From Deltaproteobacteria bacterium (GTDB lineage Bacteria; Desulfobacterota; DSM-4660; Desulfatiglandales; HGW-15), in the NCBI GenBank assembly GCA_016930835.1, contig JAFGGA010000197.1, forward strand, positions 1 through 44,459: DNA of 44,459 nt, read 5' to 3'. The notes under the pieces are model-generated. The model saw only the letters and a list, made by a program, of their open reading frames with translations, did not search any database and was not told the origin of the DNA. The position numbers and the translations under genes are program-made. Shown here one piece after another: positions 1-44,459 of the stretch (position 1 is the first letter of the stretch; the number at the start of each line of letters is the position of its first letter).

Positions 1-641
1 TAAGGTTGTTAGTTGATTCATGAACTATATATTGAAATCGAGAAATACGGATTTGTTTAATAATTTGAACATATCATCTAAAAAGAGAGTGCTTTTCAAA
101 TTTTTTCCATTATATTGAACAGTTATAATCGATTTCTTTAAAAAATCATAGTTCTACAAACAATATAACTGCATCCGTAATATAATACGGACGCGTTATA
201 CAAATGATTTGTAACTTATTAAAATTAAAGGTTTATTACGAAGGACCGTTTTTATTGTTAAAGTGCATAACGGAAACGAAAAAATAATCAAAACCAATAA
301 GTCGTTAGGCATTAAGGGCAATAATGTAACATATAGCAAATATTATCTTTGTTTTGAACATTGGGAAGGTAAAATACGGTTGAATGGGGGTATAGAACCA
401 TATTTTTGCGTGGTTGTCAAAACGGAAATGACTATAATCCTTTTTCAGGAGTTTACATCCGGTTCCATGGGGTGCTCACTCAAGCCGCAAAGGACTCGTC
501 AACAATGGAAGCGCCTTGATGCAACGCATGGAATGATCAAAAAAAATAGGTTGTCTGTTTAGGGACTCGACTATATAATCAGGCGGATCGGACCCTATAT
601 TAAGCCTCTTTCACCAACCATATCCAAACGAGGTCGGACAA
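1..641. other. AT-rich intergenic stretch, no convincing gene
   Basis: This stretch is clearly richer in A+T than the genes to its right and has no coding pattern I trust. A 99-codon frame beginning with GTG at 263 and ending at 562 is open, but it has no recognisable domain, an odd composition and no good ribosome binding site, so I do not call it a gene. I see no tRNA, repeat array or clear terminator here. Promoter elements for the 642 gene presumably lie near its right edge, but none stands out. Confidence 0.5.
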
Positions 642-914
642 ATGGCAGGCAAAAAGATTGATGATGCGATGAAAGAACAGATCCTTAGGGATTTTGGCAA
701 TGGGATTTCCCCAAAAAAGATCGCTGAAAAACTCGGCATCAGTGTCTCGAGTGTGAATCGCATCGCAAAAACGAATCCCGGCCAGGATATCCTCCAAGCC
801 AGCTCAAAATCGGAGGAAAAGACTGCGCGCCAAAAAAAGATAGAGGATATTGAAAGACGGATACTGCTCTTGGAAAAAAAGATCCTCGAGAGGGAAGCCC
901 GAAAAAGGAGCTAG
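642..914 (+). CDS. Small helix-turn-helix protein of unknown role
   Basis: A 90-residue protein. Residues of about 12-45 read as a resolvase/transposase-like helix-turn-helix (ILRDFGNGISPKKIAEKLG, then a recognition helix with SVSSVNRIAK). The C-terminal third (about 58-90) is highly charged and probably forms a coiled coil. A GAGG-like ribosome binding site precedes the ATG. The gene ends 11 bases before the YggS gene and probably shares its transcript. It could be a small DNA-binding regulator or a domesticated transposase-type HTH. The fold is supported by the sequence; the role is not known. Confidence 0.65.
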   Translation: MAGKKIDDAMKEQILRDFGNGISPKKIAEKLGISVSSVNRIAKTNPGQDILQASSKSEEKTARQKKIEDIERRILLLEKKILEREARKRS

Positions 915-925
915 GAATAGCCAGG

Positions 926-1582
926 ATGATAAAAGAGAATGTTCAAGCGATTCTAAATGAACTGCCTGCCGGGGTTCAACTGGTTGGGGCCGCCAAAACA
1001 CGGTCACATGAGGAGATTCAACAGGCCATTGAGGCGGGCCTTCAGATTGTAGGGGAAAATTATGTGCAGGAGGCGGAAAACGCTTTTGAGGTGATCGGCA
1101 ACCGGGTCAAATGGCACATGATCGGCCATCTCCAGTCCAACAAGGCAAATAAGGCCGTTAAAATCTTTGATATGATCGAAACCGTGGATTCCGTCAAACT
1201 GGCGAGGGCCATTGACAATGCCTCTGGAAACATAGGCAAGACCATGCCCATTCTTATTGAGATCAACAGCGGTGAAGAACGTCAAAAGGCCGGTGCCCTG
1301 CCAAGTGAAGCCGCCTTCATGATAAGGGAGATAATGGCCTTTAAAAATATCCGGGTTATGGGGCTCATGACCATGGGGCCCTTTGCGGGAGATCCTGAAG
1401 AGGCCCGCCCTTATTTTCACAAAACAAAGGCCCTCTTTGATGAGGTCCAGGCCATGCATATGGCTGGTGTGGAGATGACCTACCTCTCCATGGGTATGTC
1501 CAATTCATACAAGGTGGCCTTGGAGGAGGGTGCAAATATCGTCAGGATCGGGACCCGTCTTTTTGGGGAACGAGGAAAATGA
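926..1582 (+). CDS. yggS: YggS/PLPBP family pyridoxal phosphate homeostasis protein
   Basis: A 218-residue single-domain alanine-racemase-like barrel of the YggS/PROSC family, which binds pyridoxal 5'-phosphate and keeps vitamin B6 and amino/keto-acid pools in balance rather than acting as a racemase. The PLP lysine is K24 in the segment LVGAAKTRS. The family signatures GENYVQE, WHMIGHLQSNK, GLMTMGP, and the C-terminal phosphate-binding part (LSMGMSNSY followed by IRIGTRLFGER-like residues) are all present. The length is close to the family norm, if slightly short. It follows the HTH gene by 11 bases and precedes a TtcA-like gene, so the three are probably one transcript. The function is cytosolic. 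Confidence 0.92.
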   Translation: MIKENVQAILNELPAGVQLVGAAKTRSHEEIQQAIEAGLQIVGENYVQEAENAFEVIGNRVKWHMIGHLQSNKANKAVKIFDMIETVDSVKLARAIDNASGNIGKTMPILIEINSGEERQKAGALPSEAAFMIREIMAFKNIRVMGLMTMGPFAGDPEEARPYFHKTKALFDEVQAMHMAGVEMTYLSMGMSNSYKVALEEGANIVRIGTRLFGERGK

Positions 1583-1676
1583 GACTATCCTCAGCGCTCT
1601 CCGTGTCTCAATGGTGACTGAAAAAAGATCAAACCATAAACACCTAAACTGTAAACCACTTTTCAACCACCCTGAA

Positions 1677-2399
1677 ATGAGCCAGCACACCAAAAAAGAA
1701 ATCAAACGCCTCATGGGGCGGGCCATCCATAAATACAACATGACGGAGGATGGCGATCATATCCTGGTTTCGGTCTCCGGCGGGAAGGACAGCATGTCAT
1801 TGCTTTGGCTGCTGCGGGAACGGATCAAGCGAATTCCCATCAACTATCGTTTGACGGCCGCCCACGTGGACCCGGGTTTTGGAGCCGATTCAGCCGGGCA
1901 AATGCGCTCTTTTTTTCAGGAACATGGCTTTGATTATCAGGTCATTACCAGTGACTGCGGGCCAAAGGCCCACAGCCCTGAAAATCTTGAAAATCCATGC
2001 TTCCTTTGCTCAAGGCTCAGAAGAAAGGCCTTATTCAAAATGGCATCGGAACTCAACTGCAACAAGATCGCCTTTGGACACCATAAGGATGACATGATCG
2101 AGACCTTTTTCCTGAACATATTCTATGGGGCCTCGGTCAGCACCATGATGCCGCTTCAGCCTTTTTTTAATGGAAAAGTAGTCGTGATTCGACCTCTTTA
2201 TATGATCCCCGAACGATTGATCCAAAAGTATGCCCGGCTTATGGGGTGGCCGAAGATTGACATGGGATGCCCCACGGCGGGTGCGTCGAAGCGGGAGGAC
2301 ATTAAACAGATGTTGAAAGGATTATATAGGACCAACAAGAAGATCGAAGGAAACATCTTTCACGCGATCCAGAATGTGAAGCGGGAATACCTACCCTAG
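1677..2399 (+). CDS. ttcA: TtcA-like tRNA 2-thiocytidine synthetase (PP-loop ATPase)
   Basis: An adenine-nucleotide alpha-hydrolase (PP-loop) protein of the TtcA/TtuA superfamily, which activates a tRNA base with ATP and adds sulfur. Visible motifs are the PP-loop VSVSGGKDS, a Cys pair in PCFLCSRLRRKALF, the GHHKDD motif, and a further Cys near the C terminus (DMGCPTAG). These match TtcA, which uses an iron-sulfur cluster to thiolate C32 of tRNA. The open frame extends upstream to 1530, but that would overlap yggS. I place the start at the ATG at 1677, because TtcA proteins have about 35 residues before the PP-loop. An ATG at 1611 is an alternative, and neither has a strong ribosome binding site. 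TtuA-like chemistry cannot be excluded. Confidence 0.8.
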   Translation: MSQHTKKEIKRLMGRAIHKYNMTEDGDHILVSVSGGKDSMSLLWLLRERIKRIPINYRLTAAHVDPGFGADSAGQMRSFFQEHGFDYQVITSDCGPKAHSPENLENPCFLCSRLRRKALFKMASELNCNKIAFGHHKDDMIETFFLNIFYGASVSTMMPLQPFFNGKVVVIRPLYMIPERLIQKYARLMGWPKIDMGCPTAGASKREDIKQMLKGLYRTNKKIEGNIFHAIQNVKREYLP

Positions 2400-2541
2400 A
2401 GTCCATCCATTCATCCCCGCTCCCCTCGGAGACGGTGCCATCATTCATCATTTCCCGCTAAAGATGGGATCGTGACAGGACAAGCCTCATGAAACGGGGC
2501 GCGAGCTGGAATACATAAGTCTTTAATTTTACTAAATGTTT

Positions 2542-2580
2542 CTGGATTCCGGATCTCGCTTCGCTCGTCAGGAATGACGC
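2542..2580. repeat. Dispersed palindromic repeat, copy A
   Basis: A CTGGATTCCGG half and a GGAATGACG half flank a short GC-rich centre. The same core recurs near 13120, 19060, 27061 and 44220 in this window, always between genes. It is followed by a small CCCTCGCGGGAGGG hairpin (about 2603-2616). Confidence 0.6.
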
Positions 2581-2657
2581 TTTAGGAATTCCGACAAAGC
2601 CCCCTCGCGGGAGGGTTTAGGGGGAGGGAATGAGGGGCATCTCTGGATGGCACTATC

Positions 2658-2942
2658 CTATGAAGAGCTGTCCTGAAGCTCGGACTCAGAGGAGATCGGC
2701 CTTGTAAAGATGATCTTATACCGCTCTTCTGATCCGGTATAGCAAATCCGGCATTCACCTTTTCCCCCATCGATGGCGCAGGATTCGTTCCGGTTCTGCC
2801 CGGGCAGAGGTTCAAGATGAACCTCATAGCCGGATTCTTTGTACAAATCCACTGCTTCGCTTAGGCGGGGTTCGTCGGCAATAAACTTTTTGGTCCATCC
2901 TTCTCTCTCAAGTTCATGGACCTTTAAAGATAATTCATCCAT
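2658..2942 (-). CDS. Conserved-looking small protein with Cys residues, unknown function
   Basis: A 94-residue protein I do not recognise. The N-terminal half is predicted helical (MDELSLKVHELEREGWTK) and could be a regulatory or dimer helix. The middle carries a Cys and a CxxC-like pair (ESCAIDGGKGECRICY), which could bind a metal or form a disulfide. Its ATG overlaps the last eight bases of the larger upstream gene (stop at 2935), so the two are almost certainly translated from one transcript. The start is supported by this overlap. The C terminus is Ser/Glu rich. Confidence 0.6.
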   Translation of the reverse strand: MDELSLKVHELEREGWTKKFIADEPRLSEAVDLYKESGYEVHLEPLPGQNRNESCAIDGGKGECRICYTGSEERYKIIFTRPISSESELQDSSS

Positions 2943-3978
2943 TTTTTGGGTTCAACTCCACAAAGAGAAGCGTCCGGTGGGATAGATTTTGCAACACGGC
3001 TTCCCCTTTAGAAAGGCCCTGACCGGAAATCGGAGAAAGATATTTCAGGTGGATCATCACGTTTCTTCTGGATATGTCCATGGGAAACGCGCCAATGAAT
3101 TCATCTGATAATGCATCCAATCCCGCCAGATTCCGGGCCGGATTCCCCTCCAGATCAAAAATCAGGTCTTTCATTCTTTCCAGACGCGTATTCATATGAT
3201 ATTTTTGTCTCAATGCAGTCTGCTCACCCTGGGGAAGATGCGTCAAATCAGGAATCTTGAATGGGATGATCTGCCGGTTTAAGGATTTTTCATCTATACA
3301 TAGATCATCCCATTTTTCAGAAAGGTATTCCATAAAGTGCCGATTAAAGGTAAGCAGGGTGTCACCTTCCCGTAAATAATCGCCAAAAAGCCCGAACCAT
3401 GCCTCGGAAATCTGAGTGAAATGGAAATGAGTGAATGAGGGTTCTTGCTCAAATGGTGAGAGATCACCAACGAGTTGATGAATATCTCCCGCCTCTTCAA
3501 CGCTTCCATCCAAAAGGGGACGCATATGCCTTATTTTATTCAATGCGGCTTCGGCCTCCAGGCGTTGCTCCTCAATAGCTTTTGCCAGATGAAGTATGAT
3601 ATGCCATTTTAGAGCCATTTCTTTATTATTATCTTGGTCATTATTAGATATCTGCCTCAACGCCTGCCGGATTTCCCATGTGGCGTTTTCACCATAATTT
3701 TCCGCCAACTCATTTTGTAAAACACCGGCATACTTCCATCCCTGATTTCTCTTGATCCATTGATGATACTCAACGATCATCTTTTGAATTCGTTCCGAGG
3801 GTTTGAGTTCTTCAGGAGGAAATAGGATCTTGATGTGCCCATCATCAATGCCTTCCTGCATGAACGACGGAGATTCCAAAAACCAGGGATAGCAGATGGT
3901 CAGTTGTCCAAATATATCCACGATCCGCTTTTGTAGGATTTGGGGCACAAAAGAATGAGGAAATAGCATCAAAGACAT
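2935..3978 (-). CDS. Unknown 347-residue protein
   Basis: A full-length open frame with normal codon use and a probable AGG-type ribosome binding site before the ATG at 3978. It has no signal peptide or membrane segment. The sequence is mostly helical with many aromatic residues. It begins MSLMLFPHSFVPQILQKRIV, contains a hydrophilic helical centre (about 100-170), and ends in a mixed region with LFVELNPKNG. I do not recognise a domain. It is the first gene of a two-gene unit with the 94-residue Cys protein. Cytosolic location is likely; function is unknown. Confidence 0.7.
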   Translation of the reverse strand: MSLMLFPHSFVPQILQKRIVDIFGQLTICYPWFLESPSFMQEGIDDGHIKILFPPEELKPSERIQKMIVEYHQWIKRNQGWKYAGVLQNELAENYGENATWEIRQALRQISNNDQDNNKEMALKWHIILHLAKAIEEQRLEAEAALNKIRHMRPLLDGSVEEAGDIHQLVGDLSPFEQEPSFTHFHFTQISEAWFGLFGDYLREGDTLLTFNRHFMEYLSEKWDDLCIDEKSLNRQIIPFKIPDLTHLPQGEQTALRQKYHMNTRLERMKDLIFDLEGNPARNLAGLDALSDEFIGAFPMDISRRNVMIHLKYLSPISGQGLSKGEAVLQNLSHRTLLFVELNPKNG

Positions 3979-4061
3979 GGAGGACCTATCTTCAAAAAAA
4001 ATTAATTATTTTTTAACAAATTATAACGGCATTATGCAACTAAAAACAAAATTCATTGAAT

Positions 4062-4090
4062 TTGTCCTTTACTTGTATCGCCACAATAAT
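4062..4090 (+). promoter_or_regulatory. Candidate promoter of the electron-transfer operon
   Basis: TTGTCC (4062-4067) and AATAAT (4085-4090) are separated by 17 bases, matching sigma-70 elements at 4/6 and 5/6 positions. A short inverted repeat AACCTG/CAGGTT (4124-4129 and 4142-4147) lies between this promoter and the ribosome binding site and could be an operator. The evidence is sequence match only. Confidence 0.35.
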
Positions 4091-4168
4091 ATATAAGATC
4101 AACTTGTTAAAAAGGACTTATCAAACCTGACATCCTATCAACAGGTTAGAGTTTGCTTGGAGGAATGC

Positions 4169-4600
4169 ATGACTGATTGGCAGCCGAAAATAACGAGTTT
4201 TTTGTGCAATTGGTGCAGCTATGGGGCCGCCGACCTCGCTGGTGTAAGCCGTTTACAATATCCTCACAACTTTAGGATCATTCGGGTGCCGTGCTCGGCC
4301 CGCGTAAGCCCTAAATTCATACTCGCCGCCCTTCGACACGGCTCGGATGGGGTGTGGGTATCCGGCTGACACCCCGGAGACTGCCATTACCTGGAAGGTA
4401 ATTACTACGCAAGACGAAAATTCGTTCTATTAAAGCGGTTTTTGGAGCACATCGGCATTGAACCAGGACGTATCCATTTTTCCTGGATATCCTCGGCCGA
4501 GGCAACCAAGTTTGTTGAAACGGCCAAGGCCATAGCGGAAGAGGTCAAGGCCTTGGGTCCTGCCAAGCACCTCATTAAAAAGCGAGCCGAGGTGGCATAA
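4169..4600 (+). CDS. flxD: MvhD/FlxD-type subunit, predicted selenoprotein (in-frame UGA)
   Basis: Encodes a 143-residue MvhD-like protein, the iron-sulfur subunit that passes electrons from a hydrogenase or flavin oxidoreductase module to HdrA. The ATG at 4169 has GGAGG five bases upstream. The frame meets TGA at 4367-4369 (codon 67). It then continues with no other stop for 77 codons to TAA at 4598-4600. The protein reads [19 protein letters not shown], exactly where MvhD proteins have Cys in the conserved GCHPGDCHY motif. Cys 13, 16, 42 and 72 are the other cluster-ligand candidates. Methanococcal VhuD is a known selenoprotein at this kind of motif. The stop overlaps the next ATG (TAATG), showing that translation is meant to continue to 4600. 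Automatic callers would truncate it at 4369. Confidence 0.9.
4386..4402 (+). promoter_or_regulatory. Bacterial SECIS-like hairpin for the UGA at 4367
   Basis: A perfect six-base-pair stem (ATTACC 4386-4391 with GGTAAT 4397-4402) closes a five-base loop TGGAA. There are 22 bases between the UGA and the loop, and the second loop base is G. Both features fit the general bacterial SECIS pattern: a hairpin just downstream of UGA, a small apical loop, and a G among the first loop bases. The stem is also coding sequence. SelB binding is inferred. Confidence 0.7.
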
Positions 4601-5550
4601 TGCACGAATATTCAGAAAAAATAAGGGATATAGCCGAAAAACTTCTTAAAAATGGAACAGTGGATGTTTTTATTGGTTTCAAGAAAGGCACTGTTCCCAT
4701 GATGAATGAACCGGTCCTCATATCAGATCCTGAAAAAGTCCATACCCTTCATTGGGACAGTCACTGCGCGCTGAACCTGTGCAATTACTTGACCGGAAGA
4801 ACAGACAAGATTGGTATCTTGGCCACTGGCTGCAATTCAAGAAATATCATGACCCACATCGTGGAAAACCAGATCAAACGGGAACAGCTTCACATCGTCG
4901 GTATTCCATGTACCGGAATGATTGATCATCGGGCCGTTCAAAGGGCCGTTCAATTTAAGGAGATATTGGATATCACAGAAGATAAAGACCGATTGATCGT
5001 CAAGGGGGATGGATTTGAGGAAAAGTTGGATAAAAAGGATTTTCTTCAGTCCAATTGCCTGACCTGTGCGCATCGTAACCCGGTGGAGTATGATGAATTG
5101 GTGGCTGATCTTGTTCCGGAGCAGGAGGGCGTCAGTGCCTATGAGGATGTGACTCAAATAGAAAACATGAATATCGACGACAGATGGGACTTTTTTAGGG
5201 ATATGATTTCTTCTTGCATTCGATGTTATGCCTGTCGAAATGCCTGTCCGCTCTGCTATTGCCCCACATGTTTTGTCGATGAATCTCGGCCTCAATGGGT
5301 GGGAAAAAGCATTGATCCCACGGATACCATGACCTTTCATATCTTGCGGGCATATCATTGCGCCGGCCGATGCACCGATTGCGGGGCCTGTGAACGGGCT
5401 TGTCCAGTGGGCATACCCGTCAGACAATTTACCAAAAAACTGAATAAAGATACCTTGGAGCTTTTTTCATGGGAGGCCGGATTAACCTCCAAGCAACGAC
5501 CGCCCTTGGATGTATACAAGGTAGATGATTATAATGATTTTGTAAAATAA
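4600..5550 (+). CDS. Flx-type iron-sulfur subunit, FrhB/FdhB-like
   Basis: A 316-residue cytosolic protein with an N-terminal coenzyme-F420-hydrogenase/dehydrogenase beta-like domain (about 1-180, with ILATGCNSRN, IPCTGM and NCLTCAHRNP). It ends in two ferredoxin-type Cys clusters: CIRCYACRNACPLCYCPTC (about 207-225) and CTDCGACERACP (about 262-273). It probably relays electrons between the flavin subunit (FlxA) and the MvhD/FlxD subunit. It is most like the ferredoxin-type subunits (FlxB or FlxC) of the FlxABCD-HdrABC complex of Desulfovibrio. I cannot tell which letter applies, so I give no symbol. The start codon overlaps the flxD stop by one base, so translation is coupled. Confidence 0.8.
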   Translation: MHEYSEKIRDIAEKLLKNGTVDVFIGFKKGTVPMMNEPVLISDPEKVHTLHWDSHCALNLCNYLTGRTDKIGILATGCNSRNIMTHIVENQIKREQLHIVGIPCTGMIDHRAVQRAVQFKEILDITEDKDRLIVKGDGFEEKLDKKDFLQSNCLTCAHRNPVEYDELVADLVPEQEGVSAYEDVTQIENMNIDDRWDFFRDMISSCIRCYACRNACPLCYCPTCFVDESRPQWVGKSIDPTDTMTFHILRAYHCAGRCTDCGACERACPVGIPVRQFTKKLNKDTLELFSWEAGLTSKQRPPLDVYKVDDYNDFVK

Positions 5551-5627
5551 CAGCCCATATCATTTTTTCGAGCTTCATGAACAGCCGAATAATATTATTA
5601 ATGTTTTTGTTGGATTAGGTAAATTAC

Positions 5628-6665
5628 ATGAAGACCACTTCATTTACAAAGCAGGAATGGGATGAGGCATTACAGGGACTGAGCGATTCTTACAGGATAT
5701 TTGTTCCAATCAGGGAAGGGGATTTCCATATGTTCAGGCCCCTTGAAAATGGGATAAAACCGGATTTTGATTTCCAAAACACCCGGATCTCGCCCAAGTC
5801 CATTATCTACCCGCAATCTGAAAGAATGTTCGAATACACTCTTGAGCCGGAAGACCCGGAAGCGAACATCCTCAAGGAGGCGCCGAAAGACTACTCACCC
5901 CGGGCCATAGTGGGCATCCGGCCCTGCGATGTTCATGCATTTCGGATCGTCCAACGCAATTTCGATAACCCTGAATTCAGAGATCCCTGGTGGGTAAAAC
6001 ATTTTGAATCCACCATCCTGGTGGGCCTTGGTTGCAACAGGCCTTGTTCCACATGTTTTTGCACGTCGGTGGGCGGAGGCCCTTTTCATGAAGAAGGTCT
6101 AGATATCATGGTGTATGATCTGGGAGACCGTTTTCTTGCTAAGTCATTGACGGAAAAGGGCGAGGATTTTTTGAACAAGACAAAGGCCGGCGCCCCTGCC
6201 GACCAACCCGCATTACAAGCGGCCGAAGACCTCAAAGAATCGGTGGAGAAGGCATTCAACCCGAATGTTACCATGGATCATCTCCATGAAAAAGCCGTCT
6301 TAGATCTTTTTAACGCACCCTTCTGGGAAGAGGTGGCCTTTGCATGTATCAATTGCGGAACCTGCACCTATCTATGCCCCACATGCTGGTGTTTTGATAT
6401 TCAGGATGAGGTTTTTGCCAAACAGGGTGATCGTATCAGGAATTGGGACTCATGCATGTTTCCGTTGTTCACCTTGGAAGGATCAGGTCATAATCCGCGG
6501 ACCAAGAAATTCCAGCGCGTGCGGCAACGATTTATGCACAAGCTCAAATATTATGTCGATAAATACCAAGACGGCGTTCAATGCTCCGGATGCGGGCGCT
6601 GCGTCCGTTATTGCCCCGTAAACATCGATATTCGACAGGTTGCGGCTTTGATGAATGAACTTTAG
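5628..6665 (+). CDS. AsrA/sulfhydrogenase-beta-like iron-sulfur subunit
   Basis: A 345-residue 4Fe-4S protein related to anaerobic sulfite reductase subunit A and the beta subunit of NAD(P)-linked sulfhydrogenases, found in Flx modules as an electron-relay subunit. The N-terminal part has the family segments VGIRPCDVHAFRI and LGCNRPCSTCFC. The C-terminal part has two clusters: CINCGTCTYLCPTCWC (about 238-253) and CSGCGRCVRYCP (about 321-332). There is no signal peptide. It lies 77 bases after the previous subunit and 51 before FlxA, in the same orientation. It probably forms, with its neighbours, a cytosolic NAD(P)H-ferredoxin-disulfide electron-transfer complex. Confidence 0.82.
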   Translation: MKTTSFTKQEWDEALQGLSDSYRIFVPIREGDFHMFRPLENGIKPDFDFQNTRISPKSIIYPQSERMFEYTLEPEDPEANILKEAPKDYSPRAIVGIRPCDVHAFRIVQRNFDNPEFRDPWWVKHFESTILVGLGCNRPCSTCFCTSVGGGPFHEEGLDIMVYDLGDRFLAKSLTEKGEDFLNKTKAGAPADQPALQAAEDLKESVEKAFNPNVTMDHLHEKAVLDLFNAPFWEEVAFACINCGTCTYLCPTCWCFDIQDEVFAKQGDRIRNWDSCMFPLFTLEGSGHNPRTKKFQRVRQRFMHKLKYYVDKYQDGVQCSGCGRCVRYCPVNIDIRQVAALMNEL

Positions 6666-6716
6666 ATTTTGTATATGGCATAAAAGCATTTGATAAAATA
6701 GTATCAGGAGTGCCCT

Positions 6717-7556
6717 TTGGAAAATCCATATCTACCATATCCAGTAAGAATCGACGAAGTCATAACGGAGACTGAGGATAAGAATCTTAAAACCTTTAAG
6801 TTCGTTTTTATCAATCCGGGGGATGAAGAAAAATTTTCTTACAGACCGGGGCAATTCGCTGAATTATCCATTGCCGGTAAAGGCGAGATCCCGATTGGGA
6901 TTGCCTCCTCACCCACGGAAAAGGGTTTTGTCAAATTCACCGTGAACAAGGTGGGTCTGGTCAGCACCTACCTACACAACATGCGCCCTGGAAATGTCAT
7001 GGGCATCCGCGGTCCTCTGGGCAATTGGTATCCATGGGAAGAGATGGAAGGCAAAAATGTAGTGATTGTCGGCGGTGGTTTTGCCTTTACCACGTTGAGA
7101 TCCAGTATTGTTTATATGTTGCACCCTGAGAATCGCCCCAAATTCAAGGATATCAAGGTCGTTTATGGGGCCAGAACCCCGGGAATGCTCCTTTATAAGG
7201 ATGAACTCAAGGAGTGGGAACAACGGGATGACATTGAGATGCACATCACAGTGGATGGCACGAACGACCCGGATTGGAAATATAATGTGGGATATGTGCC
7301 GCCCATCACGGAACAAAAGATCACCAGCGCGGAGAATGCCATTGCCATTGTTTGCGGACCACCTATTGTCATCAAAATGATGCAACCTGTCCTGGCCAAA
7401 CTCAACTTCCCGCCGGAACGGATTATCCTTTCTTTGGAAAAACGCATGAAATGCGGCATCGGGATCTGCGGACGGTGCAACCTGGGTGATCAATATGTCT
7501 GTAAAGACGGGCCGGTCTTCTCCATGGCTCAACTCAAAGAACTACCACCCGAATAA
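6717..7556 (+). CDS. flxA: FlxA-type FAD/NAD(P)-binding oxidoreductase subunit
   Basis: A 279-residue protein of the ferredoxin-NADP reductase superfamily, close to AsrB, sulfhydrogenase gamma and FlxA. An FAD domain ([20 protein letters not shown]) is followed by an NAD(P) domain ([39 protein letters not shown]). It ends in a [2Fe-2S] site with CGIGICGRC and a later C in YVCKDGP. It oxidises or reduces NAD(P)H and passes electrons through the iron-sulfur subunits to the MvhD-type subunit and then to an HdrA partner. The start is TTG at 6717 with AGGAG six bases before; no in-frame ATG fits. It is followed after five bases by icd. Confidence 0.85.
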
Positions 7557-7561
7557 TATTC

Positions 7562-8779
7562 ATGGAAAAAGCTGAAAAGGTCTTATTTGCGGATAAGCGG
7601 TTACAGGTGCCGGATGAGCCCATTATCCCTTTTATCGAAGGCGATGGGACGGGACCGGACATATGGCGCGCCGCCGTCAGGGTTATGGATCACGCCGTTC
7701 AACTCTGCTGGAAAGGACAAAGACGGATTGTCTGGAAAGAGGTCCTGGCCGGCGAAAAAGCCCACCAACAAACCGGAACCTACCTCCCTGAAGAGACCAT
7801 CGAAGCGTTTATGGATTACCGGATCGGCATCAAGGGGCCTTTAACCACTCCCGTGGGTGAAGGCTTCAGAAGCCTGAACGTGACCTTGCGCCAACGATTG
7901 GACCTTTATGCGTGTGTCAGACCGATTCGTTACTTCCCTGGAGTGCCGAGCCCTGTAAAAGAACCCGATAAGGTTAACATGGTGGTCTTTCGGGAGAATA
8001 CAGAAGACGTCTATGCGGGCCTGGAACTTCAGGCCGAAACGGACAAGGCCCATCAGCTCTTGGATTATCTTACGAAGGAATTCGGATGGCGCATACGCCC
8101 CGATTCGGGATTGGGCATCAAACCCGTCAGCCGGACCGGAAGCCGACGGCTGATCAAGGCGGCCATGGATTTTGCCATCCAACACAATCGAAAATCCATC
8201 ACCCTGGTCCACAAGGGAAACATCCAGAAATTCACGGAAGGAGCTTTTCGAAACTGGGGATACGAGCTGGCCAAGGAAATCTATCCGGAAAAGATCGTCT
8301 CATGGGGTGAACTTCAAGGGGATCTCCCGAAGGATAAGATCCTCATCAAAGACACCATCGCTGATATCTTTTTCCAACAGGCCCTCACGCGGCCGGAGGA
8401 ATTCGACATTATCGCCACCATGAACCTCAACGGTGATTATATCTCGGATGCCCTGGCCGCCCAAGTGGGAGGCATCGGCATGGCGCCGGGCGGCAACATC
8501 AACTATGAAAATGGATACGCCCTGTTTGAGGCCACGCACGGCACGGCCCCCAAATACGCCGGCCTTGACAAGGTCAACCCCTCGTCATTGATCCTGAGCG
8601 GGGCCATGATGTTTGATTACATGGGTTGGGGGGAGGCGGCCCGGTGTATTGAAAAAGGCCTCGAACGGAGTTTTGCTTCCAAAAAGGTCACCTATGACCT
8701 GGCCCGCTTGATGGATGATGCCCAAGAAGTCTCCTGCTCCGAATTCGCGGAGATCATCTGCGAAAACATGGAAAGCTGA
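7562..8779 (+). CDS. icd: NADP-dependent isocitrate dehydrogenase
   Basis: A 405-residue enzyme that converts isocitrate to 2-oxoglutarate and CO2 with reduction of NADP+. Substrate residues are visible: S104 (in FRSLN), R110, R120, R144, Y151, K218, and the metal aspartates D268, D292 and D296. The coenzyme pocket has K331, Y332, V338, Y378 and R382. These correspond to the NADP-specific set K344, Y345, V351, Y391 and R395 of the E. coli enzyme, so NADP is the likely coenzyme. It begins five bases after flxA with no strong ribosome binding site of its own, so it is probably co-translated. This places NADPH production in one transcript with a pyridine-nucleotide electron-transfer module. Confidence 0.95.
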
Positions 8780-8844
8780 TCAAAACCCTTCTGCTGCATT
8801 TCTTTCTGGGTCACCCGGCCTCCAATGAATTATTTTAAAAAACC

Positions 8845-8873
8845 TTGACATGTTAGAATTCCCAAATTAAGAT
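8845..8873 (+). promoter_or_regulatory. Predicted sigma-70 promoter of the dtxR-like gene
   Basis: A perfect TTGACA (8845-8850) and a TAAGAT (8868-8873, 4/6 to TATAAT) are separated by 17 bases. The operator-like palindrome begins 18 bases after the -10 element, where it could block transcription. Confidence 0.6.
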
Positions 8874-8890
8874 ATGAAACCAAAATAAAG

Positions 8891-8904
8891 TTAGGGGGAT
8901 CTAA
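8891..8904. promoter_or_regulatory. Operator-like palindrome before the dtxR-like gene
   Basis: TTAG-GGGGAT-CTAA, an inverted repeat with a six-base centre. The same arrangement with nearly the same centre (TTAG-GTGGAA-CTAA) occurs at 9549-9562. Placed between the predicted promoter and the dtxR-like gene, it suggests self-regulation. That this protein binds it is inferred. Confidence 0.55.
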
Positions 8905-8935
8905 TTATATTTTAACCTTAACAATAGGTATTGTT

Positions 8936-9484
8936 ATGATCCAAAATCAACACTTAACATCCACTATGGAAGATTATCTGGAGACAATCTTCATCCTAAG
9001 CAGGGAAAAAGGGGCTATTCGTATCAAGAACATCGCAAAAAGACTTGGCGTCAAGATGCCCACGGTGACCAATATGCTTAAAAATCTCAATGAAAAGGGA
9101 TTTATTGACTATGAAAAACATGAATTTCTGGAATTGACGGAAAAAGGTCTTGCAATCGGAAAAGAGATTGATCGAAGGCATGAAATCATTCGGAGCTTTT
9201 TGACCGATATCCTGAAGATTGATTACTGGTTAGCAGATGAAGAGGCATGCAAGATGGAACACGGAATGAGTCCTGAAACTCTAAACCGATTAATCAAGTT
9301 TATCGATTTTGTTCAGTCATGCCCCATGACAGGGGAAAGCTGGCTTAAATATTTCAACGAATACTGTCAATTCGGATTTGAAACGGAGAAGTGCTTAGAG
9401 CATATGGAAAAATTTTCAAAAGAGGACAAAAAAGAATTAATACTCAGAAAAAAGAAAGACGAAAATAGGCATCAGTTATCATAA
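8936..9484 (+). CDS. DtxR/MntR family metal-dependent repressor
   Basis: A 182-residue regulator: winged helix-turn-helix (about 8-75, IKNIAKRLGVKMPTVTNML) followed by the metal-binding and dimerisation helices. The probable metal ligands are D13, E16, H82, C105, E108 and H109. C105-E108-H109 has the spacing of DtxR C102-E105-H106. D13/E16 match MntR D8/E11, where DtxR has Met10. It is therefore a mixture of the two types. The C-terminal part beyond about residue 128 has extra Cys residues (C129, C144, C153) and a charged tail, and there is no SH3 domain. It sits before the feo genes and probably represses them when iron is sufficient. The start ATG has AGG about eight bases before. Confidence 0.88.
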   Translation: MIQNQHLTSTMEDYLETIFILSREKGAIRIKNIAKRLGVKMPTVTNMLKNLNEKGFIDYEKHEFLELTEKGLAIGKEIDRRHEIIRSFLTDILKIDYWLADEEACKMEHGMSPETLNRLIKFIDFVQSCPMTGESWLKYFNEYCQFGFETEKCLEHMEKFSKEDKKELILRKKKDENRHQLS

Positions 9485-9508
9485 CCAAATATGCTCATTT
9501 TCAATCAT

Positions 9509-9538
9509 ATGGGCCATGTATGACGGCCTGTTTTTTTT
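9509..9538 (+). terminator. Candidate terminator after the dtxR-like gene
   Basis: ATGGGCC (9509-9515) can pair with GGCCTGT (9525-9531), with two G-U pairs, around a nine-base loop. It is followed by a run of eight T. The stem is modest, so strength is uncertain. Confidence 0.5.
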
Positions 9539-9541
9539 GAC

Positions 9542-9569
9542 AATAAAATTAGGTGGAACTAATTTTATT
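9542..9569. promoter_or_regulatory. Strong 11-bp palindromic operator before the helical gene and feoAB
   Basis: AATAAAATTAG (9542-9552) and CTAATTTTATT (9559-9569) are exact inverted repeats around a six-base centre GTGGAA. The inner part TTAG-GTGGAA-CTAA matches the site before the dtxR-like gene, so both are probably bound by the same metal repressor. A promoter must overlap or lie just upstream. The palindrome lies 14 bases before the ATG at 9583. Confidence 0.65.
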
Positions 9570-9582
9570 AGGAATTCAAAAT

Positions 9583-9876
9583 ATGGAATCATCGAATAAA
9601 AAAGAACTGCTACAGGTCATTGATAACAGCACCCAACACCTACATGAACAGATAGATATGCATCGGCATCTCGTGAACAGCATACTGAATCAAAGAGTTA
9701 GCGAAGGCACGTTAAAAGATATCACTTTGCCTTTTCATTCCAAGGCCGATGAAAATCTGAAGCAGGCCATCCAGGAAGCCATTGAGGTCCTGGAAGAGAG
9801 CAGGAAGGCCTTTAAGTCAAAGAGGCTTGAGACCCTGCGAAAGAAGCTCACGGATGTATTGATAGAATCCAGGTAG
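9583..9876 (+). CDS. Small helical protein in the iron cluster, unknown function
   Basis: I do not recognise this 97-residue protein. It is predicted to be almost all alpha-helix with heptad-like spacing (ENLKQAIQEAIEVLEESRKA), so a coiled coil or four-helix bundle is likely. It has no signal peptide, membrane helix or Cys. I take the ATG at 9583 as start; an upstream GTG at 9553 would put the start inside the operator palindrome. The operator before it and feoA after it suggest expression under iron limitation. Histidines in HLHEQIDMHRHL could bind metal, but this is a guess. Confidence 0.65.
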   Translation: MESSNKKELLQVIDNSTQHLHEQIDMHRHLVNSILNQRVSEGTLKDITLPFHSKADENLKQAIQEAIEVLEESRKAFKSKRLETLRKKLTDVLIESR

Positions 9877-9955
9877 TGTTTCGCACTACGCATTAGGAAA
9901 TGAAACATTTCAGGAATGTCTTACGGTCTCCTGTCTTTAGGGCGCGGAGAAAGTG

Positions 9956-9999
9956 AAGGCGTAACACGGTGTTTGAATAAAAACCGGTTACGCCTTTTT
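9956..9999 (+). terminator. Strong hairpin with T-run just before feoA
   Basis: AAGGCGTAAC (9956-9965) pairs exactly with GTTACGCCTT (9987-9996), and CGGT/ACCG extend the stem past a one-base bulge. A T-run ends at 9999. This is a classic intrinsic terminator. It lies 80 bases after the helical gene and only 29 bases before the feoA start, so it is either the end of that gene's transcript or an attenuator controlling feoAB. Another small hairpin (GAAATG/CATTTC, near 9898-9912) lies upstream. Confidence 0.75.
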
Positions 10000-10028
10000 G
10001 TTTGGATAACAGGAAAGGAGAAAAATTT

Positions 10029-10247
10029 ATGACCTTGGATCAGATGAAACCCAGCAGTGAAGGGCGCATTAAGAGGATTTCCGTGAAGGATAAATTGGGA
10101 CAGAGATTAATGGACATGGGGGTATATGCGGGGCTCCGGTTAAAGGTTATCCGCAACGCCCCCTTGGAAGATCCCATGGAGATCGAGTTGGATGGATATT
10201 TTGTCAGCCTCCGGCACGATGAAGCCCGCTTTGTGGAGGTGGAATAA
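10029..10247 (+). CDS. feoA: Ferrous iron transport protein A
   Basis: A 72-residue SH3-like cytosolic protein that assists FeoB in Fe2+ uptake. Typical FeoA features are the opening TLDQMKPSSEGRIKRI, the LGQRLMDMGVYAGLRLKVI segment, and the closing VSLRHDEARFVEV. The frame is open upstream to 10002, but the ATG at 10029 has AAAGGAG eight bases before and is the clear start. The feoA stop is one base before the feoB GTG, so they are co-translated. Confidence 0.95.
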   Translation: MTLDQMKPSSEGRIKRISVKDKLGQRLMDMGVYAGLRLKVIRNAPLEDPMEIELDGYFVSLRHDEARFVEVE

Positions 10248-10248
10248 G

Positions 10249-12720
10249 GTGCAAAGCGAAAAGATACTCGTGGCCCTGGCAGGCCAGCCCAACTGCGGCA
10301 AATCCACGGTGTTTAACGCCCTGACCGGAGCAAGCCAGCATGTGGCCAACTATCCCGGTGTGACCGTGGACAAAATGACAGGATGGTACCGGCATAACGG
10401 TCGCAAGGTGGAGGTGGTGGATCTGCCGGGGAGCTACAGCCTGACTTCCTATTCTCCAGAGGAAAGGGTGTCCAGGGACTTCATTCTCCATGAAAAACCA
10501 TCCGTTACAGTGAATGTCATGGATGCTTCAAACCTCAAAAGATGTCTCTATCTGACCTTTCAGCTTCTGGAGATGGATATTCCGGTCATATTGAATCTGA
10601 ACATGATGGATGTGGTGAAACAGCGAAAGCTCGATATAGACACCGACAAACTGTCCAACCGGTTGGGCATAGCCGTGGTGCCTACAGCCATGAAGCAGGG
10701 CCGCGGGAAAAAGGAGCTCATGGAAGCCATAGACAAGGTTGCCTTATCCGAACATACGGTCCGTGCCGCGCGCATTGAATATGGTGAGATGGAGCCGGTT
10801 ATCAGAAATATCATGAAACGGCTTTCATCTGAGACATCCCTTGAGTCCCTTTATCCCATCAGGTGGCTGGCCATCAAGCTCATGGAGGGAGACAGGGAAG
10901 TACAAAGACTGGTTCAAGAAAATCATTCGGATTTCAAATCGTTACTGGCGTATGTGGAAAAACTCCGGGAGGACTTCGAGGCCCTATACGATGAGGCGCC
11001 GGAGGTGCATATTGCCAATCGCAGGTATCAGATGGCTGACGATATTACCCGTGACTGTCTCAGGCTTCCGGCCAGCGCGAAAAGGCCTTTTTCCGACAAA
11101 ATCGACGGCCTGGTCTGTCATCGTATCCTGGGACCCATCATCATGATCGGCGTCATATGGCTTCTGTATTACCTCGCCATTGTACAAGGTTACAACCTGA
11201 CCAATTATACATGGCCGGTTCTGGCCAAGCTGCGCGGGCTTGTGGAGTCCCTGACACCGGACCCGGGGTTTATCGAGATCCCGTTGAGCAGGGCCTTTTT
11301 CCTGTGGGTGGTGGACAGCGTGAACGCACTGTTAAACTACATCCCGATCTTTTTTATACTGTTCGGCCTTATCGCCATACTGGAAGACAGCGGTTACATG
11401 CCCAGAATGGCATTCATCATGGACAGGCTTTTCAGCAGGTACGGGCTCCACGGACAATCCACACTGCCCATGGTCCTGGGTGGCATATATGTCGGAGGCT
11501 GTGCGGTGCCGGCTATCATGTCATGCAAGGGCATCCCTGACGAGCGTTCAAGGCTGGCCACCATCCTAATCATTCCCATGCTCAACTGCCTGGCCAAGGT
11601 CCCCCTTTACGTGCTCCTGATCAACATCTACTTTGCAGCCCACAAGGCATGGGCCATGTTTTTCATCTCCACCATAAGCCTGCTTCTGGTGCTGCCGGTC
11701 TCCAAGATACTGACCTTGACCATTCTCAGGGATAAGGAAACGGCCCCATTTGTCATGGAGATGCCATCCTATCATATGCCCACCATAAGGGGGGTGGTGG
11801 GCCGGGCACTGGAAAGGGTATGGCTCTTTGTCCGCAAAATCACCACCATCGTGGTCTCCGTAGCGGTCATTATATTTATGCTGCTTCAATTTCCGGGTAT
11901 CAGCAAAGATCGTATGGCCTATTACCATGGGGAAAAGGACAAGGCCATCACGGCCTTTCAAAAGAGGATAAAAGGGACCGGTTACGCGGAAGGTCTTCAA
12001 GGAGATAATCTCATGGCCCTGGTCCTTTATTGGGATGAATATATAAGCACCAGGATGACGGTGAAAGACGAAGAGGCTGCTGCAGGGATGAACGCGTCAT
12101 TTAAAGAGAGGAATCCGGTTTTTTTCAGCATTGTCCAGCCCGGCGATGACAAGGACGCCAAGAAGGTAAACAAGGCATTTAAAGGACTATTTAAAGAGCG
12201 CAAGGGAATGCTGCGAGAGATACGAAAGGAGCGCATTGACAACAGCTTTCTGGGAAGGCTGGGAAAATGGATGGAGCCGGTCACCCGTTGGGCCGGCTTT
12301 CACTGGCGGGTGAATGTGGCACTGTTGAGCGCCCTGGCGGCCAAAGAGAGCAGCGTGGCCACCCTGGGTGCCTTGTATGAACAGGAAGAAGAGGGCGAGG
12401 CCCTGGAAAAGCGAATGGCCAAGGGAGAGGAAGGATTTACCCCTCTGCATGCCTTGGCGTTGATGCTTTTTATGGTGCTTTACCCCCCATGCCTGGCAAC
12501 CGCAATCGCGGTGAAAATTCAGGCCGGCTCGGCAAGATGGATGCTCTTCTCGATAATCTATCCCATGGTTCTGGGGATAGCGGTTGCCATTCTGGTCTTT
12601 TCATTAGGAAGTGCCCTTGGATTATCAGGTCTGCAGGCCATGTTCGCATTCTATGGTCTTGCCCTCGCCCTGACCATTTTCATGGGCTTGTATAAAAACA
12701 AACTAGATAACATTGATTAA
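10249..12720 (+). CDS. feoB: Ferrous iron transporter B (GTP-dependent membrane permease)
   Basis: An 823-residue inner-membrane Fe2+ transporter. The N-terminal G domain has G1 GQPNCGKST (12-20), G3 DLPG (58-61) and G4 NMMD. This is followed by a helical guanine-dissociation-inhibitor region, then membrane segments with the two Gate-type halves and the conserved GGCAVPAIMSCKG signature. I place the start at GTG 10249 with GGAGG nine bases before; the frame extends upstream inside feoA, but that is not needed. A long charged segment between two late membrane helices (about residues 570-680) makes the protein longer than the usual 700-770 residues. It is downstream of feoA and upstream of exported iron-associated proteins, and is probably under the DtxR-like repressor. 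Confidence 0.96.
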   Translation: MQSEKILVALAGQPNCGKSTVFNALTGASQHVANYPGVTVDKMTGWYRHNGRKVEVVDLPGSYSLTSYSPEERVSRDFILHEKPSVTVNVMDASNLKRCLYLTFQLLEMDIPVILNLNMMDVVKQRKLDIDTDKLSNRLGIAVVPTAMKQGRGKKELMEAIDKVALSEHTVRAARIEYGEMEPVIRNIMKRLSSETSLESLYPIRWLAIKLMEGDREVQRLVQENHSDFKSLLAYVEKLREDFEALYDEAPEVHIANRRYQMADDITRDCLRLPASAKRPFSDKIDGLVCHRILGPIIMIGVIWLLYYLAIVQGYNLTNYTWPVLAKLRGLVESLTPDPGFIEIPLSRAFFLWVVDSVNALLNYIPIFFILFGLIAILEDSGYMPRMAFIMDRLFSRYGLHGQSTLPMVLGGIYVGGCAVPAIMSCKGIPDERSRLATILIIPMLNCLAKVPLYVLLINIYFAAHKAWAMFFISTISLLLVLPVSKILTLTILRDKETAPFVMEMPSYHMPTIRGVVGRALERVWLFVRKITTIVVSVAVIIFMLLQFPGISKDRMAYYHGEKDKAITAFQKRIKGTGYAEGLQGDNLMALVLYWDEYISTRMTVKDEEAAAGMNASFKERNPVFFSIVQPGDDKDAKKVNKAFKGLFKERKGMLREIRKERIDNSFLGRLGKWMEPVTRWAGFHWRVNVALLSALAAKESSVATLGALYEQEEEGEALEKRMAKGEEGFTPLHALALMLFMVLYPPCLATAIAVKIQAGSARWMLFSIIYPMVLGIAVAILVFSLGSALGLSGLQAMFAFYGLALALTIFMGLYKNKLDNID

Positions 12721-12733
12721 GGAGGCATGAAAA

Positions 12734-13057
12734 ATGGTTGGAAGAAAAAGATTATTTATTGGGATTCTGGCTGTGGGGATTTTCGTTTCCATTCAGGCAT
12801 ACGCCCACACGCCCCTTTGTTCCTGTTATGACAATGGCGATGGGAGCGTTACCTGCGAGGGTGGTTTTTCAGACGGATCTTCCGCGTCCGGGGTGCAGAT
12901 GCGTGTTGAGGACAAGAGCGGCAAGGTATTGATCAAAGGTAAGATGGACGAGGACAGCGAATATACCTTTAACAAGCCTTCAGGTCCGTACAAGGTCATA
13001 TTTGACGCCGGGGAAGGGCACGTCCTTGAAGTCGATGGCAAAGAGATTGTTGAATAA
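12734..13057 (+). CDS. Exported small Cys-rich protein of the feo cluster
   Basis: A 107-residue protein with a signal peptide (positively charged MVGRKR, hydrophobic core, cleavage expected after AYA). The mature form should begin HTPLCSCYDNGDGSVTCEGG, with an N-terminal His and three Cys, and the rest resembles a small beta-sandwich (YKVIFDAGEGHVLEVDGKE). GGAGG lies eight bases before the ATG and overlaps the intergenic gap to feoB, so it belongs to the feo operon. It probably binds metal in the periplasm and may hand iron to FeoB. The family is known to me only as a feo neighbour, so the role is inferred. Confidence 0.7.
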   Translation: MVGRKRLFIGILAVGIFVSIQAYAHTPLCSCYDNGDGSVTCEGGFSDGSSASGVQMRVEDKSGKVLIKGKMDEDSEYTFNKPSGPYKVIFDAGEGHVLEVDGKEIVE

Positions 13058-13119
13058 CTTATGGCGAAAAAGTTTTTGAAAACAAAACATATTCACTGTC
13101 TCATCATTGTCCACACATC

Positions 13120-13147
13120 CGTCATTCCGGCGGAGGCCGGAATCCAG
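13120..13147. repeat. Dispersed palindromic repeat, copy B (inverted orientation)
   Basis: CGTCATTCCGG, a short GC-rich centre and CCGGAATCCAG form a hairpin-capable palindrome, the reverse orientation of the other copies. It sits in the 167-base gap between two exported-protein genes. Confidence 0.7.
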
Positions 13148-13224
13148 TGGCTTTTCAGCATGACGAACCGTGAATACTATAATGAGACGATTAAAAATAT
13201 TGAAACAAGAAAGGAGATTGCTCA

Positions 13225-14025
13225 ATGAAAAAAATAATATTCGTACTGATGGGATTAGCAATAATAGCCGCTGCAATGCCTGCTATGGCCCATTTTCAGA
13301 TGATCTACACACCTGAGTCAGCATTGGGAAAGGCACAAAAAATCGACCTTAAACTGGTCTTTACTCACCCGTTTGAGGCCGGGCATACCATGGATATGGG
13401 TAACCCGGAGCAATTTTTTGTGGTTAAAAAAGGGGAAAAAGAGGACCTGCTTGGAAGCCTGAAACCGGTTACATGGATCAGCTTGACCAACAGCGGCTCC
13501 GCCTATGAGGCATCATACCGGCTTCGCGGAATGGGCGATAATATTTTCTGCCTGGTGCCTTCTCCCTATCTGGAAAAAGAGGAGGATTGCTATATCCAGC
13601 AGATCACCAAAATGGTTATCAACACCGGCGGTTTTCCCACGGACTGGGATGCAGAGATCGGCCTGCCAGCGGAGATTGTCTCCCTTGACAAGCCCTATGC
13701 CCTCTGGACCGGGAATGTCTTCAGGGGGATCGTCAAAGGCGGCGGCAAACCCGTACCTCATGCGGAGATCGAAGTGGAATATATGAATCATGCACCCATC
13801 ATGGATAAAAATGCCTTTGCCCGGGAAGCTGAGGTCGAGGCTCCCCAGGACGCTTTTGTCACCATGACCATCAAGGCCAATGTAAATGGAGAGTTTTCAT
13901 TCGGCGTCCCCCGGGCGGGTTGGTGGGGCTTTTGCGCCCTGGGTGTAGGCCCGGTAAAGGAGCACAAGGGTAAAGAATTGTCCCAGGACGCGGTCATATG
14001 GGTCCAGGCAAGGGATATGAAATAG
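13225..14025 (+). CDS. DUF4198 family exported protein
   Basis: A 266-residue periplasmic protein with a clear signal peptide (cleavage expected after AMA) giving a mature N-terminal His (HFQMIYTPES). The family (DUF4198, related to the NikK component of nickel/cobalt uptake) has this His at the mature N terminus and is linked to metal transport. The C-terminal part has a carboxypeptidase-regulatory-like beta-sandwich region (NVFRGIVKGGGKPVPHAEIEVEY). GAAAGGAG precedes the ATG. It follows the feo genes and precedes a porin, so it is likely to work with iron passage through the envelope. A terminal-His metal site is inferred from the family. Confidence 0.82.
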   Translation: MKKIIFVLMGLAIIAAAMPAMAHFQMIYTPESALGKAQKIDLKLVFTHPFEAGHTMDMGNPEQFFVVKKGEKEDLLGSLKPVTWISLTNSGSAYEASYRLRGMGDNIFCLVPSPYLEKEEDCYIQQITKMVINTGGFPTDWDAEIGLPAEIVSLDKPYALWTGNVFRGIVKGGGKPVPHAEIEVEYMNHAPIMDKNAFAREAEVEAPQDAFVTMTIKANVNGEFSFGVPRAGWWGFCALGVGPVKEHKGKELSQDAVIWVQARDMK

Positions 14026-14041
14026 AGGGAGGAATGATTTA

Positions 14042-15184
14042 ATGAATAAATCAAGTAAAACATTTTTATGCCTGTTTATTTTTGTGGCGATGTTCTCATC
14101 GCTGGTTGTTGCGGAAGAAAAATCCAATGATGAATTAACCGAGGCCATTCAGATGATGAAGAACAGTATAATCTTCAGTGGGGCTATCGAGCTTGACTAC
14201 GGTTATGCTGGTGACAGTGATACGGGAGATGACACGATCAACGACTCCACGTCTGATCTGGATGTCGGAACGGTTGAGCTGGGAGCGGAAATCGCTCTCC
14301 ACGAATACGCAACCGGTAGTGTCGTGTTTAAGGCAGAGGGACTCGACGCTGATGACCATGTGTTTTGCGATGAGGCCGTCATCGATATCCGGAAAGAGGG
14401 GTTTGCGCCATATTTAACATTGGGAAAAAGAGGGCTGCCCTTCGGGGTGTTTGAAAGCCATCTGATAACCGATCCATTAACACAGGACCTCTATGAGATT
14501 GCGGATACGGGCATGACCGTCGGTTTCACTCCCGGGGTATCCGGTTTGGATATTTCCCTGACCGTATATAAGGGAGAGGCCTTGATGACGCATATGCTAG
14601 AGGGGGCCTACGGGCTGGACAGGACATATCTTGACGCCGCCGCTGTCCTTCCGGCCTGGAGAACAGGCGGGATGAGTGCATCCTATATGGAGACCGATGA
14701 GGTTTCATCGTTTATCGGCCATATGACCCTGGAGCCCATGGAAGGCATGACCCTGGGTGTGTTCTACAACTCAGAGCCGGGTGATGGCCAACGTAACAAC
14801 ACCCTGGGCGGTATGTTCCACTTTGAGATATCCAGACTGACACTGGACACGGAATATATTACGGCGGTTCAAAGAGAGACGGATTCAGCGGACAATCTGG
14901 AGCACAAAGAATCGGCGTTATCCGGGGCCGTGGCCTTTCAATTTGTGGATAAGCTTGAGGCTGCCTTGCGCTATGAAGTTTTTGATGATGATATCTCCGG
15001 CGACCAGGATGGTCACCTGGAGGATAGATACAGTCTGGGATTAAACTACACCTTGATCGAGAAGGATCATTTTGCCACTGGTCTTTCATTCGAATACAGG
15101 CAGAGCAGCTACGAAAAGGCTGCCGCTAGCACGACTGATGACAACCTCAACGAATTTTTCGCCAGAATGGGACTCGAGTTTTAA
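14042..15184 (+). CDS. LbtU-type outer-membrane beta-barrel (siderophore/iron porin)
   Basis: A 380-residue protein with a signal peptide (cleavage near VVA-EEKS), an N-terminal helical segment typical of these porins (about 25-48), then alternating short beta strands and acidic loops, ending in LNEFFARMGLEF. The C-terminal Phe is typical of outer-membrane barrels. It resembles LbtU, the TonB-independent siderophore porin described in Legionella, and OprP-like barrels. The GGAGG before the ATG and a 17-base gap to the DUF4198 gene place it in the same unit. It probably lets ferrous iron or iron chelates through the outer membrane. Acidic loops (GDSDTGDDTINDSTSD) could attract cations. The substrate is inferred. 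Confidence 0.75.
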   Translation: MNKSSKTFLCLFIFVAMFSSLVVAEEKSNDELTEAIQMMKNSIIFSGAIELDYGYAGDSDTGDDTINDSTSDLDVGTVELGAEIALHEYATGSVVFKAEGLDADDHVFCDEAVIDIRKEGFAPYLTLGKRGLPFGVFESHLITDPLTQDLYEIADTGMTVGFTPGVSGLDISLTVYKGEALMTHMLEGAYGLDRTYLDAAAVLPAWRTGGMSASYMETDEVSSFIGHMTLEPMEGMTLGVFYNSEPGDGQRNNTLGGMFHFEISRLTLDTEYITAVQRETDSADNLEHKESALSGAVAFQFVDKLEAALRYEVFDDDISGDQDGHLEDRYSLGLNYTLIEKDHFATGLSFEYRQSSYEKAAASTTDDNLNEFFARMGLEF

Positions 15185-15287
15185 GATTGACATTCAATTT
15201 TAACCTTATCTCAGGGCATGCTCGCAGGTTCGATGCTGAGAAACGGGATCAAATCCGTACGAAGCCCTCACCTGTTTCGTTCATTTC

Positions 15288-15328
15288 CTCCCCATAGGGG
15301 GAGTCATGGGCCGCCTCCAAGGCGGCCC
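15288..15328. repeat. Two adjacent hairpins in the gap before the MATE gene
   Basis: A small CTCCCC/GGGGAG hairpin is followed by a perfect nine-base-pair stem (GGGCCGCCT 15308-15316 with AGGCGGCCC 15320-15328, loop CCA). No T-run follows, so this is not a classic terminator. It may be a mobile palindrome or an RNA structure. The remainder of the 294-base gap (15185-15478) holds no gene. Confidence 0.5.
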
Positions 15329-15478
15329 TGAACCCATCACACGGCAATCCTATGGAATTGGAAACAAAATGCGGGCAGTGCAATAAATTATCTCTCGATT
15401 CCGTCTTATCAGTTCGGGCATGAATCAAACGAGTTTGATAGTCGCCTGAACACAAAAGCACCTCGGAGAGAAAACCTG

Positions 15479-16600
15479 ATGAATGGACGAAAGAAGGCCG
15501 AAAAGGACAACAGAAAATTTATGCTGGAAACCCCTATACCAAAACTCCTAACCAAGATGTCTGTGCCCATGATGATCGCCATGACGGTAAACGGGCTGTA
15601 TTATCTTGCGGATGCCGCTTTTGTAGGAAACACAGTGGGAGTGAACGGAGTCGCGGCCCTGGCCGTTGGATTTCCCGTAGACATGTTTATCCTTTCAGTA
15701 GCTTTGATGTGCGCCTTAGGGACGGCTTCAATGCTGTCCCTGGAATTGGGAAAAGGGCGATATCATGAGGCGAGCAATGTCCTGAAAAACGCCATATTGT
15801 TTACCGCGGGCCTTAGCGTCTTGTTATCCATTGCGATTTTCATCTTCAAACACAGACTACTGCTATTCCTGGGAGCTGATGGGGATATCTATCCCCATGC
15901 TGATCATTATTATTCGGTTATTGTCCCGGGGTTTATCTTAGTCCTCTTGAGTTTTTTGTTAACCAACAGTATCAGGGCCGAAGGTAAAGCCAAACTGGCG
16001 GCGATTGTGAATATATCCATTAAATACCACGGTGCTCCCCTGGACCTTTCCGTCTTTGGGATAATCAATCGGGTCCTGGTATTTATCACCATGCCCGTCA
16101 ACGGAATCGGCCAGGGCGTCCAGGCCATCGTGGGATATAATTACGGGGCGGGAAGTATAAACCGTGTCAAAAAGGCACTTCGTTTCGGTTATTTATATTC
16201 ATTGATCTTCGGAGGATTGCTCTTTTTCCTGCTCTTTGGCTTCCCTGAAAAGGTTATTTCGCTTTTTACGAATGACGGATCTCTGATGTTAGCGGGGACC
16301 GGGCCATTAAGGATATCAACCTTTCTGGTTCCCCTTATCGGCATCCAGGTTGTCACCTATTTCTACTATATTGCCGTGCAAGATGTCTTTAAATGCCTGG
16401 TTACATCGGTATGCAGGCATATCTTTTTTCTTATTCCGCTTGTTCTTATTCTGCCCTATTTTTGCGGCGTAAGTGGGATATGGCAAGCCTTTCCTGTTGC
16501 GGATCTCATTGCGGCCGGTTTTTGTATCATGCTTATTCGTTCCAATTTTAACGGATCGCATCAGATGGAGATCCTTACCTTGAATGACGATGATGCCTGA
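15479..16600 (+). CDS. MATE family transporter, apparently missing an internal segment
   Basis: A 373-residue multi-helix protein of the MATE (multidrug and toxin extrusion) family: the N-terminal half begins TPIPKLLTKMSVPMMIAMTV and contains LYYLADAAFVGN. The normal mid-protein segment is missing: SIRAEGKAKLAAIVN runs directly into ISIKYHGAPLDLSVFGIINRV. Family members have about 80 more residues here (the end of the first half and the start of the second), and total about 450. The loss is in frame, and the flanking parts look well conserved. It may be non-functional or a reduced transporter. GGAGAG before the ATG gives the start. The gene follows the porin in the same direction but 294 bases away. 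Confidence 0.75.
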   Translation: MNGRKKAEKDNRKFMLETPIPKLLTKMSVPMMIAMTVNGLYYLADAAFVGNTVGVNGVAALAVGFPVDMFILSVALMCALGTASMLSLELGKGRYHEASNVLKNAILFTAGLSVLLSIAIFIFKHRLLLFLGADGDIYPHADHYYSVIVPGFILVLLSFLLTNSIRAEGKAKLAAIVNISIKYHGAPLDLSVFGIINRVLVFITMPVNGIGQGVQAIVGYNYGAGSINRVKKALRFGYLYSLIFGGLLFFLLFGFPEKVISLFTNDGSLMLAGTGPLRISTFLVPLIGIQVVTYFYYIAVQDVFKCLVTSVCRHIFFLIPLVLILPYFCGVSGIWQAFPVADLIAAGFCIMLIRSNFNGSHQMEILTLNDDDA

Positions 16601-16853
16601 TCATGCCTCAAACGCTTAATATCATTCGACCAATATCAAACTTTTTTTAGGTACCGCTCATGTCAAAAGGCCTTTCAATGCGGGTGTTGCATCCTCATTT
16701 CAATATTTTCTCTCCGTACCTTCCGTGTCCTCCTCAAAGGATTAAATCGGAAATCCCGATATCTTTCAAAAAAATCATCGAATTTTCCAGTTTGACAAAT
16801 CCAATCATCCCCACCAAGATACGCCTGATTTAAGGAAAGTAGAAGATCTCTTT

Positions 16854-17450
16854 ATGAAAACGATTGATTGTCGAGGCCTGGCGTGCCCGGCACCCGTCTT
16901 AAATACCAAGAATGCTATCGAAACAGATGACCTAAATGAAATCACTGTGCTGGTGGATAATGAAGCGGCCAAAGAGAATGTGAGCCGTTTCCTGGGATCT
17001 CAAAACTTTGCAGTGTCAACCACCCAAGAAGAGAATGATTTTAGCGTTATCGGCAAAAAATTAGGCACTGTAGACACCGGTAGTGCGGCGGCGGAAAAGC
17101 CGGTTACGGAAACCCAAAAGATCATGGTCATGGTCGCGACCGACTGCATGGGCCATGGCGATGATGAATTGGGGGCAAAACTCATGGCATCTTTTTTGAA
17201 AACCCTAAAAGAGATGGGTAATGACCTCTGGCGCCTGGTTTTTGTCAATAATGGCGTCAAACTGACCATTGAGGGTTCTAACGTGTTGCCGGTTCTAAAG
17301 GAGTTTGAAGATCAGGGTGTGATGATCCTTGTCTGCGGGACGTGCCTGAACCATTTCAACCTGCTCGATAAAAAACAGGTGGGTCAAACTACCAATATGC
17401 TGGATATCGTCACGGCCATGCAATTGGCGGATAAGGTGATCAATGTGTAG
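16854..17450 (+). CDS. yedF: YedF family selenium metabolism protein (TusA-DsrE fusion)
   Basis: A 198-residue fusion. The N-terminal TusA/SirA domain (about 1-72, DCRGLACPAPVLNTK, with the CPxP Cys at 11) is followed by a DsrE/DsrF-like domain (about 85-198, VMVATDCMGHGDDELGAKLM and LVCGTCLNHFNLL). This domain arrangement defines the YedF family, which is found with selenium-using genomes. It probably carries persulfide or selenide on its Cys residues in the cytosol. It heads a run of same-strand genes (yedE, tusA-like, DUF3343), which supports a selenium/sulfur trafficking role. The 253 bases before it hold no gene. Confidence 0.88.
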   Translation: MKTIDCRGLACPAPVLNTKNAIETDDLNEITVLVDNEAAKENVSRFLGSQNFAVSTTQEENDFSVIGKKLGTVDTGSAAAEKPVTETQKIMVMVATDCMGHGDDELGAKLMASFLKTLKEMGNDLWRLVFVNNGVKLTIEGSNVLPVLKEFEDQGVMILVCGTCLNHFNLLDKKQVGQTTNMLDIVTAMQLADKVINV

Positions 17451-17645
17451 TAGCCGGGAATTAGGGCAGTACGTCTCCGATCCTCTTTGCTATTGATTAA
17501 GCCGGAGGATGTGTGGAGAGGCGCATGGCGCAAGGCGTCGGGGATATGATAAGATGCCTGTTTCAAGCTGACCGCTCTTTTCTGATAAATACATCGAACT
17601 CTGAACCATGAACAACGAACTATTTTTAAACCGAGGAGAACATAC

Positions 17646-18740
17646 ATGTCACAACTGAAAAATTTTTTCGCAACCAAGTGGGGGATCATCGGTGTAGGGG
17701 CCTTTATCGGAGTATTTGCGGCCCTTTTACAAAAATGGGGTAACCCGGGAAACATGGGGATATGCGTGGCCTGCTTCAACCGCGATATTGCCGGGGCCGT
17801 TGGGCTGCATCGAGCGGCCGTGGTTCAATACATGCGTCCCGAGATTATCGGGTTTGTCCTGGGTTCGCTGATCGCAGCCTATAGCTTCAAGGAATTCAGG
17901 GCAAGGGTCGGGTCCGCGCCCATTGTCCGCTTTATCTTAGGCGCCTTTGCCATGATCGGCGCGCTGGTCTTTCTGGGATGTCCCTGGCGTGCCGTGCTGC
18001 GTCTTGCCGGAGGTGATGGGAACGCTATTCTGGGCATTGCCGGTCTGATATTTGGGATCTGGATCGGGACCCTGTTTCTAAAAAACGGTTACAACCTGGG
18101 GCGAACTACCAAGACTTACACCTCCGTGGGATGGCTGCTGCCCATCGTCATGTTGGGCTTTCTGGCACTGATGCTGGTTTACCCGCAGATTGATGGGAAA
18201 CCGCAAAGCGGCATTCTTTTTTATAGCGTTGAAGGTCCCGGCGCTATGCACGCGCCGTTAATCGTCGCGCTTTTGGTTGGATTGGCCGTGGGTTTTCTGG
18301 CTCAACGGAGCCGTTTCTGCACCATGGGGGCATTTCGGGATTTTCTCCTGTTCAGGCAAAACCATTTGCTCCTGGGGTTGATCTCGCTTGTGGTATTCGC
18401 CTTTATCGTGAATCTGATTGTCGGCCAATTCCACCCGGGTTTTGCCAAACAACCGGTGGCGCATACCATGCATCTCTGGAATTTCGGGGGTATGACACTG
18501 GCCGGGCTGGCCTTTGCCTTGGCAGGCGGGTGCCCGGGTCGTCAACTTTTTTTGGCCGGAGAGGGTGATGGGGATGCGGCCGTGTTCGTCCTGGGTATGA
18601 TCGTGGGTGCGGGATTTTCGCACAACTTCGGTATGGCCAGTTCGCCTAACGGTGTGGGACCCCATGGAATCGCGGCCGTGGTTATCGGTTTATTGACCTG
18701 CCTGTTTATCGGCTTTACCATGAGAAATAAAAGTGCATAA
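17646..18740 (+). CDS. yedE: YedE family putative selenium transporter
   Basis: A 364-residue integral membrane protein of the YeeE/YedE family with about 10 helices in two inverted halves. Each half carries conserved Cys motifs (NMGICVACFNRDIA and FLGCPWRAVLRLAGGD in the first; RSRFCTMGAFRDF and LAGGCPGRQLFLAGEGD in the second). These are the Cys sites thought to pass sulfur or selenium species through the membrane in YeeE-type channels. The YedE subgroup is linked to selenium metabolism by its constant neighbour YedF, as here. GAGGAG precedes the ATG by six bases. Direct proof of selenium transport is weak, so 'putative' is kept. Confidence 0.87.
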   Translation: MSQLKNFFATKWGIIGVGAFIGVFAALLQKWGNPGNMGICVACFNRDIAGAVGLHRAAVVQYMRPEIIGFVLGSLIAAYSFKEFRARVGSAPIVRFILGAFAMIGALVFLGCPWRAVLRLAGGDGNAILGIAGLIFGIWIGTLFLKNGYNLGRTTKTYTSVGWLLPIVMLGFLALMLVYPQIDGKPQSGILFYSVEGPGAMHAPLIVALLVGLAVGFLAQRSRFCTMGAFRDFLLFRQNHLLLGLISLVVFAFIVNLIVGQFHPGFAKQPVAHTMHLWNFGGMTLAGLAFALAGGCPGRQLFLAGEGDGDAAVFVLGMIVGAGFSHNFGMASSPNGVGPHGIAAVVIGLLTCLFIGFTMRNKSA

Positions 18741-18751
18741 GGAGGATGATC

Positions 18752-18970
18752 ATGAGCACTCATGTTGATGCAAGGGGATTGAGCTGTCCGCAGCCCGTGT
18801 TGATGACACTGGATGAAATAAAGAAGGTGAGACAAGGAGAAATCGAGGTCTTTGTGGATACGGACACATCCAAGGAAAACGTAAGCCGGGCCGCGGAAAG
18901 TCAGGGCTGGCAGGTCAAAGAGATCTTCGAGGCGGGTGAAGGATACAAATTGATTCTGGGTAAAGGTTAG
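18752..18970 (+). CDS. TusA/SirA-like sulfur carrier
   Basis: A 72-residue TusA-like protein with the family motif LSCPQPVLMTL (catalytic Cys 12) and an EVFVDTDTSKENVSR segment. Such proteins carry a persulfide (or possibly selenide) to a partner. The ATG at 18752 follows GGAGG (18741-18745) by six bases; an in-frame ATG at 18746 lies too close to it. It starts 11 bases after the yedE stop, so it is part of that operon. It resembles the N-terminal half of YedF, giving two such carriers in the cluster. Confidence 0.88.
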   Translation: MSTHVDARGLSCPQPVLMTLDEIKKVRQGEIEVFVDTDTSKENVSRAAESQGWQVKEIFEAGEGYKLILGKG

Positions 18971-18978
18971 CAACTTCT

Positions 18979-19108
18979 CAAAAAGTCGTCACCCAGGTCC
19001 CGTATCCAGTACGGGATAGACTACGGCTGGGGTCCAGAGCCCATGCAACGAAATGAAAAGGCTGGATTCCGGCATTCGCCGGAATGACGGAAAAGGGCGT
19101 TTTCCGAC
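18979..19108. repeat. Composite palindromic repeat, copy C (about 130 bp)
   Basis: It begins with AAAGTCGTCACCC, contains GGTCCAGAG and the palindromic core GGATTCCGGC/GCCGGAATGACG (about 19063-19089), and ends with GGCGTTTTCCGAC. The same order of blocks occurs at 44166-44306, so both are copies of one element of 130-145 bp, which resembles a non-autonomous mobile element. It splits the selenium cluster between the TusA-like and DUF3343 genes. Confidence 0.65.
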
Positions 19109-19135
19109 CATATGCAAAATCATCAAGGAGTCACA

Positions 19136-19690
19136 TTGAACTTTTTAAATCTATTAAAAAAAGAAAAAACATCGCCTCAAAATAACGTTCATTATGATCG
19201 CGGCATGTTGGTCTTTGAAAACACCAGCGAGGTGATTCAGGCGGAAAGGGTCCTAAAGGCAAAGGGGTGGGCCGTTCGTGTCATGGGACCTCCCCCTGAA
19301 ATCCGCACCGGTTGTGACCTGGTCATTGAATTTCCCTTAATAGAGGAACTAAATATATTGAGGGTGTTACAACAGGCCAACACCCCGCCATTACAAGTGG
19401 TCCCCGTGAGTAGTCCATTACTGCAACCCGTGGATCTTTTTTATATGAAAGATTTTGGCCCATATCTTATGGTCCGTGCCGCCAACATGAAACTTACCGT
19501 TGATAAAGAGTCCCAAACCATCGTAAACGTCTCAGGCGGCGGCTGTCCGGACGTCCCGTACCTGGCCCGGGAGATGGTCGGGAAATCCCTGAAGGATGCC
19601 CCCAGCCCAAGGGAGATCGGGCATACGCTATGCGGCTATGCCTTGCAATTGGCCTATGAGGAGATGAATCGGCGATGCTCGCTATTGTAG
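19136..19690 (+). CDS. DUF3343-like protein (putative Se/S carrier) with a C-terminal extension
   Basis: A 184-residue protein from TTG 19136, which has AAGGAG six bases before; an in-frame ATG at 19112 lies upstream of that ribosome binding site. Residues of about 22-70 match the DUF3343 fold (MLVFENTSEVIQAERVLKAKGW, then RTGCDLVIEF with the conserved Cys), proposed in the literature as a selenium/sulfur carrier-like family. The remaining 100 residues are not known to me and contain VSGGGCPDVPYLAREMVGK, another possible Cys site. The stop lies inside the next gene (16-base overlap), so the two are co-translated. Function is inferred from its place in the yedF-yedE cluster. Confidence 0.72.
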   Translation: MNFLNLLKKEKTSPQNNVHYDRGMLVFENTSEVIQAERVLKAKGWAVRVMGPPPEIRTGCDLVIEFPLIEELNILRVLQQANTPPLQVVPVSSPLLQPVDLFYMKDFGPYLMVRAANMKLTVDKESQTIVNVSGGGCPDVPYLAREMVGKSLKDAPSPREIGHTLCGYALQLAYEEMNRRCSLL

Positions 19691-20541
19691 GGACCGTTCC
19701 AGATCGGTATTTTCCCTTGCAAGCAGGGCCGGTAAGCTGGCAAAATGAGGGTTTGAAGATTGAAAACAACCGGTTTTTCGTTAATCGAGGGACACCTGCC
19801 TTATTGGCGGCGGCTTCGCAGGCCGGACAGGTCCTGGGATTGGATACACTTTATGGCTTTTTGGTGGGCGATATCGGCTTGGGTGACGGCAGTCGCAAGC
19901 TTTATGAGTATCTGTCCCATGAACTTCCGAATAGTCCGTTTCACACCATCACCTTCCACTATCTTCAACCGGATGTGGATTGGCATAACAAGGTCTTATT
20001 CGCCATTGAGGAGATGAAAGACCGACCCATCTTAATCGCGGATGCAGGATTCATGTACGCGGCCAAGATGAGCGGACAGGCGCCGGCGTATGATCTGTTT
20101 ACACCGGATGTGGGGGAGATGACCTTTTTGGCGGATGAACAGGCCCCCCATCCTTTTTACACCCGGGGTTTTATCCTCCATGATCATAATAAGGTCCCGG
20201 ATCTGATAACCCGTGCCTATGAGTATGACAACGCGGCACGGTGCCTCCTGGTCAAAGGGGAAAAGGATTACGTGGCTGACAAGGATGGGATTCATCATAT
20301 TATCGACGTCCCCTCGGAAGAGGCCATGGAGGCCATCGGCGGCACCGGCGACACCCTGACGGGGATCGCATCGGCACTGATCGCATCCGGCATGGATATC
20401 AAGCAGGCATCGTTTATTGCCGCCAAGGCAAACCGTCTGGCCGGGTACTATGCTCATCCCACGCCGGCCACATCGGTTGAAGAGATTATTGAACAGATTC
20501 CAATGGCATTGGAAGAAACACTCAAGGAGTATTGTGACTGA
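19675..20541 (+). CDS. NAD(P)H-hydrate dehydratase-like (ribokinase fold) protein
   Basis: A 288-residue cytosolic protein resembling the C-terminal (ADP/ATP-dependent NAD(P)HX dehydratase) domain of the YjeF/Nnr family. The nucleotide and catalytic motif is AIGGTGDTLTGIASALI (about 222-238), and IADAGFMYA and TPDVGEM match the DADALN-like and TPHPGE-like motifs. The N-terminal epimerase domain is absent, and several motifs are diverged, so it may act on another substrate. The ATG overlaps the DUF3343 gene by 16 bases, and its stop overlaps the next start. This is an unusual member for a selenium cluster; a repair or activation role for a carrier or a related metabolite is a guess. Confidence 0.7.
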   Translation: MLAIVGTVPDRYFPLQAGPVSWQNEGLKIENNRFFVNRGTPALLAAASQAGQVLGLDTLYGFLVGDIGLGDGSRKLYEYLSHELPNSPFHTITFHYLQPDVDWHNKVLFAIEEMKDRPILIADAGFMYAAKMSGQAPAYDLFTPDVGEMTFLADEQAPHPFYTRGFILHDHNKVPDLITRAYEYDNAARCLLVKGEKDYVADKDGIHHIIDVPSEEAMEAIGGTGDTLTGIASALIASGMDIKQASFIAAKANRLAGYYAHPTPATSVEEIIEQIPMALEETLKEYCD

Positions 20542-20755
20542 GAAAACCATACATATAAACCCTGACATGACGGTCTTGGACATCGTCTCCAAATATCGGG
20601 AAACCGAGGCGGTTTTTAAAAAATACAATCAAAAGGCCGGGGAGTGCATATGCTGCCAGGCCCTGTTTGATACCGTGCAGGATGTGACACGGAAATATGG
20701 GCTGGATCTTGCGAAGCTGATAGTCGCACTTGAAGATGCTATCGATAGCGATTAG
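20534..20755 (+). CDS. DUF1858 redox-disulfide domain protein
   Basis: A 73-residue protein of the DUF1858 family, also called hybrid-cluster-protein-associated redox disulfide domain. The conserved helix with three Cys, AGECICCQALFDTVQDV, is at about 33-49. The start is GTG 20534 with AAGGAG four bases before; it overlaps the previous gene by eight bases. Its close relative is at 27206-27451. It probably works as a small thiol-disulfide redox partner; with neighbours it may keep selenium/sulfur carriers reduced. The assignment to a partner is inferred. Confidence 0.82.
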   Translation: MTEKTIHINPDMTVLDIVSKYRETEAVFKKYNQKAGECICCQALFDTVQDVTRKYGLDLAKLIVALEDAIDSD

Positions 20756-20779
20756 GGCCTATTTCTAGAGTTTGTCCCA

Positions 20780-20968
20780 TTACGCTTCAAAGATGATCCT
20801 GTGATCTACCAGATTCATTATCTTGAGCCTCGCCTTGATCATCTTTTGCTCGCCGAAGATGTTGACCAGGCGGTATTGGCCGTCTTCTCCCGGTTCGAGA
20901 AGATCCACGGATTCCATGACCAATTCTTCTTTTCCTTGATTGAATAAATAAAAAAGATGGCATTTCAT
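20780..20968 (-). CDS. CooT-like small nickel-binding protein, variant N terminus
   Basis: A 62-residue protein of the CooT family, small dimeric proteins that bind Ni2+ in carbon monoxide dehydrogenase maturation and occur widely in sulfate reducers. The conserved core is QGKEELVMESVDLLEP and GEQKMIKARLKIMNLVDHRI. The usual start is MCxAN, with the metal-ligand Cys at position 2. Here it reads MKCHLFYLF, putting Cys at position 3 after an extra Lys, so nickel binding may be altered. The second copy, at 42294-42482, keeps MCEAN. It is on the opposite strand to the selenium cluster, with its stop facing DUF1858. Confidence 0.72.
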   Translation of the reverse strand: MKCHLFYLFNQGKEELVMESVDLLEPGEDGQYRLVNIFGEQKMIKARLKIMNLVDHRIIFEA

Positions 20969-20989
20969 TTGCCACCGGAAGAACCACCC

Positions 20990-21014
20990 GGCCGGGTATA
21001 AAACCCGCCCCTAC
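20990..21014. repeat. Short palindrome of a second repeat family
   Basis: GCCGGGTATAAAACCCGCCC followed by CTAC. It resembles the element at 43616-43673 (GTAGGGTGGGGTTTATACCCC), read in the opposite direction. Both have a TATA-like centre between GC-rich arms. Confidence 0.45.
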
Positions 21015-21502
21015 AAACGATTGCGCATTGCCCTAATAGCACTTAAAATCTCCAAAGCAGAGTCCCACAACTTTAACTCACTTCTTTCCCCCGTAGGAAA
21101 GGCGCCGTCTTGTTGATATCTGGTCTATTTTATGACGAAACCAAAGGGGAATTCATACTGGACTATTAAACGCGCTCTCCCTCCTCATCTGGACAACCGG
21201 TGAGGTGAGTGATAGGTGATAAGGGTGTAGGAACTCGCTTTTTCATGGTGCAAGTATAGGGATATGTGTCAAGGCAATTGTGGCCGCATGATATGGTATG
21301 AAAAAGCTGGGTGATAAATTTTGAAAGCTCTCACAAAAAAATAACCGGATTCCCAAGCTAATATGGAATATCCATCTTGATAAAGGGCAAAATTGAGGCA
21401 AATTTAGACAGAAGTCTCCCTTAAGTCTATCTTGCCTTTTTAAAAACAAAAGGGATCTGCTCAGGTTTTGGATTTATGTCTGATATTTAGACATAAGCAG
21501 GC
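21015..21502. other. Gap with no gene seen
   Basis: About 490 bases without a supported gene. A 68-codon minus-strand frame at 21243-21449 has no recognisable content. The sequence leads into the IS91-type remnant on its right and may contain other decayed mobile DNA. Confidence 0.5.
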
Positions 21503-21946
21503 TCAGGGTCTACATTTATCGAACCCGCCATAATCACGGCGGGTAAACTCAGGGAGTTGAGAGGAGGAGTAGTCGATATTGTATTCGGATGTCTTTAGAT
21601 GGGTCTTGTCTTTAGGATGCGGCCTTGCTTTAAGATCCCACAGCCCAAGATGTTTGAGGATCTTCTTTATGATCGCCTCATTTTCTATCACACTTATAAC
21701 CTTCATTGCCCCTGAACATTTGGGGCATGTGAGTGGATCAACTTCATAAATCTTTTGGATAAGACGAGCCCAGTTTTTACGGTATTCCTTTGATGAAACA
21801 TCAAATTCAAGAATTGATAGTATTAGTTCATCCTCATCTTGTATCTTTTTTTTTCCAAGGCCCACATTACTATAGTAGCCGTAATATTTGACCATCTGTT
21901 CTCCCTTATTCAGCACATGAGAACACATTGCAGCCAACCATTCCAA
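21503..21946 (-). pseudogene. Remnant of an IS91-family transposase (C-terminal part)
   Basis: A 147-residue frame matching the C-terminal part of IS91/IS801-type transposases: the EWLAAMCSHVLNKGEQMVKYYGYYSNV segment, followed by WARLIQKIYEVDPLTCPKCSGAMKVIS and the KILKHLGLW block. The CPKC pair in the tail is family-typical. The N-terminal domain with the replication-type catalytic tyrosines is absent, and no matching frame lies upstream. It is therefore a decayed copy. It separates the selenium/CooT genes from the SNF2-SWIM unit. Confidence 0.82.
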
Positions 21947-22078
21947 GGCGTTAAGTTCGTTTAATCCCCGCCATCCAACTTTTTAAAACACATCTTATTG
22001 TTCTAACGACTTTACCTTTGACACACCAGAGGGTGATCTCCTATACTCCAGGGACCAAACCAAGGAGGGGCAACGGAC

Positions 22079-23014
22079 TTGAGTAAAAAGAAGAAAAACA
22101 CGAGCGGCAAGAATAGAGAATTTCAAACGCAAAGGCACCGCCCTATCGCGGACAAGCTCATAAAAAAGATGAACCGGCATATGAAAAGCAAGGTTGTCGA
22201 TCTGAGGGAGATCATGTCCTGCAAAAAGAATGCCGAAGAGCTTCAGAAGACGGTATTGACCCCGGAGGAACTGGACGGCCTTCATCCGGCCCACGCAATA
22301 TACGCCTACGCCCAAAATCAGGTCTCGGTGATTGCGGAGCAGCTCCTGGGACTCAAGGAAATGGACCGATTCGCAAGACTGATCTCCCGCGCGGAGGACG
22401 AATATATGCCGAGCGGCCCGCCCATGAGCCCTCTAACGCTTTCATTCTTCACCTGCTGGACCCTCTTTGATGTATGTGTGGGTTTGGCCAAAGAGACCGT
22501 CGGGACCACGATCATCGAGGTTGGAGAGGCCTTCGGCATGCACCAGGATCTGGTGCGAGTCATCAACCTCATGCAGAACTCGCGGATGGGTGTCTTCAGG
22601 CATGAGGGCGTTGATAAAGATCAAATCATCCTCCGCGAATTCGTGACAGACAAGGTATGCAAGGCCATCTGTCCGGCCGGGTATCACGGTCAAAAGGGTG
22701 AGCTTTGGTATGTTCGCGTGCTCCCTCCACCGGATCGTTCCCTTGAAGAGCATGTCGTCTTTATCACCCCCTATTTGTTGATCGATCCGGATGAACATGA
22801 ATGGCAAGCTTATTTTCACAGGACCTTGCCGGACACCGTCATCGAAGAGCGCATCGCGGCGTACGAGCACCACATGAAGTTCGGACCGGTGCGAAACTAT
22901 TGGGCGGAATTCGTGCTTGAGGCCTATTTGAACCATCGTCCTGATGTTATTTTTCTCACGGGACTGCCCGATATACCGGAGAGCCGGCCGCATTCCAGGG
23001 TAAATAGTCGATGA
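22079..23014 (+). CDS. Unknown protein leading the SNF2-SWIM unit
   Basis: A 311-residue protein I do not recognise. It opens with a Lys-rich, basic tail (SKKKKNTSGKNREFQTQRHR) that could contact nucleic acid. Helical and mixed parts follow, including EEHVVFITPYLLIDPDEHEW. The start TTG 22079 has AAGGAGG about ten bases before. Its TGA shares ATGA with the SNF2 gene start, so the two are translated together, and the SWIM gene follows. Function is probably tied to the helicase. No signal peptide is present. It may be a DNA-binding or substrate-recognition partner. Confidence 0.7.
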   Translation: MSKKKKNTSGKNREFQTQRHRPIADKLIKKMNRHMKSKVVDLREIMSCKKNAEELQKTVLTPEELDGLHPAHAIYAYAQNQVSVIAEQLLGLKEMDRFARLISRAEDEYMPSGPPMSPLTLSFFTCWTLFDVCVGLAKETVGTTIIEVGEAFGMHQDLVRVINLMQNSRMGVFRHEGVDKDQIILREFVTDKVCKAICPAGYHGQKGELWYVRVLPPPDRSLEEHVVFITPYLLIDPDEHEWQAYFHRTLPDTVIEERIAAYEHHMKFGPVRNYWAEFVLEAYLNHRPDVIFLTGLPDIPESRPHSRVNSR

Positions 23015-25743
23015 CACAGGCCACTCGCAATAGCTGTTCTAAAGGAGGTCAGACCCTTGTCTGCCGCTTGATGCCCAGCGGGCGTATCGACGTCCAACCA
23101 GGGCCGCCAGAGGATGGCCCGCTTGTTCCAGCCAGATCCGCGAAACGAATTATCGAGGCATTTGACGAAAGCCGAGGCAAGGGCATATTGTATCTCGGCG
23201 CGGCAGAGCTTTTAACGGATTTGCCCCCATCACTTTCGTATTGGCGCGACGTCGGGAGAGCATTCATAGGCCGGGTATGTGGCGCTCTTGACCCGACTGA
23301 TTTGCAATCATTCGTCGCCCCCGATCCTGACCTCGACGAGCTATCGGAATTGAGCCAAGCCGTGCCACCTATGCAGGGTGCCGAGACCCTCACGCCTGTT
23401 CTCTTAAGTGAAATCTGGTCCGACATGGGAATGACCATGCTGACCGGAATCAAAGGGTACAAGGACGGCGTGCAGGGTTACTTAAAACAGTACAGCTCGG
23501 TCTGGAACGTGGTGGGCCGTGTCTGTTTTCATCTGGCCGAGAATAAGCGCGATCCGGAGTATCCCTTTGCCTTTATCGCGACTTATGTTCACAAGATCTC
23601 CAAACAGGCCAAACCACAACACCTTCCGCTCGGTAGGGCATTAAAGGAATACGCGGGCGCCAAGAACCGTCAGAAACTTCTTGCGCTGCTGGCTCCCCTC
23701 TCCCGCGCCGCTGAACAGAGCACTTTCATCCGCGAACTGGTTGATATCGGTGACATTTATCATCCGCTCTCCTGGAAACCCAAAGAGGCACATCAATTCC
23801 TCTGCGAGATCGATTTATACGAAAAAGCCGGGCTGGTCGTGCGTATGCCCGACTGGTGGAGCACCAAGAACAAACCTCGCCCCAAGGTCTCGGTATCGGT
23901 TGGCGATAAGGCGCCATCAACTCTGGGAATGGAAGCTCTTTTGAACTTTGATGTGAGTTTGACTTTAGACGGTAAAAAGCTGTCGAAGCAAGAAATCGAA
24001 GATCTGCTTGCCGCCGGTGATGGCCTTATTTTGGTCAAGGGTAACTGGGTGGAGGTCGATCGCGATAAGCTCTCACAAGTGCTCAACCAGTGGCATAACG
24101 TTCAAAAGCAAGCTCAAGCAGGTGGGATCAGCTTTGGCGAGGCCATGCGTATGCTCTCAGGTGCGGTTGTGGGTAACGATCATGGAAATATCGAAGACAC
24201 ACAACCGGAATGGGCGGAGATCATTGCCGGCAAGTGGCTTTCATCCCGGCTGGATGAGCTTCGGTCTCCTCAGTTGCGAGTAGATATTGAATCGGGCGCG
24301 GGGTTGAACGCCGAGCTTCGTCCTTACCAAAAGGTTGGCGTCCAGTGGCTTTCGCTTCTGCGGGGTCTTGAGCTGGGTGGTTGTCTGGCCGACGACATGG
24401 GACTGGGTAAGACGATCCAGGTTCTTGGGGTCCTATCCATGTGTAAAGCTAAAAAAGAGAAAGGCACTGATCTTTTGGTCGTTCCCGCTTCGCTTGTAGA
24501 TAACTGGTTGCAAGAGATCGAACGTTTTGCGCCTGATCTAAAGGTTCTCATCGCGCATCCGTCGCGCATTCCTTCGGCCGAGCTTATGAATCTATCGCAA
24601 AAGCAGGTAGAAAAATACGATGCAGTGATCACCACCTATGGGACAACCATACGTTCTAGATGGATGAAGGAAAATTTATGGCGGTATGTGATATTGGATG
24701 AGGCCCAGGCCATCAAGAATCCCGCCGCGAAACAGACAAAAGCGGTCAAGGCTGTAAAAGCGAGATGGCGCCTGGCGCTTACGGGGACACCGGTGGAGAA
24801 TCGCCTCGGTGACCTTTGGTCGATCTTTGATTTTTTAAATCCCGGCTTATTGGGATCGGCCAAGACCTTCAACAAGTTATGCAAATCCATGGCATCGATC
24901 AAACAAGGCTACGCCCCGTTGCGCAGGCTGGTGCAACCTTACATCTTACGGCGACTCAAAACAGACAAAAGCGTGATTGCCGATCTACCCGACAAGACCG
25001 AGATAAATGCTTTTTGCCTACTCAGCAAATGGCAAGCCGCCTTGTACCAGCAATCGGTCGAAGAGATGCGAAAGGCGATAACGAATCTCGACGGTATTGA
25101 ACGGCGGGGGGTGGTATTGGCCTTCTTGATGCGTTTCAAGCAGATATGTAATCATCCTTCCCAGTGGCTGGGTGACGGCGGGTACGCGCCGACGGACAGC
25201 GGTAAATTTGAGCGATTACGCGAATTGTGCGAACCCATTGCCGCTCGTCAAGACAAGGTGCTGGTATTCACTCAATTCCGTGAGATGACCGGGCCGCTGG
25301 CTGGCTTTTTGGCCGAGATCTTCGGGCAAAGTGGCCCTGTTTTGCACGGTGGAACGCCAGTCAAGCGGCGACAAGCGCTGGTCAAGGATTTCCAAGAGGA
25401 TGATCGGGTCCCCTTCATGGTGCTCTCGCTTAAGGCTGGCGGGGTCGGCCTCAATTTGACTGCTGCCTCCCACGTCATTCATTTCGATAGGTGGTGGAAT
25501 CCCGCGGTGGAGAATCAGGCCACGGATCGTGCATTTCGAATCGGTCAAAAAAAGAACGTGTTGGTCCACAAGTTCATTTGCCGAGGAACCTTGGAGGAAC
25601 ATATCAATGAGTTGATTGCCGGGAAACAGACGCTCTCTGATGAGATCCTATCCGGCGGTGCTGAAGTGGCCCTGACCGAGATGAGCAATGAGGAACTCAT
25701 GACCATGGTATCGCTTGATTTAAACAGTGTATTGGAAGGATAA
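23011..25743 (+). CDS. SNF2 family DNA-dependent ATPase/helicase
   Basis: A 910-residue SNF2/Rad54-type translocase. The N-terminal 400 residues are a bacterial SNF2-specific region of unknown fold. The ATPase core has motif I DDMGLGKTIQ (about 461-470), motif II DEAQ (563-566), motif III LALTGTPVENRLGDLW, motif V LKAGGVGLNLTAA, and motif VI QATDRAFRIGQ (about 836-846). These enzymes use ATP to move along double-stranded DNA and displace proteins. ATGA overlap with the gene before it and a 57-base gap to the SWIM gene define a unit. SNF2-SWIM pairs are known in bacteria; their biological role is not settled. Confidence 0.93.
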   Translation: MTQATRNSCSKGGQTLVCRLMPSGRIDVQPGPPEDGPLVPARSAKRIIEAFDESRGKGILYLGAAELLTDLPPSLSYWRDVGRAFIGRVCGALDPTDLQSFVAPDPDLDELSELSQAVPPMQGAETLTPVLLSEIWSDMGMTMLTGIKGYKDGVQGYLKQYSSVWNVVGRVCFHLAENKRDPEYPFAFIATYVHKISKQAKPQHLPLGRALKEYAGAKNRQKLLALLAPLSRAAEQSTFIRELVDIGDIYHPLSWKPKEAHQFLCEIDLYEKAGLVVRMPDWWSTKNKPRPKVSVSVGDKAPSTLGMEALLNFDVSLTLDGKKLSKQEIEDLLAAGDGLILVKGNWVEVDRDKLSQVLNQWHNVQKQAQAGGISFGEAMRMLSGAVVGNDHGNIEDTQPEWAEIIAGKWLSSRLDELRSPQLRVDIESGAGLNAELRPYQKVGVQWLSLLRGLELGGCLADDMGLGKTIQVLGVLSMCKAKKEKGTDLLVVPASLVDNWLQEIERFAPDLKVLIAHPSRIPSAELMNLSQKQVEKYDAVITTYGTTIRSRWMKENLWRYVILDEAQAIKNPAAKQTKAVKAVKARWRLALTGTPVENRLGDLWSIFDFLNPGLLGSAKTFNKLCKSMASIKQGYAPLRRLVQPYILRRLKTDKSVIADLPDKTEINAFCLLSKWQAALYQQSVEEMRKAITNLDGIERRGVVLAFLMRFKQICNHPSQWLGDGGYAPTDSGKFERLRELCEPIAARQDKVLVFTQFREMTGPLAGFLAEIFGQSGPVLHGGTPVKRRQALVKDFQEDDRVPFMVLSLKAGGVGLNLTAASHVIHFDRWWNPAVENQATDRAFRIGQKKNVLVHKFICRGTLEEHINELIAGKQTLSDEILSGGAEVALTEMSNEELMTMVSLDLNSVLEG

Positions 25744-25800
25744 GCAATAAGTGTGGACTGGTCATAAGCCCATGTCCAAATGATGAGGGGAGGTGAACCT

Positions 25801-26946
25801 ATGGGGTGGTATTTCCGCAATTCCTGGCAACCGCATGTTTCAGCAGCTACACGCCGCCTACAGGCAGCGCAGACGTTAGCCGCGATGAAGAAAAGCGGGC
25901 GCGACATCGCACCAATAACGATCACGGGACGCAGGATCGTTTCAACGTTTTGGGGCGACGCCTGGTGTAAGAATCTCGAGGCTTACAGTGATTATTCGAA
26001 TCGTCTGCCCCGCGGACGGACTTATGTGAGAAACGGCTCGGTGATTGACCTGCAAATCAGCACCAATCGTGTTCGCGCGCTTGTCAGCGGATCGGATATA
26101 TACGAGGTAGATATTCAAATCGAGTCCTTGACAAAAGACAGATGGAATTCAATCAAAAGACAATGCGCGGGTCGGATCAATTCATTGGTTGAACTGCTCC
26201 GGGGTTCTATATCCAAGGGCGTGATGGAAATCGTAACTCGTAAGGGCGAAGGGCTGCTTCCATCACCCACAGAGATTACAATGACCTGCTCATGCCCGGA
26301 TTGGGCCGTCATGTGTAAACACGTGGCCGCGACGCTATATGGCGTTGGCGCGCGTCTCGATCATAAGCCTGATCTGCTGTTTATCTTACGCGGGGTGGAC
26401 CCCACCGAGATGGTGGAGTCGGCAATTGATCAACAAACCATGACCGGTAAGACCAGTAAAGTAAGGTTGCTTGATAGCGATGAGCTTTCGTCGGTTTTTG
26501 GGATTGATATTGAAATGGAGGATGCTTCTTTGGCTAAAGAAAGGTCTCCGATCCTGTCCGCCAAAAAGGTAAAGCACCCTGCAAAAACCGGGAAAAAGGT
26601 GATTTCAAAAGAAAACAAGAAGAAAACCGTGGCAAAACCAAGGGTCGGGAAGTCCGTAATTGCCGATCCCGCTTCCCAAAAGGCCGCCTCCGCGAAAACG
26701 AGCGTTTCTAAAAGAGCCCCTCTTAAAAAACCCACTAAGAAGAAAGCATCCGTAAAAAAGCCCGTGCTGAAGAAGACCCCCGGGAAAAAATCCGTAAGCA
26801 AGAAAGTTCCTGTAAAAAAATCTAATGCAAGTAAGTTAACGGTCGGAAAATCCGTGTCCAAGAACATACCCGCAAAAAAACAAGTTAAAGGGATCCCCTC
26901 CAAAAAGAATAAAATCAAGAAATCCAAGGGGGCAAAAGGATCATAA
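25801..26946 (+). CDS. SWIM zinc-finger protein with a histone-H1-like Lys-rich tail
   Basis: A 381-residue protein. The N-terminal part (about 1-160) is shared by bacterial SWIM proteins (GWYFRNSWQPH, RRIVSTFWGDAWCKNLEAYSDYSNRLPRGR). The SWIM zinc site CSCPDWAVMCKH is at 163-174 (CxC-x6-CxH). From about residue 255 the protein is a low-complexity tail of Lys, Ala, Pro, Ser and Val with repeated KKxxxKK units (for example KKPTKKKASVKK), resembling histone H1 and expected to bind DNA. I place the start at ATG 25801 with GGGGAGGTGA six bases before; an upstream in-frame ATG (25780) lies before the ribosome binding site. It is the third gene of the SNF2 unit. Confidence 0.88.
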   Translation: MGWYFRNSWQPHVSAATRRLQAAQTLAAMKKSGRDIAPITITGRRIVSTFWGDAWCKNLEAYSDYSNRLPRGRTYVRNGSVIDLQISTNRVRALVSGSDIYEVDIQIESLTKDRWNSIKRQCAGRINSLVELLRGSISKGVMEIVTRKGEGLLPSPTEITMTCSCPDWAVMCKHVAATLYGVGARLDHKPDLLFILRGVDPTEMVESAIDQQTMTGKTSKVRLLDSDELSSVFGIDIEMEDASLAKERSPILSAKKVKHPAKTGKKVISKENKKKTVAKPRVGKSVIADPASQKAASAKTSVSKRAPLKKPTKKKASVKKPVLKKTPGKKSVSKKVPVKKSNASKLTVGKSVSKNIPAKKQVKGIPSKKNKIKKSKGAKGS

Positions 26947-27060
26947 TGCGAATGATCGAAAAATCGAGATCGTGTTCGGCCATGAATTTGGTACGATGGA
27001 TCTTCACGACAATCAAAGGGAACATTTGCCAAGGTTTCAAAATAGAATTTACATAAATAA

Positions 27061-27133
27061 TGGATTCCGGGTCAACCCCGGAATGACCCAATGTTTTTGA
27101 CCCAAGCTCGTCACCCCGGCCGGGGTCCGGGAA
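27061..27133. repeat. Dispersed palindromic repeat, copy D
   Basis: TGGATTCCGGGTCAACCCCG continues with GAATGACCC, then a second block has CGTCACCCCGGCCGGGGTCC. Core and flanks match the other copies. It lies in the 259-base gap (26947-27205) between the SWIM and DUF1858 genes, which holds no gene. Confidence 0.65.
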
Positions 27134-27205
27134 ACCATTCGCCATTAAAGCGCCATGACGTAGATATCATGATGAACCTTTAATAAAAATATAAATGGAG
27201 CCAAT

Positions 27206-27451
27206 ATGTCCGATAAACCAAAATATATCAGCCCTGAAATGACGATCTTGGATATCATCTCCAAATACCGGGAGACCGAGGTGGTTTTTAAGAGATACGA
27301 TGAAAAGGCCGGGGAGTGCATATGCTGCCAGGCCCTGTTCGATACCGTGCAGGATGTGGCGCAAAGGTATGGACTGAATCTGGATGAACTCTTGGCAGAA
27401 ATTGACAGCGCAGCATGCGATGATAAAATTTCAGAACAAACATCAAAATGA
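27206..27451 (+). CDS. DUF1858 redox-disulfide domain protein, second copy
   Basis: An 81-residue protein very similar to the DUF1858 protein at 20534-20755. The central AGECICCQALFDTVQDV is identical in both; both start with a short beta/helical segment (MTILDIISKYRETE), and this copy has a longer C-terminal tail. GGAG lies about six bases before the ATG. The three Cys are conserved, so a redox or metal-binding role is likely. It stands alone between the SWIM unit and flgD (convergent, 23 bases apart). Confidence 0.82.
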   Translation: MSDKPKYISPEMTILDIISKYRETEVVFKRYDEKAGECICCQALFDTVQDVAQRYGLNLDELLAEIDSAACDDKISEQTSK

Positions 27452-27474
27452 AAATCTTCGCATGTATGAATAGA

Positions 27475-28203
27475 TCAATTTTCAGTTTCAGAATCTCCCT
27501 CCGCGCCATCTCCAGAGGAATCATATACACAAATGATATCTGCCAGGTTCAGGCAAACATCCCCGGCCAAGAGATAAGGTTCTCCTGATTCATAGGCAAT
27601 CCCCGTGATCCGCCATTGGCTTAGGGTATTCACCGCGACCTCTTCTCCATTATTATCGGTAGCCACCACCTCGTACGTATAGGTCCCGTCTTCCACTAAA
27701 AGGCCTTGATCATCTTTTCCACCCCACCCAATCATTTGGGAACCGGCTTCATTTGCATCATACTGGATCTCTCGAACCCTATTCCCCGCGGCATCGAATA
27801 TGGTGATGACCACCAGAGCGGGCTCTTCAATGGAAAATGAGGTTGCACCTAAAGGCTCCCCATCCTGAACCGCGATTTCATTACCTTCCACCAGGACATC
27901 TTTTCCGATATATCCGAGAGGATCCGAAGCTGAGAGGCCCTCAAGTTCTGTGGAAACCGTATCCAGTTTCTCATTCACGTTGTAAAGTTGCTCTACCGTG
28001 GAGATCGCTGAAAGCTGGGCGGTCATATCGGTTGCTTCTAATGGATTGAGCGGATCCTGATATTGAAGCTGAGCGAGAAAAACAGTCAAAAAATCATCCA
28101 TTTCCATCATACTGCTGCTGTTGCTGCTACTTGTTGTATCTGTGGAGGCATATTGGCTACTTAATGTCTCCAAAATAGATGCCTGAATATTGTTGACTGT
28201 CAT
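27475..28203 (-). CDS. flgD: Flagellar hook-capping protein FlgD
   Basis: A 242-residue protein with the FlgD N-terminal signature MDDFLTVFLAQLQYQDPLNP and TDMTAQLSAISTVEQLYNVN. This is followed by the FlgD tudor-like/Ig-like region (FDAAGNRVREIQYDA, TYTYEVVATDNNGEEV) and a C-terminal acidic tail. FlgD scaffolds assembly of hook subunits and is exported by the flagellar secretion system. AAAGGA lies a few bases before the ATG. No other flagellar gene is in this window, which is unusual. The gene upstream on the same strand encodes a duplicated-domain protein that may be its partner. Confidence 0.93.
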   Translation of the reverse strand: MTVNNIQASILETLSSQYASTDTTSSSNSSSMMEMDDFLTVFLAQLQYQDPLNPLEATDMTAQLSAISTVEQLYNVNEKLDTVSTELEGLSASDPLGYIGKDVLVEGNEIAVQDGEPLGATSFSIEEPALVVITIFDAAGNRVREIQYDANEAGSQMIGWGGKDDQGLLVEDGTYTYEVVATDNNGEEVAVNTLSQWRITGIAYESGEPYLLAGDVCLNLADIICVYDSSGDGAEGDSETEN

Positions 28204-28272
28204 TTGCTAATCCTTTCTGGAATCATTTACTGAAACGGTGATCCCCCGCTTATCGGGCGATGTACTCATAGC

Positions 28273-29007
28273 TTATAATGTTGTTTGTTCATCATCGTCT
28301 GTTTTGAACATATATTTCATGGCCGCCGCACCTGTGGCTCTGGATGAGTATGGCATTTCATTCCCGTAACCTCCATAGGTATTATTGGATGGAGGTGGAG
28401 GCGGCGGGGCGGATACCTGTTCTTCCAGCAAGGTCTCCAGATCGATTCCGTTTTCCTCGGCAAAAGACTTGAGGGCATCCGGTGCATTGGCGGCCATTTC
28501 CGAGGCGTCAAAGGTCCCATCCTTCACAGCCTCCATCATCTCCTCATGGAATGTATGCATCTCTTCCTTTTCATCATCGCTCAATTGAGAAACAAGGTCC
28601 CCTGCTCCTCCGAATGGCATGGGGGGAGGGGGTCCCATCCCAATGGGTTGGTTTTCCATCATAGAAGCTTGTTCCTCCAACATGGTCTCCAGGTCGATGC
28701 CATTTTCCTCTGCAAATGACTTAAGGGCATCCGGTGCATTAGCGGCCATTTCCGAGGCATCAAAGGTCCCGTTCTGTATGGCCGCCAACATCTGTTCATG
28801 AAATGTGCGCATCTCCTCCTTTTTATCATCGCTCAGTTGGGAAACAACATTTCTGAATTTTCCGATCATACTGATGTCTATTTTTTCAGAAGGATTGTTA
28901 CTCATGGTCCAAAAGTCGTCATCTGAAACGGATGATGAAGATGATTGAAAAGCTGTTTCATAGGTCCCATATAAGGCCTGCATCAAATCGATTTTATTGA
29001 TCTCCAT
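28273..29007 (-). CDS. Protein with a near-perfect internal duplication, next to flgD
   Basis: A 244-residue protein I do not recognise. Two blocks of about 59 residues (55-113 and 139-197) are nearly identical; each begins VSQLSDDxKEEM and ends in a long helix, and the segment GTFDASEMAANAPDALK and its continuation are the same in both. A Pro/Gly linker (MGPPPPMPFGG) separates them, and a second Pro-rich part (APPPPPP) follows. The frame opens further upstream, but the ATG at 29007 has AAAGGAG six bases before and is the start. No signal peptide is present. It shares a strand with flgD 69 bases away and may be exported with it (inference). Confidence 0.75.
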   Translation of the reverse strand: MEINKIDLMQALYGTYETAFQSSSSSVSDDDFWTMSNNPSEKIDISMIGKFRNVVSQLSDDKKEEMRTFHEQMLAAIQNGTFDASEMAANAPDALKSFAEENGIDLETMLEEQASMMENQPIGMGPPPPMPFGGAGDLVSQLSDDEKEEMHTFHEEMMEAVKDGTFDASEMAANAPDALKSFAEENGIDLETLLEEQVSAPPPPPPSNNTYGGYGNEMPYSSRATGAAAMKYMFKTDDDEQTTL

Positions 29008-29158
29008 AGTGATCTCCTTTCTGCCCTCCAAGCGGGGCATCACCGTTTGCGTTTTCAGGGGCAATTCCTGTGCCGTAAAAGCACTTCGGAGAGGAGGAAC
29101 CGATGCATGAAAGGATCGATAAGTTACGCTTTGAGGAAACGAAAAAATTCAAAATGAA

Positions 29159-29431
29159 TCAGGGCCTTCGACGCCTCTTATCCTCTAAAATCAGATGGGC
29201 TCGTTTCATTAAAAGGGTTTTCCAGTTTTTGATTTGGTTGGGATGGATTTTGTAATGTTCCGCCAGTTCCTTGAGGCTGCCTTTACCGTCCAATAAATCC
29301 CTTAATACCCTAGTCTTGAAAGTGCCGCTGTAACTTTTTCGTTTCTTCACAATAAGTTTATCCGATAAATACGATGTTTCACCTAAACATCCTGTCTGCA
29401 ACGGGCAAGCGTAACTTAAAACGTCACTCAT
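29159..29431 (-). pseudogene. IS3-family orfA-type transposase fragment
   Basis: A 90-residue frame. Residues of about 30-85 match the helix-turn-helix OrfA of IS3-type elements (RKSYSGTFKTRVLRDLLDG, SLKELAEHYKIHPNQIKNWK). The frame stops after DKRRRRP, the end of orfA in intact elements, and no orfB integrase is found downstream. The leader before it is not family-like, so it is a remnant. Flanking terminal repeats are not clear. Confidence 0.7.
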
Positions 29432-29648
29432 TTTTTATCGCATGATGTTCAGAGGGTGCATTACGGTTTCTGACTTAATAGATCGCCATATGTTTAGGGC
29501 GGGAAAATTTTTCCTATAAACCAGCAATCCTTTCCCGGGATATAAATAACAACTCTATTTTTACGTCAACAGAAATGGTTTACGATTTTGAGGAGTCCAC
29601 ATATAACAATTTAAGCAGAGCCGTTGATTTCGCTTTTTTCGCTCATGT

Positions 29649-32600
29649 TCAGGGCTGATTTTTTTCTGTTATCAATTCATCGACCCCTGTATTGACATCC
29701 ATAGGAATCATTCCGGTCTCCTCCGATGTGATCAGCCCGTGGAGATCTTCGATAATATGATAAATGCAGGGTACGAGAATCAATGTAATGAATGTCGCGA
29801 ACAACACCCCAAACCCCAAGGATATGGCCATGGGAATCATAAACCGGGCCTGTAGTGAGGTCTCGAATATCATGGGGACCAACGCCCCAAAAGTGGTAAG
29901 AGACGTGAGCATAATGGGCCGAAATCGGGAAATGCCGGCAGAAACAAGGGCATCAAAAGGGGAAAGTCCTTTTATTCGCTCCCGGTTCGTAAAATCGATC
30001 AGCACCAGGGAATCATTGACCACCACACCGGTCAAGGCAACCATCCCGAACAGGCTCATTAAGCTTAGACTATACCCCAGCAATAAATGGCCGAGAATAG
30101 CGCCGATAATGCCGAATGGAATGCTCGACATAATGATGACGGGCTGGATATAGCTCCTGAAAGGGATGGCCAGCAAGGCGTAAATCATCAGCAAGGCCAA
30201 ACCAAGTCCCATGACCAGGTTCGTCATACTTTCCGTCATGTCTTCCTGCATGCCGCCGGCCCCATATTCCAGATCCGGATATTTTTCCAACAACCCGGGA
30301 AGGGTATGCTCCTTTAAAGATTTTAAAATCATATCGGCCAGAGGACGGGGCTGCACTTCAGCGGTTACGGATATCAGCCGACGTCCGTTCTCCCGTTCAA
30401 TGCTGGTGAAGGCCCTTCCTCGAGTCACATCAACGATTTCACCCAGGGGCACAAAAGTACCCGCGGGTGTGCGAATCATGAGTTCTTCAAGGTTGTACTC
30501 CGATGCCCTTTCACTCGCGGGTAACCGCACGATAACCGTGACTTCATTTCGCTCCCGCTGTTGTCGAAAGACCTCCGTTCCATAAAAGGCATTTCGTACT
30601 TGATTGGCTACATCTTGAGCGGACAGTCCCAATGCCCGACCCTCAGGACGAATGGCAAAATTCCTCTGTTGTTTGCCTGGTTGGAATCCGTCATCAATAT
30701 CACTGACCATGGGGTAGTTGGCCAAGGCGGCCGCGAGGTCCTCGCCCGCGGCAATCAGAACATCGATATCCGGATGGCTTAATTCCAGGGTCAAGGCGGA
30801 CATGGACCCGGGACCACCGGCATCGGATTTATAAAGAAGACTTTCCAGCCCCGGGATTTCGCCCGCATTCTTGCGCCACAGCTCGACAAACTTGTCCACT
30901 TCTATGGGGCGTTTTTCCGGCGCCGTCAGGAAAACCCGGACCTGGGTCGTATGACCTCCTGAAATCTCGCCCGACATATGTGCGGTAACGCCGACTTCGG
31001 CGAATATCCCTTTGACGAGTCGGCTGCCTCCGTTGTCCTCGGCGACCTTTTGTGCGGCGGATACCAAGATATCCTGAACCGCCTTGGTCTTTTCCACAGC
31101 GGTTCCATAAGGAAGCGTGGCCGTAACCTGGGCAAAATCCGATTCCACCCGTTCCATTAACGTGATCCCCATCCGGCCGCTGATAATAAAGGACAAGGTG
31201 ATCATGATCATGACCAAACCGAGACAAAGGGTCACATAGCGAAAACGGAGGGCCGCCCGTAAAAATGGACCATAGACCTTTTCGATCAAACGCGAAAACC
31301 AAAGGCTGAATTTTTGTTGAAAATGGAATAACCATTTGATCGGTCCCCAGGGGCATCGGTCCCTCAGGTGACCGATATGGGCAGGCAGGATGAAGAGGCT
31401 TTCAATAAGCGAGATCCCGATCACCGAAATCACAACGATGGGTATGGCAAAAAACATCTTCCCCATAAAACCGGGGACGAAACAGAGGGGCATAAAGGTC
31501 GCGATATTCGTCAAAACGGCAAAGGTGACCGGCATGGAAACCTCCCGCACACCTTTAACGGCCGCGGTCAAGAAAGAATCGCCCTGACTGTGGAACTTAT
31601 AAATATTTTCACCCACGACAATGGCATCATCCACCACGATGCCGAGGGCCACGATAAAAGCGAACATTGAATTCATGTTGAGCGTGACACCGAATCGGGG
31701 CAGGAAAAAGAAGGCGCCAAGGAAAGAGATCGGGATTCCCATGGTTACCCAGAAGGCCAGACGAGGTTCCAGGAAAAGGGCCAAAAGGCCGAATACAAGG
31801 ATCAGGCCCAGATATCCGTTACGAACAAGCAGATCCAGGCGCTGGGCATACATCTCCGACATGTCATTAAGCACTTCGATTTCAATGCCGGGCGGCAGAG
31901 AACCTCGCCATTCATTAACATACCGCATCACCGCCTCGGACACCTCAATGGGCGTCTGATCCCCTACGCGATATACATTGACCATGGCAGCGGGCTTACC
32001 ATTATAGGTTGAGCAGTGATCCGTTTCCTCAAATCCATCCGAAACAACGGCGATATCTTCAAGCCGGACCACGCTTCCGTCCTCAGCGGCAATAATAGGG
32101 ATTTGAGCGAATTCTCGGGCATAACCCTTGCGTTGGGCCATTCGAATCAAGATCTCTCCTCCGTCCGCCTTAATGCTTCCTCCCGGGACCTCAACGGATG
32201 CCGCCCGCACGGTATCGGCAATCTCTTGTAAAGTCAGGTTATAGGCACGCAATTTTGCCTGAGGGACTTCAATGCTCAATTCATAATCCCGGATAGAACT
32301 CAGTTCGACCTGGACGATATCTGGGTCATTTAATAGCTTGTAACGAATGTCCTCAATAACCTGACGTAAAACCCATTCCTCCTGATCACCGTATACCACG
32401 AGGGTGAGCACTTGATGTTGTGGGCTGATGGTGGAAATTTGGGGCTCTTCCGCCTCTTTAGGGAATGAGGTAATTCGTTCCACCGCGCTTTTGACATCCT
32501 GCGTCAGCTTTTGCAGATCACCGCTCGTCAGCATTTCAATGGTTACGGTTCCCACGCCTTCATTGGCCGAAGAGCTTATTTCGCTGACATTGTCCAGGCT

Positions 32601-32840
32601 TTGCACGGATTCCTCTATCGCCAGGATGATTCCCTGTTCGACTTCCTCAGGGCTGGCGCCGGGATATGAGACCGACACCATAATCCAGTCCATCTCAAAA
32701 TCCCCGAACACCTCTTTTTTGATTTTCAGTGCACACAATATCCCGCCGATAATCAGGACGAGCATGAGAAGATTGGCGGCAACGGAATGTCCTGTCATCC
32801 ATGCGATCGGCCCACGAGTTATATTTTCCTTCTTATTCAT
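29649..32840 (-). CDS. RND efflux pump inner-membrane permease (AcrB/HAE1-like)
   Basis: A 1063-residue proton-driven transporter with 12 expected membrane helices and two large periplasmic loops. The TM4 proton-relay Asp pair is in GIVVDDAIVVGENI. Family segments include VSVSYPGASPEEVEQGI, the FGVLFATFITLILVPCIYH close of the membrane core, and GVVVNDSLVLIDF in the second half. The frame extends to 32852, but the ATG at 32840 with GGGA before it is the likely start (MNKKENITRGPIAWM). It is the last gene of a TolC-adaptor-permease operon. Substrate unknown: hydrophobic compounds or metals are possible; the sequence is closer to multidrug than to CusA-type pumps. Confidence 0.92.
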   Translation of the reverse strand: MNKKENITRGPIAWMTGHSVAANLLMLVLIIGGILCALKIKKEVFGDFEMDWIMVSVSYPGASPEEVEQGIILAIEESVQSLDNVSEISSSANEGVGTVTIEMLTSGDLQKLTQDVKSAVERITSFPKEAEEPQISTISPQHQVLTLVVYGDQEEWVLRQVIEDIRYKLLNDPDIVQVELSSIRDYELSIEVPQAKLRAYNLTLQEIADTVRAASVEVPGGSIKADGGEILIRMAQRKGYAREFAQIPIIAAEDGSVVRLEDIAVVSDGFEETDHCSTYNGKPAAMVNVYRVGDQTPIEVSEAVMRYVNEWRGSLPPGIEIEVLNDMSEMYAQRLDLLVRNGYLGLILVFGLLALFLEPRLAFWVTMGIPISFLGAFFFLPRFGVTLNMNSMFAFIVALGIVVDDAIVVGENIYKFHSQGDSFLTAAVKGVREVSMPVTFAVLTNIATFMPLCFVPGFMGKMFFAIPIVVISVIGISLIESLFILPAHIGHLRDRCPWGPIKWLFHFQQKFSLWFSRLIEKVYGPFLRAALRFRYVTLCLGLVMIMITLSFIISGRMGITLMERVESDFAQVTATLPYGTAVEKTKAVQDILVSAAQKVAEDNGGSRLVKGIFAEVGVTAHMSGEISGGHTTQVRVFLTAPEKRPIEVDKFVELWRKNAGEIPGLESLLYKSDAGGPGSMSALTLELSHPDIDVLIAAGEDLAAALANYPMVSDIDDGFQPGKQQRNFAIRPEGRALGLSAQDVANQVRNAFYGTEVFRQQRERNEVTVIVRLPASERASEYNLEELMIRTPAGTFVPLGEIVDVTRGRAFTSIERENGRRLISVTAEVQPRPLADMILKSLKEHTLPGLLEKYPDLEYGAGGMQEDMTESMTNLVMGLGLALLMIYALLAIPFRSYIQPVIIMSSIPFGIIGAILGHLLLGYSLSLMSLFGMVALTGVVVNDSLVLIDFTNRERIKGLSPFDALVSAGISRFRPIMLTSLTTFGALVPMIFETSLQARFMIPMAISLGFGVLFATFITLILVPCIYHIIEDLHGLITSEETGMIPMDVNTGVDELITEKNQP

Positions 32841-32893
32841 CCCTATTCCCAAAAAAATAAAAACCCCTCATCAAACCTCTCCATAAAATTTCC

Positions 32894-34213
32894 CTACCGG
32901 GGCACTTCTTCAAAAAGTGGATTGATGGGAAAGGTTTTGGGAGACCCCTGATGATCGCCCTTCAATGAAGCTTCATCGCCTTGAATACGTATTTGCATCC
33001 CCTCCACGGGGCTTTGAAGGTTCGACACGATCAGATCATCGTTATTCTTAATTCCATCCCCGATGAATACAGTCTTTTCCTCACGCCACAGGATATCGAC
33101 CGTCCTGAATTGAAGCGCCTTTCCTTCTCCCACCACCCATACCTGCGAATCATCCCGCAACACGGTACGGGGTATGCGAACAACATCCTTTAATATTTTT
33201 CCCTCGATCTCCAGTTGAACGAATTCGTCGATAAGCAAGGGCCGTCGTCCATTATGATCCTTTTCCAGGCAGAGAGGATCCCTTACCTCGACCAGTATTC
33301 TCGCCATCCGCCCTTGCGTTTCCAGGTCCGGTAATAATTTTATGACTTCTCCTTCATAACCTTTTTCGTTTTCCGAACCTCTGCCGGATAGAACCCGGAC
33401 CTTTGAGCCTTTTTCGTCAGCCTTCTGAGGAATGGCAATCCATTTTAGGCGATCCACGGGTATGGACGCCTGGACCCAAAATGCATCCGTGCCGACCAGT
33501 TCCGCAATCTGGTCCTGGGTTGAAATTTGAGAGCCGATATCCACCTCCTTGGATCGGACAACGGCATTAAAAGGGCTCTTCATGATGGTCCGTGAAAGGC
33601 TCAACCGCGCCTCTTTAAGACCGGCCTCCGCAGCGACCATTTCGGCCTCCGCCTTTTCAAGGTGTGGTTTTCGCAGGGCCAACTCGGAATCCTGCTCATG
33701 ATCTTTTTCCTCGCCATTTAGGAGGTTCCATTCCGCCCGGGCCACCTCTTGATATCCCTGTTCCACTTTGAGTGCATACCGGGCATTGGCCACTTCGGCC
33801 TGTGACTGGGCTATGGCCAGTAAAAAATCTTCCGGGTCTATATTTAGGACCTTTTCGCCCTTTTTCAGAAACCCGCCTACCATGAATTCGGGATTCACCC
33901 ATTTGACCTCACCTGCCACTTTCGATTTAAGCGTCACCTGCCTCGCCGGGACGACTGTCCCCATGACTTGAACAACCGCCTGCTCATCCGATCGCCTAAC
34001 TTTTTCAGTTTGAACCATGGGCACGGAGATGGCCGGTGGTCTTATCTGAGGTTTTTTACCGGTTGTTGCAATGGCATAGGCAATGGCACCACCCGCGACC
34101 AAAACCAAGAGGCAAAGGAAGGCTTTTATAATAATGCCGAACAACCGTCGATGGACTTGTCTTATAGCTGATTTTGATGCTTTGATATCTGCCGTTTCAT
34201 GCGTATTAACCAT
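32894..34213 (-). CDS. RND efflux periplasmic adaptor (HlyD/MFP family)
   Basis: A 439-residue protein with a short cytoplasmic tail, one N-terminal membrane helix (about 25-52), then a biotinyl-lipoyl half (VVPARQVTLKSKVAGEVKWV), a helical hairpin of about 90 residues, and the other lipoyl half (RSKEVDIGSQISTQDQIAELV). A beta-barrel and membrane-proximal domain follow. It joins the inner-membrane permease to the TolC-like outer-membrane protein. The ATG overlaps the TolC gene by eight bases, and the permease starts 53 bases downstream. Its hairpin length suggests a normal AcrA-type adaptor. Confidence 0.92.
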   Translation of the reverse strand: MVNTHETADIKASKSAIRQVHRRLFGIIIKAFLCLLVLVAGGAIAYAIATTGKKPQIRPPAISVPMVQTEKVRRSDEQAVVQVMGTVVPARQVTLKSKVAGEVKWVNPEFMVGGFLKKGEKVLNIDPEDFLLAIAQSQAEVANARYALKVEQGYQEVARAEWNLLNGEEKDHEQDSELALRKPHLEKAEAEMVAAEAGLKEARLSLSRTIMKSPFNAVVRSKEVDIGSQISTQDQIAELVGTDAFWVQASIPVDRLKWIAIPQKADEKGSKVRVLSGRGSENEKGYEGEVIKLLPDLETQGRMARILVEVRDPLCLEKDHNGRRPLLIDEFVQLEIEGKILKDVVRIPRTVLRDDSQVWVVGEGKALQFRTVDILWREEKTVFIGDGIKNNDDLIVSNLQSPVEGMQIRIQGDEASLKGDHQGSPKTFPINPLFEEVPR

Positions 34214-35717
34214 TGTTATTCTCTTCCTCTCCTGGTCCTCCCGATACCTGTGTCAATCCGGACTCCGGATTCAAATCCTTGGTCCATGTTCCTCCCAAGG
34301 CGCGATAGAGACCGACACGATAAAGGATCAGTTCTGTTTTCCTCTGGATCATATCCTGTTCCAGACCTTGGACCGATAGAAGTTGGGTGAGAACAGGCAG
34401 GTATTCTTTCAATCCATTAAGGTATCGTTGCTTGGCCTCATTCAGGGCCTTCCGGGCGGTCTCAAGTTGCAGCTCAAGGGCGGCGATATGCTCCTGCTGT
34501 TTCTCCTCATTGATCAGGGCATCCTCTACCTCTTTAATGGCCGTAACGACACTTTCACGGTAAGCGGACAGCCTTTCATCCACAATCGCCCGTGTGCGAT
34601 CCACCTCTGCGGCGCGTTGTCCGCCGTCCAATATCGGGGCTATCAGATTTCCGGCAAGGGTGAGTATCCAGTTATCAAAAAGGAGATCCAGTTCATTAGC
34701 ACTGTAGGCGGCTGAACCTGAAAGGGACAGATTGGGCAACCGGTTGGCCCTGGCGGCCGATACCTGCCAGTCCGCTGCCTCAAGCTGGAGTCCGGCCGAA
34801 CGTACATCCGGTCTATTGACCAACAGATCCGCGGGAAGGCCCGCCGCGGGAGGGCTTTTCAGACTCGGTAATGTCTCTCGGGTAATGTGAATAGGGTAGT
34901 TGGGCGGCTTACCCATGAGAAGAGCAAGATTATTCAGCAATAACCGCTCCTGTGCCTCGATGAAGGGAATCTGGGCACGGGTTTGTTCCACCGTCTGTCT
35001 CTGTTGGAAGACATCCAGGACGGAGACCATGCCCTTGTTGAATCGCAGCTCCACTAATTCAAGATAAGTGAGATTGGTCTCCAGTTGTTTTTGAAGGAGA
35101 TGTCTTTGCATTCTTTGGGAGATTATATTGATCCATTGCTCTGCTATCTGGCCTGCAATGGAAACGGCCGCGGTGTTTAAATCTTCTCGCGTTGCATGAT
35201 AATCCAGAAGAGTCGCCATCCGGTCAGAGCGCATTCGTCCCCAGAGGTCTATTTCATAGCTGCTGGCCAGCCCCAAGGAATAGTCCTCCGTTTTTTGCCG
35301 GACGGTCGTTTTCGATTCTATTCCCTGTCCCGCAGGTGAGCCACTCTGTAGGGTTGCCGTTCCACCCTCTGATGTAATTTGTTGACGGGTATAGGATGCC
35401 CCTGCCGAAGCCTCCAGGCTTGGATACACTCCTGACCGACTTTGTGCGATAACGGCGTTTGCTTGTCTTAAACGCGCCCATGCCTTTACCAGGGAAAGGT
35501 TCCCAGACAGGGCCTCCTCTATCAGGGCATCCAATTCCGGATCTCCGAATTCCTTCCACCATCGCGAAGCGTGCCCCTGTTCAGAGGAATAAAGGGAAAA
35601 CCGTTTAGGGATGTCACCTTCAGGGGCTATCCTTGCCTGGGGATCAAAGGAGGCGCAGGACCATGCCGTGAGCATGATAACCAGCAGAGGAATGAGGATC
35701 TGGCAACCCTTCTTCAT
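34206..35717 (-). CDS. TolC/NodT family outer-membrane efflux protein
   Basis: A 503-residue outer-membrane factor of the NodT type. It starts with an N-terminal lipoprotein-like signal (LTAWSC-ASFDPQ), although the residue before the Ser is atypical for a lipobox. Two repeats of long helices and barrel strands follow (ALSGNLSLVKAWARLRQANAV; LGLASSYEIDLWGRMRSD; LRFNKGMVSVLDVFQQRQTVEQTRAQIP; ANRLPNLSLSGSAAYSANE). It forms the outer channel of the pump. Its stop overlaps the adaptor start. It lies 107 bases downstream of the Spy/CpxP-like gene. Confidence 0.93.
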   Translation of the reverse strand: MKKGCQILIPLLVIMLTAWSCASFDPQARIAPEGDIPKRFSLYSSEQGHASRWWKEFGDPELDALIEEALSGNLSLVKAWARLRQANAVIAQSRSGVYPSLEASAGASYTRQQITSEGGTATLQSGSPAGQGIESKTTVRQKTEDYSLGLASSYEIDLWGRMRSDRMATLLDYHATREDLNTAAVSIAGQIAEQWINIISQRMQRHLLQKQLETNLTYLELVELRFNKGMVSVLDVFQQRQTVEQTRAQIPFIEAQERLLLNNLALLMGKPPNYPIHITRETLPSLKSPPAAGLPADLLVNRPDVRSAGLQLEAADWQVSAARANRLPNLSLSGSAAYSANELDLLFDNWILTLAGNLIAPILDGGQRAAEVDRTRAIVDERLSAYRESVVTAIKEVEDALINEEKQQEHIAALELQLETARKALNEAKQRYLNGLKEYLPVLTQLLSVQGLEQDMIQRKTELILYRVGLYRALGGTWTKDLNPESGLTQVSGGPGEEENNNG

Positions 35718-35823
35718 GGTTCCGGGGGCCTCCCGAACTCCGACACATTGAAACGCTTTTTAACAGCTTTCGGATGGAATGATATGATGGAATGAATATC
35801 GTGCATGTCTGGTTTTTTCCGGC

Positions 35824-36366
35824 TTAATGGGGCCATGGACCGGCCTCCTTTGAGGGTCCTTCATGGAGAGGGGCCCCCCTTTTTCCAAAACGAGGCGGTT
35901 GGTGAGGAGATCGAAGCATCTTAATCTGTTCAGCGGTGAGCAGCTTTTCAAAAGCTAAACGAGACTCAATATTGAGGATAAATATCTTTCCCATCAGATC
36001 AGCGATCTCCTTGGCGTATTGATTTACTATCCCTTCGTCAGCCGGCGCCATTGAAAATGCCTTTTCCATTTTCAGGTTGAGCCGTTCCAGTTCGGTCCTC
36101 AGGGTTTGGACCTTTTCCCGATAGGTAAAATCGGCTTCCTTTATTTCGGCCACCTGCTCATCGGTGAGTTGAAGGTCTTCGGCGATCTTGGGGTTAAGCC
36201 ACAAATCATATGGAGACATTGGAACCCGGTGCATTTCCCCAGCGGCTCCCGGCAATGGCGGGCCTAAAATGGGTGAAAAAGCCTTTGCCGATAAAGGGTT
36301 AAAAAAGATCATGATCAATAAAACGATCGTGCAAGCGCCATATTTTTTTCTAAATTTCGGATTCAT
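35824..36366 (-). CDS. Spy/CpxP-like periplasmic stress protein
   Basis: A 180-residue protein with a signal peptide (cleavage near AKA-FSPI) and a helical body with two LTxxQ motifs (QLTDEQVAEIKEA and LLTAEQIKML), the signature of the CpxP/Spy/zinc-resistance family. These proteins bind unfolded proteins or metal in the periplasm and, in CpxP, damp the sensor kinase. GAAGGAGG before the ATG fixes the start. The gene heads the efflux operon and is divergent from a CpxRA-like two-component pair, so it probably senses the same envelope stress. The C-terminal tail is Gly/His/Pro rich and could bind metal. Confidence 0.83.
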   Translation of the reverse strand: MNPKFRKKYGACTIVLLIMIFFNPLSAKAFSPILGPPLPGAAGEMHRVPMSPYDLWLNPKIAEDLQLTDEQVAEIKEADFTYREKVQTLRTELERLNLKMEKAFSMAPADEGIVNQYAKEIADLMGKIFILNIESRLAFEKLLTAEQIKMLRSPHQPPRFGKRGAPLHEGPSKEAGPWPH

Positions 36367-36429
36367 TTTTTCCTCCTTCGACTGGTTTTGGGGTATTATC
36401 TCCTTTGATAAACATCCAGTTTAATCTCG

Positions 36430-36481
36430 AATTGTTAAGGATATATGTTGATAATCCATAGAATTGTAAAGGATTTGTAAA
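36430..36481. promoter_or_regulatory. CpxR-type direct repeats in the divergent control region
   Basis: GTAAA at 36466-36470 and GTAAA at 36477-36481 are spaced 11 bases apart, start to start (CpxR boxes have two GTAAA units about 10 apart). The longer block AATTGTAAAGGAT (36462-36474) is repeated as AATTGTTAAGGAT (36430-36442), 32 bases or about three helical turns away. Both lie between the Spy gene and the response-regulator gene, so one regulator could control both directions. Confidence 0.55.
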
Positions 36482-36566
36482 TCAGGTTGCGGGCAGGTCA
36501 AGGAGATAGTATCTTTATTGATGGGCATGGCCTACAAATCAACGTATGGATGAAGGAATCGTCACG

Positions 36567-37298
36567 ATGTCACCGGAAGACATATCCATCAGAATAAAAG
36601 TCCTGATCATCGATGATGACAAAAAGCTCTGTCGGCTCATCAAAGACTACCTGGAGCCCATGGGCTACGATGTGGATACAGCATACACCGGTAATGAAGG
36701 GCTGCAATTGGCCTTGGCCGGTGATTTTCACGTGGTGATCCTTGATGTCATGCTGCCGGGGATGGACGGGTTTGAGGTGTTGAAAACATTGCGGAAGGAA
36801 ACCGATATGCCGGTATTGATGCTCACTGCGCGAGGGGATGAGACCGACAGGATTGTAGGCCTGGAAATGGGTGCAGACGATTATATCCCCAAGACCTTTT
36901 CCTCAAGGGAACTCTTAGCGCGTCTTCGGGCTGTAACACGACGCTATTTCAAATCAGAGAGCTCAACGGAGCAAGGGATCAATGAGGCGTTAATCATATC
37001 GGGGGATCTCATCATCAGCCCCACATCACGAACCGCTCGTCTGGGAACAAAGACATTGGAACTGACTCCCCTGGAATTCGACCTCTTTATGTGTCTGGCA
37101 AAAGCTCCGGGGAGGGTGTTGAGCCGGGATCAGCTTCTGGACGCCGTTGCCGGTCGAAGCTACGAGGTCTTTGATCGTTCCATTGATGTCCATATCTCTT
37201 CCCTTCGGCGGAAATTGGGAGACGACAGCCGTAATCCGAAATTTATCAAAACCGTTCGATCAGCAGGTTATATGTTTATTATTCCGGGTCAACTATGA
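36567..37298 (+). CDS. OmpR/CpxR-like response regulator
   Basis: A 243-residue two-domain regulator: receiver domain (about 8-125, with D60 in VVILDVMLPGMDG as the phosphorylation site and acidic DDD near the start) and an OmpR-type winged-helix DNA-binding domain (about 145-240, LELTPLEFDLFMCLAKAPGRVLSR). The switch Lys is followed by TF in place of the common PF. Two in-frame ATGs exist; I chose the second (36567), which has AAGGA nine bases before. Overlap ATGA with the kinase gene shows a two-component pair. It is divergent from the Spy-efflux operon and probably drives it under envelope stress. Confidence 0.92.
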   Translation: MSPEDISIRIKVLIIDDDKKLCRLIKDYLEPMGYDVDTAYTGNEGLQLALAGDFHVVILDVMLPGMDGFEVLKTLRKETDMPVLMLTARGDETDRIVGLEMGADDYIPKTFSSRELLARLRAVTRRYFKSESSTEQGINEALIISGDLIISPTSRTARLGTKTLELTPLEFDLFMCLAKAPGRVLSRDQLLDAVAGRSYEVFDRSIDVHISSLRRKLGDDSRNPKFIKTVRSAGYMFIIPGQL

Positions 37299-38824
37299 TA
37301 AGGCCGTTTTCATCTTTATTCGCCAAGATCCTTTTCTGGTTCTTTTTAAACCTAATACTGATCTCAGGGCTTTTATTTGGGTTTTATGTGTTTCAATCCA
37401 AAATGGGGTTGGAGGCTATTTTCGGGCGGCAGACAATAGATCGCATGTATGTGGCGGGTAGGCTCATTTCACATGATCTGACCTCGACACCCCGAATTGA
37501 ATGGTCCGATGTCCTCACCCGGTTTAGCGAAATCCATCAAGTCCATTTTGCCCTGTTACTTGAAGATGGATCCGTCTTTTTATCAAAAAACCTGCACATC
37601 CCTGATGACCTGTTGAGGCGGTTGATGGACACCTTCCCCCTAAAACGGCCACAAAACGAATCTAGGCCTCCTTTCATGCATGATCATCCCCGGGAGGAGC
37701 CAAAAGGCGACCCGCCTCACGATAGGATGACCATAGGTCAAGGTTCTTTTGAATTAAGGTTCTTTGATCATAATGAACCCCCTGACGGAGCTCCGCGCAT
37801 CATGATACACACGAAAAACCCCACACAGTACTGGGCCAGGATCATTATCCCGGTGTCACTTGAACCGTGGCGACCTGCTGAGCCCGCGATGCTGATCGCT
37901 GAATCCGAATCCATCACCGGAAACGGATTCTTCTTTGATCCTCTTCCGTGGATGTTTGTTGCGGGTGCAGTTCTTTTTATCTCGGTTCTTCTGTGGATAC
38001 CCCTAGGCAGGAGTATCACTCGGCCGCTCGCCAGGATGACCGCTGCCGCTGAGGAGATCGCCGGGGGGAGATTTGATGTGCGGATCCATGAAGCGGGGGC
38101 CGATGAGATCGGGCGTCTTGGGAAAGCGCTTAATTATATGACCTTGCGATTACACGGTTTTGTCAATGGACAAAAGCGTTTTTTAGGGGATGCGGCCCAT
38201 GAACTCGGCTCACCCATCGCCCGTATTCAAATTGGACTCGGCATCCTGGAGCAGCGGATTGATCCGTGGAATAAGGAACGGGTAAAGGATGTGATGGAAG
38301 ATGTGACGCATATGTCGAATTTGGTCAATGAACTCCTTTCATTTTCGCGGGCGGAGATGAGCCCTACCAAGGTTCAGCTTGAAGCAGCTAAACTGTTTCC
38401 CTTGGTTGAACGGGCCGTACAGAGAGAGTGTCCTCCGGAAGCAAAAATCATGATCAATGTGGATGCGGATACCCAGGTTATCGCCGCCCCGGAACTCCTG
38501 ACCCGAGCCTTGGCCAATCTGATCCGAAACGCCGTTAAATATGCCGGAAATGCCGGTCCCATCGTCGTTAATGCAAAAAGAGAAAAGGACCAGGTCGTTA
38601 TCGTAGTACGCGACACCGGGCCAGGTGTACCTGAAGAAATCATGAGTCATCTCTTTGAGCCCTTCATTCGCCCGGAACCTTCCCGCGATCGTGAAACCGG
38701 CGGCGTGGGCTTGGGATTGGCCATTGTCAAAACTTGCGTGGATGCCTGTAAAGGCAGCGTAACCGCCGAAAATCTTAAACCCACGGGATTCGCGGTAACG
38801 ATTTCCTTGAATACAGGATGTTAA
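37295..38824 (+). CDS. CpxA-like sensor histidine kinase
   Basis: A 509-residue membrane kinase: TM1 (about 8-31), a periplasmic sensor part of about 180 residues, TM2 (about 212-235), HAMP, the H-box DAAHELGSPIAR with H302, the N-box NLIRNAVKYA, and the G boxes DTGPGVPEE and GVGLGLAIVKT. Its start overlaps the regulator stop by four bases. The periplasmic part is rich in His, Asp and Pro around FMHDHPREEPKGDPPHDR, which could bind a metal or contact the Spy-like protein. It signals to the response regulator; a Cpx-type envelope-stress or metal role is inferred from neighbours. Confidence 0.92.
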   Translation: MIRPFSSLFAKILFWFFLNLILISGLLFGFYVFQSKMGLEAIFGRQTIDRMYVAGRLISHDLTSTPRIEWSDVLTRFSEIHQVHFALLLEDGSVFLSKNLHIPDDLLRRLMDTFPLKRPQNESRPPFMHDHPREEPKGDPPHDRMTIGQGSFELRFFDHNEPPDGAPRIMIHTKNPTQYWARIIIPVSLEPWRPAEPAMLIAESESITGNGFFFDPLPWMFVAGAVLFISVLLWIPLGRSITRPLARMTAAAEEIAGGRFDVRIHEAGADEIGRLGKALNYMTLRLHGFVNGQKRFLGDAAHELGSPIARIQIGLGILEQRIDPWNKERVKDVMEDVTHMSNLVNELLSFSRAEMSPTKVQLEAAKLFPLVERAVQRECPPEAKIMINVDADTQVIAAPELLTRALANLIRNAVKYAGNAGPIVVNAKREKDQVVIVVRDTGPGVPEEIMSHLFEPFIRPEPSRDRETGGVGLGLAIVKTCVDACKGSVTAENLKPTGFAVTISLNTGC

Positions 38825-38981
38825 TCGTGTCTGATTCAAATAGATCATCTTTTGGCCCCGCCATGGATTCCCCAGTTTCGACTTTGCCTTTGACATGCGA
38901 GGAAGAAAGCCATATAGTCCGATTTTATAAAAGGCATTCCCATCATTTTTTCACTTCATGCAAAAAAGGGGGGGCGCTGCA

Positions 38982-41945
38982 ATGGCATCTTTTTCACGCA
39001 AGCTCAAACAAATTCGTTGGTATCAGTGGTTGTTAGCCGTGCTGGTTCTGATTTACATCACATACATCGCGCTCGCCTATCTGTACCTTCCCGATAAATT
39101 GAAGCAGGTTGCGGAGGCGGATGTATCAAACCTAATAGGGCGTCAGATTCTTGCTGAACGGTTCGACTTCAACCCCTTTGTCCTATCGCTTGAAGTCAAA
39201 CAGCTTTCCATTGCGGACAAGCCAGGGAGGCCCCTGATCGGGTGGCAGCGGCTTTATGTGAATTTCAGTTTCTGGAAATCCATATTTACGTGGAAGATCT
39301 CCCTGAAGGACCTTGTACTCAATCAGCCCGAGATCAATATGGAAAAAAATCAGGAGCGTTTCAACTTCAGTGACATCGTTGAACGTCTCAGTGCCCAAGA
39401 GAAGCCGGAAACGTCTTCTGGAGAGCCGCCTGACAAAAATTCTCAAATGGCCCTGGAGATCCTCCATATCGCCATCAACCAAGGGGTCTTCCGGTACACG
39501 GATCTCAGCGGTGTCAAGCCGGCTCACTCCAACATGGAGGACATGAATATCGAAGTAGAAGATCTCTACCTTGCCACCGGGGATGAGCACCTCAATCCAT
39601 TTGCTTTAAAGGCCAAGATACCCGGTGGAGGCGATTTGCGAATAAGCGGCCAATATCGCGTCGATCCCCTGCATTTTGACGCCGAAGTGGCAGCCGATGC
39701 GGTGCAATTGGCAACCTTTAGTGCGTTTATGGAAAATATCATCCCCATCAAAGTCAGCAATGGGCTCCTATCCGTCAATACTCGGATAACGGCGAAGCAG
39801 GAAAACGAATTTCAGCTTCGAGCGGAACAAGGGCGGGTTTTTTTGACCGATCTGAAGCTTGATGACGATATTTCAGACCCGCCGATGCTGCATGCCGGAG
39901 CCGTCTCCATTAACGAGGTGACGCTGGCCCTTCCACAGCAAGATGTGACCGTTGGGAGTGTGACCCTGGATGGTATCGCGGTCAATCAGTGGCTCGATGA
40001 AACCGGTAAATTCCGTTATGAGCGTTTGATTACGAAGGACGAGGAAGAGGCATCTCAGGACATACCCGATATGCAGCAGACCTCTACGCCACCCTGGAAT
40101 ATCCTGATCAAAGAGATGAACCTAAAAAACAGCACGCTGAATTTTTCTGATCAAGATGATGAGATCACACGCGGCCATTCCCTAACAGGGATTACACTGA
40201 ACCTGGAAAATTTTACCTTCACACCCGGCAACCAGACCTTGATGCGATTTATCGCCATGTTCGACGAGCAAGGTAAGGTAAGCGGGGACGGTACGATGAC
40301 GTTTTCGCCCCTCTCCGTGAATCTCAATTACCAGCTTGGAGAGATTGGGCTACCGCCTTTTTCCGAATATCTTGAAAAAATCTCTTTCATGCGAATCGAG
40401 AAAGGACGCTTAACGCTGGATGGCAATATGATCCTTGAGGCCGAAGATGGTACGTTCCTGAACGCAGCACTCGACATCAATCTGGATGGCCTTCAAGTGG
40501 AAGACACCCGTACGGATGATCCCCTTATCAGCATGCAGGCATTCAAGCTGGATGGTATCGAGGTTAATACGAGCAATCAAAGGATGTCCATAGCTTCCGT
40601 GGGCCTGGTGAAACCGGAAGTCTTTTTTAGGATATCGAAGGACAAAAAGATGACCCTGACATCGCTTATGAAGGAGAATGAAGCAGCAACCCAAGGTTCG
40701 GATGTTGCCAAAGAAACCGGTGGATCCAATGATTGGGCCTTTTCCATCCAAAAAATAACGCTGCAGGACGGAACCATCCAGTACACGGATCATAGCGTGA
40801 AACCGATGTTTAAAACCGGAATCTATGATCTGGATGTTGATGTAGATCAGATTGCCACGGACAGGGTTGAGCCCACACCATTTTCAATGACCAGCAAGAT
40901 AGATCAGTATGCGCCTTTAACCATCAAAGGCACGCTTGACTCCTTGCATAAGCAGCCGGGGATGGCATTTGCCTGCCAACTTAAAGGCCTGGATATGCCC
41001 TATCTATCTCCCTATTCCGCCACTTACATCGGTAACAACCTCAAAAGCGGGCAATTATCCTTGGCGCTGGACTACACCCTGCAAGATCACAAAATGAAAG
41101 GCAAGAATAATATCGTGGCGAAAAACCTGTATCTGGGTGAAAAAGTACCCAGTGAAACCGCTATTAAGGCGCCGGTTGCCCTGGGTTTGGCGCTTTTGCG
41201 CGATGTCAATGGGGTTATTGATCTGAATGTGGGATTATCCGGCGACCTGGACGATCCTGAATTCAGCCTTTCAGGGATTGTGGTTAAAGTGCTGGTCAAT
41301 ATCATTGTAAAGGCAGCGGCTTCACCGTTCAAACTTCTTGGTGCCCTTGTGGGCGGGCGCGAAGACCTTGGCGAGGTCCATTTTGCCAGCGGGCTCGCGG
41401 AATTGGATCAGGAAAATCAGGATCGCCTGAAAGGCCTGGCGGAGGCGTTGACGAAAAGACCCCAGTTGGCGGTTCGAGTCAAAGGGAACGCGGATCATCA
41501 CGAAGATGCCGTGATGCTCCAGAACATGCATTTGAAGGGACTTTTAGCATCTTCCCGTAAAATATCCCTCGATGCTCTGCAGGCAGAGGCCGCTGACAAG
41601 GCTTTATGGATGGTTCCGGAGAATCGCGATATATTGGATAAGATCAATATTGAATTGAATCTACCCGGGACATCTGATCGTGTGTCTCGGTTAAAGGCGG
41701 AAAACCCGAACCTGAAAGGTGAGGCCCTGGAGGCTGAGGTGTACCGGCGAATATATGATGATGTAAGGTCCGCGCAGGAGATCAGCATGGATGAGATTCT
41801 GTCACTGGCCGACGGTCGAGCGCTTACCATCAAACAGTATCTAGTGGATATACTCAAGCTTGATCATGAAAGGGTCTCCTTGATAAAGGCCCAAAAAGAA
41901 GAACTCACCGGTCGCGTTGTGTCGCTTGAAATAGAGGCGATATAA
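38982..41945 (+). CDS. DUF748/AsmA-like large envelope protein
   Basis: A 987-residue protein with one N-terminal membrane helix (LLAVLVLIYITYIALAYLYL, about 16-35), then long repetitive beta-rich domains of the DUF748 type (VYVNFSFWKS-like and LDGIAVNQWLDE-type segments; ADAVQLATFSAFMENIIPIK). Such AsmA/TamB-like proteins span the periplasm and are proposed to move lipids. The C-terminal part (about 800-987) has an LGEVHFASGLAELDQENQDRL segment that resembles an OmpA-type region, then helical coils. The ATG at 38982 follows a G-rich ribosome binding site (38968-38974); an earlier in-frame ATG (38958) lacks one. Confidence 0.8.
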   Translation: MASFSRKLKQIRWYQWLLAVLVLIYITYIALAYLYLPDKLKQVAEADVSNLIGRQILAERFDFNPFVLSLEVKQLSIADKPGRPLIGWQRLYVNFSFWKSIFTWKISLKDLVLNQPEINMEKNQERFNFSDIVERLSAQEKPETSSGEPPDKNSQMALEILHIAINQGVFRYTDLSGVKPAHSNMEDMNIEVEDLYLATGDEHLNPFALKAKIPGGGDLRISGQYRVDPLHFDAEVAADAVQLATFSAFMENIIPIKVSNGLLSVNTRITAKQENEFQLRAEQGRVFLTDLKLDDDISDPPMLHAGAVSINEVTLALPQQDVTVGSVTLDGIAVNQWLDETGKFRYERLITKDEEEASQDIPDMQQTSTPPWNILIKEMNLKNSTLNFSDQDDEITRGHSLTGITLNLENFTFTPGNQTLMRFIAMFDEQGKVSGDGTMTFSPLSVNLNYQLGEIGLPPFSEYLEKISFMRIEKGRLTLDGNMILEAEDGTFLNAALDINLDGLQVEDTRTDDPLISMQAFKLDGIEVNTSNQRMSIASVGLVKPEVFFRISKDKKMTLTSLMKENEAATQGSDVAKETGGSNDWAFSIQKITLQDGTIQYTDHSVKPMFKTGIYDLDVDVDQIATDRVEPTPFSMTSKIDQYAPLTIKGTLDSLHKQPGMAFACQLKGLDMPYLSPYSATYIGNNLKSGQLSLALDYTLQDHKMKGKNNIVAKNLYLGEKVPSETAIKAPVALGLALLRDVNGVIDLNVGLSGDLDDPEFSLSGIVVKVLVNIIVKAAASPFKLLGALVGGREDLGEVHFASGLAELDQENQDRLKGLAEALTKRPQLAVRVKGNADHHEDAVMLQNMHLKGLLASSRKISLDALQAEAADKALWMVPENRDILDKINIELNLPGTSDRVSRLKAENPNLKGEALEAEVYRRIYDDVRSAQEISMDEILSLADGRALTIKQYLVDILKLDHERVSLIKAQKEELTGRVVSLEIEAI

Positions 41946-42293
41946 GATCAAGTATGTCAAACAGGGCACATCTTGGCACGATCATCGGTAAAAGCCGCTA
42001 TGTATCCTTTGACGATTTCGTAAAAAGCCGTGAGTGAAGGCCAGGCTCCAGAAACCACTGGTAATAGTGGATTTTGGACCCCGAGATTGTTCCATAACAT
42101 CATTTCGAGGTTTTAGCCGAGTAATTCTTCCTTTGAGAAAGTGGTTGATATTCTAAATTTTTCCTTTCGATCAAAATGACAAATTACTCCAAGAACCTAT
42201 TATGACAAAAAATGCCCAGCCGAAAGGACGAATTACGATCCCTCTTCTGTTGGATGAACAAAAAATGGCGTTTTTTGTCTTTTTGCGAGATTA
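41946..42293. other. Gap with no gene seen
   Basis: About 350 bases between convergent genes. A small CCACT/AGTGG hairpin with a six-base loop lies near 42055-42070. I see no open frame or RNA gene and no clear T-run terminator. Confidence 0.5.
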
Positions 42294-42482
42294 TCACGCC
42301 TCGAAGATGATCCTGTGATCCACCAGGTTCATGACCTTGAGCCTTGCCTTGATCATTTTTTGTTCTCCGAAAATATTAACCAGGCGGTATTGTCCGTCTT
42401 CCTCCGGCTCAAGAAGATCCACCGATTCCATGATCAATTCTTCTTTGCCTTGATCCAATAAAAAGGCATTTGCTTCACACAT
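42294..42482 (-). CDS. CooT family small nickel-binding protein
   Basis: A 62-residue CooT-like protein that keeps the family's start MCEANAFLLDQGKEE (Cys 2 is the nickel ligand in CooT) and the core ESVDLLEPEEDGQYRLVNIFG, with the ending LVDHRIIFEA. CooT takes part in nickel delivery for carbon monoxide dehydrogenase in some bacteria; many sulfate reducers have several copies without a cooS gene nearby. Start and stop are set by an eight-base overlap with the DUF3842 gene upstream, so the TrmO-DUF3842-CooT genes form one operon. The first copy in this window is at 20780. Confidence 0.87.
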   Translation of the reverse strand: MCEANAFLLDQGKEELIMESVDLLEPEEDGQYRLVNIFGEQKMIKARLKVMNLVDHRIIFEA

Positions 42483-42900
42483 CTTTCAAAACCTCCTTTA
42501 TGTGTTTTTCCACCATGGCTTCAACCAGGTGGGGCAGGGGTTCCCATGTTGCACCGACCAACAAAATATTTTCCTGGTGTAAGGGAATGAGTATTTTTGG
42601 GGCCGGGCTTGACGTAATGGCCTCGGCCATCCGGGGAGTCACCTCCCCCATCATGGCATTGGGCCACGTAATGGCCACCGGCCCCAGGATCAGATCCCCC
42701 CTTTTCACGGTTCGTATAACGGGATTTTCCCCGGTGGCGCCGCGATTGGCCCCGGCCCTAAGCATCTGGGATGTAGCCGTGGAGTTGGTTCCCAGCGCTA
42801 GTATCTCAATGGTCTCATTATATTTTTTCTTCAGGGTCTTGATGATCGTGGCCCCGATCCCCCCGCCCTGACCGTCTATGACACAGATGCGTTTCATCAT
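42475..42900 (-). CDS. DUF3842 family protein
   Basis: A 141-residue protein with a Rossmann-like nucleotide-binding opening (RICVIDGQGGGIGATII) and a second conserved segment LALGTNSTATSQMLRAGANR. It belongs to DUF3842, common in anaerobic bacteria and usually beside CooT-like genes. The function is unknown; a nucleotide or cofactor binding role is suggested by the Gly-rich motif. A GAGGAG ribosome binding site lies about a dozen bases before the first ATG of an ATGATG pair (42900 or 42897). The stop lies inside the CooT start. Confidence 0.83.
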   Translation of the reverse strand: MMKRICVIDGQGGGIGATIIKTLKKKYNETIEILALGTNSTATSQMLRAGANRGATGENPVIRTVKRGDLILGPVAITWPNAMMGEVTPRMAEAITSSPAPKILIPLHQENILLVGATWEPLPHLVEAMVEKHIKEVLKDV

Positions 42901-42951
42901 GAATGATCTGATCTCCTCAGTCTCCTGGTTGCCATTATACTGTATATCCTA

Positions 42952-43509
42952 TCATTTTCTCTCAGCCTGTGAAAGGGCTTTTTCAATTTGATCCATCCAG
43001 TCGGACAATTTGATATCTTCCGCCAAACAGTAGGTCTTGGTGCAGGGTTTGATATCGATGATCGGGCTTTGATCCACGGCTTCCAGCCCCTGCACCTTTA
43101 GAATATTTCCTTTTTTCTCCAGGATTTTGACGGCCGTCACCAGGATAGGATTGGGCCTGGCCGGGCTGCAAGTGGAAAAGACCCCTACCAGCGGGAAGGC
43201 CTTTTGACCCATGGGATGGACCTTGGTCAAAGATCTTCCATGAGAAGGCAAAAGGTGCGGCCAGTACAGGACAAGGGCATGGGAGAAATCATCCAGCCCA
43301 TCCAGGATGCCTTCAAGATCCGGACGGATCACCAATTCGGATACCAGCGAGCGAATGGCCTTTGCTTCAATCGCTATCTGCTGTAGCTCTTTGTCGAGTT
43401 CAATGTCCTCTCCCTTGGCCCTCAGGCTCGGGGCCTTGATCTCACTCCTCACATAGCCTACCGGCCTGATCGTCATTTCAGCAAGTTTTGAAAAATCCGG
43501 TTCAGTCAT
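42952..43509 (-). CDS. trmO: TrmO/TsaA family tRNA methyltransferase-like protein
   Basis: A 185-residue protein of the TrmO (YaeB/VirR) family, which N6-methylates t6A37 of tRNA using S-adenosylmethionine. The N-terminal part is IRPVGYVRSEIKAP, the SAM-binding fold segments are VGVFSTCSPARPNPI and LLEGLDDFSHA-like (here ILDGLDDFSHALVLYWP), and the end is LEAVDQSPIIDIKPCTKTY. The enteric enzyme is longer; this size fits the shorter archaeal-like variant. AAAGGAT is found before the ATG. It is the first gene of an operon with DUF3842 and CooT, an odd pairing seen in several sulfate reducers to my knowledge. Confidence 0.85.
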   Translation of the reverse strand: MTEPDFSKLAEMTIRPVGYVRSEIKAPSLRAKGEDIELDKELQQIAIEAKAIRSLVSELVIRPDLEGILDGLDDFSHALVLYWPHLLPSHGRSLTKVHPMGQKAFPLVGVFSTCSPARPNPILVTAVKILEKKGNILKVQGLEAVDQSPIIDIKPCTKTYCLAEDIKLSDWMDQIEKALSQAERK

Positions 43510-43615
43510 TTGTGTAAAGATCCTTTCTTCTGTTTTTAATATCCAAAAGAAATTTTGGAATAGTTTAGCCCTTTAAAAAGATTGGAATCCCAAAATATTA
43601 TTGATGCAATCCAGA

Positions 43616-43673
43616 GTAGGGTGGGGTTTATACCCCACCGAAAGTCACGATCGGGAATAAATCCCAACCCTAC
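43616..43673. repeat. 58-bp element with 7-bp terminal inverted repeats
   Basis: GTAGGGT (43616-43622) and ACCCTAC (43667-43673) are exact inverted ends. Inside is the palindrome GGTGGGGTTTATACCCCACC and a GGGAATAAATCCC hairpin. This resembles a miniature mobile element; a related palindrome lies at 20990-21014. Confidence 0.6.
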
Positions 43674-43768
43674 GGAAAAAATCCTTGCTTTCATAGGCTT
43701 TTCCGCTTGAAAATTTTTGTCATTTGGAAAAAGTTAAACTATTACGAAATTTTTTATCTTTAAAATAA

Positions 43769-43818
43769 GAAGCCATGAAGACGTCTCTCCTTCAGAAGAA
43801 AACGGCCTTCATGGCTTC
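43769..43818. repeat. 12-bp perfect inverted repeat around 26 bases
   Basis: GAAGCCATGAAG (43769-43780) and CTTCATGGCTTC (43807-43818) are exact inverted copies. The loop holds ACGTCTCTCC and more. It could be a remnant insertion-sequence end or an RNA hairpin. No T-run follows, so it is not a normal terminator. A short frame (43775-43990) begins inside it but has no recognisable protein. Confidence 0.5.
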
Positions 43819-44459
43819 AAGTATAGATTCAATTAAAGATTACTTAAGGCTTCGTGCCTTTTTTAGTAGCGTATACATGACACGGATGGAATTGTCAAGA
43901 CCGCCGCTGCTATCCTATCCGACATTGGCGAGGCGTGTTCAAACGGTTGCTGGAATTAGGGTCGGGAAGGGGTTGTGGAACCTATATTAAGATCCGGATC
44001 TATTCACCCATTGTTCAAAAATGATCACTTTAATCGTGAATGGATTATTTATGCGGTTCCCCATTATTTTGATTGAATTATTGTCTTAAAGTTATTGTAA
44101 AAGAGTAAAATGAATTGTCAATCAGGTTTTAAGGTCAGATATTACAATTGATGATCTCGAAAAGGCCGTCACCCCGGAGAAGACCGGGGTCCAGAAATCA
44201 TCTAACCCACTCAAAAGACGGGATTCCGGCCTTCGCCTGTCTGCGTGCGGATACGCACAGGCAGGCCGGAATGACGGAAAATGGCGTTTTCCGACATTTT
44301 ACGAGGCCATCAAAATTGGCTGGGAGCGACATTTCCGAGATGATTTATTCCCTGAATCTTGCATCAATTATTGTAGCGAGGCGCCGAAAGCCTGACTATA
44401 AAGCGAAGTTGGAGTGATTTTGACCCGCAGGCATATTACCGATATGGTGAGGATCAAAA
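43819..44459. other. Right-end stretch with no convincing gene
   Basis: About 640 bases without a supported complete gene. It includes the composite repeat copy E. A frame at 44148-44417 runs across that repeat and is unlikely to be real. At the very end, TTG 44420 with GGAG nearby could start a protein beginning TRRHITDMVRIK that leaves the window. It might be a transposase, but there is too little to call. Confidence 0.45.
44166..44306. repeat. Composite palindromic repeat, copy E
   Basis: Same block order as copy C: GTCACCC, GGTCCAGA, the core GGATTCCGGC ... GCCGGAATGACGG, and GGCGTTTTCCGAC. In this copy the centre holds an additional nested palindrome (CTGTCTGCGTGCGGATACGC and its partner ACAGGCAGG). 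About 141 bp long. Confidence 0.65.

Follow-up and report, generated by a model that had tools for sequence, protein, structure and literature searches.

The Repeat Gene and Its Neighbors

The window, that is the whole stretch of 44,459 nucleotides analyzed here, carries on its minus strand a gene for an acidic protein with an internal duplication. The gene, P0001, is followed by a second copy of the hook-cap gene flgD and preceded by a sigma-54-type site. The features of the locus are as follows.

27475..28203 (-): second FlgD (hook-cap family), 242 aa, starting 69 nt after P0001
28273..29007 (-): repeat gene P0001, ATG start, 244 aa and stop
28411..28596 (-): module copy 2, residues 138-199
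28432..28518 (-): stretch of 29 residues shared by both modules, in copy 2
28663..28848 (-): module copy 1, residues 54-115
28684..28770 (-): stretch of 29 residues shared by both modules, in copy 1
28870..29007 (-): N-terminal tail rich in Ser and Asp, residues 1-46
29060..29075 (-): sigma-54-type site CGGCACAGGAATTGCC, 52 nt before the P0001 ATG
29159..29431 (-): short ORF encoding a helix-turn-helix of the transposase type (HTH_Tnp_1), next to the P0001/flgD unit

The P0001 product has a net charge of -33, a pI of about 4 and no cysteine, and no Pfam family matches it above the curated cut-off. The gene is present once in the genome. Its DNA contains two direct repeats of 178 nt each, with 84% identity and a spacing of 252 nt. 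The two module copies are in register, offset by 84 codons, and agree at 51 of 62 residues, the other 11 being different. Their longest stretch without a difference is exactly 29 residues long, GTFDASEMAANAPDALKSFAEENGIDLET, as the initial annotation of this DNA had reported. Each module is followed by a proline-rich stretch (GPPPPMP and APPPPPP), so that the repeat unit is the module together with its linker. A longer frame with a TTG start (28273-29064) is unlikely to be used: that start falls within the predicted promoter, and it is the ATG that is served by a strong ribosome site, AGAAAGGAGA.

The gene downstream reads as a full FlgD, with N-terminal, Ig-like and Tudor-like domains, and its three Pfam matches (PF03963, 64.2 bits; PF13860, 54; PF13861, 30.3) are each above their cut-offs. 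No promoter-like site was found just upstream of its start, and the spacing suggests that P0001 and the second flgD may be co-transcribed. The fliK-flgD-flgE cluster of the genome sits on a separate contig, C97, in the order FliK, FlgD, FlgE, MotA. The window FlgD is 37% identical to the other FlgD of the genome over 206 aligned positions. A FlgD match at 1e-10 was found in 73 of 148 genomes, and two such matches only in the present one. In a FlgD tree of 29 rows (L019 and L037 were omitted for stops inside their frames), the C97 copy groups with a family member, and the window copy forms a long lone branch at an unresolved fork, apart from it. FliK is the hook-length control protein and FlgD the flagellar hook-capping protein (PMC13344023). 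Among literature listings and the beginnings of abstracts, no description of a second-FlgD pair was found.

Upstream of P0001 lie the transposase-type ORF, which may mark a past insertion, and then an efflux operon. On its other side, the unit is flanked by an ORF that resembles DUF1858, at a score below the cut-off, and by a helicase pair. This pair (23011-26946, plus strand) consists of a SNF2-type helicase and then a SWIM-domain-like protein, whose C-terminus weakly matches the histone H1-like HC2, and it is kept in 2 of 16 other family genomes. The relatives G013 and G010 have SNF2 and SWIM genes on 6.7 kb contigs that hold no flgD, repeat or efflux matches, and neither offers a clean empty site. 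Elsewhere in the genome, off the main clusters, contig C199 encodes an orphan protein of 118 aa that has both the N-terminal and the C-terminal flagellar rod/hook domain (L060:1276-1629), adjoined by a MotB-like OmpA gene (L060:1863-2651).

A Sigma-54-Type Site Ahead of the Repeat Gene

Sigma-54 promoters carry a GG-N10-GC core in a TGGCAC-N5-TTGC context near the gene start. A site of this type is found near the start of P0001. It has one mismatch to TGGCAC-N5-TTGC and reaches 14.1 of 19.9 possible bits with a weighted matrix. No other site on either strand of the window scores as high (runner-up 11.4 bits), and the 25 other gene starts examined there have nothing better than 3.8 bits within 150 nt. 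In Markov sequence, a site as good would occur in a given 200 bp with a probability of 0.0014. By the plain pattern with one mismatch, the site is unexceptional, as the whole window holds 2 such sites against 2.8 expected.

The matrix was also run over six other stretches of the genome (four of C97, one of C223 and one of C199), where it gave 9 sites of at least 12.9 bits. Five of them sit 25-90 nt before the genes of FliK, MotA, FliP, FlhA and FlgF, the FliP and FlhA sites falling within the preceding frame. The other four have no recognized flagellar gene behind them: two have no listed downstream ORF, one precedes an ORF with no Pfam match and one a DUF4405 gene. The genome encodes sigma-54, as judged from a single match to its DNA-binding domain.

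Divergence of the Two Copies

Over the 29-residue block, the DNA of the two copies differs at 8 of 87 bases, and all of these differences are silent. The initial annotation had estimated about nine silent differences in 80 bases; its statement that all are silent stands, with the count corrected. If 8 substitutions were placed at random, the chance that all would be silent is 5e-6 to 2.5e-5 in a simulation with two simple transition/transversion settings. The run of 29 residues is likewise longer than expected for 11 replacements randomly spread over 62 residues (P about 0.004).

The proposed count of synonymous and non-synonymous changes was made over the whole repeat by the method of Nei and Gojobori. 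It gives 21.5 silent differences in 37.5 synonymous sites (dS about 1.08) and 11.5 replacements in 148.5 sites (dN 0.082), with a copy-to-copy dN/dS of 0.075. The duplication is thus not recent on these sequence counts, in agreement with what was first proposed; "old" is safe, and a date is unsafe because dS rests on few sites near saturation. The proposed selection for alike protein repeats holds overall, and it acts unevenly. Nine replacements fall in the first 26 residues (dN 0.163) and two in the last 36 (Fisher P 0.005), and the 29-residue block has no amino-acid change at a pS of 0.40.

Gene conversion was the competing account of the identical block in the initial annotation. Silent differences are indeed somewhat sparser in the block, at 8 of 20 sites, against about 13 of 17 in the remaining repeat. 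With rounded counts, Fisher's test gives P 0.045 for this comparison and P 0.30 for that with the first part of the repeat alone. Some conversion may have taken place inside the block, and it would be old, since 40% of the silent sites there differ. Strong constraint on the protein is still the simpler account. The two modules provide an internal comparison of what selection fixes in a protein with no detectable relatives.

Predicted Fold of the Modules

A model of the whole P0001 protein from its single sequence is poor (pLDDT 56), and its structure matches are unusable. The two module regions are better in this model, with 97 residues at pLDDT 70-90, and values below 50 are found at residues 1-46 (N-terminus), 119-139 (linker) and 200-244 (C-terminus). 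Modeling of the repeat unit itself, another step proposed at the outset, was done for copy 2 alone, with copy 1 as the only other alignment row. It predicts a compact domain of five helices (pLDDT 82.8, pTM 0.61). Each module is predicted to fold by itself as a small helical domain, and the earlier idea that the unit is a binding module is compatible with this predicted fold. The modules are probably paired binding domains.

The module model gave no Foldseek match in the PDB below E 1 (22 rows below E 10), and none to viral models below E 1 among the best 50 of 80 rows. With VIA-align, the best Z was 3.4, at an rmsd of 3.9 over 60 aligned residues. The predicted module thus has no convincing solved or viral match, from which newness of the fold does not follow. 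In PHROGs, weak matches were obtained to families of unknown function and to one tape-measure family (best E 0.00014), with no stretch passing alone.

Search for Relatives

Single-sequence searches with P0001 matched 0 of 60 other relatives in a set of 61 genomes and 0 of 84 other genomes in a set of 85 from the class. A profile search of 17 family genomes matched 0 of 16 others. Over 395 genomes of the phylum, the profile gave weak matches in 16 of 394 others (E 0.005 to 0.095), which we judged to be chance after a scan of all 16 loci, the inspected part of the alignments showing short partial stretches. A tblastn search of plasmid and phage records gave no match. Species-wide contigs were scanned with DD[EK]KEEM and [HR]TFHE[EQ]M[ML], and in a second scan with [DN]GTFDASE and MAANAPDA; no relative was found, and these seed peptides are poor, so the scans are weak for diverged relatives outside the phylum.

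Viral contigs gave a single match, on L054, where an ORF of 118 aa that lies among genes of the phage type has a short stretch resembling FAEENGID; the match was rejected as chance. This small protein (L054:4935-5291) carries the FAEENGID motif and then a GTGKDGRV stretch, and is E3-binding-domain-like. Upstream of 29 FlgD loci of other genomes (L009 to L037), no convincing repeat-like frame was found, the best profile E being 1.1. A long frame at L037 is the best single-sequence match to P0001 near these loci (E 0.0042, 13.7 bits), and homology was not accepted. On these searches, P0001 is most likely lineage-restricted.

A Proposed Two-Gene Flagellar Unit

Our tentative reading, which we hold at slightly less than even confidence, is that P0001 is an accessory flagellar protein made in a sigma-54 unit with the second flgD, and that its two modules bind the second FlgD or the hook. 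Together, P0001 and the second flgD would form a single sigma-54-driven transcription unit of the flagellar regulon, in which P0001 would fill the slot of fliK in the usual fliK-flgD-flgE order. The protein would begin with an unstructured, serine-rich N-terminus, where residues 1-46 are a possible export signal, and continue with the two compact helical modules on proline-rich linkers. The lack of cysteine and the net charge are compatible with export, not a proof of it. Both modules would probably attach to one and the same partner, with the second FlgD or the growing hook as the likeliest candidate, which would make the binding bivalent. The block without amino-acid differences would form the core or the binding face, and the first helix would be freer to change.

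Several observations speak against this reading. The neighbors of the unit are a DNA-helicase pair and an efflux operon, and the flagellar clusters lie elsewhere. Genes that are not flagellar are driven by sigma-54 too, and four of the nine other sites have no recognized flagellar gene behind them. The pairing of P0001 with a second flgD has no support from a conserved neighborhood, since the searches gave no relative for comparison. A bolder form of the proposal, which we consider quite unlikely, is a flagellar add-on of two genes: a double-module protein specific to the lineage and a dedicated second FlgD, switched on by sigma-54, which would build or end a variant hook or another flagellum-exported structure besides the standard one. 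The hook cap is otherwise found once in the genomes examined, so flagellar assembly would be extended in an unusual way by a second cap gene that is paired with a protein outside all known families. The repeat itself is ordinary; of more interest are that P0001 is paired with a second FlgD, that a promoter-like site precedes it and that no relatives of it were detected.

Alternative Explanations and Comparison with Known Systems

The second flgD and its attached gene could instead have been acquired by transfer and be a mobile or decaying leftover with little function now. This is unlikely. In its favor, a transposase-type fragment adjoins the unit, only one of the 148 genomes examined has the doubled FlgD, the window FlgD branches apart from the other FlgD of this genome, and two relatives have the helicase pair with no P0001/flgD unit in the stretch examined. 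However, the frames are open, the ribosome sites good and the promoter-like site strong, and dN/dS between the copies is low; these points favor a function that lasted at least until recently. It is improbable that P0001 belongs to the envelope or the cell surface, as a non-flagellar member of the sigma-54 regulon that stands beside flgD by accident. An acidic, repetitive and proline-linked architecture is common among surface proteins and is that of P0001, and some sigma-54-type sites of the genome precede non-flagellar genes, but P0001 lies on the same strand as a full FlgD gene and only 69 nt upstream of it, and the start of that gene has no promoter-like site of its own.

The position of P0001 directly before flgD and behind a sigma-54-type site is that of fliK in the C97 cluster, and disordered, proline-rich stretches like those of P0001 would be fitting in a ruler. 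It is nevertheless decidedly improbable that P0001 acts in the manner of FliK, as the ruler or export switch of a variant hook that is built with the second FlgD. P0001 has no FliK C-terminal domain (Flg_hook, PF02120) at E up to 1, no second hook gene (flgE) lies beside it, and at 244 aa it is much shorter than the 575 aa of the genome's FliK and is built of two helical modules. We do not call P0001 a FliK because this domain is absent and no meaningful alignment with the genome's FliK was obtained. PF02120 has two matches in the genome, both on C97; the second, below cut-off, lies at 51491-51694 (L062) in a 363-aa frame on this flagellar contig. It is very improbable that the modules are degenerate EF-hands, that is calcium-binding domains. 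Each module has a half loop of the form DG-T-hydrophobic-D-x-x-E between two helices (DGTFDASE or NGTFDASE), which resembles the second half of an EF-hand loop, and EF-hand proteins of the lanmodulin type are the top two matches of the module profile among solved structures. These matches are non-significant (E 0.047 and 0.067, and about 8 for the best single stretch), and Pfam EF-hand families are absent from P0001 at E up to 1, the two weak matches in the genome both lying outside the window. An EF-hand is a 12-residue loop with ligands at positions 1, 3, 5, 9 and 12. By this definition, the first two ligands are missing in P0001, as positions 1 and 3 are A and I in copy 1 and E and V in copy 2, with no calcium ligands there.

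P0001 also shares a short FAEENGID-like motif with the E3-binding (peripheral subunit-binding) domain, but it covers only 14 of 36 profile positions, and PF02817 reaches 17.7 bits against a cut-off of 23.7. The EF-hand and E3-binding resemblances are both below significance and lack defining features. Among known systems, FlgD is the counterpart of the downstream gene, which has all three FlgD domains and 37% identity to the other FlgD of the genome. It differs from that FlgD in being a second copy outside the flagellar clusters, with the repeat gene ahead of it in place of fliK.
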